64,000 nt of DNA. Origin: Winogradskyella wandonensis. Lineage in GTDB: Bacteria; Bacteroidota; Bacteroidia; Flavobacteriales; Flavobacteriaceae. A model generated the notes under the pieces. That model did not search any database. It worked only from the letters and a program-made list of their open reading frames with translations, and was not told the DNA's origin. The stretch spans positions 558,001-622,000 of the forward strand of contig NZ_SMGI01000001.1 of the NCBI RefSeq assembly GCF_004346845.1. The letters are read 5' to 3'. The position numbers were made by a program, and so were the translations under genes. Of the stretch, positions 1 through 64,000 are shown in pieces (positions within the stretch are counted from its first letter, which is position 1; every line of letters starts with the position of its first letter).

Positions 1-468
1 TCAGTACCGTTTCAAGATGTAAATAACGCGTCAGATTTGGCACTGGCGTTAAAACCTTTGTTTGGTGATTATGCTACCTATTTTTTGTCTATCGGGTTGT
101 TTTCTGCAGGCATTACCAGTGCAATAACAGCACCTTTGGCTGCTGCCTTTGTTGCCTCTGGATGTTTAGGTTGGGGAAGTGATTTAAAGGCTAAAAGATT
201 TAGAATGGTTTGGATTTTTATCCTGCTATTAGGAGTGGTTTTTTCGTCTTTAGGTTTTAAGTCAATAGAGATTATAAAATTTGCGCAAGTGGCAAATGGT
301 TTGTTGTTGCCAATAATTGCAGGCACGCTAATTTGGATAATGAATAAAAGCAGTATTCTTGGAGATTACAAGAATTCCAAGCTTCAGAATGTATTTGGAT
401 TGCTAATTTTAGCAGTGACAATTTTTTTGGGTGGAAAAACAATTTTAAGCGTATTCAATGTTATCTAA
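1..468 (+). CDS. NRAMP-family divalent metal/H+ symporter, 3' fragment
   Basis: Only the C-terminal part is present; the reading frame is open from base 1. The translated end holds about four hydrophobic helices, including a segment reading GITSAITAPLAAAF that fits the late helices of NRAMP (SLC11) transporters. NRAMP proteins are inner-membrane importers of Mn2+/Fe2+ or related solutes. The gene overlaps the start of pxpA by 11 bases, so the two are translationally coupled. NRAMP-like transporters next to 5-oxoprolinase genes are a known arrangement, which makes a role in 5-oxoproline or metal supply plausible; that is inference. Substrate residues of helix 1 lie outside the window. Confidence 0.8.
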   Translation, partial: SVPFQDVNNASDLALALKPLFGDYATYFLSIGLFSAGITSAITAPLAAAFVASGCLGWGSDLKAKRFRMVWIFILLLGVVFSSLGFKSIEIIKFAQVANGLLLPIIAGTLIWIMNKSSILGDYKNSKLQNVFGLLILAVTIFLGGKTILSVFNVI

Positions 469-1201
469 ATTGCAAATTGATATAAACGCAGATGTCGGTG
501 AAGGTTTGAACAACGAGTCGCTTTTAATGCCGTTTTTGTCATCTTGTAATATCGCTTGTGGAGCCCATGCAGGCGATTTCGATACTATGGTAACAGTCGT
601 GCACCTGGCTAAACGCTATAACGTAAAAATTGGAGCGCATCCTTCTTTTCCTGATAAAATTAATTTTGGACGTAAAGAATTAAATATGACGCCGAAGGAT
701 TTATTTGAAAGTTTAAAATCTCAGATTGAAGACCTACAAATGATACTTGAATCTGAAGGATTAAAAATGCATCATATTAAGCCGCACGGCGCCCTCTATA
801 ATTTGGCTGCAAAAGATAAAATGACAGCCGAAACTGTAGCTGACGTTTTACAACATTTTAATAGGAATTTAAAACTTTATGTCCCTCCAAATTCTGTAAT
901 TTCAGAGGTTGCAAAATCCAAGAATATCCAAGTTATTTTTGAAGGCTTCGCAGACCGAAATTATAACGAGAATTTATCGTTAGTTTCACGTCAAAACCCC
1001 AAGGCTTTAATCACCAGAAAAGAGCATGTATTTGAACATGTTTTTAATATGATTTCGAATCGAAAAGTAAAGGCAGTAAATGGGGTAGAAGTACCCCTTT
1101 TTGTGGAGACAATTTGTGTGCATGGCGATACAGAAAATGTTTCAGAAATTTTGAAGTTTTTACACAAAAAGTTTAAAGAAAATTCCATCATTGTTTTATA
1201 G
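458..1201 (+). CDS. pxpA: 5-oxoprolinase subunit A (LamB/YcsF family)
   Basis: PxpA works with PxpB and PxpC to hydrolyse 5-oxoproline (pyroglutamate) to glutamate using ATP in the cytoplasm. The 247-residue protein has the usual family length. The signature DINADVGEG lies at residues 8-16, CNIACGAHAGD at 30-40, GAHPSFPD at 59-66 and KPHGALYN at 108-115; the conserved Asp, His and Cys residues are all present. It begins inside the preceding transporter gene and is followed 6 bases later by pxpB, so the whole set reads as one operon. Confidence 0.95.
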   Translation: MLSKLQIDINADVGEGLNNESLLMPFLSSCNIACGAHAGDFDTMVTVVHLAKRYNVKIGAHPSFPDKINFGRKELNMTPKDLFESLKSQIEDLQMILESEGLKMHHIKPHGALYNLAAKDKMTAETVADVLQHFNRNLKLYVPPNSVISEVAKSKNIQVIFEGFADRNYNENLSLVSRQNPKALITRKEHVFEHVFNMISNRKVKAVNGVEVPLFVETICVHGDTENVSEILKFLHKKFKENSIIVL

Positions 1202-1207
1202 GTAATT

Positions 1208-1936
1208 TTGAAATTTCAATTAAAATATAGTCGCTTTGGAGAACGCTCAATTCTTATAGAATGGCCATCAAAAATTGATGAAAGTATACTCAGTGATATT
1301 ATAAATTACAAACAATACCTTCAAAATAAATTAGTTAAATTAAAAGTTGAGATAGTTAGCACATACAATTCAATATTAGTAAGTTATAACTTTACTATAG
1401 AAAACATCAATGATAAGATTTCAGACTTAAAAGAGGCGTATTTACAAATAGATACGAGCAAGCAACGCAGCTCTACACTTTGGGAAATTCCGGTTTGCTA
1501 TCATGATGAATTTGGTATTGATTTAGAAAACCTCTCCAGTGCAAAATCACTTTCTAAATCTGAAATTATTTATCTACATTCTCAACAAATATACACCGTT
1601 TATTTTGTAGGTTTTCTGCCTGGCTTTTTGTACTTAGGTGGCCTGGATAAATCCTTACATATAAATCGTAAATCTACACCTCATTTAAACATCAAAAAAG
1701 GTGCTGTTGGTATCGGTGGAAATCAGACTGGAATATATCCTCAAAACAGTCCTGGTGGGTGGCATATTATTGGGCAATCACCAATCGATTTTTTTGACCC
1801 AAAAAGCGATTGTATTTGCTTTGCAAAAGCTGGAGATAAAATAAGATTTAAGGCTATTTCAAAATTCGAATATTTGCGAATTAGTGAAGAGGTAAAGCAG
1901 GGCATTTTTAAACTTAAATCTAGTAGTTATGATTAA
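1208..1936 (+). CDS. pxpB: 5-oxoprolinase subunit B
   Basis: This is the allophanate-hydrolase-subunit-1-like component of the ATP-dependent 5-oxoprolinase. Motifs of the family are visible: GFLPGF at residues 135-140, GAVGIGGNQTGIYP at 165-178 and SPGGWHIIG at 181-189. At 242 residues it is full length. The chosen start is TTG at 1208, because no in-frame ATG precedes the conserved N-terminal strand and the spacing to the pxpA stop is only 6 bases. The 3' end overlaps pxpC by 8 bases. Confidence 0.93.
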   Translation: MKFQLKYSRFGERSILIEWPSKIDESILSDIINYKQYLQNKLVKLKVEIVSTYNSILVSYNFTIENINDKISDLKEAYLQIDTSKQRSSTLWEIPVCYHDEFGIDLENLSSAKSLSKSEIIYLHSQQIYTVYFVGFLPGFLYLGGLDKSLHINRKSTPHLNIKKGAVGIGGNQTGIYPQNSPGGWHIIGQSPIDFFDPKSDCICFAKAGDKIRFKAISKFEYLRISEEVKQGIFKLKSSSYD

Positions 1937-2777
1937 GGTTTTAAAGGCGGGAATCTCATCATCTATCCAAGATTTAGGAAGAACTAGTTTTAGAGAATTT
2001 GGTGTGCCGGTTGCTGGTTCTATGGACTTATATTCTTCAAAATTAGCCAATGCACTTTTAGGAAACGCTGATAGCGATGCTGTATTAGAAATGGCACTTA
2101 TTGGTACAAAACTTCAATTTTTAGTACCTACCCAAATTGCGATTACTGGTGCAAATATGTCACCGACGCTTAACGGACAAGCTATTGCTAACAATCAATT
2201 ATACGCAATCGAAAGTGAAGATATTTTAACTTTTAGCGCTTCAAAAAATGGTTTGCACACCTATTTAGCAGTCAAAGGTGGTTTTAATACAGATGTGCTA
2301 TTAGGTAGCAGAAGTTATTATTCAGGAATTACACCTCAAAGTGTCATTAAAAATGGGGACGTACTAAAGATATACACTTTCAGTACAGAAGGAAATTTCG
2401 AAAAACAATACTCTAAATTAAAGCCATTTAATTTCTCTTCGGAAGTATTAAATGTTTTCTTGGGGCCAGAGTTTAGCTTACTGTCAACTCAGCAAAAGGA
2501 CCAGTTATTTAATTCTTCATTTAAAGTGTCTAATCTTTACAATAGAATGGCTTATCAGTTGTTACCTCAGATAGAAAATGATTTGCCCTCTATCTTAACA
2601 GGACCTGTATTACCTGGTACTGTGCAGTTAACACCTTCTGGAGGTTTGATTGTTTTGATGCGCGATTGTCAAACAACAGGCGGTTATCCCAGAGTGTTGC
2701 AATTATCAGAGTCTTCAATAAACTTATTAGCTCAGAAAAAGGAAAATGATACTGTAGTTTTTAATTTTATCGATTAG
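1929..2777 (+). CDS. pxpC: 5-oxoprolinase subunit C (biotin-dependent carboxyltransferase-like)
   Basis: PxpC is the allophanate-hydrolase-subunit-2-like component of the 5-oxoprolinase complex. The 282-residue protein shows GISSSIQDLGR near its start, GVPVAGSMD at about residues 25-33, and a C-terminal DCQTTGGYPR motif, all conserved in the family. The ATG lies inside the end of pxpB, so translation is coupled. The stop codon overlaps that of the convergent pseudouridine synthase by 3 bases, leaving no room for a separate terminator. Confidence 0.94.
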   Translation: MIKVLKAGISSSIQDLGRTSFREFGVPVAGSMDLYSSKLANALLGNADSDAVLEMALIGTKLQFLVPTQIAITGANMSPTLNGQAIANNQLYAIESEDILTFSASKNGLHTYLAVKGGFNTDVLLGSRSYYSGITPQSVIKNGDVLKIYTFSTEGNFEKQYSKLKPFNFSSEVLNVFLGPEFSLLSTQQKDQLFNSSFKVSNLYNRMAYQLLPQIENDLPSILTGPVLPGTVQLTPSGGLIVLMRDCQTTGGYPRVLQLSESSINLLAQKKENDTVVFNFID

Positions 2778-3469
2778 AGGCAGGCATCCCAAATTGGGTC
2801 TTTTGGAAGCGGAGCAATAATGCTGATGGGTTCTTTTTTTACAGGATGTATAAATTCTAGTTTTCTCGCATGAAGACTAATGCTTTTGTCTTGGTTACTT
2901 CTGTCAAAACCATACTTCAAGTCACCTTTAATTGGGCATCCGATACTGGCTAATTGACAACGTATTTGGTGGTGTCTGCCAGTTTCTAAATTTACTTCTA
3001 AAAGAATATAATTATCTAGGTGTCTTATGGTCTGGTAATGAAGTATGGCTTTTTTACTATTTTCAATTTCCTTTTTATAAGCTGTAGACTTATTGTTTTT
3101 AGGGTTTTTTCGTAACCAGTTCGTTAAAGTATCTTTAGGTTTTGGAGGAACGTTCTTTACCAATGCCCAATAGGTTTTATTCGCTTTTTTCTCTGCGAAC
3201 AATTTATTTAATCTTGGTAACGCTTTACTTGTTTTAGCAAATAATACAATGCCAGTTGTAGGTCTATCTAACCGATGTACAACACCTAAATAGACATTAC
3301 CAGGCTTATTATATTTCTTGGCAATATAGTCTTTTACAACGTCGCTAAGGGGTTTGTCGCCCGTTTTATCACCTTGTACAATATCTCCAGCACGTTTGTT
3401 TACGACGATGATATGGTTGTCTTCGTAGAGAACTTCGAGGTTAGATATATTAGATAATGTCTTCGACAT
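2774..3469 (-). CDS. RluA-family RNA pseudouridine synthase
   Basis: The enzyme isomerises uridine to pseudouridine in rRNA or tRNA. The catalytic motif HRLDRPTTG is at residues 65-73 with Asp68 as nucleophile, followed by GRHHQIRCQL, the second conserved RluA motif. At 231 residues it lacks an N-terminal S4 RNA-binding domain, so it belongs to the short RluA-type proteins rather than RluC/RluD. Its 3' end meets pxpC tail to tail. The target site cannot be told from sequence alone. Confidence 0.9.
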   Translation of the reverse strand: MSKTLSNISNLEVLYEDNHIIVVNKRAGDIVQGDKTGDKPLSDVVKDYIAKKYNKPGNVYLGVVHRLDRPTTGIVLFAKTSKALPRLNKLFAEKKANKTYWALVKNVPPKPKDTLTNWLRKNPKNNKSTAYKKEIENSKKAILHYQTIRHLDNYILLEVNLETGRHHQIRCQLASIGCPIKGDLKYGFDRSNQDKSISLHARKLEFIHPVKKEPISIIAPLPKDPIWDACL

Positions 3470-3470
3470 T

Positions 3471-3908
3471 TTAGATTTCTGGATTGTTAGATTTTTAGAC
3501 CTTAAGAGTTGATTTAAACTTTGAAGTCATTTTAACGATGGCATTTAATTCTTTCAGAAGCGTATTTAATTCTCCATCATTTATAAGTTTTAAATCGAAA
3601 GCAATTAACAATTGTGTTTCGATTTCGTAAGCAGAGCCTAAAGTTATTTGTAAAAATCTTGAAAAATCTTTATTTGATAGTCTAGAGGAACCTTCAGCTA
3701 TGTTTGAAGGAATAGAGACAGCAGCACGCCTAAGTTGATTTGTTAATCCAAATTTTTCAGATTCTGGAAAACTAGGGGTTATTTCATATATGGTAGAGCA
3801 AAATAACCTGCTTTTCTTCCATATTTCTAAATCTTTAAATCTATGCATTCAGAATTAAATGTTCTTTCAGTTATTACTTAAAGGTTTACTTGAGAAATCT
3901 AACAATCC
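3471..3908. repeat. inverted repeats bracketing the four-helix-bundle gene
   Basis: GGATTGTTAGATTT at 3481-3494 is repeated as its exact reverse complement at 3895-3908, a perfect 14-base inverted repeat enclosing the 117-codon gene. The left copy sits in a longer stretch of TTAGATTT-type words starting at 3471, and the right copy is followed by a second AACAATC word. This looks like a unit with defined ends placed between two housekeeping genes. Confidence 0.7.
3495..3848 (-). CDS. four-helix-bundle protein (23S rRNA intervening-sequence/S23 family)
   Basis: The 117-residue protein begins with FKDLEIWKKS and carries LRRAAVSIPSNIAEGSSR (residues about 39-56), the signature of the small four-helix-bundle family first described from 23S rRNA intervening sequences and related to the Avd accessory protein of diversity-generating retroelements. 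Function is unknown for stand-alone members; an RNA-binding role is suspected. It is alone on its unit, without a retroelement reverse transcriptase in the window, and is enclosed by 14-base inverted repeats, which suggests it moves or moved as a small element. Confidence 0.88.
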   Translation of the reverse strand: MHRFKDLEIWKKSRLFCSTIYEITPSFPESEKFGLTNQLRRAAVSIPSNIAEGSSRLSNKDFSRFLQITLGSAYEIETQLLIAFDLKLINDGELNTLLKELNAIVKMTSKFKSTLKV

Positions 3909-3919
3909 AACAATCTTTA

Positions 3920-4738
3920 TTAATACTGCTCCTTTTCATTTGGGAAATCCATCGACTTCACATCTTGGACATATTGGCTAATCGCGGCTGTCATTTCTTC
4001 GTAAAGATTCATATAACGACGTAAAAATCTAGGATTAAACTCGTGTGTCATTCCAATCATATCATGAAGCACTAATACTTGTCCATCCACACCATCACCA
4101 GCACCGATGCCTATTACAGGAATAGAAACGCTTTTAGCAACTTCTTTTGCCAAAGCGGCAGGAATCTTTTCTAAAACGATAGCGAAGCAGCCAGCACGCT
4201 CAAGCATTAGGGCATCTTCTTTTAGTTGAAGCGCTTCTTGTTCTTCCTTGGCTCTTACGGTATACGTCCCAAATTTATAGATGGATTGTGGCGTTAAACC
4301 TAAATGACCCATTACAGGAATACCAGCATTTAGAATTCGTTTTATAGATTCTTTAATTTCTTTACCACCTTCGAGTTTTACGGCGTGACCTCCGGATTCT
4401 TTCATAATTCTAATTGCAGAACGCAACGCCTCTTTCGGGTCACTTTGATAGGTTCCGAAGGGTAAATCAACGACCACTAAAGCACGCTCAATAGCTCTTA
4501 CAACAGATGATGCATGGTAAATCATTTGGTCTAGAGTTATTGGTAACGTCGTTTCGTGACCAGCCATAACATTACTTGCAGAGTCGCCGACCAAAATAAC
4601 ATCAATCCCTGCACCATCTACAATCTTTGCCATGGTATAATCGTAAGCAGTAAGCATAGATATTTTTTCGCCTTTAGACTTCATATCTACCAAAGTCTTT
4701 ACAGTAATTCTTTTATATTCTTTTTTGGCTACAGACAT
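3920..4738 (-). CDS. panB: 3-methyl-2-oxobutanoate hydroxymethyltransferase
   Basis: PanB transfers a hydroxymethyl group from methylenetetrahydrofolate to 2-oxoisovalerate, giving ketopantoate, the first committed step to pantothenate and coenzyme A. The 272-residue protein has [14 protein letters not shown] near residues 28-41, [15 protein letters not shown] (Mg-binding Asp), VKLEGG, and the GHLGLTPQS and [14 protein letters not shown] motifs. Length and motif order match the family. No other pan gene is adjacent. Confidence 0.97.
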
Positions 4739-4752
4739 ATGTTGTTTAATAA

Positions 4753-4782
4753 TGTCAGCTTGAGCGCAGTCGAAAGGTCTTT
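4753..4782. repeat. dispersed intergenic repeat, family A copy 1
   Basis: A 23-base stretch at 4760-4782 region, beginning CTTGAGCGCAGTCGAAAGG, is identical to one at 12273-12295, each preceded closely by TGTCA. It lies between panB and the next gene. I recall this word as a frequent intergenic repeat in Flavobacteriaceae, but that rests on memory, not on a search. Confidence 0.7.
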
Positions 4783-4966
4783 TAAAAACTAGGGTTAAAA
4801 GATGAGTTTCAATTCCGTTTAAAGCGACAGTGTTTTTTTAATTTTCTAAGTAGAGGTTTAATCTCTATCTGCTGTAAAAATAATCAGATTTGTTAAACTT
4901 TTGTTTAACTTTAAGATGAAATACCATTTTGAAGGTACTTTGAAATCAAATAAATCAATCTGTATT

Positions 4967-5425
4967 ATGAAAAAACAAATACTCACACTAATAACTCTTA
5001 TGGCTTTTTTGGTTGGCTCTGCCCAAAACTCAGAAGAAGCGGATGTCAAACAGACTATAATTGATTTTTTTGATGCTTTCCATAAACAAGATACTGTAAA
5101 GTTAAAATCAATGGCAAAGGGCAATATAACTATGCAATCAATCTCTGTTACCAAAGAAGGTAAAACACGTTTAGATGAAAACGATTATTACGCTTTTATA
5201 AAAAATATCGCAGGCATACCAAAGGATAAGACCTTTGAAGAAAAGCTCTTAGACTATAAAATTCAAGTAGATGGTAAAATGGCTAATGCTTGGACGCCTT
5301 ACGAGTTTTGGTTTAATGGTAATTTTAGTCACTGCGGTGTTAACTCCTTTCAATTAGTTAAGGAAGACAACGATTGGAAAATTATCTATTTGGTAGACAC
5401 ACGACGACGTCAAGGATGTCAGTAA
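4967..5425 (+). CDS. secreted SnoaL/NTF2-like protein
   Basis: The 152-residue product starts with a signal peptide (MKKQILTLITLMAFLVGSAQ, cleavage expected after SAQ). The mature part has the pattern VKQTIIDFFDAFHKQDTVKLKSMA typical of cone-fold NTF2-like (SnoaL/DUF4440) proteins, and ends with a WKIIYLVDTRR strand. I chose the ATG at 4967 because it begins a clean signal peptide; an ATT/ATG-like extension back to 4901 would add charged residues ahead of it. The ligand or reaction is unknown. Confidence 0.75.
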   Translation: MKKQILTLITLMAFLVGSAQNSEEADVKQTIIDFFDAFHKQDTVKLKSMAKGNITMQSISVTKEGKTRLDENDYYAFIKNIAGIPKDKTFEEKLLDYKIQVDGKMANAWTPYEFWFNGNFSHCGVNSFQLVKEDNDWKIIYLVDTRRRQGCQ

Positions 5426-5463
5426 TAGAAGCTTAGATAAATTAGAAAATACTTCTTCAAACA

Positions 5464-5495
5464 GACAAAAATCTAATTAATCTAAAAATCTAGTG
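5464..5495. repeat. solo AGATTTTTAGATT-type repeat
   Basis: The short gap before sdaA contains AAAAATCTAATTAATCTAAAAATCTAG-like sequence. Read on the minus strand it resembles the repeat arms around 3471-3494 and 3895-3913, but here no gene is enclosed. Confidence 0.45.
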
Positions 5496-5514
5496 GTCTT
5501 ATAATCCTAAAAGA

Positions 5515-6939
5515 TTAACAATCACTAATATTAACCTGAACTGCCAAGCCGCCTTCGCTGGTTTCTTTGTATTTGGTTGTCATATCTTTTGCGGTTTCCC
5601 ACATGGTAGCAATTACTTTGTCTAATGGAATTTTTGCATCTTTTGGGTCGCCATCTAGTGCCATTTCACAGGCATTTATAGCTTTAATGGCGCCCATAGC
5701 ATTACGTTCTATACATGGGATTTGTACGAGGCCTGCAATCGGGTCACAGGTTAATCCTAAATGATGCTCCATAGCAATTTCTGCTGCCATTAAAACTTGC
5801 TCAGGTGTACCGCCCATAAGTTCCGTTAGTGCTCCAGCAGCCATGGCAGAAGATACACCAATTTCGGCTTGGCAACCACCCATTGCTGCAGAAATCGTAG
5901 CGCCTTTTTTAAATAAGCTACCTATTTCTCCAGCAACCAATAAAAACTTTTTAATATCATCAAAATTACCATCGTGGTTTTCAATTACGAGGTAGTACAT
6001 CAATACTGCAGGAATAACACCAGCACTTCCGTTGGTAGGTGCCGTTACAACACGACCTAGTGAGGCATTAACTTCGTTAACTGCTAAAGCAAAACAGGAC
6101 ACCCACTTAAGTATTTGTCTAAATTTTACTTCAGTATTTCTTATGGCTTTAATCCATTCTACAGGATTAGTATAGGCAATGTCACCTTTAAGCTTTTCGT
6201 GAGACTCAAAAGCACGACGCCTTACATTAAGTCCTCCTGGTAAAATACCTTGTGTATGACAACCCACATACATGCTGTCTAACATCACATCCCAGATGGC
6301 TTTTAATTTTTCATCAATTCTATCGAGTGTTCTTAGTGATAATTCGTTTTTTAAAACTAATTGACTTATTGATAAATTCTCTGCGTGACAATAATCTATA
6401 AGCTGAGTGGCTTTTTCAACAGGATATGGGAATAAAGAGAATCTTTCGATTTGGCGTTTGGCGCGTTTTCGTTCTTGTTGAACTATAAATCCGCCACCGA
6501 TAGAGTAATAGGTGTCAGATACTTTTTTACCATTTCTGAGTGTGGCTCTAAACGTTATTCCGTTAGGATGAAATTTTAAAAACTTTCTGTTGAACCTAAT
6601 AGCGCTTTCAAAATCAAAAGGAATTGGTTTTTCTGAATTTAAATGAAGTGTTTTTGAACTTTTAACAATTTCAACCTGATGGCTTATCTCATGTATGGGG
6701 AAAGTTACTGGGTCCGTTCCTAACAACCCCATAATTACGGCAACATCGGTTGCATGACCTTTACCTGTTAATGATAAAGAACCGTAGAGTTCTACAGAAA
6801 TAGAATCTACCATAGTAAATTGCTCTAAACGTTGCAATTTGTCTATCCAAGTATTTGCAGCACGCCATGGCCCTAAAGTGTGAGAGCTTGATGGCCCAAC
6901 ACCAATACTTAGCATATCAAAAACAGAAATACTTTCCAT
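5515..6939 (-). CDS. sdaA: L-serine ammonia-lyase, iron-sulfur type
   Basis: The single-chain enzyme deaminates L-serine to pyruvate and ammonia with a [4Fe-4S] cluster. Family marks are [13 protein letters not shown] near residues 16-28, then the [18 protein letters not shown] and [18 protein letters not shown] motifs that carry the cluster cysteines. Alpha and beta domains are fused, as usual. I start at ATG 6939; a TTG codon lies directly upstream. A TATATTTG -7 box at 6965-6972 on the minus strand fits a short leader. Confidence 0.96.
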
Positions 6940-6964
6940 CAACGAAATCGATTTAGTTTCGCGG

Positions 6965-6972
6965 CAAATATA
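6965..6972 (-). promoter_or_regulatory. probable sdaA -7 element TATATTTG
   Basis: On the minus strand TATATTTG matches the Bacteroidota -7 consensus TAnnTTTG and lies about 25 bases ahead of the sdaA start. No clear TTG -33 element is seen at the expected distance. Confidence 0.5.
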
Positions 6973-6984
6973 CAGCTTGTTGTA

Positions 6985-7017
6985 ATAAAAAAAGCCTGAA
7001 TTTTTATTCAGACTTTT
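6985..7017 (-). terminator. rho-independent terminator of the collagen-like lipoprotein gene
   Basis: On the minus strand an AAAGTCTGAAT/ATTCAGGCTTT stem (one G-T pair) with a four-base loop is followed by a run of T, just past the stop at 7038. Confidence 0.75.
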
Positions 7018-7037
7018 AATGTTTCTGTAGTTATTAA

Positions 7038-7550
7038 TTATCGTCTAGGAAAACTTTCAATATTGTATGTCTCTATAACGCTATTAATATCGGAATAATC
7101 TGCACGACCCACATTATTTGCTGGTATTACAACAACTCTAAAAACTTGGTCTTGGGTCCATACATTAGCCAAACCATCTAAATCAGAACCTTCTAAAAAG
7201 AATCTTACATCAAATAGTGTAAAATCAAAATTATACACTAAATCATTACCATCTTCAAAAATTACAGTCTGCGGCATCAAACGCCAAATTTCTGTACCAT
7301 CATCAAGAGTATCCCATAAAATATAAACAAGTGTAATATCTGTTTGTGATACGTCAAAACCATAAGCTTCTACATATTCGTAATTATTCGCAGCGTTAAA
7401 ATCTACCACTATCTCAAAAGATGGAGGAATGGCTATCCCATCGCGTCCATCTTGACCATCAAAGCCATCAAATCCTGGAGGACCTTGCGGACCTTCACAT
7501 GCTGTAAATACTAGAGTAAATGCGGTAATAAGTGTAAGTATACGTTTCAT
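7038..7550 (-). CDS. collagen-like repeat lipoprotein
   Basis: The 170-residue product has a lipoprotein signal (MKRILTLITAFTLVFTAC, lipid Cys at about residue 18). Directly after it come about six Gly-X-Y triplets rich in P and D (GPQGPPGFDGFDGQDGRDG), then a roughly 140-residue globular part with alternating hydrophobic strands. I chose the ATG at 7550 because it gives the lipoprotein signal; a frame extension to 7580 adds ten charged residues. Such short collagen tracts behind a lipid anchor may form trimeric stalks at the cell surface. The globular part is not recognised. Confidence 0.75.
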   Translation of the reverse strand: MKRILTLITAFTLVFTACEGPQGPPGFDGFDGQDGRDGIAIPPSFEIVVDFNAANNYEYVEAYGFDVSQTDITLVYILWDTLDDGTEIWRLMPQTVIFEDGNDLVYNFDFTLFDVRFFLEGSDLDGLANVWTQDQVFRVVVIPANNVGRADYSDINSVIETYNIESFPRR

Positions 7551-7680
7551 AATTTCTAAGGTTTTTCTTAGATGTATCAAATGTCATACCATAAATAAAG
7601 TCGAATATGAAATCGAAGTCGAAATTGGATAATACATTTTTCAAATTTCAAGTTCCGTTTCGAATTCAAATTCACAAATG

Positions 7681-7693
7681 TGACATCATGTCA
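7681..7693. promoter_or_regulatory. 13-base palindrome upstream of dnaK
   Basis: TGACATCATGTCA is a perfect palindrome around one central base, about 105 bases ahead of the dnaK start. It could be an operator; no regulator is known for it here. Confidence 0.35.
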
Positions 7694-7758
7694 TATTTTT
7701 TTCGATGGCATAATCATTGACTTATAGAAATCGAATTATTTAATGAATCACATTACAA

Positions 7759-7776
7759 TTTCTACCGAGGTAGAAA
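7759..7776. promoter_or_regulatory. 18-base palindrome in the dnaK leader
   Basis: TTTCTACCGAGGTAGAAA has two perfect 8-base arms around GA and ends 22 bases before the dnaK ATG. In RNA it could form a hairpin near the ribosome site; in DNA it could bind a dimeric regulator. It shares TTCTAC-N4-GTAGAA with the tandem sites at 13604 and 13632. Confidence 0.5.
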
Positions 7777-7798
7777 CTATTAAAACTATAAACAAATT

Positions 7799-9706
7799 AT
7801 GAGTAAGATTATTGGAATTGATTTAGGAACAACCAACTCTTGCGTTTCAGTAATGGAAGGTAATGAGCCTGTTGTAATCCCTAATGCAGAAGGTAAACGT
7901 ACAACGCCTTCGGTCATTGCTTTCGTCGAAGGTGGTGAAATTAAAGTTGGTGACCCAGCAAAAAGACAAGCCGTAACAAATCCACAAAAAACAGTTTATT
8001 CTATTAAACGTTTTATGGGTAATAAGTATTCTGAATCTAAGAATGAAGCAGAACGCGTACCTTATAAAGTGGTTAAAGGAGATAATGATACTCCACGAGT
8101 AGATATCGATGGTCGTTTATACACACCACAAGAATTATCTGCTATGATTCTTCAGAAAATGAAGAAAACTGCTGAGGATTATTTAGGTGCAGATGTATCT
8201 AGAGCAGTTATTACCGTACCAGCATATTTTAACGATGCACAAAGACAAGCGACTAAAGAAGCTGGCGAAATTGCAGGTCTTAAAGTAGAGCGTATCATCA
8301 ACGAGCCTACAGCAGCAGCTTTAGCCTACGGTATGGACAAAAAAGGTACTGACCAAAAAATCGTAGTTTTCGATTTTGGTGGTGGTACACACGATGTTTC
8401 TATTCTTGAGTTAGGAGATGGTGTATTCGAAGTATTATCTACAGATGGTGACACGCACTTAGGTGGTGACGATGTAGATGAAAGAATTATCGATTGGTTA
8501 GCAGAAGAGTTTATCAAAGATGAAGATATGGACTTACGTAAAGACCCAATGGCTTTACAACGTCTTAAAGAAGCGGCTGAAAAAGCTAAGATTGAATTAT
8601 CGTCTTCGTCTCAAACTGAAATTAACTTGCCATACGTTACTGCAACGGCAAGTGGACCAAAGCACTTGGTACGTGCATTAACACGTTCTAAATTCGAGCA
8701 GTTAATTGACGATTTAATTAAAAGAACTATAGAGCCATGTGAGTCAGCGTTAAAAGCTGCAGGTTTATCAAAATCAGATATTGATGAGATTATCTTAGTT
8801 GGTGGTTCTACACGTATCCCAGCAGTACAAGAAGCTGTAGAGAAATTCTTCGGAAAAGCGCCAAGTAAAGGTGTAAACCCAGATGAAGTTGTATCTCTAG
8901 GAGCAGGTATTCAAGGTGGTGTATTAACAGGTGATGTTAAAGATGTTCTTTTATTAGATGTTACACCATTATCGCTTGGTATTGAAACTATGGGTAATGT
9001 AATGACAAAGTTGATTGAAGCTAACACAACAATCCCAACTAAAAAGTCACAAGTATTCTCAACTGCAGCAGATAATCAGCCATCGGTAGAAATTCACGTA
9101 TTACAAGGTGAACGTCCTATGGCAGCAGATAACAAAACAATCGGTCGTTTCCACTTAGATGGAATTCCACCAGCAAAACGAGGCGTACCTCAGATTGAAG
9201 TAACCTTTGATATCGATGCCAATGGTATCATTAAAGTGTCTGCTGAAGATAAAGCAACAGGAAAGAAACAAGATATCCGTATCGAAGCCTCTTCTGGATT
9301 GACAGAAGAAGAAATTGCAAAAATGAAAGCTGAAGCAGAAGCTAATGCAGATGCAGATGCTAAGGCAAAAGAAACAGCTGAAAAGTTAAATCAAGCGGAT
9401 GCTATGATTTTCCAAACAGAGAATCAGTTGTCTGAGTTTGGTGATAAATTATCAGATGATAAGAAAAAGCCAATCGAAGATGCGCTAGAAGAATTAAAGA
9501 AAGCGTACGAGACTAAAGATATCGCTGTTATCGAGCCAGCTTTAGAGAAAATAAATGAAGCTTGGAAAGTCGCTTCTGAAGAGATGTACAAAGCACAAGC
9601 CGAAGCTCAAGGTGGCGCTCAACCTGGACCAGATGCTGGTACACAAGGTCAGCCAGCTGATGAGAGTAGTGATGTGGAGGATGTAGACTTTGAGGAAGTA
9701 AAGTAA
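7799..9706 (+). CDS. dnaK: molecular chaperone DnaK (Hsp70)
   Basis: DnaK is the ATP-driven Hsp70 chaperone of the cytoplasm. The 635-residue protein opens with [17 protein letters not shown], has the phosphate loop [15 protein letters not shown] (about residues 194-208), the interdomain linker [15 protein letters not shown], the substrate-binding domain, and an acidic C-terminus ending in [11 protein letters not shown]. One difference from the common form is GGGTHDVS where most have GGGTFDVS. It is monocistronic here: dnaJ and grpE are not adjacent. Two palindromes lie upstream and a strong terminator downstream. Confidence 0.99.
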
Positions 9707-9741
9707 GTGAGATAGCAAATCTGTGATTTGCGTTATCGAAC

Positions 9742-9771
9742 TTATGCTGAATTTATTTCAGCATCTCATAA
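9742..9771 (+). repeat. dispersed ATGCTGA/TCAGCAT repeat, family B copy 1
   Basis: ATGCTGAA and TTCAGCAT form a hairpin, followed by CTCATAA. A near-identical copy is at 21832-21859. This copy lies between the dnaK stop and its terminator. Confidence 0.65.
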
Positions 9772-9775
9772 AATT

Positions 9776-9809
9776 AAAAGCGCAACCGTTAATTCGGTTG
9801 CGTTTTTTT
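9776..9809 (+). terminator. dnaK terminator
   Basis: CGCAACCG (9781-9788) pairs with CGGTTGCG (9795-9802) around a six-base loop, followed by seven T. A strong rho-independent terminator. Confidence 0.92.
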
Positions 9810-9890
9810 ATTACTAATCTTAACACGATATTAATACATACATTTCAGCATATCCTTATATTAAAAGAAACTAATACAAAAATTAAACAC

Positions 9891-10895
9891 ATGAAAGTAA
9901 AAGCATACGCAGCAAAAGAAGCAAAAGGAGAATTACAACCATTCGAGTACGAGCTCGGTGATATCGGTAAAGAGCAAGTAGATATTAAGGTGGATTATTG
10001 TGGCTTATGTCATAGCGATATAAGTATGATTAATAACGATTGGGGCATGTCCGAGTATCCGTTGGTTCCAGGGCACGAGATTGTAGGTGAGGTTATCAAT
10101 GTTGGTAGCGAGGTCAAAGGCTTAAAAAAAGGAGATAAGGTAGGCATGGGATGGTACAGTGCATCTTGTATGCATTGCAATCAATGTATGGATGGAAAGC
10201 AACATTTGTGTAATACGGCAGAGGCCACAATTGTAGGTCGTCATGGTGGATTTGCAGATGTGGTTCGTGGTCATTGGTCATGGGCAACAATCTTACCAGA
10301 AGGCATCGATATGTCAAAAGCCGGACCTTTATTCTGTGGTGGAATAACGGTTTTTAATCCAATTGTTTTATCAGGCGTTAAACCAACAGACAAGGTTGGT
10401 GTGATTGGTATTGGAGGCTTAGGACACATGGCTCTAAAGTTTTTAAAAGCTTGGGGATGTGAGGTTACAGCATTTACATCTAATAAGAGTAAAGAAGATG
10501 CTCTTAAAAAAATGGGTGCTCATAATGTTGTAGATTCGACAAACTCCGATGAGTTAGAACGTATCGCAGGAACTTTAGATTTTATTTTAAATACAACCAA
10601 TGTAAAATTAGATTGGGATGCCTATTTAACCACATTAGCGCCACAAGGTAAATTACATACGGTTGGTGCCGTATTAGAGCCTATGGAAATACCAGCCTTT
10701 AGTATGATTTCTGGCGAAAAATCTGTTGGAGGAAGTCCATTAGGAAGTATAGCGCTTACACGAAAAATGCTAGAATTCTGTGTGCGTCATGATATTTACC
10801 CTACGGTTGAAGAATTTAAAATGGAAGACGTTAATAAAGCAATTAAGCATCTGCATGATGGGAAAGCCCGTTTTAGGCTGGTTCTTAAAGCCTAA
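9891..10895 (+). CDS. zinc-dependent NAD(P) alcohol dehydrogenase (CAD/YahK-like)
   Basis: This is a medium-chain dehydrogenase acting on aldehydes and primary alcohols, most like the cinnamyl-alcohol/YahK group that prefers NADPH. The 334-residue protein has the catalytic zinc region CGLCHSDISM, GHEIVGEV, four structural-zinc cysteines in CMHCNQCMDGKQHLC, and the Rossmann motif GIGGLGHMA. I start at ATG 9891, where homology begins; the open frame extends back through the dnaK terminator and cannot be coding there. Substrate is not predictable. Confidence 0.9.
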   Translation: MKVKAYAAKEAKGELQPFEYELGDIGKEQVDIKVDYCGLCHSDISMINNDWGMSEYPLVPGHEIVGEVINVGSEVKGLKKGDKVGMGWYSASCMHCNQCMDGKQHLCNTAEATIVGRHGGFADVVRGHWSWATILPEGIDMSKAGPLFCGGITVFNPIVLSGVKPTDKVGVIGIGGLGHMALKFLKAWGCEVTAFTSNKSKEDALKKMGAHNVVDSTNSDELERIAGTLDFILNTTNVKLDWDAYLTTLAPQGKLHTVGAVLEPMEIPAFSMISGEKSVGGSPLGSIALTRKMLEFCVRHDIYPTVEEFKMEDVNKAIKHLHDGKARFRLVLKA

Positions 10896-10916
10896 AATAA
10901 ATGCTCACTAAGTCAC

Positions 10917-10945
10917 AAGCGTAGTCCAAACGATTACGCTTTTTT
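10917..10945 (+). terminator. terminator after the alcohol dehydrogenase gene
   Basis: AAGCGTAGTC pairs with GATTACGCTT (one G-T pair) around a CAAAC loop and runs into TTTTT. Confidence 0.8.
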
Positions 10946-10982
10946 CGTTTATTAGTTTTACTTTGCATTCAAACTAAAAGAA

Positions 10983-12212
10983 ATGTCTTTTTCATTAAAA
11001 ATAAAATCTAATTATCAGCCTAAGCGCTTGGCCGTAAAATTAAATGCAAAAGGCGAACAGTCTGTTGTAAAAGGTCACCCTTGGGTGTTTTCTAATAGTA
11101 TTGTTAAGGTTAATGAAGATGCAAAGACGGGTGATTTAGCTATTATTTTCAGCAAGAATAAAAATAAAGTTGTTGGTATAGGTTTGTATGATGAGAAATC
11201 GCCTATCCGAATAAAAGTCATTCATAATGCACAGACTAAGGCAGAAATAAATGCTGAATTTTTTCATGATAAAATTGAAAAGGCTTTTGCCTTACGAGCT
11301 GAATTATTAGCAACCAATACCAATAGTTACCGTTTACTTTTTGGAGAAAATGACGGTTTTCCTGGTTTGATAGCTGATGTATATGCTGAGGTTTTAGTCA
11401 TTAAATTATATTCTGAAATTTGGTTACCGTATCTCGAACCCATTTTAAAAAGTTTACAAGATGTCTCTGAAGCAAAAACCATTGTAATTCGTCTGAGTCG
11501 TAATCTTCAAAATAGCAATAATTATAATTTGAAAGATGGTGATGTGGTTTATGGCGTCCTAGAAAATGAAGTCGTTCATTTTGTGGAACATGGCATTAAT
11601 TTTTCAGCAAATGTTATCAAAGGTCATAAAACAGGTTACTTTCTAGACCATCGCAATAATCGCAGACGTGTAGGTGAGCTGAGCAAAGGTAAAACGGTTT
11701 TAGATGTGTTCTCGTATGCCGGAGGTTTTTCGGTACATGCTCTGGCTAATGGCGCTGATGAGGTGACGAGTTTAGATATTAGCAAGCAGGCTTTAGACAT
11801 GGCTGTAGAAAACGGAAAGTTGAATGACTACCAAGGCATTCATAAAACCATTTCAGGAGACGCGTTTCAAGAAATGGAAGACCTCATTAAACGTGGAAAA
11901 CGATATGATGTTGTAGTGATTGACCCACCAAGTTTTGTAAAACAAAAATCTGAAATTGATTTAGCTAAAAAGAAGTACGCACAACTAGCCGATTTAGGTA
12001 TTCGTCTCACAGCTAAAAAAGGGGTATTGGTTTTAGCCTCTTGTTCATCTAGAATATTAGCGCAGTCTTTTTTTGATTTAAATCAACGTGTACTGAATGC
12101 GCAGCCGAGATTGTTTGAAACACAACTCAAAACCAAACATGATATTGACCATCCAGTAACCTTTGCTGAAGGCGCTTATTTAAAGTGTGGATATTACCGC
12201 TTCTTAGAATAA
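10983..12212 (+). CDS. class I SAM-dependent 23S rRNA m5C methyltransferase, RlmI type
   Basis: RlmI-type enzymes methylate a cytosine (C1962 in E. coli) of 23S rRNA. The 409-residue protein has an N-terminal PUA-like domain (KGHPWVFSNSI), an EEHGI-like middle domain, then the methyltransferase core: KTGYFLDHRNNRR, the SAM motif DVFSYAGGFSVHA, the catalytic region VVIDPPSFVK and LASCSSRI. Length and order match RlmI/YccW. The position modified is inferred from the family, so I leave out a symbol. Confidence 0.9.
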   Translation: MSFSLKIKSNYQPKRLAVKLNAKGEQSVVKGHPWVFSNSIVKVNEDAKTGDLAIIFSKNKNKVVGIGLYDEKSPIRIKVIHNAQTKAEINAEFFHDKIEKAFALRAELLATNTNSYRLLFGENDGFPGLIADVYAEVLVIKLYSEIWLPYLEPILKSLQDVSEAKTIVIRLSRNLQNSNNYNLKDGDVVYGVLENEVVHFVEHGINFSANVIKGHKTGYFLDHRNNRRRVGELSKGKTVLDVFSYAGGFSVHALANGADEVTSLDISKQALDMAVENGKLNDYQGIHKTISGDAFQEMEDLIKRGKRYDVVVIDPPSFVKQKSEIDLAKKKYAQLADLGIRLTAKKGVLVLASCSSRILAQSFFDLNQRVLNAQPRLFETQLKTKHDIDHPVTFAEGAYLKCGYYRFLE

Positions 12213-12214
12213 AA

Positions 12215-12234
12215 TTATTATGCATGCATAATAA
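12215..12234. promoter_or_regulatory. 20-base perfect palindrome in the promoter of the nitronate monooxygenase-like gene
   Basis: TTATTATGCA followed by TGCATAATAA is a perfect 20-base palindrome. It starts 3 bases after the stop of the methyltransferase and ends 9 bases before a TATATTTG -7 box (12244-12251), so it covers the -33 region. A closely similar palindrome lies at 23184-23201. It probably binds a dimeric repressor or activator. Confidence 0.6.
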
Positions 12235-12243
12235 AATTTAATT

Positions 12244-12251
12244 TATATTTG
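12244..12251 (+). promoter_or_regulatory. -7 element TATATTTG
   Basis: The sequence matches TAnnTTTG and is the only such box between the methyltransferase stop and the ATG at 12355; the leader would be about 100 bases and contains a family A repeat. Confidence 0.5.
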
Positions 12252-12266
12252 TAAATAAATTAACTC

Positions 12267-12295
12267 TGTCACCTTGAGCGCAGTCGAAAGGTCTT
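12267..12295. repeat. dispersed intergenic repeat, family A copy 2
   Basis: TGTCACCTTGAGCGCAGTCG and the next nine bases match the copy at 4753-4782. It lies in the 5' leader of the following gene. Confidence 0.7.
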
Positions 12296-12354
12296 CATAA
12301 TTAAAATAAATAGTGTGTAACATTTAAAAATCCTCACTTCCGTGAGAAATAAAT

Positions 12355-13302
12355 ATGCAAACAAAACTTACCCAATTACTCAACATAAAATACCCAATAA
12401 TCCAAGCACCTATGTTTTTAGTTTCTAACGTAGCTATGGTAACAGAAGCTATGAATGCAGGTATTGCAGGTTGTATTCCAGCTTTAAATTATAGAACATT
12501 AGAAGAGTTAAGAGCAGCGATAAAAGAGTTACATGCTAACAAGGTTGAAGGCGGTTCATTTGGATTTAATTTAATTGTAAATAAATCTAACGTAAAGTAT
12601 AAAGGGCAATTAGAAGTCCTATGCGAAGAAGGTTGCGACTTTATCATTACATCATTAGGAAGCCCAGAGGAAACCATTAAACAAGCACACAAAGCTGGAA
12701 TTAAAGTATTTTGTGATGTAGTAGATTTAAAATTTGCTAAAAAGGTAGAAGGTTTAGGTGCAGATGCAGCCATTGCTGTTAATAACGAAGCTGGTGGTCA
12801 CCGCGGTAATATGACGCCAGAAGAGTTAACAGGATTACTAAGTAAAGAATTGTCCATTCCTGTGATTTCTGCAGGCGGTGTAGGTTGTAAAGCAGATATT
12901 GATAAAATGTTAAGTTACGGCGCGGAAGGTGTTTCCGTTGGTAGCCCATTTATAGCTTCAATAGAGGCAGGAGTAACTGACGAGTACAAGCAAGCCTGTG
13001 TAGATTACGGCGCAGACGATATTGTAATGACAGAGCGCATTTCTGGTACACCGTGTACGGTGATTAATACACCTTATGTTCAGAAAATAGGAACTAAGCA
13101 AACTTGGCTAGAATCTGTTTTAAATAAAAACCGAAAACTCAAAAAATGGGTGAAGATGATACGGTTTTCAATTGGTATGAAAGCCACAGAAAAAGCTGCC
13201 AAGAAAGCGACTTACAAAACCGTTTGGGTGGCTGGACCAAGTATAGAGCATACTAAGGAAATACTTCCTGTAAAAGATATTGTGGCTAAGCTTATTAACT
13301 AA
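12355..13302 (+). CDS. NAD(P)H-dependent flavin oxidoreductase, nitronate monooxygenase family
   Basis: The 315-residue TIM-barrel protein has the family start YPIIQAPMFLVSNVAMVTEAMNAG, then EAGGHRG (the region with the conserved His) and ISAGGVG followed by AEGVSVGSPFIA for FMN phosphate binding. Family members oxidise alkyl nitronates or act as FMN-dependent quinone or enoyl reductases; the true substrate is unknown. A palindromic operator (12215-12234) suggests regulated expression. A small CTCAC-TTCC-GTGAG hairpin lies in the leader at 12333-12346. Confidence 0.87.
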   Translation: MQTKLTQLLNIKYPIIQAPMFLVSNVAMVTEAMNAGIAGCIPALNYRTLEELRAAIKELHANKVEGGSFGFNLIVNKSNVKYKGQLEVLCEEGCDFIITSLGSPEETIKQAHKAGIKVFCDVVDLKFAKKVEGLGADAAIAVNNEAGGHRGNMTPEELTGLLSKELSIPVISAGGVGCKADIDKMLSYGAEGVSVGSPFIASIEAGVTDEYKQACVDYGADDIVMTERISGTPCTVINTPYVQKIGTKQTWLESVLNKNRKLKKWVKMIRFSIGMKATEKAAKKATYKTVWVAGPSIEHTKEILPVKDIVAKLIN

Positions 13303-13603
13303 CAAATTTATTTTAGGACAGATTTAAGTATCAACGAAATTTTGGTATTTTTTTCTTCTTTTTAACATCTTTACATCTGCCGGAAACCTAAAGTTGATAT
13401 CCCAAAATGGTAGGCAGATTACAAAGACCATGTGTTTGATTAGTGTGCGTTATTGTTGATAACTGTTTATAAGTCATGACTTTTGCTTATTGATATTTAG
13501 AATGCAAAAATCTAGCTTCGCTTATCAATCGATATATATCATTATTAACGATTCATGTCTTAACATTGTAGCCAATTGAAAATCAAGACTTAAAAAAATC
13601 TTA

Positions 13604-13619
13604 TTCTACATTTGTAGAA
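13604..13619. promoter_or_regulatory. operator site 1, BlaI/MecI-like, on the -33 element
   Basis: TTCTACATTTGTAGAA is a perfect 7+2+7 palindrome containing TACA/TGTA half-site cores like those bound by the BlaI/MecI/CopY family. Its TTG (13612-13614) lies exactly 20 bases before the TACGTTTG of site 2, the normal -33 to -7 spacing. It also contains its own TACATTTG. Confidence 0.6.
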
Positions 13620-13631
13620 GTTAAATGAAAT

Positions 13632-13647
13632 CTCTACGTTTGTAGAA
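13632..13647. promoter_or_regulatory. operator site 2 superimposed on the -7 box TACGTTTG
   Basis: CTCTACGTTTGTAGAA matches site 1 at 14 of 16 positions, centred 28 bases further on. TACGTTTG (13635-13642) fits the -7 consensus TAnnTTTG. Binding here would block the promoter of the lipoprotein gene starting at 13665. Confidence 0.6.
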
Positions 13648-13664
13648 TTAAAATATCATTATAA

Positions 13665-14570
13665 ATGAAAAAAGTCTTACTTCTATTTATTATTCTACTT
13701 GGATTAACTTCTTGTAAAGAAAATACAGAAAAACAAACAACATCTGATGAAACATCAAATACTATTGAAAATTCTGCAGAAATGACAGAAGAGCAAAAGG
13801 ATTTGAAAGAGAATGCGATACCAATTAAGAGCTTATCAAAGTTGAGCAACAAGATATATGATGAAATTGCAAATTTTGAAATATTAATGATTGGGGAAAT
13901 GCACGGAACCAATGAACCTGCTGAATTTGCTTATGGGTTATGTGAACTTATTACTAAACACGAAGACAATGTGATAATGGCTATGGAAATTCGTTCTTCA
14001 CTTATGAATAACTTGTCAGACGATATGTCAATTTCCCAATTAAAAGAATTGGATTTCTTCCGCAGAAAAAATTTTGATGGTAGAAATGGTGTAGCATGGC
14101 TTGATTTAGTACATAAGAGCATTAAAAATGAAAGAATCATTTTAAAATTCATTGATAATTCTTACCCGTCTTCACCCAGAGATTCGTCCATGTACAGGGA
14201 AATACGTAACATCCATAATAAATATCCGAATACCAAAATCGTCACTCTAACAGGAAATGTACATAATTCTTTTACACCCCTTTTTGACAAAGTAAGAATT
14301 GGAGGTTACTTGTTAAAAGATTCTCTTAATTTTAATTCTAAAAAAATCATGTCCATTAATCATGTATTTAGTGAAGGCAGCATGTTAAATAATGACGGTA
14401 CAGGTTTAAAAATTCGCACTATTGAAAGAGAGAATAATATCTATAATACTACCTTATCCCATGATATGTTTTTATATAAGAAATTTCCTGAAGAGCAAAA
14501 TGAATATACACATATCCTATATACTGATAAAGTAACAGCTTCAGAAATAATTAAAAAAGATGATAGGTAA
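13665..14570 (+). CDS. lipoprotein of the ChaN/TraB/erythromycin-esterase-like (Tiki) superfamily
   Basis: The 301-residue product has a lipoprotein signal with lipid Cys at about residue 17 (LLGLTSC). The core shows ILMIGEMHGTNEPAEF (about residues 72-87), VIMAMEIRSS, and LTGNVHNS (about 196-203): a GExHG near the start, a following Glu, and a late N-x-H. That layout fits the Tiki/TraB/ChaN/EreA superfamily, whose members are hydrolases or haem-binding proteins. The specific reaction is unknown. Promoter overlap with two palindromic operators points to tight repression or derepression. Confidence 0.65.
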   Translation: MKKVLLLFIILLGLTSCKENTEKQTTSDETSNTIENSAEMTEEQKDLKENAIPIKSLSKLSNKIYDEIANFEILMIGEMHGTNEPAEFAYGLCELITKHEDNVIMAMEIRSSLMNNLSDDMSISQLKELDFFRRKNFDGRNGVAWLDLVHKSIKNERIILKFIDNSYPSSPRDSSMYREIRNIHNKYPNTKIVTLTGNVHNSFTPLFDKVRIGGYLLKDSLNFNSKKIMSINHVFSEGSMLNNDGTGLKIRTIERENNIYNTTLSHDMFLYKKFPEEQNEYTHILYTDKVTASEIIKKDDR

Positions 14571-14941
14571 TGATAGAATATATCTCTTTTATAGAAAAAT
14601 CGACTTGGCAAAACCAACTCAAGAACATAGAATTACAAATTGAAAATCCAATAAATCGAATAAAATAACTGGCTACAACACCGTGTATAATCAATGTCTT
14701 GTTCTCGCCTACTTACGAAAATTTGCTTTCGCACAGTTCGTACTTCGTGCTCGTGTCTAGCGGATTTTTGCTATGCACAGTTCACTTCGTTCGTGTCTAT
14801 TCGGTTTTTATTTGCTAAATTAGGTTCTTAAACACGCTACTAATCATACGCAAACACGATAAGCGCAAAAGAAATTCCCAAGATTAAAATTATTATATAA
14901 AGTCTTAACTTAGCGTTGCATTCATCTTCAAATTAAAATCA
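14571..14941. repeat. 371-base non-coding region with degenerate direct repeats
   Basis: No gene is seen. GCACAGTTC...ACTTCGT...TCGTGTCTA units occur at 14731-14768 and 14775-14809, with related TTTGCT words before and after them (14721, 14766, 14812), giving a decayed tandem array with a period near 44 bases. The segment GGCTACAACACCGTGTATAA at 14671-14690 resembles a word I remember from other Flavobacteriaceae intergenic regions. Confidence 0.5.
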
Positions 14942-16321
14942 ATGAAAAAGTCATTATTACTACTACTTACTATTGCTTTGTTTCAAACACTTATCGCTCA
15001 AGACAAACGCCCTGAGCGTTTAGATAGCTTGTTTACCGCGTTATATGCCAAAAAGCAATTTAACGGTAATGTTTTAGTGGCCGACAAAGGCGAAGTGATT
15101 TTCAAAAAGAGTTATGGTATTGCTAATGAAGAAACTCAGCAAAAAATTAATAACAATACTATTTTTGAGTTGGCATCTGTTTCCAAGCAATTTACAGCCA
15201 TGGGAATTGTAACGCTTCAAAAAGCTGGGAAATTGGATTATGATGATAAAATTTCGAAGTACATTCCTGAGTTAGATTTTTACGGTGATGTTACGGTTAG
15301 AAACTTATTAAACCACACAGGCGGTCTTCCAGATTATATGGGATTGTTTCAGCAAAAATGGGATAAATCAAAATTTGCCACCAATGAAGATATTGTAAAA
15401 CTTGTGGCAGAGCATAGGCCAGAGGCCAATTTTCAGCCAGGCGAAAAGTTTCAGTATAGCAACACAGGTTATGCACTTTTGGCGAGTATTATTGAACGTG
15501 CTTCAGGGAAATCCTTTACAGACCATTTGGCAGAAACTAATTTTAAACCACTTGGGATGACCAACACTTTTGTGTATAGAAGTCGTTATGAGCCAAGAGA
15601 TATCGACAATATTGCTTTGGGCTATATCGCAGATAATAGTGGAAATAAAGTGCGACCAGAGCATTTTGGTAATCAGATTCCGTTTTACTATCTCGATGGA
15701 ATTGTAGGTGATGGTATGGTCAATTCTACTTTAGACGATTTACTAAAATGGGATAGAGCTTTGTATACAGATAAATTGGTTAACGATGCCGATAAAGCAC
15801 AAATTTTTAATGAAGCAGACACTAAAGACGGAAAAGGCTCTGGCTATGGATTCGGATGGGGCGTTGGTAAATCTGAGAAATATGGAAGAATAGCTAACCA
15901 CTCGGGGTCATGGGCAGGAAATCTTACATTTATAGAGCGTCAATTGGATAATGACAAAACCTTTATTATTCTTCAGAATAACGATACAGGTTTAAACGTT
16001 GTGCCTAGCAAAGAAGTACGAAAAATTCTTAATAACGAACCGCTTGAGATTAAGAAAACCATTAACCTTACAGCAGAAGAACTAGAGAAATACACGGGTA
16101 TTTTTTCAAACGAAAACTTTCCTATTAAAATTGAATTCTTCGTAAAAGACGGTGTCTTAATGGGTCAAGGCGATGGTCAAGGTGCATTTCCTTTAGATAA
16201 CTATGCTAATCATACCTTTAAGTTCGACCCTGCGCGAATTTCCTTGGTTTTTAATTTAGAAGATGATACTATTGACTTCACTCAAGGCGGACAGAGTTTT
16301 GTGTTTAAAAAGGAAAAGTAA
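14942..16321 (+). CDS. secreted serine hydrolase, beta-lactamase/D-alanyl-D-alanine carboxypeptidase fold (S12)
   Basis: The 459-residue protein has a signal peptide ending in LIAQ and the three marks of penicillin-binding-fold serine hydrolases: SVSK (SxxK, about residues 78-81), YSN (YxN, about 176-178) and HSG (about 320-322). A C-terminal domain of about 90 residues follows, as in many S12 peptidases of Bacteroidota. It acts in the periplasm. It may be a D-amino acid peptidase or esterase rather than an antibiotic-inactivating beta-lactamase; sequence motifs alone do not decide. Confidence 0.88.
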   Translation: MKKSLLLLLTIALFQTLIAQDKRPERLDSLFTALYAKKQFNGNVLVADKGEVIFKKSYGIANEETQQKINNNTIFELASVSKQFTAMGIVTLQKAGKLDYDDKISKYIPELDFYGDVTVRNLLNHTGGLPDYMGLFQQKWDKSKFATNEDIVKLVAEHRPEANFQPGEKFQYSNTGYALLASIIERASGKSFTDHLAETNFKPLGMTNTFVYRSRYEPRDIDNIALGYIADNSGNKVRPEHFGNQIPFYYLDGIVGDGMVNSTLDDLLKWDRALYTDKLVNDADKAQIFNEADTKDGKGSGYGFGWGVGKSEKYGRIANHSGSWAGNLTFIERQLDNDKTFIILQNNDTGLNVVPSKEVRKILNNEPLEIKKTINLTAEELEKYTGIFSNENFPIKIEFFVKDGVLMGQGDGQGAFPLDNYANHTFKFDPARISLVFNLEDDTIDFTQGGQSFVFKKEK

Positions 16322-16400
16322 AAGCTAAAGTCTTTATTTGTAACAAATTAAAGTTTCTAGCGTCTTATAAGTATACACAACAATAAAAAAAACAAAAGCT

Positions 16401-16721
16401 ATGATTCATATTCCAGCATTATTATTAGGAACTGCAATAGGCACAGGTATTGGTATGTTAATCGCTCCAGAAAAAGGAAGCGATACGCGAGCTAAATTAA
16501 AAAAAGAAGGTAAAGACGTTAAAGAGCAAATCGTTTCAGATTTTAAAGAAGTAAAAGAAGATGTTTCCAAAGCAGCAGCTTCAGGTAAAGAAAAATTAAG
16601 TGATGAGATTGAAGAATTAAAAGTAAAAGCAAGCCAAAAAGCAGAAAAAGCTATAATGTTTTTAGAAAAGCAATTAGCCATTCTTAAAGCGAAGAATAAA
16701 ACGCTTCAACAACCAAGCTAG
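16401..16721 (+). CDS. YtxH-domain stress-type protein
   Basis: The 106-residue protein starts with one glycine-rich membrane helix containing GTAIGTGIGMLIAPEKGSDTR, the signature of YtxH proteins, and continues as a charged amphipathic helix of K, E and A repeats likely to form a coiled coil. YtxH proteins are small envelope proteins induced by stress in several bacteria; their biochemical job is unknown. The stop overlaps the convergent acetyltransferase gene by 4 bases. Confidence 0.85.
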   Translation: MIHIPALLLGTAIGTGIGMLIAPEKGSDTRAKLKKEGKDVKEQIVSDFKEVKEDVSKAAASGKEKLSDEIEELKVKASQKAEKAIMFLEKQLAILKAKNKTLQQPS

Positions 16722-17290
16722 AAATTTTTAAAGATGGTCGACTTAATTGTCGGCCATTCTTCTTTTAAAATACCATAACAACACGTACTTCGTCGAAAGC
16801 CATCTTTCATTACAGTATCTTTTCTTAAGATACCTTCAAGTGTAGCACCTAGTTTTTCTACTGCACGACGTGATTTCTGATTACGTTCATCAATCCTAAA
16901 CTCTACTTTCTCAAATTCTAAAGTTTCAAAGGCATACTGTAACATTAAAAACTTCATATTGGCATTTAATTTGGTACCTTGAAATTCATGAGCAATCCAT
17001 GTCCAACCAATATGTAAGATTTTGTTTTTCCAATTAATTAATCCAAATCTGGTAGAACCTGCGTAGGCTTGTTTTTCTTTATCATAAACAATAAACGGAA
17101 TAATAGTTTTATGGTAATATCCATCTACAGCTACCTGCACATAATTGCGTAATTTATCTGGTGTAGATATATCCGAAGGCGAGTAGTAGATAAGGTCTTT
17201 TTGCTGAGCGATAGATAAAAGATGCTCGTAATTGCTCAAATCGAGTAAGCTAAGTTTTACACGATTATTTTCTAACGTAGGCACTATCAT
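16718..17290 (-). CDS. GNAT-family N-acetyltransferase, RimJ/RimL-like
   Basis: The 190-residue protein has the RimJ/RimL layout: N-terminal VKLSLLDLSNYEHLL, a WTWIAHEFQGTKLNANMK segment in place of the acetyl-CoA loop, and ERNQKSRRAVEKLGATLEGILR near residues 136-157, the conserved C-terminal motif. It transfers acetyl from acetyl-CoA to an amine of a protein or small molecule; the substrate is unknown. Its start overlaps the stop of the upstream hydrolase gene, so the two are coupled. Confidence 0.88.
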   Translation of the reverse strand: MIVPTLENNRVKLSLLDLSNYEHLLSIAQQKDLIYYSPSDISTPDKLRNYVQVAVDGYYHKTIIPFIVYDKEKQAYAGSTRFGLINWKNKILHIGWTWIAHEFQGTKLNANMKFLMLQYAFETLEFEKVEFRIDERNQKSRRAVEKLGATLEGILRKDTVMKDGFRRSTCCYGILKEEWPTIKSTIFKNF

Positions 17291-17937
17291 ACTAACGCAT
17301 TTATAAAATTAACGTTAACCACATGCTTCCCATCAAAAGGTAAAACCTCTAACCGATTTCCGAATAATTCTTTAGCACGTTGACGTTCTATTTCAATTCT
17401 TTCGGCATCTAAATATTCATCTTTAGTCCCGTAAATCAGTTTTATTTTGGTGTCTTCAGGTAGATAATCAAAATCTTTCGCTACTAATTCTTTTGGGATT
17501 CCGCCAGAGTGCAATACCAATTGACACGGTTGTAACTGACGTTTAACAACTAATCGAGTCGCAATACTGACACCTTGAGAATAACCGAAGACAATAAGGT
17601 TTTTATCCTCTGGAATTTGTTCAGCTTCTAGGACAGCATCTAAATAGTTGAGTATATTTTGCATACCAACTTCCGTATTGTCACGTGTGAGCCAATTAGC
17701 GCCAACATGCATTTTTGGTTGAATGTAGTACTTACTTGGCGCTTGCGGAGCTATGATGTAGTTTTCGTCAGGATTTAGGTCTTTAAAATATCTTAAAAAA
17801 TACTTACTTAGATAACCCATACCATGAAAAACCAACCAGACATTTTTTGTGTTGTTAGACATTGTATTTAACGTAGTATATGAGTTGCTAGTTGTGTATA
17901 TGATTTCTTTCTCTTCCAAATTCGTTTTTCCTTGCAC
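17287..17937 (-). CDS. alpha/beta hydrolase, carboxylesterase/phospholipase type
   Basis: The 216-residue cytoplasmic protein has an oxyanion region VFHGMGYLSKYF, the nucleophile elbow GYSQGVS (Ser about residue 121), a TKDEY strand with the likely acid, and a late GKHVVN His. I use the GTG at 17937, because the region before the next ATG (17862) already looks like the start of the fold (IIYTTSNSYTTLN). It is divergent from the thioesterase-menF-menD run with a shared short promoter region. A MenH role was considered but motifs do not point to it. Confidence 0.78.
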   Translation of the reverse strand: MQGKTNLEEKEIIYTTSNSYTTLNTMSNNTKNVWLVFHGMGYLSKYFLRYFKDLNPDENYIIAPQAPSKYYIQPKMHVGANWLTRDNTEVGMQNILNYLDAVLEAEQIPEDKNLIVFGYSQGVSIATRLVVKRQLQPCQLVLHSGGIPKELVAKDFDYLPEDTKIKLIYGTKDEYLDAERIEIERQRAKELFGNRLEVLPFDGKHVVNVNFINALV

Positions 17938-17943
17938 TTTCAG

Positions 17944-17951
17944 TATTTTTG
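17944..17951 (+). promoter_or_regulatory. -7 element TATTTTTG for the thioesterase-men operon
   Basis: TATTTTTG fits TAnnTTTG and lies 28 bases before the ATG at 17980, supporting that start over an upstream codon at 17932. Confidence 0.5.
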
Positions 17952-17979
17952 CATTCCGACATTAAAAGTAGGCATTACT

Positions 17980-18405
17980 ATGCAAATATCTAAAGACGAA
18001 TTGCTCAAAAAGGCCAACGCAGCAAGAAAAAATACGCTGATGGAAACCTTAGAGATTGAAATTGTAGATTTTACTGAAGAGACGCTGACGGCACGTATGC
18101 CCGTAACACCTAGAGTACATCAGCCAGATGGTGTGTTACATGGTGGTGCTACTGCAGCTTTAGCAGAGAGTGTTGGCAGTTTCGCGTCTCATATTTTTAT
18201 AAATACTGAAGAGTTTTTTGTACGTGGATTGGAGATTACAGCAAACCATTTAAAGAGTGTAACAGAAGGTTATATTTACGCAAAAGCGTCATTTCTACAC
18301 CGTGGGCGTACAACGCAACTTATAGATATCCGCGTGACTGATGAGGATGATAACTTAGTCTCTATTTGCCGTTTATCAACCATTACGTTGCCTAAAAAGA
18401 AGTAG
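17980..18405 (+). CDS. PaaI-type hotdog thioesterase, probable DHNA-CoA thioesterase
   Basis: The 141-residue protein has the PaaI motif HQPDGVLHGGATAALAESVGS (residues about 46-66) with the conserved Gly-Gly and catalytic Glu. It cleaves an acyl- or aryl-CoA. Its stop is directly followed by the ATG of the menF gene, so within this operon the natural substrate is 1,4-dihydroxy-2-naphthoyl-CoA, the MenI step of menaquinone synthesis. The family assignment is clear; the substrate rests on position. Confidence 0.85.
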   Translation: MQISKDELLKKANAARKNTLMETLEIEIVDFTEETLTARMPVTPRVHQPDGVLHGGATAALAESVGSFASHIFINTEEFFVRGLEITANHLKSVTEGYIYAKASFLHRGRTTQLIDIRVTDEDDNLVSICRLSTITLPKKK

Positions 18406-19521
18406 ATGAGCGAGTCAGCTTTTTTTGAACGCTTAGAGCAACAATACGACGCTCAATTACCTTTTGTAGTTTACAGTCGGCCTATAAACTCCATTATAAA
18501 ATGTTGGTTACAAAAAGACGATGCCTTACATAAAACCAATACGTTTGAAGAAAGCGGCTTTGTGTTTTCACCTTTCGATTTAAATAATCCTGCGATAGTT
18601 TTACCACAGAACGAATGTGAACATCATGTCTTAGAGATAGAGAATCTTCAACTTGAAAGCGTTAAGAATGAAGACTTCGAATCTAATACGTCTGGAAAGC
18701 AAACACACATTCAATTAGTAGAAAAGGGTCTTGAGGCTATTAAATCTGGTCAACTTGATAAAGTTGTACTTTCTCGGTGTGAAGAACGGTTGGTCTCAGA
18801 GCATCCAATAACACTCTTTAAACGATTATTTAATACCTACAAGAATGCAATGGTCTATTGCTGGTACCATCCAAGAGTAGGTTTATGGTTAGGCGCAACA
18901 CCAGAATTGTTGTTTAAAGTAGAAGGTCAACAACTAACTACTATCTCTTTAGCAGGTACTCAGCCCTTTAATGTAGATGGAACAGCTTCTTGGACAGAGA
19001 AAGAATTAAAAGAGCAGCAAATTGTTACGGATTACTTAGCCGAACAAATTGCACCATATACGGATAACACAAATATCTCCGAGGTAGAAACTATTAGAGC
19101 TGGAAATCTGTGGCATCTTAAAACACGTCTAATAAGCCGAATAGCTACGAAAACAAAGCTTAAATCAATTATACAGGCATTGCATCCTACGCCTGCAGTT
19201 TGTGGTTTTCCTAAGAAAAAGGCGATGCAATTTATTCTAGATAACGAAAACTATAATCGCGAATTTTATACAGGTTTTCTGGGTGAATTGAACCTTCAGT
19301 TTTCTAAAACACGAAATACAAACAGAAGAAATGTAGAAAACAATGCGTATAGTGTTGTAAAAAAACAATCTAATTTTTATGTGAATTTGCGTTGCATACA
19401 GATTACAGGTGGCAAAGCAAAGATTTATGTTGGTGGTGGTATAACCGAAGGTTCCGATGCAAATAATGAGTGGAAAGAAACGCAGAATAAAGCAAAAACA
19501 ATGGGCAATATCTTAACATAA
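18406..19521 (+). CDS. menF: isochorismate synthase
   Basis: The enzyme converts chorismate to isochorismate, the entry step to menaquinone. The 371-residue chorismate-binding domain shows LDKVVLSRCE, WLGATPELLF, ISLAGTQPF (T at the usual catalytic face), LHPTPAVCGFPKKKA and YVGGGITEGSDANNEWKET. The context with menD one gene on fixes the isochorismate rather than anthranilate or salicylate role. It begins without a gap after the thioesterase stop. Confidence 0.92.
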   Translation: MSESAFFERLEQQYDAQLPFVVYSRPINSIIKCWLQKDDALHKTNTFEESGFVFSPFDLNNPAIVLPQNECEHHVLEIENLQLESVKNEDFESNTSGKQTHIQLVEKGLEAIKSGQLDKVVLSRCEERLVSEHPITLFKRLFNTYKNAMVYCWYHPRVGLWLGATPELLFKVEGQQLTTISLAGTQPFNVDGTASWTEKELKEQQIVTDYLAEQIAPYTDNTNISEVETIRAGNLWHLKTRLISRIATKTKLKSIIQALHPTPAVCGFPKKKAMQFILDNENYNREFYTGFLGELNLQFSKTRNTNRRNVENNAYSVVKKQSNFYVNLRCIQITGGKAKIYVGGGITEGSDANNEWKETQNKAKTMGNILT

Positions 19522-19563
19522 GTTAATTGCAGACTTATGTTTTATAATCCTCGTTGCACTTCG

Positions 19564-19571
19564 TATTTTTG
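19564..19571 (+). promoter_or_regulatory. -7 element TATTTTTG before menD
   Basis: It matches TAnnTTTG and lies 7 bases before the menD ATG at 19579, so menD may have its own promoter besides operon read-through. Confidence 0.45.
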
Positions 19572-19578
19572 TACTTAG

Positions 19579-21339
19579 ATGAACTACTCTAAAATTCCAT
19601 TAGCTCAAACGGTTGTTACCTTATGCAAAACGCATAATATCAAGCATATTATCATATCGCCTGGTAGCAGAAATGCACCGCTTACAATCGGGTTCACTCA
19701 TGACGATTTTTTTACGTGTTACAGCATAGTAGATGAACGCTGCGCCGCTTTTTTTGCTATGGGAATAGCTCAACAAACCAAAGAACTTACCGCTGTAGTT
19801 TGTACATCTGGGAGCGCACTTTTAAACTATTATCCTGCAGTTTCAGAGGCCTATTATAGTAGAATTCCTTTGGTAGTTATTTCAGCTGACCGTCCAAAGC
19901 ATTTGGTGGATATTGGTGATGGACAAACCATTAAGCAGAAAAATGTTTATGGGGAGCATGTATTTTATAGTGCTAATCTAAAACTTGATTTGAGAGAAGA
20001 AGCACAACAACCCCAAAAAGAAGAAGTTCCGCTTTTTAAAAATCTCGAGAATAAGGTCGAGAAGCTGTTGGGGCTTCAGAATGGTCTTCAGGCGCAAAAC
20101 GAGACGGAAATACATAACGCATTAAATGCAGCCGTTTTAAATTCGGGTCCAGTACACATCAATGCACCTTTTGATGAACCTTTATACGAAAGAGTAAATG
20201 AATTAACAATTAGTCCTGTGCCGTTTGGACTTCCAAATATTGATGAGGTTATTGATGAAAACCTGATTGAAGATTGCCGTTCCTTGTGGAAAACGGCCAA
20301 TCGTAAGTTGGTCTTAGTGGGTGTATTGCCACCAAATTCTGTAGAACAGCGTTGGATAGAAGAACTAGCAAACGAGGATAGTGTTATTATTCTAACGGAA
20401 ACAACGTCTAACCTTCATCATCAAGATATCTTTCCTGGAATAGATAAGCTTATTACCGCCTTCGATGACGATGACCAAAAATTATTTCAGCCAGAACTTC
20501 TGTTAACCTTTGGTGGTTTAATTGTTTCAAAACGGATAAAACGTTATTTAAGAACGTTTCAGCCAAAAACCCATTGGCATGTCGATTTGTATCATGCAAA
20601 CGATACGTTTTTTGTCTTGGATAAGCACATTCAGCTTCAACCAAATACGTTTTTAAAAGCACTTCTGGGAGAAAACCAAATAACTGTTAAGAGCAGTTAC
20701 AAGCCAAACTTTCTAAAAATTAGAGAACGACGTAGACTATTACACGACGAGTATTTAAAGACTATTCCTTATTCGGACTTTACAGTTTTTAATTCAATTT
20801 TAAAATCAATTCCGCGTTATAGTCAGTTACAAGTAGGCAATAGTTCTGCGATACGTTATACACAATTGTTTCAGCTAAGAGAGGATATTACAGTCTTTTG
20901 TAATCGAGGTACAAGTGGTATAGATGGCAGCACGAGTACTGCTGTTGGTGCAGCAGTAGCTTCAGAAAGACCAGTGACATTTATAACGGGTGATTTAAGT
21001 TTTTTCTACGATAGTAATGCACTTTGGAATAATTACATTCCTAGCGACTTTAGAATCATTGTTTTAAATAATTCTGGTGGTGGTATTTTTAGAATACTGC
21101 CGGGTCATAAGAACACGGAGAATTTTGATACGTATTTTGAAACGAAGCATAATTTAAATGCATCAGATTTATCAAAAATGTTTGGGTTTGAATATGTTTC
21201 GGCTTCAAATCAAATTGAATTAGAAGATGCTTTAGTTGAATTTTATAAGACTTCCGATAAGCCAAAATTACTCGAGGTTTTTACGCCTTCAGAAATAAAT
21301 GACACGATTCTCTTAGACTATTTTAAATTTATAAAGTAG
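19579..21339 (+). CDS. menD: SEPHCHC synthase (menaquinone pathway, thiamine-diphosphate enzyme)
   Basis: MenD joins 2-oxoglutarate and isochorismate with thiamine diphosphate, releasing CO2. The 586-residue protein has ISPGSRNAPLTI near residue 27, the conserved DERCAAFFAMG with the catalytic Glu, VVCTSGSALLNYYPAV, and the C-terminal GTSGIDGSTSTAVG and ITGDLSFFYDSNAL motifs of the cofactor site. Length is slightly above the E. coli enzyme. It follows menF by 57 bases. Confidence 0.97.
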   Translation: MNYSKIPLAQTVVTLCKTHNIKHIIISPGSRNAPLTIGFTHDDFFTCYSIVDERCAAFFAMGIAQQTKELTAVVCTSGSALLNYYPAVSEAYYSRIPLVVISADRPKHLVDIGDGQTIKQKNVYGEHVFYSANLKLDLREEAQQPQKEEVPLFKNLENKVEKLLGLQNGLQAQNETEIHNALNAAVLNSGPVHINAPFDEPLYERVNELTISPVPFGLPNIDEVIDENLIEDCRSLWKTANRKLVLVGVLPPNSVEQRWIEELANEDSVIILTETTSNLHHQDIFPGIDKLITAFDDDDQKLFQPELLLTFGGLIVSKRIKRYLRTFQPKTHWHVDLYHANDTFFVLDKHIQLQPNTFLKALLGENQITVKSSYKPNFLKIRERRRLLHDEYLKTIPYSDFTVFNSILKSIPRYSQLQVGNSSAIRYTQLFQLREDITVFCNRGTSGIDGSTSTAVGAAVASERPVTFITGDLSFFYDSNALWNNYIPSDFRIIVLNNSGGGIFRILPGHKNTENFDTYFETKHNLNASDLSKMFGFEYVSASNQIELEDALVEFYKTSDKPKLLEVFTPSEINDTILLDYFKFIK

Positions 21340-21434
21340 TAAAATTCCTAATGTTTTGCCTAAACTATTGATTTTGAATGTTAAATTTCATTATCTTTAA
21401 GAGGTATTAATGTATTAACCTAAAAATTTATAAA

Positions 21435-21773
21435 ATGAGTAAAAGAGACGAACTGATTGCAAAGTATGCCGCCGATTTAAAAGACAAATGCGGAATGAAT
21501 CCAGATATGGATTTGTTAACAAAAGTTACTGTAGGTTTAGGACCATCAATTTATAACGCTGATGCTGCAACAGTTTCAGGCTCGGACGAAAAAGAGCTGG
21601 CAACTGTAAAAAACAATTTCTTAATTAAAAAATTAGGGTTAAAAGATAGCGCAGACTTAGACAAAGCTATCGATAGCGTTATAGAAACTTATGGTCGTTC
21701 TAACAGAAATAAGTACAGAGCTGTTATCTATTATATGCTTGTAAAACACTTTAAAAAAGAGTCTGTTTACTAG
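21435..21773 (+). CDS. DUF2853 family protein
   Basis: The 112-residue protein (MSKRDELIAKYAADLKDKCG) is highly charged, predicted all-helical, with no signal peptide or membrane helix. It matches the DUF2853 family of small cytoplasmic proteins from Bacteroidota and Proteobacteria, of unknown function. A terminator at 21797-21831 closes the transcript. Confidence 0.85.
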   Translation: MSKRDELIAKYAADLKDKCGMNPDMDLLTKVTVGLGPSIYNADAATVSGSDEKELATVKNNFLIKKLGLKDSADLDKAIDSVIETYGRSNRNKYRAVIYYMLVKHFKKESVY

Positions 21774-21796
21774 AATAAAATATTTTTAATAACAAA

Positions 21797-21831
21797 AGCG
21801 CTAGTTTCATTGGGAATACTAGCGTTTTTTT
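21797..21831 (+). terminator. terminator after the DUF2853 gene
   Basis: CGCTAGT (21799-21805) pairs with ACTAGCG (21818-21824) and is followed by seven T. Confidence 0.9.
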
Positions 21832-21859
21832 ATGCTGAGTTTATTTTGCATCTCATAAC
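21832..21859 (+). repeat. dispersed ATGCTGA repeat, family B copy 2
   Basis: ATGCTGAGTTTATTTTGCAT followed by CTCATAA, one base shorter than the copy at 9742-9771 and otherwise nearly identical. It abuts the T run of a terminator. Confidence 0.6.
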
Positions 21860-21911
21860 TTTTATGCATAATTAAACTTGGGACTTAGAACTTTAAACTT
21901 CTAACTTTATT

Positions 21912-21919
21912 TACCTTTG
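21912..21919 (+). promoter_or_regulatory. -7 element TACCTTTG
   Basis: It matches TAnnTTTG and ends 4 bases before the ATG at 21924, implying a very short or absent leader. Confidence 0.55.
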
Positions 21920-21923
21920 CGGC

Positions 21924-22754
21924 ATGATACATTTAGGCGAATACAATACACTTACAATTCTTAGAGATACAGAACCTGGTTTGTTTCTTGGTGATGGTGA
22001 AGAGAACGAAATTTTACTACCAAACAGGTACGTTCCAGAGACTTTTGAAATTGGTGACCAAATTGAAGTTTTTGCATACTTAGATAACGAAGAACGACCT
22101 GTAGCTACTACAGATAAGCCCTATATAAAAAAGGGTGATTTTGCATTACTGCGTTGTAACCAAGTAACTAAGTTTGGTGCTTTTTTGGATTGGGGATTGG
22201 TAAAGGAACTATTTTGCCCATTTAAAGAACAAGCCTTTAAAATGAAATCAGGTGGCTGGTATCTAGTACATTGCTATTTAGACGAAGAAACAGAGCGTTT
22301 AGTAGCATCTAGTAAAACCAATCGATTTTTAGACAACAAAGAATTAACAGTAGAGCGTTACGACGAAGTAGATTTAATTGTATCGCATCCATCAGAAATA
22401 GGGATGAATGTTATTGTTAATAAGCGCCACCTCGGCTTAGTCTTTAAAGATGAAATTTTTAAAGACATAAGCGTTGGAGACAGGTTAAAGGGCACCGTTA
22501 AAAAGATTAGACCTGGAAACAAGTTAGATATTTCCTTAAGTCAGATAGGCTATAGAAATATAGAGCCCAATGCTCAATTTATTTTGACAGAATTGGGGGA
22601 TAATGGGGGATTTCTGCCACTAAATGATAAATCTTCGCCTGCTGATATTAAAGATGTACTCCAAATGAGTAAAAAAAGCTTTAAAAAAGCAGTGGGCTCA
22701 TTATATAAAGAACGTAAGATTGAAATTAAAGACGACGGTATTTATCTTAAATAG
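21924..22754 (+). CDS. S1-domain RNA-binding protein, CvfB/YitL-like
   Basis: The 276-residue protein has the CvfB order: an N-terminal S1-like domain (YVPETFEIGDQIEVFAYLDNEERPVATT), a second S1 (LRCNQVTKFGAFLDWGLVKELFCPF), a third S1 (ISVGDRLKGTVKKIRPGNKLDISL), and a C-terminal winged helix (SKKSFKKAVGSLYKERKIEI). The family binds RNA and affects virulence regulation in Staphylococcus; its role here is unknown. It ends convergently, overlapping the next gene by 8 bases. Confidence 0.88.
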   Translation: MIHLGEYNTLTILRDTEPGLFLGDGEENEILLPNRYVPETFEIGDQIEVFAYLDNEERPVATTDKPYIKKGDFALLRCNQVTKFGAFLDWGLVKELFCPFKEQAFKMKSGGWYLVHCYLDEETERLVASSKTNRFLDNKELTVERYDEVDLIVSHPSEIGMNVIVNKRHLGLVFKDEIFKDISVGDRLKGTVKKIRPGNKLDISLSQIGYRNIEPNAQFILTELGDNGGFLPLNDKSSPADIKDVLQMSKKSFKKAVGSLYKERKIEIKDDGIYLK

Positions 22755-23157
22755 CCGTTTCTAAACTTTTTTCAACCCATTGCATCGCATCTTCAAGTTT
22801 TTTGAAGATTTGCCTGTTGTACTTAAAAAATCGATTTTCAACTTCGAAAACACCGCGACCAAAAAGAGAATCACATACAACTGCGTACGCTTTTAAGTTG
22901 GGAAAGCAATTATTAAACTGTTCAGAATTACTTAAATCGATGGAGTAATTGTTTATCCTGTTACTAATTACACCAAATGGTCTATTATTAAAATGTGAGT
23001 TTATAAGTATGGCAGATTCTCTGAAGTTTTTCATGTCGATATGAACACCTTCATTAAATTCACTCACTACATATTTTTCAAAAAAATAAAGTTCACCAAT
23101 TTTTACCTCTTGGTAATCTAATAGAGTAGGTGTGTTATTGTATTCAGTTATAGACAT
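22747..23157 (-). CDS. hypothetical STAS/SpoIIAA-like protein
   Basis: The 136-residue protein has no signal peptide. The pattern of strands and helices (ESAILINSHFNNRPFGVISNRINNYSID, then LKAYAVVCDS, then FKKLEDAMQWVE) fits the STAS-like SpoIIAA group common in Flavobacteriaceae, of unknown function. Its promoter has a -7 box TAATTTTG (minus strand, 23178-23185) that overlaps a 18-base palindrome, so it is probably regulated by the same kind of factor as the gene at 12355. Confidence 0.6.
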   Translation of the reverse strand: MSITEYNNTPTLLDYQEVKIGELYFFEKYVVSEFNEGVHIDMKNFRESAILINSHFNNRPFGVISNRINNYSIDLSNSEQFNNCFPNLKAYAVVCDSLFGRGVFEVENRFFKYNRQIFKKLEDAMQWVEKSLETAI

Positions 23158-23177
23158 TTATAAAAAAAATTGGACTG

Positions 23178-23185
23178 CAAAATTA
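23178..23185 (-). promoter_or_regulatory. -7 element TAATTTTG of the STAS-like gene
   Basis: It matches TAnnTTTG on the minus strand, 20 bases ahead of the start at 23157, and shares its first two bases with the palindrome at 23184-23201. Confidence 0.5.
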
Positions 23186-23201
23186 CTATGCAAGCATAGT
23201 A
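23184..23201. promoter_or_regulatory. 18-base palindrome TACTATGC-AA-GCATAGTA
   Basis: Both 8-base arms are perfect. The core TATGC-N2-GCATA is the same as in the palindrome at 12215-12234, and the position just upstream of a -7 box is also the same, suggesting one shared regulator. Confidence 0.6.
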
Positions 23202-23452
23202 TTTAAGCACAAATTTTTCACTTTAACTTTTTTAACTAATTCTTGATATTAAAAAATTATAAAATATTAGAAGAATAGCGATTTTTATTTGGTTTTACTG
23301 AATAATTCTCAGTGAAATCTTCTTTTAAATAATTTTACTTCAAAAACTACAACGTTTTCGTTTGTTAATAATCAATCATTACTAGTAATATTAAGTCGAT
23401 TTTTTCAGCAAATCCTTATTAAAGGGATTATTTAAAGAACTGAATTTATACG

Positions 23453-23460
23453 TATTTTTG
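23453..23460 (+). promoter_or_regulatory. -7 element TATTTTTG before menB
   Basis: It fits TAnnTTTG and lies 25 bases before the menB ATG. Confidence 0.45.
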
Positions 23461-23485
23461 TTTTTGAAATTTTCAAGTTTTCAAA

Positions 23486-24325
23486 ATGGAAAAGATTGAA
23501 TGGAAAACCGCAAAGGTTTACGAGGATATAACTTATAAAAAATGTAATGGCGTTGCTCGAATAGCATTTAATAGACCAGACGTTAGAAATGCGTTTCGGC
23601 CAAAAACCACATCAGAACTTTATGATGCATTTTACGATGCTAACGAAGATGTAACTATTGGTGTGGTGCTTTTAAGTGCGGAAGGCCCATCGTCTAAAGA
23701 CGGAATTTGGAGCTTTTGTTCTGGAGGAGACCAAAAGGCTAGAGGCTATCAAGGTTATGTTGGTGAGGATGGTTATCATAGATTAAACATATTAGAAGTT
23801 CAACGTTTAATTAGATTTATGCCAAAGGCTGTAATTGCCGTTGTTCCTGGTTGGGCCGTTGGCGGAGGACATAGTCTCCATGTTGTTTGTGATTTAACCT
23901 TAGCTAGTAAAGAGCATGCCATTTTTAAACAAACGGATGCAGATGTAACAAGTTTCGATGGCGGTTATGGCTCCGCGTACCTAGCAAAAATGGTAGGTCA
24001 GAAAAAAGCAAGAGAAATTTTCTTTTTAGGACGTAATTATTCTGCTAAAGAGGCTTTTGACATGGGAATGGTCAATGCTGTTGTGCCGCATGAAGAATTG
24101 GAAGACACGGCTTTTGAGTGGGCACAAGAAATCTTAGCAAAATCGCCAACATCAATAAAAATGCTGAAATTCGCCATGAATTTAACAGACGACGGCATGG
24201 TTGGTCAACAAGTTTTTGCAGGAGAAGCTACACGTTTGGCCTACATGACAGATGAAGCAAAAGAAGGTAGAGATGCGTTTCTAGAAAAGCGCAAGCCTAA
24301 TTTTCCTAAAAAATGGATTCCATAG
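23486..24325 (+). CDS. menB: 1,4-dihydroxy-2-naphthoyl-CoA synthase, type II
   Basis: MenB closes the second ring of the naphthoquinone by an intramolecular Claisen condensation. The 279-residue crotonase-fold protein has FCSGGDQKARG, PGWAVGGGHSLHVVCD and QTDADVTSFDGGYGSAY. The Asp in QTDADV, where the E. coli type has Gly, marks the type II enzymes that use an internal carboxylate instead of bicarbonate. It is followed 14 bases later by menA. Confidence 0.96.
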   Translation: MEKIEWKTAKVYEDITYKKCNGVARIAFNRPDVRNAFRPKTTSELYDAFYDANEDVTIGVVLLSAEGPSSKDGIWSFCSGGDQKARGYQGYVGEDGYHRLNILEVQRLIRFMPKAVIAVVPGWAVGGGHSLHVVCDLTLASKEHAIFKQTDADVTSFDGGYGSAYLAKMVGQKKAREIFFLGRNYSAKEAFDMGMVNAVVPHEELEDTAFEWAQEILAKSPTSIKMLKFAMNLTDDGMVGQQVFAGEATRLAYMTDEAKEGRDAFLEKRKPNFPKKWIP

Positions 24326-24339
24326 TCAATAGCTAAATT

Positions 24340-25245
24340 ATGAGTAAGATTAAACCTTGGTTGTCTGCAATGCGTTTACGCACATTGCCTTTATCTGTTT
24401 CGGGAATAATTATTGGCACATGTTTAGCCGCTTACAACGGTAGATTTAACATTTTTGTCTTTCTACTAGCTATTGCTACTACAGTTAGCTTACAGATTTT
24501 ATCGAATCTTGCAAATGATTATGGAGATGGTGTTAAAGGTACAGATAATGAGGATAGGGTTGGACCTAAACGCGCAATTCAAAGTGGCGAGATTTCTCCT
24601 GAACAAATGTTCGATGCTATAAAGAAGAATATTTTAATAGTCATAGGTTTTACCATGTCGTTAGCTTACGTCGCTTTTGGGCACCAATATTTTTTATATG
24701 CGCTTTTAATTATTGTACTTGGCGCGCTATCTATTTTCGCTGCTGTGACTTATACAATGGGAGATTCTCCTTACGGATACAGGGCATTAGGCGATGTATT
24801 TGTCTTTATATTTTTTGGCTTTGTAAGTGTTTTAGGTACATATCTTTTAAACATAAAGGGAATAGACCACATTGTTTTTTTGCCGGCTACAGCATTAGGT
24901 TTATTAAGTGTAGCGGTTCTTAATCTTAACAACATGCGCGATAGAGAGGAAGATGCCAAGGTTGGAAAAATTACATTGGCTGTAAAGCTTGGTAAAATTG
25001 GCTCTAAAAATTATCATTATTTTTTAATAATTGGGGCAATGATTGCCGCACTACTGTTTACTATTTTATATTATGTAGAGCCCTATAATTTTTTAGTGTT
25101 ATTAAGTTTTATACCGCTTATACTTCACGTACTTAAAATAAAAAAGGCGACCACATCTAGTGATTATGACAGTCAGTTAAAGGTTTTAGCCTTAACAACG
25201 TTTATGTTTTCTGTTCTCTTAGGAGTTGGTTATTTGCTTCATTAA
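24340..25245 (+). CDS. menA: 1,4-dihydroxy-2-naphthoate polyprenyltransferase
   Basis: MenA attaches the polyprenyl tail and decarboxylates DHNA, giving demethylmenaquinone in the inner membrane. The 301-residue protein has about eight membrane helices and the UbiA-family Asp-rich motifs NLANDYGDGVKGTDNEDRVGP (about residues 58-78) and NNMRDREEDAKVGK (about 197-210). It is co-transcribed with menB. Confidence 0.96.
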   Translation: MSKIKPWLSAMRLRTLPLSVSGIIIGTCLAAYNGRFNIFVFLLAIATTVSLQILSNLANDYGDGVKGTDNEDRVGPKRAIQSGEISPEQMFDAIKKNILIVIGFTMSLAYVAFGHQYFLYALLIIVLGALSIFAAVTYTMGDSPYGYRALGDVFVFIFFGFVSVLGTYLLNIKGIDHIVFLPATALGLLSVAVLNLNNMRDREEDAKVGKITLAVKLGKIGSKNYHYFLIIGAMIAALLFTILYYVEPYNFLVLLSFIPLILHVLKIKKATTSSDYDSQLKVLALTTFMFSVLLGVGYLLH

Positions 25246-25307
25246 TAGGCTTATACGTCCACGTATTGTTAGTTCTCCTTGGTTAAATATTAGTTAAATA
25301 AATTTTT

Positions 25308-25342
25308 TTGCTCTTTTAATAATAGTATTACTATTATTTTTG
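25308..25342 (+). promoter_or_regulatory. promoter of the DUF2490 gene
   Basis: TTG at 25308-25310 and TATTTTTG at 25335-25342 are 24 bases apart, close to the usual Bacteroidota spacing, and 18 bases ahead of the ATG at 25361. Confidence 0.5.
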
Positions 25343-25360
25343 CAATCAAAATAACAATAA

Positions 25361-26050
25361 ATGAAACAAGTACTTTTATTAATATCGCTTTTAGTCGTAT
25401 TTTTTACTAGCAATGCCCAAGTAGACCAGTCGCAAACTGGTGCTTGGTATATGTACTTTTACAATCATCAATTCAAGAATAGTCAATTTGGTATTCAGGG
25501 TGATTTGCAATACCGAGATTGGCAAGGGTTGGGTGATATGGAGCAATTACTCTTACGCTCTGGCTTTACCTATACGCCTAAAGATTCTGGTATAATGTTT
25601 ACTCTAGGTTACGCCAACATTACGACTGGTGTTTATGGAGATAATGACGATACGGTAAACGAAAATCGTATTTACCAAGAAGCTCTAATCCCTCAAAAAT
25701 TGGGAAATAGATTTTATATAACACATCGCTTTAGATACGAACAGCGATTTAATGAAGGTCAAGATTTTAGAACGCGTTATCGCTATAACCTATTCTTAAA
25801 TATTCCTATAAACAAAAAAGAGTTAACTGCCAATGCGATTTATGCAGCTCTATATAATGAATTGTTTATAAACGGTCAAGAAGATATTGGCGATGGTAGA
25901 ACAGTAGAGTTGTTTGATAGAAACCGGACATACTTAGGTATGGGCTATGTCTTAAATTCTAAAATAAGATTTCAATTAGGCTGGATGAACCAAAAAACAA
26001 CAAACTGGGGAAAGGGCCAATTACAATTTAGCATGCATCATAATTTTTAA
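25361..26050 (+). CDS. DUF2490 outer-membrane beta-barrel protein
   Basis: The 229-residue protein has a signal peptide ending in SNAQ, then alternating amphipathic strands with aromatic ends (TGAWYMYFYNHQF, RFRYEQRF, FRTRYRYNLFLNI) and a C-terminal strand ending in HNF, typical of outer-membrane barrels. It belongs to DUF2490. Function is unknown. It precedes the carbonic anhydrase gene by 28 bases, so the two are probably one transcript. Confidence 0.85.
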   Translation: MKQVLLLISLLVVFFTSNAQVDQSQTGAWYMYFYNHQFKNSQFGIQGDLQYRDWQGLGDMEQLLLRSGFTYTPKDSGIMFTLGYANITTGVYGDNDDTVNENRIYQEALIPQKLGNRFYITHRFRYEQRFNEGQDFRTRYRYNLFLNIPINKKELTANAIYAALYNELFINGQEDIGDGRTVELFDRNRTYLGMGYVLNSKIRFQLGWMNQKTTNWGKGQLQFSMHHNF

Positions 26051-26078
26051 TAGAAATTAATTTAAAACCAAAAATACA

Positions 26079-26852
26079 ATGAGAAAACTTTTAAATTCAA
26101 TAGTTATCGTAGTACTTGCTATAGGCTACACATCTTGTAGAGAAGCTTCGGCAGAAACAAATACTACAAACAATACAGCTGAAAGTAAGACTGATACGAT
26201 TGTTGAACAAATTCCCGTACAAAGTGTATTAACTGCTGAAGAACAGGCAGATATGACACCTGATGAAATTATCGGGCGCCTTAAAAAAGGAAATGAAAAC
26301 TTTATGCGTAATAACCTTACTAGAAGAGACCATTCTGCCCAACGAGTAGATGCTATGCTAGGTCAATATCCAAAAGCAATTGTATTATCTTGTGTTGATA
26401 GCCGTGTGCCAGTGGAGGATGTTTTTGATTTAGGAATTGGAGATATCTTTGTAGCACGAGTAGCAGGAAATATCGAAAACCCTGATATCGTCGGTTCTAT
26501 GGAATTTGCTACAGCAGTTGCTGGTTCTAAATTAGTAATAGTTATGGGACATACATCTTGTGGCGCTGTAAAGCATGCTATCGATAATACAGATGCAGCA
26601 GCGATGGAAATGTATGCGCTTCAGAATTTATTAGATGAAATTCAACCTTCAATTATAGCTACAGAGAAAAATGGAGAGATTTCGTCAAAAAATACAGAAT
26701 TTACCAATAGTGTTATTACCAAGAATGCTATGGTTACTGTAGAAGATATTCGTAAACAATCACCACAAATGGCAAAATTGGAAAAAGAAGGAAAGATAAA
26801 AATTGTACCGGCAGTATATGATATGGCTACTGGAAAGGTAACGTTTATGTAA
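26079..26852 (+). CDS. exported beta-carbonic anhydrase (lipoprotein)
   Basis: Carbonic anhydrase hydrates CO2 to bicarbonate. The 257-residue protein has zinc ligands Cys105, His158 and Cys161 and the Asp107-Arg109 pair in CVDSR, all expected of beta enzymes. Unusually for this mostly cytoplasmic class, it has a lipoprotein signal with lipid Cys at residue 20 and a Thr/Asn/Glu-rich tether of about 30 residues, so it is anchored outside the cytoplasm. The MscS-like gene follows 12 bases later. Confidence 0.93.
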   Translation: MRKLLNSIVIVVLAIGYTSCREASAETNTTNNTAESKTDTIVEQIPVQSVLTAEEQADMTPDEIIGRLKKGNENFMRNNLTRRDHSAQRVDAMLGQYPKAIVLSCVDSRVPVEDVFDLGIGDIFVARVAGNIENPDIVGSMEFATAVAGSKLVIVMGHTSCGAVKHAIDNTDAAAMEMYALQNLLDEIQPSIIATEKNGEISSKNTEFTNSVITKNAMVTVEDIRKQSPQMAKLEKEGKIKIVPAVYDMATGKVTFM

Positions 26853-26863
26853 TATTTCTTTTT

Positions 26864-27376
26864 ATGGAATTGTACTATGTAAAAATCATAGAAACACTCG
26901 TTGTGATAACACTTTACATCTTATTACGACGAGTTGTTTTTAATATCGTTTCTAAAACACTTTTAAGAAAACTAATTCATAAATCACGAGGAATAGTTAT
27001 TCGTAAAGTTTTAAATCTTCTACTAGCAACTATCTGTGGGATATTTATTTTAGTGATATGGGGCGTTAAACAATCTGATTTATTAGTTTTTTTAGGGTCA
27101 ATACTGGCAGTCGTTGGTGTCGCTTTTTTTGCGCAATGGTCATTATTATCTAACATTACCTCTAGTATAATAATTTTCTTTAATCATCCAGTTAAATTGA
27201 ATGATTCAATAATTATTTTAGAGGGTAAAGACTATGTTCTAGAGGGCGTAGTAGTTAATATTGGCTTGTTTTTTGTAACATTAAGAACTACGGATTTAAG
27301 CGAAATAACCTTACCTAATAACATATTTATTCAGAAGAGCATAAAAAATATAACTCAAAACTTTAATGAGAATTAG
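26864..27376 (+). CDS. small MscS-family mechanosensitive channel protein
   Basis: The 170-residue protein has two N-terminal membrane helices and the MscS core: LGSILAVVGVAFFAQWSLLSNITSSIIIFFNHPVKLNDSIII, covering the pore helix and the start of the beta domain, then VNIGLFFVTLRTTDLSEITLPNN. It ends soon after the beta domain, so the cytoplasmic alpha/beta cage of canonical MscS (286 residues) is largely missing. Short members of the family exist, so this need not be a truncation. It is the last gene of the DUF2490-carbonic anhydrase run. Confidence 0.85.
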   Translation: MELYYVKIIETLVVITLYILLRRVVFNIVSKTLLRKLIHKSRGIVIRKVLNLLLATICGIFILVIWGVKQSDLLVFLGSILAVVGVAFFAQWSLLSNITSSIIIFFNHPVKLNDSIIILEGKDYVLEGVVVNIGLFFVTLRTTDLSEITLPNNIFIQKSIKNITQNFNEN

Positions 27377-27402
27377 TATTAATATATCAGCGGATTTTAT
27401 AC

Positions 27403-27432
27403 AAAATGGTGTCAAGAAAAGCACCATTTTTT
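27403..27432. terminator. bidirectional terminator between the MscS and SDR genes
   Basis: AAAATGGTG (27403-27411) pairs with CACCATTTT (27422-27430), followed by T on the plus strand and by a shorter T run on the minus strand. Confidence 0.85.
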
Positions 27433-27437
27433 ATGTA

Positions 27438-28229
27438 TCACCTTACCTTACTTTTTTTTACAACCTTGTGAAGAAGCTTAGGAAAAAAACGCTTTAGATA
27501 TATACCAAATCGTTCTTTGCCGCCAATATAGGCTTCAAACTTTTTATTAGAAATTGCTTTAATCATTTGTTTGGCAAATTTTTCTACTGGCATTCCATTT
27601 TCTGTGGCTTCGTCGTGTTCATTTAACTCAGAACCATCACCTGTAAGTGCATTTCGTGATACGTTTGTATTTACAAAACCAGGACAAATAAGCGTTACAT
27701 TGATACCATCATTTTCGTGTTCCATTCGCAGAACATCAAAGAAACCGTGCAGTGCATGCTTGGCACCGCAATAACCAGAGCGATATGGCGAACCAAATTT
27801 TCCCATTAAACTCGTTACTGTAACGTATTGTCCTGATTTTTGCTTAATAAAGTAGGGAAGAAGTGCCTTAGACAAGGCAACAGTTCCTAAATAATCAACC
27901 TCTATGAGTTTTTTGTCTACAGAAATATCGGTGTCTATAATTAACGACCGTTGACTTATACCTCCATTGTTTATAAGAATATCAATAGCACCAAAAAATG
28001 ATATAGCTTTGTCAACCGCAGATATCATTAGATTATAATCCGATAAATCAAATGGCAGAACAGCGATGTTATGCTGATTCCTACATGTGGCCTTTACTTT
28101 ATTTAATTCTGCTTCTCGTCTTGATGAAAGGATAAGCTTGACATTTAATTTAGAAAACTCTAGAGCCAATGCTTTTCCTATTCCGCTAGAGGCACCAGTA
28201 ATCCAAACGATTTTATTTTCAAAATTCAT
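27438..28229 (-). CDS. short-chain dehydrogenase/reductase (SDR)
   Basis: The 263-residue protein has the classical cofactor motif TGASSGIGKALA at residues 11-22, NNGG (NAG variant) near 88-91, the catalytic Ser in VTSLMGKFG and the YCGAK (YxxxK) at about 154-158. C-terminal basic and aromatic residues resemble the DHRS7-like group. The substrate is unknown. It is divergent from menC with 95 bases between. Confidence 0.9.
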   Translation of the reverse strand: MNFENKIVWITGASSGIGKALALEFSKLNVKLILSSRREAELNKVKATCRNQHNIAVLPFDLSDYNLMISAVDKAISFFGAIDILINNGGISQRSLIIDTDISVDKKLIEVDYLGTVALSKALLPYFIKQKSGQYVTVTSLMGKFGSPYRSGYCGAKHALHGFFDVLRMEHENDGINVTLICPGFVNTNVSRNALTGDGSELNEHDEATENGMPVEKFAKQMIKAISNKKFEAYIGGKERFGIYLKRFFPKLLHKVVKKSKVR

Positions 28230-28309
28230 TCTATATAATTGAGTCTTAAAATTAGGAATTCTACCCTAATTCTTAATTACATACTCAAAATTTTCACTAA
28301 TAATTTCAG

Positions 28310-28317
28310 TATCTTTG
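28310..28317 (+). promoter_or_regulatory. -7 element TATCTTTG before menC
   Basis: It fits TAnnTTTG and ends 7 bases before the menC ATG. Confidence 0.55.
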
Positions 28318-28324
28318 GACGGTT

Positions 28325-29362
28325 ATGATAACTGCTTCTTACCAAAAATATACTCTCAAATTTAAACAACCTAGTGGTACTTCTAGAGGTGTTATGACTA
28401 CTAAGGAAACTTGGTTTATTCGACTTGAAAAAGACGGTAAGATTGGTATTGGTGAATGTGGGATTTTAAGAGGGCTTTCTGTCGATGATAGACCCGACTA
28501 CGAAGAAAAGCTTAAATGGGTGTGCAATAACATTAATCGCGGTGTTGATAAATTGGTTACATTTTTAATAGACTGGCCGAGTATTCAAATTGGTTTAGAA
28601 ACTGCTTACCAATCATTAATTTCGGAGGATACTTTTAATATTTTTCCTTCAAAATTTGCCTTAGGAGGCGATTCTATTCCTATAAATGGTTTGGTTTGGA
28701 TGGGAGATGAAGCCTTTATGCGAAAACAGGTTAAAGAAAAAATTGCAGCTGGTTTTAAATGTATAAAACTTAAAATCGGAGCCATCGATTTTCAGACCGA
28801 ACTAGATATACTAAAGTCTATCCGAAAAGAATTTTCAGTTTCGGATATTGAATTGCGAGTGGATGCCAATGGTGCTTTTCTTCCAAAAGAAGCTTTGGAA
28901 AAGCTCAAACGTCTTTCAGAATATGAGTTGCATTCTATCGAGCAGCCAATACAACCAAGGCAATTTGACGAAATGGCAAGACTTTGCGAAACATCTCCAA
29001 TTGATATAGCGCTTGATGAAGAGCTTATAGGTGTTTATTTCGATAATAAAAGAGAAGATATGCTTTCTGCCATAAAACCTCAATACATTATTTTAAAGCC
29101 AAGTTTAGTAGGCGGTTTTGCAAGTTCGGAACGTTGGATAGACATAGCAGAACAACATAATGTAAAATGGTGGGTTACAAGTGCTCTAGAAAGCAACGTT
29201 GGTCTAAACGCTATTGCGCAATGGACATACACACTTAATAACAATATGCCGCAGGGCTTAGGAACAGGAGGTTTATTTACAAATAATTTTTCGTCGCCAT
29301 TGATTGTAAAAAATGGTACTTTGCGTTACGATAAAACAATGGATTGGGAATTTAATATTTAA
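28325..29362 (+). CDS. menC: o-succinylbenzoate synthase (enolase superfamily)
   Basis: MenC dehydrates SHCHC to o-succinylbenzoate. The 345-residue protein has the KxK acid/base motif in IKLKIGA, metal ligands in RVDANGA, SIEQP and ALDEEL, and the second Lys in ILKPSLVGG, all characteristic of the muconate-lactonising subgroup. Dipeptide epimerases share this fold, but the following menE two genes on makes the menaquinone role likely. Confidence 0.9.
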   Translation: MITASYQKYTLKFKQPSGTSRGVMTTKETWFIRLEKDGKIGIGECGILRGLSVDDRPDYEEKLKWVCNNINRGVDKLVTFLIDWPSIQIGLETAYQSLISEDTFNIFPSKFALGGDSIPINGLVWMGDEAFMRKQVKEKIAAGFKCIKLKIGAIDFQTELDILKSIRKEFSVSDIELRVDANGAFLPKEALEKLKRLSEYELHSIEQPIQPRQFDEMARLCETSPIDIALDEELIGVYFDNKREDMLSAIKPQYIILKPSLVGGFASSERWIDIAEQHNVKWWVTSALESNVGLNAIAQWTYTLNNNMPQGLGTGGLFTNNFSSPLIVKNGTLRYDKTMDWEFNI

Positions 29363-29365
29363 TAC

Positions 29366-30301
29366 ATGAATTATATACAACAAGCTTATAAAGGAAAGTT
29401 AGATACCTGGATGGTAATTATTACTACCATGATTGTTTCGGGTGTTTTTGTCTTAAACTTTGTCGCTTATCTGTTTTCTTCTCCAGAAGATTTAGAGGCG
29501 TCTTACGATTTAATGAAAAGCTGGGATTCTAACCTTATGCTAATTATTAATTTAGGGTTGTTTGTACCACTTTTGTTGCTTTTGTTTGTGTTTGTAAAGT
29601 ATGTGCACCAAAGGAGTATATTATCCTTAACCACATCACGACCTAAGGTAGATTTTAAGCGTATTTTTTTCTCTTTTTTCTTAATCGTTGGTTTTACCAT
29701 TACCACATTTGCTATTGGGTATTATTACGATTCCTCTGATATTGTTTATCAGTTTAATCCGGGTAAATTTGCCATTTTGTTTGTTATTTGCGTGCTGTTA
29801 TTTCCTTTTCAGATTGGATTAGAAGAGTATCTATTTAGAGGTTACCTAATGCAGCATATTGGTGTAATTGTTAAAAATAAATGGTTTCCGTTACTATTAA
29901 CATCTGTCTTATTTGGCATAATGCATAGCGCAAATCCTGAAGTTGCGGAGATTGGTTATTTTAAAATGATGATTTTTTACGTAGGCACAGGATTGTTATT
30001 AGGAATAATGACCTTAATGGACGAAGGTTTAGAATTGGCATTGGGTTTTCATTTAGGAAATAATCTTTTAGCAGCTTTATTAATTACCTCGGACTGGTCA
30101 GCTTTACAGACAGATGCCATGTTTAAAAATACGGCAGAACAAGGTATAAGTTCCATAACAGAAATTCTGGCTCCAGTTATTATCGTTTATCCTATTTTAC
30201 TTTTTATCCTTGCGAAAACTTATGGATGGAATAACTGGAAAGAACGTCTTTTTGGAAAAGTAGTACCGCCACCAAAAGAGGATTACAAAATATTAGATTA
30301 A
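29366..30301 (+). CDS. CPBP-family intramembrane glutamic protease
   Basis: The 311-residue protein has about eight membrane helices and the CPBP (Rce1/Abi) motifs EEYLFRGYL (EExxxR), FGIMHSANPE (FxxxH) and HLGNN (HxxxN). These are membrane-embedded proteases. It sits between menC and menE, 3 bases after menC and overlapping menE by one base, so it is translated together with them, though no link to menaquinone is known. Substrate is unknown. Confidence 0.92.
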   Translation: MNYIQQAYKGKLDTWMVIITTMIVSGVFVLNFVAYLFSSPEDLEASYDLMKSWDSNLMLIINLGLFVPLLLLLFVFVKYVHQRSILSLTTSRPKVDFKRIFFSFFLIVGFTITTFAIGYYYDSSDIVYQFNPGKFAILFVICVLLFPFQIGLEEYLFRGYLMQHIGVIVKNKWFPLLLTSVLFGIMHSANPEVAEIGYFKMMIFYVGTGLLLGIMTLMDEGLELALGFHLGNNLLAALLITSDWSALQTDAMFKNTAEQGISSITEILAPVIIVYPILLFILAKTYGWNNWKERLFGKVVPPPKEDYKILD

Positions 30302-31383
30302 TGACACCACAGTTTAATAAAATACATAACCGATTTAAGTTTAATGGGCATTATTTTAGTCACGAAGAGCTAAAGGAAGTTGCCTATAGTTTGGTAAAAG
30401 AAGGTAAAAATTACGAACAAGCTACAGGTGATTTTTTATTAGATTGGCTAAATGATAACGATTATATCCATGTTAATACCTCTGGTTCTACGGGTAAACC
30501 AAAATCTATAAAACTGCAGAAGCAAGCTATGGTGCATTCTGCCATAGCTACGGGCAATTTTTTTAAACTGGAGCCAGGTAATAAAGCATTAAATTGTCTG
30601 CCTAGTCATTACATCGCAGGAAAAATGATGCTTGTAAGAGCTATGATTTTAGGACTTGAGATAGACTGTGTAGAGCCAAGTACACATCCTATTTTCGATT
30701 ACGAAACCCAATACGATTTTAGTGCGATGATTCCGCTACAATTAAAACACGTAATCAATTATACCCAAAACATAAAAACAATAATTGTTGGTGGTTCTAA
30801 AATAACACAACCTTTGCTAGAACGAATCAAACAGAGCACGTCAGTTTTTTACGAAACGTATGGAATGACGGAAACTGTTACTCATGTGGCGCTTAAGCCA
30901 TTAGAGTCTAAACGACAAAAAGGTAGTGATACCTTTACAGCGTTACCAGAAGTTGTTTTTACACAAGACCAAAGAGACTGTTTAGTTATTGATGCTCCTA
31001 ATTTAACTGAGGAAAAATTAATAACTAATGATATTGTAGAACTGCTGTCATCTACACAGTTTAAATGGCTTGGACGCTACGATAACGTTATTAATTCTGG
31101 CGGTGTTAAGCTTTTTCCGGAACAGATTGAGGATAAGTTACATGCCGTAATCGATGAGCGATTTATTGTAGCTTCTGAACCCGATGATTCTCTCGGCGAA
31201 AAATTAGTGCTAATTATAGAAAATCCTCGCGATTCTGTCGATAGTTTTAAAACTCGTATTAATCATCTAAAAGGCTTAACAAAGTACGAAGTCCCAAAAG
31301 AAATATACACCGTTAATAGGTTTTTAGAAACCGCTAATGGTAAAATACAGCGTAAAAAAACTATTAATTCTGTTTTAGGGTAG
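30301..31383 (+). CDS. menE: o-succinylbenzoate-CoA ligase
   Basis: The adenylating enzyme activates o-succinylbenzoate to its CoA ester. The 360-residue protein has the phosphate loop NTSGSTGKPKSIKL near residues 58-71, YETYGMTETVTHVALK, WLGRYDNVINSGGVKLFPEQIE and a final Lys in NGKIQRKK for the adenylation half-reaction. It is shorter than most AMP-binding enzymes because the N-terminal region is reduced, which is usual for Bacteroidota MenE. Its ATG overlaps the stop of the protease gene. Confidence 0.93.
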   Translation: MTPQFNKIHNRFKFNGHYFSHEELKEVAYSLVKEGKNYEQATGDFLLDWLNDNDYIHVNTSGSTGKPKSIKLQKQAMVHSAIATGNFFKLEPGNKALNCLPSHYIAGKMMLVRAMILGLEIDCVEPSTHPIFDYETQYDFSAMIPLQLKHVINYTQNIKTIIVGGSKITQPLLERIKQSTSVFYETYGMTETVTHVALKPLESKRQKGSDTFTALPEVVFTQDQRDCLVIDAPNLTEEKLITNDIVELLSSTQFKWLGRYDNVINSGGVKLFPEQIEDKLHAVIDERFIVASEPDDSLGEKLVLIIENPRDSVDSFKTRINHLKGLTKYEVPKEIYTVNRFLETANGKIQRKKTINSVLG

Positions 31384-31474
31384 TTTACTCATCTAAGTAT
31401 AAGGTTTACTCATTCTACATTTTATATCATCGGTATCGCATTTAGTTTTATAGAAACTTTTAAATGCAGAACCA

Positions 31475-32086
31475 ATGAAAACGCTAATCCAACTGGTTAT
31501 CGTATTGTTTATAACAATACAACTCAATAGCCAAGAAAAACATGTAGAAACCGAATCTGTAACCCTAGAAAACCTTTTTACATTTATTGTAGACCATTTC
31601 GAGGACGATGGTAATCCGCAGAACATCACCTTTTTATTAAAAACACATTCAGGTAGTTTTTCGAACGAAGACAAATTTATCTTAAAACAAACCTTTAAAC
31701 TACTTTCAAAACGTCTTACAGAAGATGATTTTATTAGCATTGCTACTTATAACCATTACAGCGGCATCGCACTTGCCAAAACACCAGCTACACATCTAAA
31801 AAAGATGTTATACGCTGTTGAGCATCCAAAAGAAAGCATCGAAGCATTTGCCAAAGATGGTATTGAGTTTGCCTATAAGTACGCCGACGTAAATTTTGAA
31901 GAAGATTATGACAATAAAGTCATCATGATTCGCCTTCCAGAGCGTAAAGTTCTAGGTAATAATTCAGTAAAACCTAGTTTGGCAACTGTAGCTACAGCGA
32001 CAACTAAACAAAAAGGTAATGGCACTGCAATAGTACTATCTGCATTGGCGCTTTTACCAGAAATCATTCAAGTTATTAAAGATTAA
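31475..32086 (+). CDS. secreted VWA-like protein lacking a metal site
   Basis: The 203-residue product has a signal peptide (ending near residue 20, LNSQ). Residues 52-161 align with the VWA domain of the next gene: TFLLKTHSGS with TFLIDVSGS, LKQTFKLLSKRLTEDDFISIATY with LKSAFKLLVNQLRKEDKVSIVVY, and GIEFAYKYADVNF with GINLAYKLAEKNF. The metal-site Asp of DxSxS is Lys-Thr-His here, and the TDGD motif is replaced by IRLP. The tail holds a Thr/Ala stretch and a hydrophobic segment. So it is a VWA-derived protein without metal binding. It precedes its intact relative by 22 bases. Confidence 0.7.
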   Translation: MKTLIQLVIVLFITIQLNSQEKHVETESVTLENLFTFIVDHFEDDGNPQNITFLLKTHSGSFSNEDKFILKQTFKLLSKRLTEDDFISIATYNHYSGIALAKTPATHLKKMLYAVEHPKESIEAFAKDGIEFAYKYADVNFEEDYDNKVIMIRLPERKVLGNNSVKPSLATVATATTKQKGNGTAIVLSALALLPEIIQVIKD

Positions 32087-32108
32087 ACATTCTCTAAACA
32101 CATTTATT

Positions 32109-34421
32109 ATGAAAAATTTATTACAACTATTCACAATTCTAATTGTAGCACTTCAGCTTCAAGCGCAACAAATCACCGTATCAGGTATTGTTACGGCCGC
32201 TAGTGACGGATTGCCATTACCAGGCGTTAATGTTATTGTTAAAGGCACAGCAAACGGAACTCAAACAGATTTTGATGGTAAATATACTATCAATGCAATT
32301 GTCGGAGACCAATTAGTTTTCTCATTTGTAAGTATGAAGACATCAACTCGCACAATTGGTAAAAACCCAATTATTAATGTGGCTATGGAGGAAGATTCGG
32401 CAGCACTAGATGAAGTAGTAATTACTGGTTATTCTACAGGACGAAACTATTCTCCACCATCAAAAGCACAGTTAAAACGCAGAGCTCAGAAAGCATATCA
32501 TAATAAGATTGCTAGTCAAATAAATGGAAATTCTATCTCTCGTGCACTACAAGGTCAAGTTACGGGTGTAAATGTAAACACGGGTTCGGGGCAACCTGGA
32601 CAGACATCACAAATTATTATTAGAGGTAGCGCTTCTTTGTCTGGAAATAGAGAGCCTCTTTATATCATAGATGGAGTTCCAGTTAATGCAAATAAAGTGA
32701 AGCATCTTAATCCAGATAACATCAAATCGGTTTCAGTTTTAAAAGATGCAAGTGCTACATCCATTTATGGCAGCCGTGCTAGTAATGGAGCCATAGTAAT
32801 AAGTACTAATGGAACAAAAGTTAAAAATGCCAATAAGCTTTACATTATTGATGGTGTACCTGTAAAAAAGGAGGACAATTACATCGCTGAGAACTTACCC
32901 AAAACTCAGATTGATACTAAAATCGAATACTCTAAAGCCGAAGCTAAAAGAAAGTTTGGAAAAGTCGCTAAGGAAGGCTGTATAGTTATAACAACTAAAC
33001 AAGGTAACTTTAGAATACAGTCTAATGAGACGTATGCGGTTATAGAGGAGAATAGTTTTGAAAGAACTACACTTTCACCTTTGTCTACGTTTTCTATCGA
33101 TGTTGATAAGGCCTCTTATAGTAATGTAAGACGGATGATTAACAGTGGTGAATCTATTCAGCCAGATGCCGTGAAGATTGAAGAAATGGTTAATTACTTT
33201 AATTATGATTATCCTCAGCCAACTGACGAACATCCATTTTCTATAAACACTGAAGTTGTTAAAACGCCTTGGCATACAGATACACAGCTCGTTAGAATTG
33301 GGCTTCAAGGAAAAACGTACAAAAACGAAGAATTACCGCTATCTAACTTAACGTTTTTAATCGACGTCTCGGGTTCAATGGGTAGTCCCAATAAATTGCC
33401 ACTTCTAAAATCGGCATTTAAATTATTGGTTAATCAACTGCGAAAAGAAGATAAGGTTTCCATAGTTGTATATGCTGGTGCAGCAGGCGTGGTACTAGAG
33501 CCAACTTCAGGAGACAAAAAAGCGAAGATTATTGCGGCTTTAGATAATTTAAATTCTGGAGGTTCTACAGCTGGTGGCGCTGGGATAAACCTTGCTTATA
33601 AATTGGCTGAGAAGAACTTTAAAGAGAATGGAAATAACAGAGTGATTTTAGCAACTGATGGCGATTTTAATGTGGGAGAATCTAGTGATAAGGCTATGGA
33701 GAAACTCATTGAAGAAAAACGTAAATCAGGTGTGTTTTTATCGGTTTTAGGTTTTGGATACGGGAATTATAAAGACTCAAAATTAGAGACTTTAGCTGAT
33801 AAAGGAAATGGTAATCATGCCTATATCGATACCATGCAAGAAGCTAATAAAGTTTTCGGGAAAGAATTTGGAGGCACGCTTTATACGATTGCTAAGGATG
33901 TGAAAATTCAAGTTGAATTTAATCCTAACAAAGTACAGGCTTATAGACTTATTGGTTACGAAAATAGATTGCTTAATGACGAAGATTTTGTGGATGACAC
34001 TAAAGATGCAGGTGAATTAGGTAGCGGACATACTGTGACAGCTTTATATGAAGTAGTGCCTACTGGAATAGAAACAAAATATTTAAATAATGTCGCAGAT
34101 TTAAAGTATACAGAAAACAAGGTTAGCGATAACTATAACGATGAATTGTTTACCGTAAAATTTAGATACAAAAAACCAGATGAAAATCAGAGTATAGAAA
34201 TGGTTCATGTACAAAATACTAATATCGTTCAAGCATCCGAGGATATGAACTTTGCTTCTGCTGTGGCTCTGTTTGGAATGCAACTAAGACAATCACAATA
34301 TTTTAATAATGCTTCAGTAGAAAAAGTCTTAGAACTTGCCGAGAGTGGAAGAGGTGAAGATAAAGATGGCTATAGAGCAGAGTTTATTAGATTGGTAAAA
34401 TCTTCTAATACAACTTACTAA
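32109..34421 (+). CDS. secreted VWA protein with carboxypeptidase-regulatory and TonB-plug-like N-terminus (YfbK-like)
   Basis: The 770-residue protein has a signal peptide ending in LQAQ; a carboxypeptidase-D-regulatory-like domain (about 22-100, VSGIVTAASDGLPLPGVNVIVKG); a TonB-plug-like domain (about 130-240, with IIIRGSASLSG and LKDASATSIYG); a partial second copy of the plug end (LYIIDGVPV recurs at 184-192 and 244-252); then a YfbK-type VWA module. That module opens with LSTFSIDVDKASYSNVRR, has a complete metal site (Asp419, Ser421, Ser423, Thr487, Asp517) and ends with a DUF3520-like domain. No barrel domain follows the plug. It is probably anchored to or secreted across the outer membrane; function is unknown. 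Confidence 0.88.
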   Translation: MKNLLQLFTILIVALQLQAQQITVSGIVTAASDGLPLPGVNVIVKGTANGTQTDFDGKYTINAIVGDQLVFSFVSMKTSTRTIGKNPIINVAMEEDSAALDEVVITGYSTGRNYSPPSKAQLKRRAQKAYHNKIASQINGNSISRALQGQVTGVNVNTGSGQPGQTSQIIIRGSASLSGNREPLYIIDGVPVNANKVKHLNPDNIKSVSVLKDASATSIYGSRASNGAIVISTNGTKVKNANKLYIIDGVPVKKEDNYIAENLPKTQIDTKIEYSKAEAKRKFGKVAKEGCIVITTKQGNFRIQSNETYAVIEENSFERTTLSPLSTFSIDVDKASYSNVRRMINSGESIQPDAVKIEEMVNYFNYDYPQPTDEHPFSINTEVVKTPWHTDTQLVRIGLQGKTYKNEELPLSNLTFLIDVSGSMGSPNKLPLLKSAFKLLVNQLRKEDKVSIVVYAGAAGVVLEPTSGDKKAKIIAALDNLNSGGSTAGGAGINLAYKLAEKNFKENGNNRVILATDGDFNVGESSDKAMEKLIEEKRKSGVFLSVLGFGYGNYKDSKLETLADKGNGNHAYIDTMQEANKVFGKEFGGTLYTIAKDVKIQVEFNPNKVQAYRLIGYENRLLNDEDFVDDTKDAGELGSGHTVTALYEVVPTGIETKYLNNVADLKYTENKVSDNYNDELFTVKFRYKKPDENQSIEMVHVQNTNIVQASEDMNFASAVALFGMQLRQSQYFNNASVEKVLELAESGRGEDKDGYRAEFIRLVKSSNTTY

Positions 34422-34441
34422 TTCAATATCTTATATAAAAC

Positions 34442-34471
34442 AAAACCCCGATGAACATCATCGGGGTTTTT
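34442..34471. terminator. bidirectional terminator
   Basis: AAAACCCCGATGA pairs with TCATCGGGGTTTT around a three-base loop, with T runs on both strands. It separates the convergent VWA and OmpA genes. Confidence 0.95.
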
Positions 34472-34490
34472 AATAACTTAAAATTAATGC

Positions 34491-35348
34491 TTAGTTACCA
34501 GCAGAAAGATTTTTCATTTCTTCTTCTATCATATCGTAGAACTCATCAATTTTTGGTAATACAATAATACGTGTACGTCTGTTTTTCGCTCTATTTTCAG
34601 CAGTATCATTTTCAACTAGAGGTACGTAAGAACTACGTCCAGCTGCGATTAATTGCTGAGGATTTACTTCAAGACTTTCTAAGACTCTTACTACAGATGT
34701 TGCACGTTTTACACTTAAATCCCAGTTGTCTAACAGTGGTGGTTTGTTGTATGGTACATTATCTGTGTGTGATTCTACCATAGCTTCAAAATTAGGCTTA
34801 CTGTTAATTACTTTAGCTACTTTTCCTAATACTTCTTTAGCACGAGTTGTTACATTATAGCTGCCACTCTTAAATAATAACTTATCAGCAATAGAAATAA
34901 ACACAACACCTTTCTCAACGTTAACCTCGATGTCTGGGTCGTTGATACCAACTTCTTTCTTTAAGCTAGTTACAATAGCTAGTGTTACACTATCTTTTCT
35001 ATTTAAAGCATCTTGAAGACGTGTAATTTTTAAATCACGTTCTTTTAAAGACTCTAGCGATTTCTCAAGGTTTTCTGCACCTTTACTAGTCAGCTCTGTT
35101 AAATCTTGTGAGCTTTTAATTAACGCCTCGTTGCTACGACGCATATCTGCTAACTGTTCTCTTAGACCTTCTAAACGCGCATTCGCCGCAGCTTGGTCAG
35201 ACAAACAAGCATTAAGCTTTACTGTAGCCGTATTTAATAAATCTTGTGTTTCTTTTTGTTTTTCTTGTAATGCTAAATAATCTTTTTTAGATACGCATGC
35301 CGTCAGTATAAGCAAAGCACCTAAACTTAAAAGAATTGATTTTCTCAT
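34491..35348 (-). CDS. OmpA-family lipoprotein with coiled coil
   Basis: The 285-residue protein has a lipoprotein signal (LILTAC, lipid Cys about residue 18), a coiled coil of about 100 residues, and a C-terminal OmpA domain with VESHTDNVPYNKPPLLDNWDLSVKRATSVVRVL (peptidoglycan-binding, Asp and Arg conserved). It most likely links the outer membrane to peptidoglycan. It is monocistronic, closed by the shared terminator at 34442. Confidence 0.92.
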   Translation of the reverse strand: MRKSILLSLGALLILTACVSKKDYLALQEKQKETQDLLNTATVKLNACLSDQAAANARLEGLREQLADMRRSNEALIKSSQDLTELTSKGAENLEKSLESLKERDLKITRLQDALNRKDSVTLAIVTSLKKEVGINDPDIEVNVEKGVVFISIADKLLFKSGSYNVTTRAKEVLGKVAKVINSKPNFEAMVESHTDNVPYNKPPLLDNWDLSVKRATSVVRVLESLEVNPQQLIAAGRSSYVPLVENDTAENRAKNRRTRIIVLPKIDEFYDMIEEEMKNLSAGN

Positions 35349-35438
35349 AATGAAATAATAATTTAATGTTTTAAATCAGTACAAAACTATAGAAAAGAAA
35401 GGCGTTAGCGTAACTGATTAACAAAAACTTTAACAGAT

Positions 35439-36440
35439 TTATAAACAGTTAAATTTTCGTTTCTTTTTAATGAAGTAATCCCACACAATAGAAGTGCTAC
35501 TATAATAGCCAGATTTCTTTTTTAAAGTGTTGCGCTGCTTTAGTAATCTTGGTAGTGATAGATAAAAACTTCCATGGGCTTTTAGAATTGAAAAGAAGAA
35601 TAAAGGCTGACCTTTTAGTAAAAATCGAATCCCAGCGATACCATCTAAAACCATTCTAGTTAAAACACGACTAAGTACATTTCTATCTGTGTTTTTAACC
35701 AAAGTAAAAAGGCTGTTTCTAAAGTTTAAGTAAGTCTTTCGTGGACTTGTATTCTGTAAGGTAGCACCACCAACATGATAAACCGTAGAGCTTCCGACAT
35801 ATTTACTTAGATAACCATTGTTATAGGCACGCCAACATAAGTCAATTTCTTCCATGTGTGCAAAGTAAGATTCATCAAAGCCATTCAAATCTTTAAAAAC
35901 CTGATTTTTAATAAAAAAACAAGCACCTGATGCCCAAAATATATGTATGTTTTCGTTGTATTGACCAATATCTTCTTCAATAGTGTCAAAAATACGGCCA
36001 CGACAATATGGATAGCCGTACTTATCTATAAATCCGCCTGCTGCACCAGCATATTCAAAATACGATTTCTTTTTATAGTCTAAGATTTTTGGCTGAATAA
36101 TGGCTACATTATCAGCGTTGTATTCTTCAATAACAGGAAGTAACCAGTCTTTAGTGACTTCAATATCGCTATTTAAAAGGCAAAGAATAGGCGCTTCAAT
36201 ATGCTTTAAAGCATCATTATAACCTTTGGCATAGCCACCATTTTCTATATTCTGAATGATTTCTACTTCTGGAAATTTTTCAGTTATAAAACTTACCGAG
36301 TCATCAGTCGAGGCATTATCGGCAACATAGATTTTGGCTTCAGCAGAATGTTGTATTACTGAAGGCAGAAACTGCTCTAAAAGGGCTTTTCCATTCCAGT
36401 TGAGTATAACTACGGCGATATCTTTACTACTGTAATTCAT
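35439..36440 (-). CDS. family 2 glycosyltransferase
   Basis: The 333-residue GT-A protein has VVILNWNGKALLEQFLPSV at the start, DNASTDDSV, and the metal motif LLNSDIEV, followed by EEIDLCWRAYNNGYL, typical of GT2 rhamnosyl- or WbbL-like transferases that build surface polysaccharide or lipid-linked glycans. The C-terminus holds hydrophobic segments near residues 270-310. Donor and acceptor are unknown. It overlaps the upstream gene by 4 bases. Confidence 0.9.
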   Translation of the reverse strand: MNYSSKDIAVVILNWNGKALLEQFLPSVIQHSAEAKIYVADNASTDDSVSFITEKFPEVEIIQNIENGGYAKGYNDALKHIEAPILCLLNSDIEVTKDWLLPVIEEYNADNVAIIQPKILDYKKKSYFEYAGAAGGFIDKYGYPYCRGRIFDTIEEDIGQYNENIHIFWASGACFFIKNQVFKDLNGFDESYFAHMEEIDLCWRAYNNGYLSKYVGSSTVYHVGGATLQNTSPRKTYLNFRNSLFTLVKNTDRNVLSRVLTRMVLDGIAGIRFLLKGQPLFFFSILKAHGSFYLSLPRLLKQRNTLKKKSGYYSSTSIVWDYFIKKKRKFNCL

Positions 36441-36883
36441 TGATTGTAATCTGGGATATCTTTTAGAAAATCATAGTGTTGCGCTTCGAAGTCCATCTGA
36501 CAATAATAATGATTTATTCCGTTGGTTACCATCAGATAAGTCGCATTTAGCGTCATATTATATCGTGCTATTTGGTCAAAAGTAGCTTGATTGATTTTAA
36601 TTTTTGGAGCTTTACATTCTACAATCAAAAAAATAGAACTATCTGGATTAAACACCACGATGTCGTAACGTTTTTTTAAGCCATTGACCGTGAGTTCTTT
36701 TTCGACGTTGATGAGTGATTTTGGATATTTTTTTTCAGAAATTAAATAATGTACACAGTGTTGACGCACCCATTCTTCGGGTTGTAAAACCACAAATTTT
36801 TTGCGAATAATATCAAAAATAGAAACTTTATTTTCTGTACTTTTGAAACGGTAGTCGAACTTTGGAAAATTAAGGTCTTGCAC
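36437..36883 (-). CDS. HsdR N-terminal (restriction-endonuclease-fold) domain protein
   Basis: The 148-residue protein carries the nuclease-fold core found at the N-terminus of type I restriction HsdR subunits: a helix with EEWVRQHCVHYLI, then RYDIVVFN and IVECKAP, giving a D...ExK pattern. No methylase, specificity or helicase genes are nearby, so it is a stand-alone protein, a pattern common next to holA in Flavobacteriaceae. I start at GTG 36883, not at the upstream codon at 36985, because a TACCTTTG -7 box lies between them. Function is unknown. Confidence 0.8.
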   Translation of the reverse strand: MQDLNFPKFDYRFKSTENKVSIFDIIRKKFVVLQPEEWVRQHCVHYLISEKKYPKSLINVEKELTVNGLKKRYDIVVFNPDSSIFLIVECKAPKIKINQATFDQIARYNMTLNATYLMVTNGINHYYCQMDFEAQHYDFLKDIPDYNQ

Positions 36884-36887
36884 TACA

Positions 36888-36895
36888 CAAAGGTA
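36888..36895 (-). promoter_or_regulatory. -7 element TACCTTTG of the HsdR_N gene
   Basis: It matches TAnnTTTG on the minus strand and ends 4 bases ahead of the GTG at 36883, deciding that start. Confidence 0.6.
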
Positions 36896-36972
36896 ATTTT
36901 CAATCCCCAAATAGCAAATCTCAAATCCATTCTTTTTAGAATTAAGTTTTTGAAATTTGAAACTTTTATTAG

Positions 36973-37977
36973 TTGGAAGAAGCAAAACAAATAGTCACGG
37001 ACATTCAGCAAGGTCATATTAAGCCTATCTATTTTTTAATGGGAGAGGAGCCTTATTACATTGATAAGATTTCGGAATACATAGAAAACAATATTCTTGA
37101 TGAAGCGGAAAAAGGTTTTAACCAAATGGTGCTTTATGGTCGTGATGTGGCAATAGACGATATTGTTAGCAATGCCAAACGGTATCCAATGATGTCCGAA
37201 AGACAAGTAGTTATCGTTAAAGAAGCGCAAGATTTAAGTCGTTCTATAGAAAAACTTGTCGATTATGCCAATAATCCTCAGCCAACAACAGTCTTAGTGC
37301 TAAACTATAAATACAAGAAGATTGATAAGCGAAAAGGCTTATACAAATCACTAAAGAAAACAGGTGTTGTTTTTGAAAGTAAAAAACTTTACGATAATCA
37401 AGTACCTGATTGGATTCGTCGTGTTCTATCGGGTCAAGGTTATCAGATTACGCCTAAAGCGGCTCAGATGCTGGTGGAATTTTTAGGAACGGACTTATCT
37501 AAGATTGAAAACGAACTCAATAAACTAAAAATCGTATTACCACAAGGCTCTCAAATTACACCTGAAGCTATTGAAGAAAACATAGGCATTAGTAAAGACT
37601 TCAATAATTTTGAATTGCGCAAAGCTATTGGCGAGCGTAATATGACAAAAGCGTTTAGAATTGTAAAGTATTTTGGAGACAATCCAAAAGACAACCCGAT
37701 GGTTGTTACAGTGTCCTTACTATTTAATTTCTTCTCGCAATTGTTACAATACCATGGATTAAACGATAAGTCGCCGCGAACTGTGGCTTCTGCATTAAAA
37801 ATCAATCCATATTTTGTAAATGAATATACGAGTGCCGCTCGTAATTTTCCGATTAAAAATGTAAGTAAAATCGTAGCACTACTGCGAGAGTTCGATGTTA
37901 AGGGAAAAGGTGTTGGTGCTAATGCTACACCACAGGGCGATTTGCTAAAGGAATTGTTGGTTAAGATTTTTGGTTAG
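36973..37977 (+). CDS. holA: DNA polymerase III delta subunit
   Basis: Delta opens the sliding clamp within the clamp loader. The 334-residue protein has IYFLMGEEPYYIDKISEYI near residues 19-37, an AAA+-like core without Walker function, FLGTDLSKIENELNKL and the C-terminal helical collar. A TTG start at 36973 gives the expected family N-terminus (MEEAKQIVTDIQ); no ATG is available upstream. Its stop overlaps the next gene by 4 bases, convergently. Confidence 0.93.
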   Translation: MEEAKQIVTDIQQGHIKPIYFLMGEEPYYIDKISEYIENNILDEAEKGFNQMVLYGRDVAIDDIVSNAKRYPMMSERQVVIVKEAQDLSRSIEKLVDYANNPQPTTVLVLNYKYKKIDKRKGLYKSLKKTGVVFESKKLYDNQVPDWIRRVLSGQGYQITPKAAQMLVEFLGTDLSKIENELNKLKIVLPQGSQITPEAIEENIGISKDFNNFELRKAIGERNMTKAFRIVKYFGDNPKDNPMVVTVSLLFNFFSQLLQYHGLNDKSPRTVASALKINPYFVNEYTSAARNFPIKNVSKIVALLREFDVKGKGVGANATPQGDLLKELLVKIFG

Positions 37978-38732
37978 TTACCCTCAGTTTCTTCATCAGA
38001 TGCATCCTTTTTTATTGGCTTTGCCTTTTTATAAATAGGAATTAAGTACGAAATATTATATCCAAAGCCTGCGCCAACGATACCGCTGTCGTAAGTACGG
38101 TTAAAACCTGGGATATAGAGATTTTCAAAATTATCTGGACTAGTTTCCGAAACCAAGAACTTTAATTGAAGATTAACGCCCATAAAAAGATTATTTAGTA
38201 CTTCGGCCTTAACACCTAAAATAATTTCGCCCCAAATGGCAGATAATCCATTAAATTCTTCGGGGTTAGTTACGGTAAATTGTTCTCCAAAATATTGATT
38301 ATTAACATCGTAGATAGTGTAACTGTTAAGTGTCTGACTAAAAGAACTTACGCCAACTCTAAATCCAGAATATATCATGTTCTCCATATCGAGCCAGTTG
38401 CGGTATAAATTATAATCTACACCAGCCTTAAAATAACTTCCTTTTGCTGTTGAATTTAAAAAGTCGTTAGATAAGGTTCGTTCTTCGTTGCCAATCTCAC
38501 CAGCAAGGTATAATCGCTGCGATAAACGGTAATCACCATTAATTTCAAAACCTTGATAATTGTCATCAAAAAAACTACGGGCTAATTTTGAAATATCTGC
38601 ACCAAGACGCAAACCATATTTTTGCTGGATTGCTGTAGTGTCCGTAGCTGTTTCAGTGTCTTCTGTTTGCCCAATGGCTATTGAGGAAAACAGCAAAAAA
38701 ATAATTAAATTATTAATGAAATATCTGTACAT
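37974..38732 (-). CDS. DUF6048 outer-membrane protein
   Basis: The 252-residue protein has a signal peptide ending in IAIGQ and many amphipathic strands, with a basic tail (KKAKPIKKDASDEETEGN). It fits the DUF6048 family of Bacteroidota, of unknown function, normally encoded after a DUF6452 gene and rlmD, as here. Its start overlaps the DUF6452 gene by 20 bases. Confidence 0.75.
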   Translation of the reverse strand: MYRYFINNLIIFLLFSSIAIGQTEDTETATDTTAIQQKYGLRLGADISKLARSFFDDNYQGFEINGDYRLSQRLYLAGEIGNEERTLSNDFLNSTAKGSYFKAGVDYNLYRNWLDMENMIYSGFRVGVSSFSQTLNSYTIYDVNNQYFGEQFTVTNPEEFNGLSAIWGEIILGVKAEVLNNLFMGVNLQLKFLVSETSPDNFENLYIPGFNRTYDSGIVGAGFGYNISYLIPIYKKAKPIKKDASDEETEGN

Positions 38733-39300
38733 GAGGAGCGTCTTCGTTTTCTACAGTTATTGGTAGTTCTAGGGCATCAAAATATTGTATATCTTGTATC
38801 CAATTGTTACCGTCATCTATAATTTCCACAACCACATTTTTAAATATACTTTTAAAGCCACATGCTCTTGAAATATATATAAACTCAGTTTCGTAGGTAA
38901 CTTCTATAATATCGATGTTAGAGTCCGTTGTATCATCGTCATTTAATCTTAAATTTGTGTCCTTTTCAAAAAAATAGCGCTGAGTAATAAGTTGATTTTC
39001 TGATTCAATCAAAAATGGAAGTCCAATAGTATTGGTGTTTCGGTTAAATACGCGCTCTTGACCGAATGGTTCTACTAAAATTGCCCCAGAAATATCATTG
39101 TCGTCTGGTACAACTATATCAGGGTCATCTGCATAAACTGAAAGTCGTGTTACGGTCTTTGGTACATCTGTATCAACAGCATCGAAGAATTCAATTAATA
39201 ATCTCGGCGTTGTAGGAGTGCCTTCTGCACAGATGTCATCGCGCTCGCAAGAAAAAAAGATTAACGTAATTAGAAGAAATAGATATGATTGTTTTTTCAT
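38713..39300 (-). CDS. DUF6452 lipoprotein
   Basis: The 195-residue protein has a lipoprotein signal with lipid Cys at about residue 18 (IFFSCERDDIC) followed by CAEGTPTTPRLLIEFFD, the mark of the DUF6452 family. Function is unknown. Its ATG overlaps the last base of rlmD, so the three genes (rlmD, this, DUF6048) form one transcript. It may assemble with the DUF6048 protein at the outer membrane; that is inference from position. Confidence 0.75.
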   Translation of the reverse strand: MKKQSYLFLLITLIFFSCERDDICAEGTPTTPRLLIEFFDAVDTDVPKTVTRLSVYADDPDIVVPDDNDISGAILVEPFGQERVFNRNTNTIGLPFLIESENQLITQRYFFEKDTNLRLNDDDTTDSNIDIIEVTYETEFIYISRACGFKSIFKNVVVEIIDDGNNWIQDIQYFDALELPITVENEDAPHVQIFH

Positions 39301-40754
39301 TAGGCTTTCTCAAATAAAAATACAGTCTCAATATGGGCTGTATGTGGAAACTGGTCTACTAAACTAAACTTTTTTATAGTATAACCGGATTGCATTAATT
39401 GCTCCGTATCTCTCGCTTGCGTAGCAGGATTACAAGATACATAAACCAAACGGTCTGCATTGAGGTTTATTATTTTTTTAAGGGTTTTTGGAGCAATGCC
39501 AGCACGAGCAGGATCAAGAATTATAGTCTTTATTTTATTATTATATTCTGGGTGTTCGTTTAAGAATTTACCAACATCTGCGGCGTAGAATTTTAAACCT
39601 TCGATACCGTTACGTTTGGCATTTTCCTTGGCGTCTTCGATGGCTGAAGCTACAATATCTACACCAACAATCTTTGTATTATTACTACGTGATGCTAAGA
39701 TTTGCCCTATAGTTCCTGTTCCACAGAATAAATCCATAACCACAGAGTCATCAATGGCTGATTTATCGTCCAGAGCATAATCTATTACTTTAGAATACAG
39801 CTTTTCGGCCGACTTAGGATTGGTTTGAAAAAAGCTTTTCATACTAATCTCAAAATTTAAACCCAGAAGCTCTTCAACGATTTTATCTTCGCCATAAACA
39901 AGATTAATGCTTCCTGTTATAGCGATGGTTCGGTCTCCAATTTCGTCATTCGTAGTTTGTAATAATCCCGCAACGCGGTCTCCAAAAAGTTCTACTAAAT
40001 ACTGAGCAAAAGCATCTAAATTAAACTTTGGTAAATCGTAAGACGTGGTCACTAAATTGAATAATAAGCGATTTGTCTTATAAGACTTGCGGACCACTAA
40101 ATATCTAAAAAATCCTTCTTTGCGTGGTGCATGCCAAGGTGCTAACCCAGTATTTTGGCAATACGCTCTAATGAGTTTAAGATTATCTTCAACCTGCTTG
40201 TCAAAAAGACCAGAGTCGTTATTAAGATTATCGCCACACCACCAAGTACCACGTTTTTTAAAACCTAAAGTAAACTCGTTTACATCAGTTTTAAGTTCGT
40301 GGTTATAACCAATAGCAGAGAAACCGTATTCCATTTTATTACGGTAATGGAAGGTATTTGGCGAAGTAACAAACTCATCAAACTTATCTTCTATATTGCT
40401 TACTTTACCTATACGCTTAAAAAGCTCTAGCGTACTTTGCTTTTTATAGGCGTGTTGTTTCTCTATAGGGAGCTTAATGTATGGTGCGCCAGGAATCTGT
40501 TGGTAAGGAACGTCCACCTCATCTTCAGACGCTTTTATAACCTCGAGCAACTTGCACTCGGCATATGTTTTACTTGATTTTTTAACCTGCGCTTTTACCA
40601 ATTGGCCAGGAAGTGTGTTAGGCACAAAAACCACAAATTCGCCATGTTCGTTGCGGATGCGTCCAATACCTTTACCGCCAAAGGCATAATCTTCAATCAA
40701 CAAATCTAGGATTTGTCCGCGTTTTACAAACTTGTTTCGTTCTCTTCTTGGCAT
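39300..40754 (-). CDS. rlmD: 23S rRNA uracil-5 methyltransferase RlmD
   Basis: RlmD-type enzymes methylate U1939 of 23S rRNA (a few relatives act on U747). The 484-residue protein has an N-terminal TRAM domain (about residues 10-70), the SAM motif MDLFCGTGTIGQIL, the motif ILDPARAGI and the catalytic VSCNPATQARD. A [4Fe-4S] cysteine set typical of E. coli RlmD is not evident, as is usual in this phylum. The site modified is inferred. Confidence 0.88.
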   Translation of the reverse strand: MPRRERNKFVKRGQILDLLIEDYAFGGKGIGRIRNEHGEFVVFVPNTLPGQLVKAQVKKSSKTYAECKLLEVIKASEDEVDVPYQQIPGAPYIKLPIEKQHAYKKQSTLELFKRIGKVSNIEDKFDEFVTSPNTFHYRNKMEYGFSAIGYNHELKTDVNEFTLGFKKRGTWWCGDNLNNDSGLFDKQVEDNLKLIRAYCQNTGLAPWHAPRKEGFFRYLVVRKSYKTNRLLFNLVTTSYDLPKFNLDAFAQYLVELFGDRVAGLLQTTNDEIGDRTIAITGSINLVYGEDKIVEELLGLNFEISMKSFFQTNPKSAEKLYSKVIDYALDDKSAIDDSVVMDLFCGTGTIGQILASRSNNTKIVGVDIVASAIEDAKENAKRNGIEGLKFYAADVGKFLNEHPEYNNKIKTIILDPARAGIAPKTLKKIINLNADRLVYVSCNPATQARDTEQLMQSGYTIKKFSLVDQFPHTAHIETVFLFEKA

Positions 40755-40958
40755 TTATAAAAAATTAGAGTGCAAAGATATCTTTATTTAGGAAATTGAA
40801 TTAAAACTCTGCTTTTATAATTTCTATATTATCATTAATTTGCAGCTTCTAGGGATGATTTCTTTCCCACGCTGAATTTTCGTCCCGATACTTCTGGGAT
40901 TCGGAAGGATAAAGGTAGACAAGGAATGGTTATTTACTAATTTAAAAACAAATTAAAA

Positions 40959-42239
40959 ATGGCTGTTTTAGACCACATTTCATCGCAAGAGGCGATGGCA
41001 CTAGAAAATAAGTATGGAGCACAAAATTATCATCCATTACCCGTAGTATTATCTAAAGGCGAAGGCGTTTATGTGTGGGACGTAGAAGGAAAAAAGTATT
41101 ACGATTTTTTATCGGCCTACTCCTCATTGAATCAAGGACACTGTCATCCAAAGATTGTTAATGCTATGACTGAGCAAGCTCAGCGATTAACGCTTACTTC
41201 TCGTGCATTTTACAATGACATGCTTGGGCGTTACGAAAAATATGCTACGGAGTATTTTAAGTTTGATAAAATGTTGCCTATGAACTCTGGAGCGGAAGCT
41301 GTAGAAACTGCATTAAAGTTATGTAGAAAGTGGGCCTATGAGGTAAAAGGAATTGATTTAAATAAAGCCGAAATTGTTGTCTGTAAAAATAATTTTCACG
41401 GTAGAACGACTACTATTATTTCATTTTCTAACGACCCAGTAGCTCGTAAAAACTTTGGACCTTATACAGATGGATTTATAAAGGTCGAGTACGACAATCT
41501 TAAAGAGTTAGAAGATGTATTAAGTACAAATCCAAATATCGCTGGTTTTATGGTTGAGCCAATACAAGGCGAAGCTGGTGTGTATGTGCCAAGTGAGAAT
41601 TATTTAAGAGAAGCCAAAGCATTGTGCGAGAAATATAATGTCTTATTCATTGCCGACGAAGTACAAACAGGCATCGCCCGTACAGGAAGATTATTGGCAA
41701 CTTGTGGTGATTGCTCTTGCGCAAATAAAGATTGTTCTGGTACGCCAGATGTAAAACCAGATGTTTTAGTTTTAGGTAAAGCCTTAAGTGGTGGATTATA
41801 TCCGGTATCCGCAGTAATGGCGAATAACGAAATAATGAATGTCATACAACCAGGAAATCACGGTAGTACGTTTGGAGGAAACCCTATTGCTGCTGCTGTT
41901 GCTATAGCTGCGTTGGAAGTTGTGAAAGATGAAAAATTGGCAGAAAATGCAGACTATTTAGGTAAACTTTTTAGGGCCGAAATGAACAAATATATTAAAG
42001 ACAGTACTATTGTTAATTTGGTTAGAGGAAGAGGACTGCTCAATGCTATTGTAATTAATGATGATGAAGATAGTGATACGGCTTGGAACATTTGTTTAAG
42101 ACTAAGAGATAATGGTTTGCTGGCGAAACCCACACATGGAAATATTATCCGTTTTGCACCACCATTAGTAATGACTGGAGAGCAATTACTCGATTGTGTT
42201 TCAATAATTACTAAGACTTTAAAAGAATTCGAGATTTAG
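40959..42239 (+). CDS. rocD: ornithine-oxo-acid transaminase
   Basis: This PLP enzyme moves the delta-amino group of ornithine to 2-oxoglutarate, linking arginine and proline/glutamate metabolism. The 426-residue class III aminotransferase has [39 protein letters not shown] and [15 protein letters not shown] with the PLP Lys. A four-cysteine loop [11 protein letters not shown] sits between the Asp motif and the Lys motif, an insertion absent from the human and Bacillus enzymes. Confidence 0.94.
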
Positions 42240-42260
42240 TAAGATAGAAAATATGAAATA

Positions 42261-42300
42261 AAAAAAGCGATTTTCAAATAGTTGAAAATCGCTTTTTTTT
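42261..42300. terminator. bidirectional terminator after rocD
   Basis: A 17-base-pair stem (arms 42261-42277 and 42282-42298) around ATAG, with A and T runs on either side, serves rocD and the convergent CCC-motif gene. Confidence 0.95.
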
Positions 42301-42316
42301 GATTGTATTATTGAAT

Positions 42317-42655
42317 TTATTGGTTTTGGGCTTTTTGCATTTCTTCCATCATTTTCTGAACTGTTTCCATATAAGCATCCCAACCACCCATCTGTTGAAT
42401 AGAATATAAAGACCAAAGTAGGTACAATACATTTATAATCAAAATGACTAAAGATACAATTTTAGCTGTGTTCATAGCTTTAGCAGAATCCAAATCATAA
42501 GCTTCAGGATTTTCCTTAACTTTATTTAATTGTGTATGTGCAATAAAAAAAGCAGCACCAGCTAAAATAAATCCTAGACCACCAAAACAACAGCATAATA
42601 AGCCAATAATTGCAAGTACATAAACTAAGGCGGGATTTAATTTTTCTTTTTCCAT
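42317..42655 (-). CDS. CCC-motif membrane protein
   Basis: The 112-residue protein has two membrane helices; the first contains GLLCCCFGGLGFILAGAAFF, with three adjacent cysteines at about residues 20-22. This fits a family named after that motif in Bacteroidota and resembles CD225/dispanin-like two-helix proteins. The C-terminus is charged and Met/Gln-rich. Cysteines at the membrane face could be lipidated; that is inference. It is next to a DUF2752 gene. Confidence 0.8.
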   Translation of the reverse strand: MEKEKLNPALVYVLAIIGLLCCCFGGLGFILAGAAFFIAHTQLNKVKENPEAYDLDSAKAMNTAKIVSLVILIINVLYLLWSLYSIQQMGGWDAYMETVQKMMEEMQKAQNQ

Positions 42656-42666
42656 TTTGTTTTCTT

Positions 42667-42969
42667 TTAGTTGATTAAGGTTTTAATAGTAAAGCTTACT
42701 ACAATGGTTGATGTAGTAATAATTGCCAAAATAGTAATTATTTTATTGTAATATTTTATTTTTTTAAAAATGTTAATGCCTATAATAGTAAATAATCCTA
42801 TTAATGGATAGATGGCAGGATACATATAAAAGGCAGCCAAAAACTCACCACGAATCATTAAACTAATTGCACGCTGCATGCCACAACCCATACAGTCAAA
42901 GCCAAAAACAGCCTTGTTGACGCATGGTAACATATAATCTTCTAATTGTAGCAATAACAACTTCATCAT
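42667..42969 (-). CDS. DUF2752 membrane protein
   Basis: The 100-residue protein has two or three membrane helices and the family motif FGFDCMGCGMQRAISLM (about residues 22-38). DUF2752 proteins are small inner-membrane proteins of unknown function often found next to CCC-motif or TM2-type genes, as here. It precedes the CCC-motif gene by 11 bases on the same strand. The start may be either of two adjacent ATG codons (42969 or 42966). Confidence 0.82.
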   Translation of the reverse strand: MMKLLLLQLEDYMLPCVNKAVFGFDCMGCGMQRAISLMIRGEFLAAFYMYPAIYPLIGLFTIIGINIFKKIKYYNKIITILAIITTSTIVVSFTIKTLIN

Positions 42970-43015
42970 TCAAATATAAATGTTTTCATAAACTATCTAA
43001 ATTACGACTAAACCT

Positions 43016-43023
43016 TATCTTTG
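43016..43023 (+). promoter_or_regulatory. -7 element TATCTTTG
   Basis: It matches TAnnTTTG, 5 bases ahead of the ATG at 43028. Confidence 0.55.
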
Positions 43024-43027
43024 TTTT

Positions 43028-43285
43028 ATGACACTTTCAAAATTAATAAATACCATTTGTATTATTTTAGGTGCTGCCGTTGCGATTTATGCAAAAGCTG
43101 AAGAAAACCAAAACCCGTATGTACTTATCGGCGGAATTGTATTACTAATGTTTGGTCTCTATCGCGTGGCAAGAACCATACCGAGTAAATATGATAATAC
43201 GCAAGAGGAATCTTTTATAAAATCTGAAAAAGACACTTCGACTTCGCTCAGTGAACAGATTACAAATCATGAAAAAGTAGACTAA
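43028..43285 (+). CDS. small two-helix membrane protein with repeat-encoded tail
   Basis: The 85-residue protein has two membrane helices (about 8-24 and 31-47) with VARTIPSK between them and a hydrophilic tail. I do not recognise the family; similar small proteins precede Smr-domain genes in Flavobacteriaceae. The last 20 codons include CTTCGACTTCGCTCAGTGAAC (43236-43256), which looks like a dispersed intergenic repeat captured in frame, coding DTSTSLSEQ. The stop overlaps the Smr gene ATG by one base, so the two are coupled. Confidence 0.7.
   Translation: MTLSKLINTICIILGAAVAIYAKAEENQNPYVLIGGIVLLMFGLYRVARTIPSKYDNTQEESFIKSEKDTSTSLSEQITNHEKVD
43233..43256. repeat. dispersed repeat-like word inside a coding region
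   Basis: ACACTTCGACTTCGCTCAGT resembles, from memory, a common intergenic word of Flavobacteriaceae related to family A (TTCGACTGCGCTCA). Here it codes the hydrophilic tail of a membrane protein. Confidence 0.45.
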
Positions 43286-43839
43286 TGAAGGTAGGTGATA
43301 AGGTTGAAACAATTGACGATGCCATTATAGGTACTGTTACCAAAGTTGATGGTGATACCGTATTTGTTGAAGGTGAAGATGGTTTTGAGTTTCAATTTTC
43401 TAAGAATGAATTGATAAAACTTAATAAAGACGAATCAATTAATCTAGGGTCTTTTTCAAATCAAAGAATTCAAGAAATAGCTAAAGAAAAAGAGGGCAAA
43501 CCAAAGCGGAAGAGTTCTGAAGCTAAATCAAAAAAGCGTCACAGACCTACGTTTGTTGTGGATTTGCATGTTCATCAATTAACAGATTCTACAAAAGGTA
43601 TGACAAATTTTGATATGTTAAATCTTCAGCTAGATACCGCAAGAGGTCAGTTAGAATTTGCCATTAGGCAGCGTATGCCTAAAATGGTATTTATTCATGG
43701 TGTAGGAGAAGGCGTTTTAAAACAAGAATTGCACACTGTTTTACGACGTTATAATAATGTGGACTTCTATGATGCGGATTATAGAGAATATGGATTGGGA
43801 GCTACCGAGGTTAAGATTTTTCAGAATGTAGAACCTTAA
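43285..43839 (+). CDS. Smr-domain (MutS2-like) nuclease-fold protein
   Basis: The 184-residue protein has an N-terminal KOW/DUF2027-like barrel (VGDKVETIDDAIIGTVTKVDGDTVFVEGEDGFEF), a basic linker, and a C-terminal Smr domain with FVVDLHVHQL (LDLHG region), FIHGVGEGVLKQELHTVLRRY and YDADYREYGLGATEVKI. Smr domains bind or cut branched DNA or RNA, as in MutS2. The DLHVH form of the first motif is common in Bacteroidota. Cellular target is unknown. Confidence 0.87.
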   Translation: MKVGDKVETIDDAIIGTVTKVDGDTVFVEGEDGFEFQFSKNELIKLNKDESINLGSFSNQRIQEIAKEKEGKPKRKSSEAKSKKRHRPTFVVDLHVHQLTDSTKGMTNFDMLNLQLDTARGQLEFAIRQRMPKMVFIHGVGEGVLKQELHTVLRRYNNVDFYDADYREYGLGATEVKIFQNVEP

Positions 43840-44783
43840 TCTTCAAATTCTGTAGTCACGGTAACTGTATTTGTTAGTATTCCAAAATCGATGAAATCTT
43901 GGCTGATTATTTCTAAGTCAAAATCTCTAATAATAATAGACGCTACAATTGTCCGTGTATATTGGTTTGTTGGGAATTTACCTGGAGAGCCATAATCCAT
44001 GTCTTCAATACTATTTAGATAATGCGGTGTCAACACCTCATTAACATCGTTTGCCAAATCATCACGAGGATTAAAATTTTGATCTTGGTCTTCGTTTATA
44101 GTTAATACGCCATCTTCATCATCATCAATATCTAAATGGTCAAATTGGCCATCTCCATCTGTATCTATGAAAATTGCAGTTGGATTATTTTCATCAAAAC
44201 TATCCATGTCTATTTCAAATCGTGTTGGGACGTTATCATCGTCATCATCTTGATCTAGATAATTTGGTATGCCGTCTAAATCAAAATCTTCGGCATTTGG
44301 ATAATTGCCATTCTCGTCTGGCGCACCACGACCTTCTAACTCGGAAGGAATACCATCATTGTCATCATCTTCTACAGTAACAGTCACTTCTGCTGTGCCT
44401 CCAGAAGCTTCGTAACTTTCTTGTATTATTAAATCCGAAGGTATCACGGCAGAACATAACTCCCGATTACTTGCTGTATTTGCTAAATCTCTATTGTAGG
44501 TTCTGTATAAAAATAGATTGGAGGAATTATTTATGTTTATAATTTCTGGAGTATTTGCAGGTGTTGGATTAAAAAAAGGTACAACCTCGTCCGTACCTCT
44601 GGGAATTATTAATGCTAACGATTCAGACGGGTCATCTCTTAAATCGAAGATTGTAAAAACATCAGTATTATTGGCGCATAAATCAAGCTGCTGATCAAAT
44701 TCTAAATCTATAGTAATAACATCTCCATCGTCACAAGCCGTGACAAAAATTAAAGTTATTAGAGCTATAAAATATTTACGCAT
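43836..44783 (-). CDS. lipoprotein with Asp-rich calcium-type repeats
   Basis: The 315-residue protein has a lipoprotein signal (LIFVTAC, lipid Cys at about residue 17). Residues about 140-250 hold repeated thrombospondin-type-3-like units: EDDDNDGIPSELEG, DFDLDGIPNYLDQDDDDDNVPT, DTDGDGQFDHLDIDDDEDG. Such DxDxDG units bind calcium. Function is unknown; a surface or matrix role is plausible. The 3' end overlaps that of the Smr gene by 4 bases. Confidence 0.75.
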   Translation of the reverse strand: MRKYFIALITLIFVTACDDGDVITIDLEFDQQLDLCANNTDVFTIFDLRDDPSESLALIIPRGTDEVVPFFNPTPANTPEIININNSSNLFLYRTYNRDLANTASNRELCSAVIPSDLIIQESYEASGGTAEVTVTVEDDDNDGIPSELEGRGAPDENGNYPNAEDFDLDGIPNYLDQDDDDDNVPTRFEIDMDSFDENNPTAIFIDTDGDGQFDHLDIDDDEDGVLTINEDQDQNFNPRDDLANDVNEVLTPHYLNSIEDMDYGSPGKFPTNQYTRTIVASIIIRDFDLEIISQDFIDFGILTNTVTVTTEFED

Positions 44784-44857
44784 ATTTCCTGAGTTTTCAA
44801 CAAAAATAATTCATTTATCATATTATAACGGAGCTTCTATAAAATAATTTTATGCCT

Positions 44858-44865
44858 TATTTTTG
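44858..44865 (+). promoter_or_regulatory. -7 element TATTTTTG that fixes the cysteine desulfurase start
   Basis: The box lies between an upstream in-frame ATG (44852) and the ATG at 44870, so transcription would start after the first and translation at the second. Confidence 0.55.
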
Positions 44866-44869
44866 TGGC

Positions 44870-46015
44870 ATGAAAAACATCTACCTCGATAGTGCTGCTA
44901 CGACGCAATTGCGACCAGAAGTTATTGCTAAAATGACCGAAGTGTTGCAAGAGAATTACGGTAATGCGTCATCCACGCATAGCTTTGGCCGTTCTGCAAA
45001 ATCAATCATGGAGCAGTGTCGTAAGAATATTGCAGCACGTTTAAACGTAACTGCTAGTGAAATAATTTTTACTTCGGGTGGTACAGAAGCAGATAATTTA
45101 GCGCTAAGAAGTGCAGTTAGGGATTTAGGTGCAGTTGAAATAATTACATCCAAGATTGAGCATCATGCGGTTTTACATACTGCTGAGCAACTTCAAAAAG
45201 AATATAATATCACTATTTCTTTTGTTCAGCTTGACGAAAACGGAACAGTCGATTACACGCATCTTGAAAGCTTGTTACAAACCGATGGTAAAAAGCTAGT
45301 TAGTTTAATGCACATTAATAATGAAATTGGCAACATTCTAGATATTAAGTGTGTTGCTGATTTGTGTAAAGCTAATAATGCATTATTTCATACAGACACG
45401 GTACAATCCGTAGGTCATTACCATTTAGATTTACAGGAAATACAAGTCGATTTCCTAGCGGCAAGTGCCCATAAATTTCATGGGCCAAAAGGTGTAGGAT
45501 TTTGTTTTATTAGAAAGGAATCTGGGCTTAAACCTTTAATTTTTGGAGGCGAGCAGGAGCGAGGCTTCCGTGCTGGCACAGAGTCTTTACATAATATTGT
45601 AGGTATGGACGAAGCGCTTAATATAGCCTACAAACATCTTGAAGAAGAGCGTAATTATGTTAAAGGGTTAAAACAGTATTTTATAGATAGCCTTAATACT
45701 AAATTACCAGGATGTCATTTTAACGGCTATTCATCAGATTTTCAAAAAAGTACATACACGTTGATTAATGTGTGTTTACCGTTACCTGCCGATAAAGCGT
45801 TGATGCTTCAATTTCAATTAGATTTAAAAGGTATTGCATGCTCCAAAGGTAGTGCTTGCCAAAGCGGAAGTTCTATGGCATCCCATGTATTAACTCAAGT
45901 TTTACCAGAAGATTTATTGCAACGTCCATCTGTACGTTTTTCGTTTAGTAAGTATAATACTAAAGAAGAGATTGACTATGTAGTGGATACGCTATGTGAG
46001 TTTGCAGAGTCTTAA
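44870..46015 (+). CDS. cysteine desulfurase, NifS/IscS type
   Basis: The PLP enzyme takes sulfur from cysteine for Fe-S clusters or thio-modified tRNA. The 381-residue protein begins IYLDSAATTQLRPEVI, has TSGGTEADNLAL, HHAVLHTAE, SAHKFHGPKGVGF with the PLP Lys, and the active Cys in CSKGSACQSGSS. It is class I by the SAHKFHGPKG form. No iscU or suf genes are adjacent. I use ATG 44870 since the frame before it contains the promoter box. Confidence 0.9.
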   Translation: MKNIYLDSAATTQLRPEVIAKMTEVLQENYGNASSTHSFGRSAKSIMEQCRKNIAARLNVTASEIIFTSGGTEADNLALRSAVRDLGAVEIITSKIEHHAVLHTAEQLQKEYNITISFVQLDENGTVDYTHLESLLQTDGKKLVSLMHINNEIGNILDIKCVADLCKANNALFHTDTVQSVGHYHLDLQEIQVDFLAASAHKFHGPKGVGFCFIRKESGLKPLIFGGEQERGFRAGTESLHNIVGMDEALNIAYKHLEEERNYVKGLKQYFIDSLNTKLPGCHFNGYSSDFQKSTYTLINVCLPLPADKALMLQFQLDLKGIACSKGSACQSGSSMASHVLTQVLPEDLLQRPSVRFSFSKYNTKEEIDYVVDTLCEFAES

Positions 46016-48483
46016 AGTCTTGCTGACAATCTTACATTAAAAACACGTGGCGTTAAAAAATTAGGAATAGCAAACTGACGTTGGCTATTAACATCACGTA
46101 CCCAAGTATTGGTAATCGCGTTTTGATTGTTAAACATGTTATAGATTTCGAAGCCTAACGATAAATTGGTAAATGATGCCTTCCATTTTGCGTTATAGCT
46201 TTTTTCTGGATTAACAATTTCGTACAAGATTCCTAAATCGGCACGCCTATAATCGCGTAATCTAAACTGAAAATCATACGGGTCTGCATAACTTGGAGAA
46301 CCGCCAGGTAAACCTGTATTGTAAACGAGGTTGAGATACATTTTTAGGTCAGGCATATTAGGTACATAATCCTGAAATAAGATTCCAAATTTTAAACGCT
46401 GGTCTGTAGGACGCGAAATATAGCCACGGTCGTTAATATTTTCTTCGGTTTTTAGGTAGCCAAAACTAAACCAAGATTCTGTTCCAGGAACAAATTCGCC
46501 ATTTAAGCGCATATCTAACCCATAAGCATATGCCTTTGCATCATTATTTGCTCTGTAGCGTATTCTTACATTTTCTAAAGTGTAAGGATTAACATCCGAT
46601 AGACCTTTATAGTAGGCCTCTGTCACTAATTTAAATGGCCTATCCCACAGTTTAAAACTGTATTCGTTACCAACTACTACATGAAAAGACTTTTGTGCCT
46701 TTACTTTGGGTTGTACGACGCCTGAAGAATCTCTTAGTTCTCTATAGAAAGGCGGTTGATAATAGAGACCACCAGCAACTCTAAAGAGCATATCCTTATC
46801 CCAGTTTGGTTTTATTGCGAATTGTGCTCGAGGACTAAACACGGTTTGAGAGTTACTTTCAATACCTTCTCCATTAACTGCCCAACTATGTGCTCTAACA
46901 CCAATATTATAGTAAGCGTCGTGCTCGCCAATCTTTGCATTCTTTTTGTATTGTAAAAATGCTTGAAGCCTATTAATCTGCACCTCGTTAAATGCTCTAA
47001 TATTCTGAAATGCTGTTAAAGGACCATCAAAAGGAACTTCTGGTTGAAAATTTGTCTGAGTCACCGATGGTGGTCTAATAGAAAAACCTGCAGAATCTAT
47101 AACCTCTGACTCTACCAAACGGTCACGGATATCTTCACGCGTATATTTAACTGACCATTCTAAATTACTATCGTCATCGATGTTGTAATCACCGCGATGT
47201 TCTAAATTAAAAATTAGTGCATCCAAATCATTTCTTGCGCGAGTGAATTGTGAGCCTATACCTTCACTAAATTCAACCTCGCCTAAATCTTCATCTCCAA
47301 TATTGGTATTGACCTCACCTAGACGATACTGCGCCAAAATATCGAAATACTCTTGCTCAGTAGCATGGTAAGCTGAGCCAATAAGTTTTAGAGTCGTTTT
47401 GTCGTTTAGGAAATAGTTGGCTTTAAAGGCGCCAAAATAGGTCTGGTATTCTGTTTGTTCTTGGCCTTCGTAAAACACCAGTAACGCCACAGGCTCATCT
47501 ACGGTACCAAAATTAGTCTGTCTATTTTCTGGTCTGAAATTGTATTGATTTAACGAGATGTTTCCAAGAAAATTAAGGTGAAATTTATCTGTAAATCTAT
47601 ACGTTAAATACGTTTGTACATCTGCGAACACAGGCTCTACATTTCCATTTGTTTCTAGACTATTTAATACTAAACTATTGTCGCGATATCTTACCCCTGA
47701 AATGGTTGAAAATTTACCATTCTTTGACGCTGTCTCTACAGCTAGACTTCCGCCTAAAAGACTTAAATCCGCACTAACTCCAAATTTTGAAGGTTTTTTA
47801 TAGGTAATATCCAATACCGAAGACAGCTTATCGCCGTAACGAGCTTGAAATCCACCTGCCGAAAAATCGACATTAGATACTAAATCCGTGTTTACAAAAC
47901 TTAGCCCTTCTTGGTTACCAGAACGAATTAAAAATGGACGATAGACCTCAATTTCGTTTACATAGACTAAATTTTCATCAAAATTACCACCTCGAACAGA
48001 ATATTGCGTACTTAACTCGTTAGAAACATTAACACCAGGAAGTGTTTTTAAGATATTTTCTACGCCTGGTTGAGCACCCTTTATGGTTCTTATAACTTTT
48101 GGAGAAATCGTTGTAACTCCAGTTCTGCTTTGGCTTGTATTTTTATTAATAACCACTTCTGCAATTTGCTCAACATTTATTTTTAAAACAGGATTATACT
48201 CTATTTCGCTGCCATTCTTTAAATTAAATGTTTGTTCAACACGCTTGTGTGCTACATGGGTAAATACAATAATAATGTCTTTATCCGAAGGAATTCTAAT
48301 TTCGTAAAAACCGTTTTTGTTTGTGATTGTTCCTTCGCCAGTATTGGATTTTATATTTACGTTTTCTATAGGTTGTTTATTTTCGTCTAAGATAACACCT
48401 CTAACAACGGCAGTCTGTGAAATAGCAGCTAGCGTAAATAAGAAAAAAACGAAAAATAATAGCGGTTTTGAGTGTTTCAACAA
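46012..48483 (-). CDS. TonB-dependent outer-membrane receptor
   Basis: The 823-residue protein has a signal peptide (about 1-25), a carboxypeptidase-regulatory-like domain (about 26-115, AVVRGVILDENKQPIENVNI), a plug (about 125-230, with VSNELSTQYSVRGGNFDENLVYVNEIEVY) and a barrel ending in NVRLSARL. There is no SusD partner beside it, so it is not a classical glycan-uptake pair; the ligand is unknown. No ATG is available: the frame opens with TTG at 48483 or 48480. Its 3' end overlaps that of the cysteine desulfurase by 4 bases. Confidence 0.93.
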   Translation of the reverse strand: MLKHSKPLLFFVFFLFTLAAISQTAVVRGVILDENKQPIENVNIKSNTGEGTITNKNGFYEIRIPSDKDIIIVFTHVAHKRVEQTFNLKNGSEIEYNPVLKINVEQIAEVVINKNTSQSRTGVTTISPKVIRTIKGAQPGVENILKTLPGVNVSNELSTQYSVRGGNFDENLVYVNEIEVYRPFLIRSGNQEGLSFVNTDLVSNVDFSAGGFQARYGDKLSSVLDITYKKPSKFGVSADLSLLGGSLAVETASKNGKFSTISGVRYRDNSLVLNSLETNGNVEPVFADVQTYLTYRFTDKFHLNFLGNISLNQYNFRPENRQTNFGTVDEPVALLVFYEGQEQTEYQTYFGAFKANYFLNDKTTLKLIGSAYHATEQEYFDILAQYRLGEVNTNIGDEDLGEVEFSEGIGSQFTRARNDLDALIFNLEHRGDYNIDDDSNLEWSVKYTREDIRDRLVESEVIDSAGFSIRPPSVTQTNFQPEVPFDGPLTAFQNIRAFNEVQINRLQAFLQYKKNAKIGEHDAYYNIGVRAHSWAVNGEGIESNSQTVFSPRAQFAIKPNWDKDMLFRVAGGLYYQPPFYRELRDSSGVVQPKVKAQKSFHVVVGNEYSFKLWDRPFKLVTEAYYKGLSDVNPYTLENVRIRYRANNDAKAYAYGLDMRLNGEFVPGTESWFSFGYLKTEENINDRGYISRPTDQRLKFGILFQDYVPNMPDLKMYLNLVYNTGLPGGSPSYADPYDFQFRLRDYRRADLGILYEIVNPEKSYNAKWKASFTNLSLGFEIYNMFNNQNAITNTWVRDVNSQRQFAIPNFLTPRVFNVRLSARL

Positions 48484-48492
48484 TGTATAGTT

Positions 48493-50181
48493 TTATTTTC
48501 TGTAAAAGGTTGCTTCAAATGTAGAACTATTTCCAACATTATCTGTTACAATGATTTTTAAATTGTTTTCTGTATCGGTAACGATATTATCATTAAAATC
48601 GTGTGTTAGGGTGTTGGTTTTGTAATCATACTCCATCAAAATCCATTTTCCATTTACCGTAGCTCTATATTTAGAGATGCCGGATAAGTCATCTTCTATT
48701 TTTACTTTTAGATAACGATACTTACTTAACCACTTTTTATTCGAAAAGTTTACGGGTGTAATTTTTGGAGGAACGTTATCTGTAGTTAGTGCGTATAGAC
48801 CTAGTGTTTTGCTGCTAGCTGTTAAGGTATCTCCTTTTCGTTTTGTGCTTACGTAGGTAGGTGTTTTGTAGTAACCATAAAGTCTAGCTATAAAAAGTTT
48901 GTCTTTGTCTGCGTCTTTATAATTACTGATGTCGTAATTAATAACAAAGTTTTTCTGAAGCGGAATTAAATCTTTATGCAAGATTAAAGTGTCAGAACTA
49001 ACCGCAAAGTTGATTAACACATCTTCGTACACTGTGTTTGGATAAAACGTAACACTAGCATTATGTTCTTTAAGTACTGTAGTTTCCGCATTTTTAACTA
49101 AGAATTTCGCAGGTGCTAAAACTTCCTCTGGTTCTAAAGGCGCTTTATATTTTCCTGCTATGGGAATATTTAGTGTTGTGGTATTTTTTTTAAAATCTTT
49201 AATTTCTACTCTGTAGATAGACGATGTACTATCTTCAATTCTTACAAACCCATTATCGGATGCGTTTTTAAACATGCTCAATGGATTGTTTTCTTCAATA
49301 AAAAGTTTTTGGCTTCTTGTTTTTTTCGTTTTCCAAAGTTCAAAATCTATAAAACGATTAAGATGTTTCGTTTCACTAAAACTGAAACGTTTAAAATCCA
49401 TTTCAAAAACCTGATTACCATTAAAAAAAGCAGAAATATTGCTTACACCGTTATTATTTGGCGCTAGGTCTTGCTTATCGTAGCTAACTACGCCGAAACC
49501 AATATCTCCATAGGCTGTTATTTTTTCGACGTCGTAATCGCCATTTTTCTTTTTTATTAATCGCAAAGGAATTCTTTTGTTTTTACCATTAATAAACGAA
49601 TTTTTCGTTTTAGGATAGGCATAAACCGATGAGATAAACGGTTTGTTTGTGTCTTTTATATCTATACCAAATAGTAACGGATTAATTGGGCGTTCGGCAT
49701 TATCCCTAATTTCAAAATGCAAATGCGGACCACCAGAGCCGCCAGTATTTCCAGAAAATCCAATTACTTCATCAGTATCTACCAATAAATCAGATTTATT
49801 CGGGAATAGTTCTATTTCAAAACTCTCTTTTTTGTACTGCTGCTTTTTAATAAAGGCTTCAATTTTAGGCGAAAACTTATTTAAATGCGCATAGACTGTT
49901 GTATAACCATTAGGATGTGTAATGTATAATGCCTTTCCGTATCCATAATGCGAAATTTTAATTCGGCTTACATAACCCATTGCAGCGGTGTAAACCTTTA
50001 ATCCAGTTCTACCTTGGGTTTTAATATCAAGGCCAGAGTGAAAATGATTAGAGCGCAATTCGGCAAATGTACCAGATAAAACTAGGGTAATGTCCAAAGG
50101 GTTTCTAAAATAGTCCTGCGGATATTCAGATTGGGCATATAAAGTTGAAGACAATAAAAAAAGAAGAAGAAATTTTCTCAT
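48493..50181 (-). CDS. M23-family zinc metallopeptidase
   Basis: The 562-residue secreted protein has a signal peptide ending in TLYAQ and a LytM/M23 domain (about 25-165) with HFHSGLDI (HxxxD zinc ligands) and GPHLHFEIRD (HxH). The remaining 400 residues hold strand-rich repeats without a recognised domain. Intact ligands suggest an active peptidoglycan hydrolase or envelope peptidase. It is 9 bases upstream of the TonB receptor gene and probably co-transcribed with it. Confidence 0.92.
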   Translation of the reverse strand: MRKFLLLFLLSSTLYAQSEYPQDYFRNPLDITLVLSGTFAELRSNHFHSGLDIKTQGRTGLKVYTAAMGYVSRIKISHYGYGKALYITHPNGYTTVYAHLNKFSPKIEAFIKKQQYKKESFEIELFPNKSDLLVDTDEVIGFSGNTGGSGGPHLHFEIRDNAERPINPLLFGIDIKDTNKPFISSVYAYPKTKNSFINGKNKRIPLRLIKKKNGDYDVEKITAYGDIGFGVVSYDKQDLAPNNNGVSNISAFFNGNQVFEMDFKRFSFSETKHLNRFIDFELWKTKKTRSQKLFIEENNPLSMFKNASDNGFVRIEDSTSSIYRVEIKDFKKNTTTLNIPIAGKYKAPLEPEEVLAPAKFLVKNAETTVLKEHNASVTFYPNTVYEDVLINFAVSSDTLILHKDLIPLQKNFVINYDISNYKDADKDKLFIARLYGYYKTPTYVSTKRKGDTLTASSKTLGLYALTTDNVPPKITPVNFSNKKWLSKYRYLKVKIEDDLSGISKYRATVNGKWILMEYDYKTNTLTHDFNDNIVTDTENNLKIIVTDNVGNSSTFEATFYRK

Positions 50182-50304
50182 CTAAATAACAATTGAAGCT
50201 AAAATATAATTTTGAAAATGATTTACAAACGCAAAATCGGTAATATTTTTCTTAACGATTTAAAGCTAACGCTATTACCTCTATTAAAAATAATTGTAAA
50301 AGAA

Positions 50305-50335
50305 TTGGGTTTTTAAAAATCGAATGTTAACTTTG
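50305..50335 (+). promoter_or_regulatory. promoter of the coiled-coil/zapA operon
   Basis: TTG (50305-50307) and TAACTTTG (50328-50335) are 20 bases apart, the textbook Bacteroidota -33/-7 arrangement, 24 bases before the ATG at 50360. Confidence 0.7.
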
Positions 50336-50359
50336 TTAGATAAGTATTGAAATGCTTAA

Positions 50360-50650
50360 ATGAGTAAAATTGAAGACATTGTTAATACGCTAGAGCGCCG
50401 AATATCAAAGGTTTTGCAAAAGCAAGAAGAGCTAAAGCAAACTAACGAAAGGCTGCTAAAACAGCTAGAACAAAGTCAGACACAAATCCTAAGTTACCAA
50501 GAGGAAATTAGTGATTGGTCAGAGCGATATGAAACTCTTAAAACGGCAAACGCAATGCTTGGTAGTGACGAAAATAAACGAGAAACAAAGCTCAAAATAA
50601 ACGCACTTATTCGAGATATAGACCATTGTATAGCACAATTGTCGGAGTAA
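50360..50650 (+). CDS. small coiled-coil protein next to zapA
   Basis: The 96-residue protein is nearly all coiled coil (heptads of L and Q/E over residues about 5-60). I do not recognise the family; its place ahead of zapA and its size recall ZapB-like partners of ZapA, which is inference. It precedes zapA by 14 bases. Confidence 0.7.
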   Translation: MSKIEDIVNTLERRISKVLQKQEELKQTNERLLKQLEQSQTQILSYQEEISDWSERYETLKTANAMLGSDENKRETKLKINALIRDIDHCIAQLSE

Positions 50651-50664
50651 GTAAAGATTAGTGG

Positions 50665-50952
50665 ATGTCAAATCAGCTTAAAATAAAAATATCTATAGCT
50701 AACAGAGTCTATCCGCTAACGATTAATCCTAGCCAAGAAGAAGGATTACGCAAAGCAGCGAAGAAGATTGAGGCTATGATTGGACAATTTGAGCAAAATT
50801 ATTCTGTAAGAGACAAGCAAGATGTATTGGCCATGTGCGCCTTGCAATTTGCAGCTCAAGTAGAACAAAAAACAATAGATAAAGAGTATGTAAATGAGGA
50901 AGTTCAAGAAAAGTTAGAAGCTCTAAACGAACTTTTGCAAACGCATATTTAA
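50665..50952 (+). CDS. zapA: cell-division protein ZapA
   Basis: ZapA bundles FtsZ filaments. The 95-residue protein has KIKISIANRVYPLTINPSQEEGLRKAAKKIE, the typical ZapA N-terminal fold, then a helical tail that would form the coiled coil. Length matches the family. It is co-transcribed with the small coiled-coil gene and followed by a 6S-like RNA. Confidence 0.9.
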   Translation: MSNQLKIKISIANRVYPLTINPSQEEGLRKAAKKIEAMIGQFEQNYSVRDKQDVLAMCALQFAAQVEQKTIDKEYVNEEVQEKLEALNELLQTHI

Positions 50953-50980
50953 CTCGTACGTTCTTTAAAATAAATAAAAG

Positions 50981-51173
50981 GTTACTGCCTACATTAGTTA
51001 TATTTTTTTGATAAACTCAACGTTAATTCTTTAAAAAGGGTGAGTTGAAGTTGTAAAACCGTGCTGCTGTTTCATTTATTTGAATCTGGGCAGATTTTTG
51101 AGCAGCTTGTTAGCCCTAAACTTGTTTTTAAGGAGTTTATACAAAACAGAGAACTGATGTAGGCTTTTTTTTT
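50981..51173 (+). ncRNA. ssrS: 6S RNA-like transcript (6S-Flavo type)
   Basis: A long imperfect rod is visible: 13 base pairs between GCCTACATTAGTT (50987-50999) and AACTGATGTAGGC (51152-51164, one T-G pair); ATAAACTC (51011-51018) with GAGTTTAT (51133-51140); AGGGT (51037-51041) with GCCCT (51113-51117); GCTGCT (51063-51068) with AGCAGC (51101-51106). The outer stem runs into nine T. The size, rod shape with a large internal bulge and the place after zapA fit 6S RNA, which binds RNA polymerase sigma-A holoenzyme. I did not run a covariance search. Confidence 0.8.
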
Positions 51174-51199
51174 AAATAGACATCAACTAAACTAAACAT

Positions 51200-52777
51200 A
51201 TGGATACTAACACAATTATATATATTGCTGTAGCCGTGGTTTTAGGATTGATAATAGGTTTTATCATCGCTAAATCTATGGAGAAGGGCAAAGCTTCAAA
51301 ATTAATATCTGAAGCAGAATTAGAGTCAAAATCAATTTTAAAGCAAGCTAAATCAGATGCTGAAGCTTTAAAGAAGGATAAAATACTTCAGGCAAAAGAG
51401 AAATTTATCGAGCTTAAAGCAGAGCACGAGAAAGTTATTCTTTCTAGAGATAAAAAAATGGCTGAGGCCGAAAAGCGCATTAGAGATAAAGAATCTCAGA
51501 TATCTAATGAATTGTCTAAAGCAAAGAAATCTAATCAATCTTTAGAAGACAAACTAAAAGACTACGATTTTAGGTTAGAATTTTTAGAAAAGAAGAAAGA
51601 AGAGTTAGAAAAAGCTCATAAAAGCCAAATAAAGCAGTTAGAAGTTATTTCTGGTCTGTCCGCTGACGAGGCTAAGGAGCAGTTGGTAGAGTCTCTTAAA
51701 GAAGAGGCAAAGACAGATGCGATGGCTTATGTGCAAGATAGAGTAGAAGAGGCAAAACTTACAGCTCAGCAAGAAGCTAAGAAGATTATTATTAATACCA
51801 TTCAGCGTATTGGTACAGAAGAAGCTGTAGACAATTGTGTATCTGTTTTTAATATCGAATCAGACGACGTTAAAGGCCGAATTATTGGTCGAGAAGGTCG
51901 AAATATCAGAGCTATAGAAGCAGCTACAGGTGTAGAAATCATTGTCGACGATACCCCAGAAGCTATTATTTTATCATGCTTTGATTCTGTTCGTCGTGAA
52001 ATTGCAAGATTATCATTGCATAAATTAGTTACGGATGGACGTATTCATCCAGCACGAATAGAAGAGGTTGTTAAAAAGACACAAAAGCAAATTGAGCAAG
52101 AAATTATAGAGGTAGGTAAGCGCACGGTTATTGACTTAGGTATCCATGGTTTACATCCAGAGTTAATTAAGATGGTGGGTCGTATGAAATACCGCTCATC
52201 TTACGGACAAAACTTGTTACAGCACTCTCGTGAGGTAGCAAAACTTTGTGGTGTCATGGCAGCAGAATTAGGGTTAAATCCAAAATTAGCAAAACGAGCA
52301 GGATTACTACATGATATTGGTAAAGTACCAGATGCAGAAGCAGATGTAGAAACACCTCATGCAATTTTAGGTATGAAATGGGCAGAAAAGTACGGCGAAA
52401 AACCAGAAGTTTGCAATGCTATCGGTGCTCACCACGATGAAATTGAAATGACCACATTACTGTCGCCAATTATTCAGGTATGTGATGCTATTTCAGGAGC
52501 GCGTCCAGGAGCAAGACGACAAGTCTTAGATTCGTACATACAACGTCTTAAAGATTTAGAAGCTGTTGCTTTTGGTTTTAACGGTGTTAAGAAAGCCTAC
52601 GCCATACAAGCAGGTAGAGAGTTACGTGTTATTGTAGAAAGCGAGAAGGTAAGCGATGATAGAGCAGCGAGCTTATCATTTGAGATTTCACAAAAAATCC
52701 AAACCGATATGACTTATCCTGGTCAGGTTAAAGTTACCGTTATTAGAGAGACACGAGCGGTTAATATCGCTAAATAA
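51200..52777 (+). CDS. rny: ribonuclease Y
   Basis: RNase Y is a membrane-anchored endoribonuclease that starts mRNA decay. The 525-residue protein has an N-terminal membrane helix ([19 protein letters not shown]), a coiled coil to about residue 200, a KH domain (about 211-275, [21 protein letters not shown]) and an HD domain (HSREV...LLHDIGK...HHDE, about 335-430). Length and order match the family. Its terminator lies inside the 3' end of the convergent kinase gene. Confidence 0.97.
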
Positions 52778-52801
52778 TATTAGCTTTACATTAAGAGAAA
52801 T

Positions 52802-53968
52802 TTAAGCATCCAATTTATTTTGGATGCTTTTTTTTGGAAATTCTAAAATAAACTTAGTGCCTTTGTTTACTTCTGATTCTACAGAAATCTTTCCTCCAAG
52901 AGATTCTAACTGATTTTTGGTAATATACAAGCCAACACCTTCCGCATCCTTGTTTTTATGAAAAGTTCTGTAAAGTCCAAAAATATCGTTTCCAAAGGCG
53001 TTTAAATCAATACCAACACCATTGTCTTCTACCGAGAGCAAAACTTTGTCTTGTTGGTCATTAGCTCTAAGCTGAACAACCGCATAATTGTTAGGCTTAG
53101 AATATTTTAATGCATTACTTAATAGATTCTGAATAATACTTTCGAGATACGCCAAATTAAACTCGATGCAGATTTTTGAAGCAATATCATTGATAATTTT
53201 TACATTCTTGTAATTTATTCTAACCTCCAAATTTTTTATTGAATTTTCTACAAATGTCCTCAGATTTATTGATTCAATTTTATTGTCGTTAATAGAATTT
53301 ATAGAAACAATTTCTCTAAGATTATCAATGGTTTTTTTAAATGAGTTAGAAACGGTTTCCATATTTTTTATGAGCATTTCTTTTTCAACATCAGTGGATG
53401 CATCTTTATAAAATTCTAGTAGATTTTCAAAATTACCAGAATGTTCTTTTAGATTGTGAGTTGCTATATGGGCAAAATTTTTTAGTTTGCTATTCTGCCT
53501 TGTTATCAAATCGAGAGACTCAGAAATTGTGTCTTCTTTCTTTTTCATGTCCGTGATATCTACATGGACACCAATAACCCGTTTCACTTTGTCATCGGCG
53601 GTCTTTTCGATAACTTTTCCTTTGTCTAGTATCCAGCGGTAAGACCCGTTTTTGTGCCTGACACGACTTATGTTTTCGTAAATATCTTTTCTTCCAAACA
53701 GATGGTCTTTAAAGTCTGCGAAATATTTTTCTTTATCATCTTCGTGTACTAGGTTATTCCAAGATTGTGGGTCTTGTTCTAATTCTTCTTTTTTATAACC
53801 TAAAATATTAGCAGATTCCTTAGAAAAACTTGTTGTATTTGTTGTAGCGTCATGGTCCCATATTCCTATATTAGAAACTTCTAAAGCAAAACTCCATTTT
53901 AAATTATCAAAGAGTATTTTGTCTAGAGGCTGACCGTTTATTTTACGACTAAAAAAACTGAAATTCAT
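52802..53968 (-). CDS. PAS-domain sensor histidine kinase
   Basis: The 388-residue cytoplasmic protein has a PAS/PAC domain (about 20-140, IGVHVDITDMKKKE), a dimerisation helix with FAHIATHNLKEHSGN near residues 166-180 that holds the phospho-acceptor His, and an ATPase domain with NLLSNALKYS, VEDNGVGID and GVGLYITKNQ. The His box lacks the usual Pro and Arg of HNLRxP. No membrane segment or partner regulator is adjacent, so the signal is cytoplasmic. The last codons overlap the rny terminator. Confidence 0.88.
   Translation of the reverse strand: MNFSFFSRKINGQPLDKILFDNLKWSFALEVSNIGIWDHDATTNTTSFSKESANILGYKKEELEQDPQSWNNLVHEDDKEKYFADFKDHLFGRKDIYENISRVRHKNGSYRWILDKGKVIEKTADDKVKRVIGVHVDITDMKKKEDTISESLDLITRQNSKLKNFAHIATHNLKEHSGNFENLLEFYKDASTDVEKEMLIKNMETVSNSFKKTIDNLREIVSINSINDNKIESINLRTFVENSIKNLEVRINYKNVKIINDIASKICIEFNLAYLESIIQNLLSNALKYSKPNNYAVVQLRANDQQDKVLLSVEDNGVGIDLNAFGNDIFGLYRTFHKNKDAEGVGLYITKNQLESLGGKISVESEVNKGTKFILEFPKKSIQNKLDA
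52804..52835. terminator. terminator overlapping the kinase 3' end
   Basis: AAGCATCCAA pairs with TTGGATGCTT, followed by eight T. On the minus strand the stem codes the last residues of the kinase (SIQNKLDA), so one sequence is both coding and terminator. Confidence 0.85.
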
Positions 53969-54036
53969 TAATAGAAATATGGAGACAAGTAACCCTAAAT
54001 ATAACTAAATTTTTGTTTTTTAGAAGTTTATAGCTG

Positions 54037-54957
54037 TTATTTTCTTGGATGAAAGGTGTTTATAACCTTATTTAGCTGGGATTTGTCAATATGTGTATAA
54101 ATTTCGGTAGTAGTAATACTTTCGTGACCTAACATTAGTTGTATTGCGCGGAGATCTGCACCGTTTTCTAACAAATGTGTAGCAAACGAATGTCTAAATG
54201 TATGCGGAGAAATCGTCTTTTGTAGTCCGCTTTTGTTTACAAGCTTTTTAATAATTGTAAAAATCATTGCACGCGTAAGCTTATTCCCCTTGTAGTTAAG
54301 AAATAAAATATCTTTAGACTCTTGCGCTATGTCAATATGTTTGCGTATGTCTAACCAGATATTTATTAGATATTGTGTGTTTTTACCTATGGGTACAAAT
54401 CGCTCTTTATTGCCTTTACCACTAACTTTTATAAAACCTTCGTCAAAGAATAAATCGGAAATTTTTAAACCAGTCAATTCGCTAACTCTAAGCCCACAGC
54501 TGTAAAGACATTCGACGATGGCTTTATTTCGATGCCCAAGATTTACACCTCTGAATTGATAATTTAGGTCTATTACAGAAATAATGGTATCTATATCTTT
54601 AACAGATAGGGTATCTGGCAGTTTTAGGCCTAATCGAGGAGATTCTATTTGGTCAACAGGATTTGTATCTCTGTAGTTTTCAAAGATTAAATAATCAAAA
54701 AATATACGTAGTCCAGATATGATTCGAGCTTGAGTTCTACTTTTTAATTCTTTAGATATTTTATAAACGAATTCTTGTATTGTAGCTTCTGTGATATCTA
54801 TTGGCGAAACTAATTTGGTATTGCTTTTTTCTAGAAAAGTAACAAGACGTTTTATATCGTATTTATAGTTGCTAATTGTGTTAACTGAGAGTCCTCTTTC
54901 AAGCCTAAGAAAGTGTTCAAAATCGGTTATAAAAGAGGTCCAACTCATCGATGACAT
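54037..54957 (-). CDS. xerD: tyrosine site-specific recombinase XerD-type
   Basis: XerD-type recombinases resolve chromosome dimers at dif. The 306-residue protein has the N-terminal SAM-like DNA-binding domain and all catalytic residues: Arg in CGLRVSELTGL, Lys in KGNKERFVPIG, HxxR in HTFRHSFATHLLENG, His in LGHESITTTEIYTH and the Tyr in that last motif. Length matches chromosomal XerD. It is a single copy here, with no integron or element features beside it. Confidence 0.9.
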   Translation of the reverse strand: MSSMSWTSFITDFEHFLRLERGLSVNTISNYKYDIKRLVTFLEKSNTKLVSPIDITEATIQEFVYKISKELKSRTQARIISGLRIFFDYLIFENYRDTNPVDQIESPRLGLKLPDTLSVKDIDTIISVIDLNYQFRGVNLGHRNKAIVECLYSCGLRVSELTGLKISDLFFDEGFIKVSGKGNKERFVPIGKNTQYLINIWLDIRKHIDIAQESKDILFLNYKGNKLTRAMIFTIIKKLVNKSGLQKTISPHTFRHSFATHLLENGADLRAIQLMLGHESITTTEIYTHIDKSQLNKVINTFHPRK

Positions 54958-55164
54958 GTTAATATTTATCGGTAAAAGTAGCTAATTTGTGTAATATTTT
55001 AGGTAAATATTAAAACATTTGTTAATATCTAAAAAATTAAATCAATGATTATCAATTAATTATATTTTTTTGTTTATAAAATTGTTAATAAACCGACAAA
55101 AGTCATTTAATATTAGAAAAAAAAGTGTTTAGTTTGCATCATCAATTTTAAAACTTTTAACATT

Positions 55165-55704
55165 ATGAAAAAATTATTATTTGCTGCTTTAGCAGTATTC
55201 GCGTTTAGTTTTTCTAACGCACAAGAAGAAGGTGGCTCTGCTTTATCTAAAGGGTCATGGGTTATAGAAGCTAACACCGGTTTCGGAGGAGATGGTGTAG
55301 CTGCTCAAGGGGCTAATACTGGTTTCGGTTTGTATTCTGTCGACGGGACTACTGTATGGGCTATTGGTGCTGAGGCTGGATATTTTCTTGCTGATGACTT
55401 AGCATTAAAAGTTGGTCTTGGTTACACAGATTTTGATGGTTCTTCTAACTTTACTTACAAGTTAGGTGCTAAGTACTATATTGATAGTCAATTTCCTGTT
55501 CAAGTAGATTTAACGGGAGCGTCAAGCGATGACGTTTTTGGTTCTGAGAATCCATTATGGTTAGGTTTACAAGGAGGTTATGCTTGGTTTGTTGCTGATA
55601 ATATTTCTATTGAGCCAGGATTAAGATATAACTTATCTTTAAACGAAGATTTCACTGACGAAGGTTTATTTGAATTCAGAATTGGATTTGCTTTACACTT
55701 CTAA
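55165..55704 (+). CDS. small outer-membrane beta-barrel protein
   Basis: The 179-residue product has a signal peptide ending in FSNAQ and about eight amphipathic strands ending in FRIGFALHF with a C-terminal Phe. It fits the OmpX/PorT-like small porin group; function is unknown. A terminator at 55723-55753 follows directly. Confidence 0.85.
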   Translation: MKKLLFAALAVFAFSFSNAQEEGGSALSKGSWVIEANTGFGGDGVAAQGANTGFGLYSVDGTTVWAIGAEAGYFLADDLALKVGLGYTDFDGSSNFTYKLGAKYYIDSQFPVQVDLTGASSDDVFGSENPLWLGLQGGYAWFVADNISIEPGLRYNLSLNEDFTDEGLFEFRIGFALHF

Positions 55705-55722
55705 TAGAAAATAACACAAATA

Positions 55723-55753
55723 AAAAACCGAAGCGAAAGCTTCGGTTTTTTTT
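55723..55753. terminator. bidirectional terminator
   Basis: AAAAACCGAAGC pairs with GCTTCGGTTTTT around GAAA, with T runs on both sides. It serves the barrel gene and the convergent TM2-like gene. Confidence 0.92.
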
Positions 55754-55767
55754 ATGACTTTTTATGA

Positions 55768-56112
55768 CTAGAGTCCAGGATAGGAATCAGTCAATATTTG
55801 GACAATGTCTATAATGTGTCCAACAATAAAGAAACCAAATGTAATGATGTAAAGTACATTCCAGTACCAAGGACTTCCGATGTACCATCTGTGAGCAGCA
55901 AAGCCACCTAATACAAACCATAAAGCGGCAGCAACCCATTTGTCTTTGCCAGCTCTAGCTGCAGGCACAGCTTTCATTACATCCTCGGATGTTGATTCTT
56001 CAATAACATTGTTTTCTGTAGCAACAGCTGCTCTTTTCACAGGAAATGAAGCGTAAGCAGCACTGAAGCTTAGCATAATAGCAAATGCAGTAAGTAAAAA
56101 TTTAATTTTCAT
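55768..56112 (-). CDS. TM2-domain small membrane protein with signal peptide
   Basis: The 114-residue protein has a signal peptide ending in AAYAS, a short hydrophilic region, and two hydrophobic helices with WFVLGGFAAHRWYIGSPWYWNVLYIITFGFFIVGHIIDIVQIL, the TM2 pattern. TM2 proteins of this kind are found in Bacteroidota without known function. I use the ATG at 56112; the frame extends further but adds no signal features. Confidence 0.78.
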   Translation of the reverse strand: MKIKFLLTAFAIMLSFSAAYASFPVKRAAVATENNVIEESTSEDVMKAVPAARAGKDKWVAAALWFVLGGFAAHRWYIGSPWYWNVLYIITFGFFIVGHIIDIVQILTDSYPGL

Positions 56113-56228
56113 ATAAATTGGTTTAAGTTTGACTAAAAGTAAAAAAAAATTAAATACTACAAGATTTTTCTTACTAAATAACATGAAATTTGCGTTAATT
56201 GCACAAAAAATTATTATAATCTTTATTG

Positions 56229-57107
56229 ATGAAATACTTTAAATATTTTTTATTTATCCTATTGTTTTCCGCTGTAGGACAGAGTCAAAACCCTAACAAA
56301 TTCGCTGGTTTTATTAAGTTGCAAGACACATTGCTAATCAAATATAAGGTAGAGTTTAATGAGGATAATGGGCTGGTATCGGGATATAGCTTTACAGATT
56401 TTGGAGGTGAACACGAGACAAAATCACGTATTGAAGGATACTATAATGACGATAAGAAAGAAATATCGTTTAAAGAAGTTGAGCTTATCTATACTAAATC
56501 TCCAGTTTCCTTAGACGATTTCGATTTTTGTAATATTAATTTTATATCAAAGAGATTTAAGCTAGGCTCCGATAAGATGATGGGCGATTTTAAAGGGACG
56601 TTTAGTGATGGTGCAAAGTGTTTAAATGGAGAATTGGCAATGAATTCAGTTGAGAAAATACAGAAACGAATTTCTAAATTTTCTAAAAAGGTTAAAAATT
56701 CAAACCGAATTGCCGATAGTATAAAGACTAAAGTCCAGAACATAAAAATAATAGATACACTAAATCTTAATGTCCTAAAAAAGAATCAGATTACCACGAT
56801 TCCCACATCCTCAAAATCATTAAAATTATTTATATACGATGGAGGTCAAATAGATGATGATATCGTTACTATTTATGTAGACGATAAATCGTTGTTGACT
56901 AAGTACAGAATTTCTAAAGCTAAAAAGATTTTAGAAATTCCCATTAATAAAGAAATTACTAAGATAAAGGTGCTGTCGGAGGCTGTTGGCTCTATTGGTT
57001 CTAATACGGCAATAATTGAGATTTATGACGGTAAAAACACTATAAAAACAATGACAAATCTCGAAAAAGGTGAAACCACAGAGATTGATGTTGTCCGAAA
57101 ACAATAA
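56229..57107 (+). CDS. hypothetical secreted protein
   Basis: The 292-residue product has a signal peptide ending near residue 19 (GQSQ), an N-terminal region with repeated strands (LIKYKVEFNEDNGLVSGYSFTDFGG), a basic middle, and a C-terminal part resembling an Ig-like or carbohydrate-binding strand set (IYDGGQIDDDIVTIYVDD). I do not recognise a family. A TTG precedes the ATG by one codon. Its terminator at 57123 is a near copy of the one at 55723. Confidence 0.65.
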   Translation: MKYFKYFLFILLFSAVGQSQNPNKFAGFIKLQDTLLIKYKVEFNEDNGLVSGYSFTDFGGEHETKSRIEGYYNDDKKEISFKEVELIYTKSPVSLDDFDFCNINFISKRFKLGSDKMMGDFKGTFSDGAKCLNGELAMNSVEKIQKRISKFSKKVKNSNRIADSIKTKVQNIKIIDTLNLNVLKKNQITTIPTSSKSLKLFIYDGGQIDDDIVTIYVDDKSLLTKYRISKAKKILEIPINKEITKIKVLSEAVGSIGSNTAIIEIYDGKNTIKTMTNLEKGETTEIDVVRKQ

Positions 57108-57122
57108 AGGCCTTAACGCTAC

Positions 57123-57150
57123 AAACCGAAGCTACAACTTCGGTTTTTTT
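57123..57150 (+). terminator. terminator of the secreted hypothetical gene
   Basis: AAACCGAAG pairs with CTTCGGTTT and runs into T. The stem ACCGAAG/CTTCGGT is the same as that at 55723-55750. Confidence 0.88.
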
Positions 57151-57177
57151 ATGCTTAATTTTTAATACCTTTACTTT

Positions 57178-57594
57178 ATGAAGAAACTCATAATAATAAA
57201 TGGTCCAAATCTAAATCTCTTAGGAAAACGTGAGCCAGAAATTTATGGCAGTCAGACGTTTGAAGATTATTTTTTAAATCTCCAAAATCAGTTTCCATCT
57301 GTAGAATTAGATTATTACCAGAGTAATGTCGAGGGCGAATTAATAAATAAATTACATGCTATCGGGTTCAATTATGATGGTATTATACTTAATGCAGGAG
57401 CTTACACACATACATCTGTAGGCATCGGAGACGCAGTTGCAGGAATTGAAACACCTGTAATAGAGGTTCATATCTCTAATACCTATTCTAGAGAAGAATT
57501 TAGGCATCATTCTTACATAGCACCTCATGCAGCTGGAATTATCATAGGGTTTGGTTTAAAAAGTTATGATTTAGCAATCCAGTATTATCTATAA
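57178..57594 (+). CDS. aroQ: type II 3-dehydroquinate dehydratase
   Basis: AroQ dehydrates 3-dehydroquinate to 3-dehydroshikimate in the shikimate pathway, the source of chorismate used by the men genes here. The 138-residue protein has INGPNLNLLGKREPEIYG near the start (Asn, Leu and Arg of the site, Tyr nucleophile), YQSNVEGELI, LNAGAYTHTSVGI and EVHISNTYSREEFRHHS with the catalytic His. Length matches. Confidence 0.96.
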   Translation: MKKLIIINGPNLNLLGKREPEIYGSQTFEDYFLNLQNQFPSVELDYYQSNVEGELINKLHAIGFNYDGIILNAGAYTHTSVGIGDAVAGIETPVIEVHISNTYSREEFRHHSYIAPHAAGIIIGFGLKSYDLAIQYYL

Positions 57595-57606
57595 AAAGTT
57601 TTTATT

Positions 57607-58083
57607 ATGAAGCATTATTTGGCAATTTTAGTTTTAGTACTTGGTGTTTCATATTCGGTAAATTCACAAACCGATTTTGGTGTACGCGGTGGAACCAGTC
57701 TTACGTTTTTTAATGAAGATAATGGTATTTTTGGTGAGAATCCCGATGTAGAAGTTGGTTATTTTGCAGGTGTATTTTTAGATGTATTTATTGACAAGGG
57801 TTTTCATATTCAACCAGAGTTACTTTACAAGGGAATTGGCGATTTTGAGTTTTTGAATTTACCTATTTATCTAAAATATGATGTCGATTATAACTTTCAT
57901 ATCCTTGCAGGACCAAGTCTAAATTATTTTTTCAATTTTTTTAATAATAAGTTTAGAGTAAGAGCCGATGTAAGTTTAGCTTATGACCTTACTGACAAGC
58001 TAGATTTAAGCCTAAAATACACCATTGGTTTTGAGGAAATATCACCTAATATTTTGTTTGTAGGGTTAGGGTATAGGTTATAG
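57607..58083 (+). CDS. small outer-membrane beta-barrel protein (PorT-like)
   Basis: The 158-residue product has a signal peptide ending in SVNSQ and alternating amphipathic strands (TDFGVRGGTSLTFF, GFHIQPELLYKG, LPIYLKYDVD), ending in LFVGLGYRL, which fits the PorT/outer-membrane beta-barrel family. It follows aroQ by 12 bases and may share its transcript. Function is unknown. Confidence 0.8.
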   Translation: MKHYLAILVLVLGVSYSVNSQTDFGVRGGTSLTFFNEDNGIFGENPDVEVGYFAGVFLDVFIDKGFHIQPELLYKGIGDFEFLNLPIYLKYDVDYNFHILAGPSLNYFFNFFNNKFRVRADVSLAYDLTDKLDLSLKYTIGFEEISPNILFVGLGYRL

Positions 58084-58111
58084 TATTCAGTATGTAGTTA
58101 TCAGTATTCAG
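58082..58111. repeat. short tandem AGTATTCAG words
   Basis: AGTATTCAG occurs at 58082-58090 and 58103-58111, with related TAGTTATCAG between, directly after the stop of the barrel gene. It looks like a low-complexity intergenic word array. Confidence 0.4.
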
Positions 58112-58188
58112 CATTCTCTATTCCAATCCAAATATTCAATAAGAGTATAGTTACAAATCATTGATGGTAATTATAATCTTTATAACAT

Positions 58189-58229
58189 AAAAAAATCCGT
58201 AAACTCATAACGAATATTGTTTACGGATT
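58189..58229 (-). terminator. terminator of lpdA
   Basis: AATCCGTAAAC (58194-58204) pairs with GTTTACGGATT (58219-58229); the T run is on the minus strand, past the lpdA stop at 58274. Confidence 0.85.
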
Positions 58230-58238
58230 CTATTTTAG

Positions 58239-58263
58239 ATAGTCTTCCCTTTGGGAAGATTTA
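58239..58263. repeat. palindromic TCTTCCC-TTT-GGGAAGA word
   Basis: TCTTCCC pairs with GGGAAGA around TTT, followed by TTTAGATGGG. From memory this is a common Flavobacteriaceae intergenic word; it sits between the lpdA stop and its terminator. Confidence 0.5.
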
Positions 58264-58273
58264 GATGGGCATC

Positions 58274-59650
58274 TTACAAATGAATAACTTCATCATAAGC
58301 ATCTGCCACAGCTTCCATAACCGCTTCACTCATTGTTGGGTGTGGATGCACTGCTTTTAATACTTCGTGTCCTGTTGTTTCTAATTTACGACCTAAAACA
58401 GCTTCAGCAATCATATCGGTTACACCAGCACCAATCATGTGGCAACCTAACCACTCGCCATATTTAGCATCAAAAATTACTTTTACAAAACCATCCTTAT
58501 TTCCACCTGCGCTGGCTTTACCAGAGGCAGAAAATGGAAATTTTCCAACTTTAATGTCATAGCCTTGTTCTTTGGCTTGTGCTTCAGTTAAACCTACACT
58601 TGCAATTTCTGGTGAGCAATAGGTACAACCAGGAATATTTCCGTAATCTAAGGCTTCGACATGGTGTCCTGCAATTTTTTCAACACACAGAATACCTTCA
58701 GCAGATGCAACGTGAGCTAATGCCTGTCCTGGTGTTACATCGCCAATAGCATAATAACCAGGAATGTTAGTTTGGTAATAATCGTTTACTAAGATTTTGT
58801 CTCTATCTACGGCAATACCCACATCTTCTAAACCAATATTTTCGATGTTAGATTTAATACCAACAGCAGATAAAACGATATCGGCTTCTAAGATTTCTTC
58901 GCCTTTCTTCGTTTTCACCGTTGCTTTTACGCCATCACCAGAAGTATCTACAGAAGTCACTTCGGCAGAAGTCATAATCTTAATTCCAGATTTTTTAAAG
59001 CTACGCTCTAGTTGTTTTGATACTTCATCGTCCTCAACAGGAACAATTTTAGGCATGTACTCAACGATTGTCACTTCTGTGCCCATAGAGTTGTAGAAGT
59101 AAGCAAACTCTACACCAATAGCACCAGAACCAACAACAATCATCTTTTTAGGTTGCTTTTCTAAAGTCATTGCTTTTCTGTAGCCAATCACTTTTTCACC
59201 GTCTTGAGGTAAGCTAGGTAACTCTCTAGAACGCGCACCAGTTGCTATAATAATATGGTCTGCTGAATATTCGGTACCGTCGACATCTACTTTTTTACCT
59301 GGTTTTAGTTTTCCAAATCCTTCAATGACATCGATTTTGTTTTTCTTCATCAAAAACTTAACGCCGTTACTCATACCTTCGGCAACACCACGGCTTCGTT
59401 TTACAACAGCATCAAAATCGTGTTCTGCGTCTTTTACTTTAAGTCCGTAGTCTTCAGCATGCTTTAGATATTCAAAAACTTGAGCAGATTTTAGTAAAGC
59501 TTTTGTTGGGATACAGCCCCAATTAAGGCATACACCACCAAGACTTTCTTTCTCTATAACTGCTGTTTTAAAACCAAGTTGAGATGCCCTAATTGCTGTA
59601 ACATAGCCACCTGGACCACTACCTAAAACTATAATATCGTATTTACTCAT
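58274..59650 (-). CDS. lpdA: dihydrolipoyl dehydrogenase
   Basis: Lpd reoxidises dihydrolipoamide in 2-oxo acid dehydrogenase complexes, using FAD and NAD+. The 458-residue protein has GSGPGGYVTAIRASQLG, the redox pair in GGVCLNWGCIPTK (about residues 38-50), IVVGSGAIGVEFAYFY for NAD, YAIGDVTPGQALAHVA and the C-terminal HPHPTMSEA active-site His-Glu. It is not beside E1 or E2 genes. Confidence 0.96.
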   Translation of the reverse strand: MSKYDIIVLGSGPGGYVTAIRASQLGFKTAVIEKESLGGVCLNWGCIPTKALLKSAQVFEYLKHAEDYGLKVKDAEHDFDAVVKRSRGVAEGMSNGVKFLMKKNKIDVIEGFGKLKPGKKVDVDGTEYSADHIIIATGARSRELPSLPQDGEKVIGYRKAMTLEKQPKKMIVVGSGAIGVEFAYFYNSMGTEVTIVEYMPKIVPVEDDEVSKQLERSFKKSGIKIMTSAEVTSVDTSGDGVKATVKTKKGEEILEADIVLSAVGIKSNIENIGLEDVGIAVDRDKILVNDYYQTNIPGYYAIGDVTPGQALAHVASAEGILCVEKIAGHHVEALDYGNIPGCTYCSPEIASVGLTEAQAKEQGYDIKVGKFPFSASGKASAGGNKDGFVKVIFDAKYGEWLGCHMIGAGVTDMIAEAVLGRKLETTGHEVLKAVHPHPTMSEAVMEAVADAYDEVIHL

Positions 59651-59703
59651 GGGTAAGTTATTTTATTAAATTTTTGAAAGAACAAAAGTAATAAATTAAG
59701 CTA

Positions 59704-59731
59704 TAAAAAAAGCCTCTCGCAGAGAAGCTTT
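59704..59731 (-). terminator. terminator of msrB
   Basis: On the minus strand AAGCTTCTC pairs with GAGAGGCTT (one T-G pair) around TGC and runs into seven T. Confidence 0.75.
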
Positions 59732-59755
59732 TCATTTTGGTTTTGACAAAGTACA

Positions 59756-60235
59756 TTATTTTTCTGCTGGTACAAATTTTAATGCTACCCCATTAATACA
59801 ATGCCTTTTTCCTGTTGGTTTTGGGCCATCATTAAAAACATGTCCTAAATGACCACCGCAAGTAGCACAATGTTCTTCGGTACGTGCATAACCTATTTTA
59901 TAGTCCGTAGAAAATTCAACATTGCCTTCTATTTCTTTATAAAAACTTGGCCAACCTGTTCCAGAATCAAATTTAGTTTCACTTTTAAACAAGGGTGTGT
60001 TGCAAGCAGCACAGTGATAAACCCCTTTTTCGTATTTTTTGTTTAACGGACTTGTAAACGGACGTTCGGTACCAGCTTCTCGTAAAACATAATATTCCAT
60101 ATCCGACAATTCTGCTTTCCATTCGGCGTCAGTTTTAGAAACAGGAAATTCTTTTTGTTTAGTTTCTTTTTTCTGTGCGTTACCGTTACAATTAAATAAT
60201 AGGGCAATTATAAAGATTAAGGCTATTTTTTTCAT
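59756..60235 (-). CDS. msrB: peptide-methionine (R)-S-oxide reductase, lipoprotein form
   Basis: MsrB reduces methionine-R-sulfoxide in proteins. The 159-residue protein has zinc cysteines C75/C78 and C123/C126, GTGWPSF, and the catalytic Cys146 in RHCINGVALKF. A lipoprotein signal with lipid Cys16 (ALLFNC) places it in the cell envelope, repairing oxidised surface proteins. The second resolving Cys of some MsrB enzymes is not obvious. Confidence 0.95.
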   Translation of the reverse strand: MKKIALIFIIALLFNCNGNAQKKETKQKEFPVSKTDAEWKAELSDMEYYVLREAGTERPFTSPLNKKYEKGVYHCAACNTPLFKSETKFDSGTGWPSFYKEIEGNVEFSTDYKIGYARTEEHCATCGGHLGHVFNDGPKPTGKRHCINGVALKFVPAEK

Positions 60236-60399
60236 TACATATAAATTTTAGTAAAGATAATTAGTAAAACAGTATTGCATGGTTACTTTAACCTAATCTT
60301 AATTCAATTCTTTAAATTTTAGATTATATTTAAGTTTTATTTACAAATACCGGACTCAAAAGTTTGTCTCTCTAATATTATAATACTTACACATTTTTT

Positions 60400-61602
60400 A
60401 TGAAAGCCTTATTTCTAACTAGAGAATTTCCGCCGTATGTTTATGGAGGCGCTGGAGTTCATGTAGAATATTTAGCAAAAAATCTATCGAAATACATAGA
60501 TGTAGAAGTTCGCGCTTTTGGAGACCAAAACACTACTGAACCTAACCTGCAAGTTCAGGGATTTCCGTTCGAGACATTAAGTTTTGAGGGTGCAGACGAC
60601 AAACTGAAGCCTATTTTTAAAACGTTAAGTACCTGCATTGCCATGAATGCAGAAGTAATAAATGCAGATGTTGTGCATTGCCACACGTGGTATTCGCATT
60701 TTGCAGGCATTATGGCCAAATTATGTTACGGTATTCCTTTGGTAATTACTACACATTCCTTAGAACCATTACGCCCTTGGAAACGCGAACAATTAGGTAG
60801 AGGTTATGATACATCTTCTTGGATAGAAAAAACAGCCATAGAAATGGCAGATGCTATTATCGCTGTATCAGATGAAACTAAAGAAGATGTTTTAAAGCAT
60901 TTTAATGTCAAAGAAGATAAGATAGACGTTGTTTACAACGGCATAGATTTAAAGGAGTATGTTGTGGTAAATGACACATCTACACTTCAAGAATATGGTA
61001 TAAATCCTGATAAACCTTATGTGTTATTTGTAGGACGTATTACGCGCCAAAAAGGAATTATACATCTTGTTAACGCTATCAAATATATAGACACAGAAAC
61101 CCAAATTGTATTGTGCGCAGGCGCTCCCGATACTGCAGAAATTGCCAAAGAAATGCAGGAAGCCGTTAAAAAAGCATCTGAGAGCAGAGGCAATATTATT
61201 TGGATAGATAAAATGCTAGAAAAGCAAGAGGTTATTCAATTATATTCTCATGCAGACGTGTTTTGCTGTCCTTCGATATACGAGCCTTTTGGAATTATTA
61301 ATATAGAGGCAATGGCCTGTGAGACAGCAGTAGTGGCAAGTGCTGTTGGAGGTATTAAAGAGGTTGTTGTACATAACGAAACAGGACTTTTAATTCCTGT
61401 AGAGCAACAAAATAAAGCGCCTTTTGAGCCTGTTAATCCTGATAAATTTTCAAGAGATTTGGCAAACGGTATTAATACGTTGGTTAAGGATGAAAAACGT
61501 CGTGAGTCTATGGCTAAAAAAGGAAGACAACGCGTAGAAGATTATTTCGATTGGGAAGCCATAGCCAAACAAACACTAACTATTTATAAAGCTTTAATTT
61601 AA
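60400..61602 (+). CDS. GT4 glycogen/maltose-1-phosphate synthase (GlgA/GlgM type)
   Basis: The 400-residue GT-B protein starts TREFPPYVYGGAGVHVEYL and has the GT4 nucleotide-sugar motif PSIYEPFGIINIEAMACE near residue 293. It resembles the 390-residue actinobacterial GlgA/GlgM type rather than the 480-residue GT5 synthase of E. coli. GlgM makes maltose 1-phosphate from ADP-glucose and glucose 1-phosphate. The following glgC and glgE make that role likely; I leave the symbol open. It precedes glgC by 5 bases. Confidence 0.85.
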   Translation: MKALFLTREFPPYVYGGAGVHVEYLAKNLSKYIDVEVRAFGDQNTTEPNLQVQGFPFETLSFEGADDKLKPIFKTLSTCIAMNAEVINADVVHCHTWYSHFAGIMAKLCYGIPLVITTHSLEPLRPWKREQLGRGYDTSSWIEKTAIEMADAIIAVSDETKEDVLKHFNVKEDKIDVVYNGIDLKEYVVVNDTSTLQEYGINPDKPYVLFVGRITRQKGIIHLVNAIKYIDTETQIVLCAGAPDTAEIAKEMQEAVKKASESRGNIIWIDKMLEKQEVIQLYSHADVFCCPSIYEPFGIINIEAMACETAVVASAVGGIKEVVVHNETGLLIPVEQQNKAPFEPVNPDKFSRDLANGINTLVKDEKRRESMAKKGRQRVEDYFDWEAIAKQTLTIYKALI

Positions 61603-61607
61603 GAGTA

Positions 61608-62873
61608 ATGATTAACGATAAAGTACTAAGTATTATACTAGGTGGAGGACAAGGTTCTCGATTATACCCATTAACTGCTTCTAGATCTAAACCAGCTGTA
61701 CCAATAGCAGGTAAGTACAGGTTGGTAGATATACCTATTTCAAATTGTATCAATTCAGATATAAAACGCATGTACGTGCTCACCCAGTTTAATTCTGCAT
61801 CTCTTAATAGGCATATAAAAAACACGTATCATTTTAGTTTTTTTAGCTCTGCCTTTGTCGATGTTTTAGCGGCCGAACAAACCATTGCTAGCGACAAATG
61901 GTTTCAAGGCACAGCAGACGCTGTTAGACAAAGTATGCATCATTTTCTTCAGCATGATTTTGAATATGCGCTTATTCTTTCTGGCGACCAATTGTATCAG
62001 ATGGATTTCAATAATATGATTGCAAGACATGAAGAAGCTGGAGCAAAAATCTCGATAGCAACTTACCCTGTGAATGCGAAAGATGCGACATCTTTTGGGA
62101 TTTTAAAATCCGACGAAAATAATGTCATAACTTCATTTATCGAAAAGCCTTCGGAAGATCAATTAAAAGATTGGAAATCTGAAGTTAGTGATGATATGAA
62201 ATCTGATGGTAGAGAATATTTGGCATCCATGGGTATTTACATATTTAACAGAGATTTGCTTATTGAGTTAATGGATAACCCAGATACTATAGACTTTGGC
62301 AAAGAAATAATTCCGCAATCGATTAACAAACACAAAACTTTGAGCTATCCGTTTGAAGGCTATTGGACAGATATCGGAAATATAGATTCTTTTTTCGAGG
62401 CTAATTTGGGTTTAACAGATGCCATTCCAGATTTTAATTTATACGACGTCAATCAGCGTATATATACAAGAGCACGTATTTTACCAACATCAAAAATTTC
62501 AGGTACAACGTTAAATTCGTCGGTCATTGCAGAAGGCTGTCTAATTCACGCCGCAATGATTGAGCGTTCCGTTATAGGAATTCGCTCTCGTATAGGCAAG
62601 GAATCTACAGTAATTAATACCTATATGATGGGTTGCGATTTTTACGAATCGTTAGAAGAAATACAGTCTAATAACATCCCAATCCTTTTAGGAATAGGAG
62701 AGCGATGCTTTATTAAAAACACAATTATTGATAAAAATTGCAGGATAGGCGATGATGTCCGTATCAATGGCGGTAAACATCTTGAAGACAAAGAGACTGA
62801 GATGTACCTCATTAAAGACGGCATTGTGGTCATTAAAAAAGGTGCTGTTATTCCTAAAGGTTTTGTTATATAA
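61608..62873 (+). CDS. glgC: glucose-1-phosphate adenylyltransferase (ADP-glucose pyrophosphorylase)
   Basis: GlgC makes ADP-glucose, the donor for alpha-glucan synthesis. The 421-residue protein has the N-terminal nucleotidyltransferase motif GGGQGSRLYPLTASRSKPAVP at residues 12-32, SGDQLYQMD (about 125-133, metal site), FIEKPS, the glucose-1-phosphate loop, and a C-terminal left-handed beta-helix that carries allosteric sites. It belongs to one operon with the upstream synthase gene. Confidence 0.95.
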   Translation: MINDKVLSIILGGGQGSRLYPLTASRSKPAVPIAGKYRLVDIPISNCINSDIKRMYVLTQFNSASLNRHIKNTYHFSFFSSAFVDVLAAEQTIASDKWFQGTADAVRQSMHHFLQHDFEYALILSGDQLYQMDFNNMIARHEEAGAKISIATYPVNAKDATSFGILKSDENNVITSFIEKPSEDQLKDWKSEVSDDMKSDGREYLASMGIYIFNRDLLIELMDNPDTIDFGKEIIPQSINKHKTLSYPFEGYWTDIGNIDSFFEANLGLTDAIPDFNLYDVNQRIYTRARILPTSKISGTTLNSSVIAEGCLIHAAMIERSVIGIRSRIGKESTVINTYMMGCDFYESLEEIQSNNIPILLGIGERCFIKNTIIDKNCRIGDDVRINGGKHLEDKETEMYLIKDGIVVIKKGAVIPKGFVI

Positions 62874-63017
62874 TTTTAGTCCTTTTTACTTTTTCAGTTC
62901 TTAAATAAATTACGCAAACGTTGTAATTTATTCAGATGGTCAATTATAGCGTTTCATTACTTAAAATCCACTCTAATTTTATTAAATTCGGAATTTTAAA
63001 GTCAATATTTTTTAAAA

Positions 63018-64000
63018 ATGCAAAATCAAAAGCGAGTTGTCATCGATTATGTATCGCCACAAATTAATGATGGTAAATTTTTTATAAAACGAATTGTAAA
63101 TGAAGTTGTTAACATCGATGCACATGTCCTTGTAGACGGTCACGATGTTATTGGCGCTTCTGTCTTATACAAGCATGAAAAAGATAGAACGTGGAAAGAG
63201 ACACGAATGCAATTAGTGCATAATGATGAATGGAAAGCCGCGTTTACTGTAGAGAAGCAAGGATTTTATGCTTATAAAGTTGAAGCTTGGGTAGATTATG
63301 CACTGAACTGGCAACATGGTATTGAGCGAAAGATTGAAGATAATCAGCATGTTAAATCAGAATTACTTGAAGGTATAGAGTACTTAAAGCCTCTACTTAA
63401 AAAGGCTACTGCATCAGAAAAAAAATATCTCCAAATGTGTATTGATGTTTTTGGCGATGAACAACAATACGACAACGCTGTTGCAGAAGCAAAAAGCGAA
63501 AAGCTACACGATATTTTCTATAAATATCCCGAAAAATTTTTAGCAAATTCAACGGAAGACTATCAAGTCTATGTAGATAGAAAAAAAGCACTATTTAGCA
63601 CATGGTACGAGTTTTTTCCACGTTCAGCCTCAGAAATAGAGGGACAGCACGGTACTTTTAAAGACTGCGAAAGATTGCTGCCTCGTATAGCTGAAATGGG
63701 CTTTGACACCTTGTATTTTCCACCAGTACATCCAATAGGCTATGTTAATAGAAAAGGGAAAAACAATACGACCGAAGCGTTTGATGGCGATGTAGGTTCA
63801 GCTTGGGGTATTGGTTCTCACGAAGGCGGTCATAAAGACATCCACCCAAAATTGGGAACTGTAGAAGATTTTAAGGTTTTGGTTAAAAAAGCCAAAGACT
63901 TAGGCATTGAGATTGCTATGGATTATGCACTACAAGCCGCGCCAGACCATCCATGGGTGAAATCGCATCCAGATTGGTTTAAATGGCGGCCAGATGGTAC
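63018..64000 (+). CDS. glgE: alpha-1,4-glucan:maltose-1-phosphate maltosyltransferase GlgE, 5' part
   Basis: GlgE transfers maltosyl units from maltose 1-phosphate to glucan ends. The frame is open from ATG 63018 to the window edge (327 whole codons). It begins KRVVIDYVSPQIND, has the N-terminal fibronectin-like domain to about residue 110, a helical region, and the start of the GH13 barrel with TWYEFFPRSASE, FDTLYFPPVHPIGYVNRKGKNN and HKDIHPKLGT. The catalytic Asp and Glu lie beyond the end. Confidence 0.92.
   Translation, partial: MQNQKRVVIDYVSPQINDGKFFIKRIVNEVVNIDAHVLVDGHDVIGASVLYKHEKDRTWKETRMQLVHNDEWKAAFTVEKQGFYAYKVEAWVDYALNWQHGIERKIEDNQHVKSELLEGIEYLKPLLKKATASEKKYLQMCIDVFGDEQQYDNAVAEAKSEKLHDIFYKYPEKFLANSTEDYQVYVDRKKALFSTWYEFFPRSASEIEGQHGTFKDCERLLPRIAEMGFDTLYFPPVHPIGYVNRKGKNNTTEAFDGDVGSAWGIGSHEGGHKDIHPKLGTVEDFKVLVKKAKDLGIEIAMDYALQAAPDHPWVKSHPDWFKWRPDG

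Follow-up and report, generated by a model that had tools for sequence, protein, structure and literature searches.

The two palindromes found in the window (the whole 64-kb stretch of DNA analysed) share the core TATGC-N2-GCATA and are, with high probability judging from sequence comparisons, operators of a single autoregulated MarR-family regulator of fatty-acid metabolism, which would also control a beta-oxidation operon. Five lines of sequence-level evidence support this assignment: the operator itself, its conservation, the geometry of the promoters, the identity of the target genes and the joint occurrence of motif and MarR gene. The principal features are collected in Table 1.

Table 1. 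Coordinates of the predicted operators, promoter boxes and associated genes
Feature	Position	Strand	Basis
Site 1, predicted operator palindrome TTATTATGCATGCATAATAA	12215-12234	.	Sequence; core kept before orthologues of the site-1 target
-7 box TATATTTG of the predicted site-1 promoter	12244-12251	+	Sequence
NMO/FabK-like flavoprotein gene, site-1 target	12355-13302	+	Pfam NMO 149.4 bits, above cut-off
Site-2 target, 136-aa gene	22747-23157	-	Site kept in genus
-7 box TAATTTTG of the predicted site-2 promoter	23185-23178	-	Sequence
Site 2, predicted operator TACTATGCAAGCATAGTA	23184-23201	.	Arms perfect, AA centre non-palindromic
MarR-family regulator gene, 153 aa	G000:C1:446067-446528, outside the window	-	PF01047

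Palindromic sites in the window

Site 1 begins 2 bp past the stop codon of a methyltransferase gene and is the sole perfect palindrome of 20 bp in the window, lying just upstream of a -7 box as the sequence-only reading had described. Palindrome length alone says little, because 100 windows simulated with a first-order Markov model contain on average 0.14 perfect 20-bp palindromes each. The core, by contrast, is present in exactly two copies in the window, whereas shuffled windows average 0.07 and only 1 in 100 has at least two; this bears out the earlier observation. The second copy was also found where it had been placed, upstream of a -7 box. The sigma-A -7 box of Bacteroidota has been described as TAnnTTTG, at positions -12 to -5 (PMC9723704), and such a box is present downstream of both window sites. 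The supposed identity of placement stands insofar as both cores lie just upstream of TAnnTTTG; the offsets from core start to box start differ, being 25 nt at site 1 and 13 nt at site 2. As the site-2 box is on the minus strand, site 2 faces the 136-aa gene and not menB.

At the gathering threshold, the window contains a single Rfam match, a 6S-Flavo RNA at 51015-51138 (+; 93.3 bits, gathering score 85). A plasmid origin was considered for the site-1 region and dropped, no match having been found.

Distribution of the core in the genome and the MarR-type gene

The genome (2.96 Mb, 13 contigs) contains eight cores versus two matches to the reversed control pattern. Seven are intergenic: one upstream of a KASIII gene, two close together before a MarR-type gene, the two window sites, one in the gap between the pyruvate dehydrogenase E1-beta gene and etfB, and one in that between rpmF and fabH; the remaining core lies within a coding frame. 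Assuming a non-coding share of 12%, the probability of at least seven of eight cores being intergenic is 3e-6. The sequence-only reading had proposed a small regulon and would have given it up if the motif were not enriched in promoters over coding sequence; in this genome the distribution supports the proposal. Besides the exact cores, a TonB-receptor gene has one with a single mismatch 89 bp upstream, and relatives of this gene elsewhere have exact cores. In a search with the 18-bp consensus allowing up to three mismatches, the control pattern proved equally frequent (14 against 12). Five of the consensus matches have 0-2 mismatches (the MarR pair, the two window sites and the etfB site), a figure for the motif side only, the control count coming without a mismatch breakdown.

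The only close pair of cores in the genome, 28 bp apart, is located directly upstream of the MarR-type gene, in agreement with the expectation that the regulator, for which MarR-type genes were named as candidates, would carry the motif in its own promoter. The product matches the Pfam MarR model (PF01047) with 45.1 bits, above the cut-off of 24.6, and hence has the MarR winged-helix domain; an NCBIfam search gave no model above its cut-off. Its fold model (pLDDT 84) is best matched by SarZ, SlyA and MepR, and a sequence search of solved structures revealed no close relative (best E 4.5e-9). Downstream, on the same strand, follow genes for an 802-aa 3-hydroxyacyl-CoA dehydrogenase/crotonase, a thiolase and an acyl-CoA dehydrogenase, and an AMP-binding, FadD-like gene lies upstream, the identities of the thiolase, acyl-CoA dehydrogenase and FadD-like gene being assigned by sequence reading. 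The dehydrogenase gene follows the MarR gene in 80 of 80 named loci, and the ligase gene precedes it in 75 of the 80.

Conservation of the core

Of 60 genomes examined from the family, 55 have a MarR orthologue, and the exact core precedes it in all 30 best loci and in 24 of 25 further genomes (54/55), the exception having one mismatch. All of the best 80 named MarR loci likewise carry an exact core, 23 of them two; the closest locus among these 80, at 99% identity, is that of Winogradskyella jejuensis. At the sequence level, the promoter of the regulator thus contains a palindromic operator of its own. The association extends beyond the family: a draw of 296 genomes from across the phylum gave an orthologue in 50 (E 1e-35), and of the 20 orthologues outside the family, 14 were preceded by an exact core, four by a core with one mismatch and two by none. 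When the orthologue precedes the dehydrogenase gene, a core with at most one mismatch was found in 17 of 17 such cases outside the family. A contig-edge locus that holds a core (L419) was scored as the single miss in the count of 29/30 from this draw. By comparison, paralogous MarR genes had an exact core in 0 of 10 cases, the best match having two mismatches.

Could the two sites be chance palindromes, or an RNA or terminator element following the methyltransferase gene? The AT-richness of the genome, the proximity of site 1 to a stop codon and the fact that perfect 20-bp palindromes are not very rare lend this idea some appeal, but we regard it as almost certainly wrong: the near-fixed distances before -7 boxes are conserved across many genera, no further core turns up in the 493,644 bp that surround the 80 named MarR loci, and neither site has an Rfam match at the gathering threshold.

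Background matches to the core do occur. Across the 55 genomes that have the MarR gene, 325 cores stand against 129 control matches, so that approximately 40% of the cores may be background; the five genomes without the gene contain 5 versus 8. Genome by genome, among those with the MarR gene, the motif exceeds the control in 47, equals it in six and falls below it in two. In a sample of 61 loci drawn from the matches listed, 21 cores lie within an open frame of at least 150 aa, consistent with a chance background.

Target genes

Before etfB, three sets of genomes gave an exact core in 29 of 30, 8 of 14 and 14 of 15 cases. Sorted by presence of the MarR gene, 51 of the 55 genomes that have it carry the etfB site (all except G020, G033, G041 and G052), versus none of four that lack it (Fisher p 1.5e-4, the genomes not being independent); the co-loss of site and MarR gene concerns four genomes, of which two are less than 90% complete. 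In genome G015 (84% complete), MarR and etfB were both undetected, yet a core precedes the NMO gene and another lies in the KASIII locus. This genome, together with the indirect nature of our assignment of binding to MarR, would suit a different regulator that binds the palindrome and has the MarR gene merely as one of its targets. Such an arrangement is improbable in light of the near-universal presence of the core at MarR's own promoter, the disappearance of the etfB site from genomes without the MarR gene, and the lack of the core at the paralogous MarR genes.

Of the 26 orthologues of the site-1 gene that could be evaluated (27 loci examined, contig-edge L103 dropped), 21 are preceded by the core, and in all 21 a TAnnTTTG box follows 8-40 nt after the core start. 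The site is missing from the other five, including G009 and G047, despite the presence of the MarR gene in these two. The distance from core start to the gene match is 38-57 bp in 17 of 20 other NMO loci and 136 bp in the window. The product scored below the cut-off of the FabK model. Between site 1 and the gene lies one copy of a 22-base repeat, CACCTTGAGCGCAGTCGAAAGG (12270-12291, +), the other copy being at 4756-4777 (+); these two window copies, which differ by one mismatch, compare with 0 copies expected, and the leader of most relatives is shorter at this point.

At E 0.001, neither Pfam nor NCBIfam gave a match for the 136-aa product of the site-2 gene. In the genus, a core precedes 14 of 30 homologues (30 of 31 matching genomes), at an identical distance in the four closest; across the family it precedes two of 20 evaluable ones, own gene counted (21 of 30 family loci entered, contig-edge L116 dropped). 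Site 2 is therefore conserved mainly inside the genus. The gene family reached up to six copies per genome among the family genomes searched. As an alternative target, menB was ruled out: a core lies within 500 bp upstream of one of 28 evaluable orthologues (30 loci examined, contig-edge L177 and L192 dropped), and menB has a nearer TAnnTTTG box of its own at 23453. The two window genes had been called unrelated; leaving aside the site-2 gene, the targets are linked by acyl-CoA and lipid metabolism.

KASIII orthologues are preceded by a core in eight of 28 cases and lack it in 20 (30 loci examined; contig-edge L200 and L222 dropped although L222 holds a core). The further targets come from the 61-locus sample and are themselves a sample: cores lie before genes for TonB receptors (7) and fabH (4), and single ones before genes for a FadL/OmpP1 family protein, a thioesterase, a pyruvate carboxylase-like protein and a 2,4-dienoyl-CoA reductase-like SDR scoring below the cut-off of that model. 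The four sampled fabH loci and that of the own genome (L008:1501-1512; L069, L075, L244, L246) have their core 160-230 bp upstream of the gene; in the own genome it falls between rpmF and the terminator-like hairpin of rpmF. The same regulator may thus control fatty-acid synthesis as well.

Promoter geometry and proposed mechanism

TAnnTTTG is present in 51 of 54 MarR promoters of the family, and the box starts 23-24 nt past the core start in 49 of these 54 loci and in 76 of the 80 named ones. At etfB, TAnnTTTG was found in just three of 43 promoters, most carrying TAACTTCG-like boxes (e.g. L138), and the looser TAnnTTnG starts 30-38 nt past the core start in 50 of 51 promoters with the core. 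With the box placed at -12 to -5, the centre of the operator is computed to be near -30 at marR, between about -26 and -32 at most NMO promoters, at -20 at site 2 and at -38 to -42 at etfB. The placement at the first three fits blocking of RNA polymerase; etfB may be either repressed or activated. Because the operator-to-box distance varies among genes (about 23, 20, 13 and 34), blocking may not follow a single simple mode.

We infer that MarR binds the sites, that it acts by repressing and not by activating, and what its ligand is. Most likely, a MarR-type dimer would bind an extended operator approximating TAYTATGCRYGCATARTA. It would cover roughly -40 to -20 at the MarR and site-1 promoters, thereby blocking RNA polymerase, and roughly -28 to -11 at site 2. 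The regulator would thus control its own gene together with the beta-oxidation operon that it heads. Release would be triggered by long-chain acyl-CoA or another fatty-acid signal, acyl-CoA being suggested by the target genes, whereupon beta-oxidation, the electron transfer flavoprotein and auxiliary genes, including the NMO/FabK-like gene, would be switched on jointly. On this reading, the regulator is probably a repressor whose release depends on a ligand of the acyl-CoA type.

The same MarR protein might instead act mainly as an activator, or in both ways depending on position, with etfB activated and its own promoter and the NMO gene repressed. The etfB promoters are in keeping with this, their boxes lying some ten nt further from the core than at marR and the operator being centred near -40. 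An operator over the -33 region or right before the -7 box is typical of repression, and this is what is seen elsewhere: it overlaps the -33 region at marR and NMO and occupies the space immediately before the -7 box at site 2. We therefore consider predominant or position-dependent activation unlikely and favour repression. A wider, tentative extension, possible though not our expectation, is that fatty-acid metabolism in flavobacteria, and in other Bacteroidota as well, is governed by a single, so far undescribed acyl-CoA sensor of the MarR type, repressing beta-oxidation, NMO/FabK-like and uptake genes, activating others such as etfBA via a shifted operator, and touching fabH and pyruvate dehydrogenase. 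If true, such a sensor would balance the burning of fat against its synthesis with no FadR involved.

Comparison with known systems

In Proteobacteria, beta-oxidation is regulated by FadR, of the GntR family, and PsrA, of the TetR family. The task, switching of fatty-acid breakdown, is the same, whereas the protein is different: Pfam gives just MarR and related winged-helix models here, and no GntR or TetR domain. In the open-licence PMC literature, as distinct from subscription papers and regulon databases, we found no description of this regulon or motif and no regulator of fatty-acid breakdown for flavobacteria. The beta-oxidation genes of F. psychrophilum were reported to be up-regulated by fish mucus and plasma (PMC9723704); no regulator is named for the response, and the main text of that paper does not mention MarR. 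A regulator of the kind proposed here could explain it. The present analysis provides a candidate protein, operator, promoter geometry and target list for flavobacterial fatty-acid control, and ties the site-2 gene and the NMO/FabK-like enzyme to the same proposed control.

Proteins of the MarR family bind DNA as dimers and under ligand control. Within the family, SarZ, SlyA, MepR and other solved proteins share the fold, at 15-24% identity among the 50 matches listed. The nearest known system in working style is FabT, described as the MarR-family repressor of fatty-acid synthesis in Enterococcus, Streptococcus and Lactococcus (PMC9083066; PMC13046290). FabT ranks 46th in the fold search, with 19% identity in the alignment. 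A further trait of FabT is that acyl-ACP strengthens its binding to DNA. Because the operon here serves beta-oxidation, whereas that of FabT serves synthesis, the regulator does not belong with FabT. As described in the same sources, however, FabT resembles it in belonging to the MarR family, heading its own lipid operon and having palindromes in several promoters, including its own.
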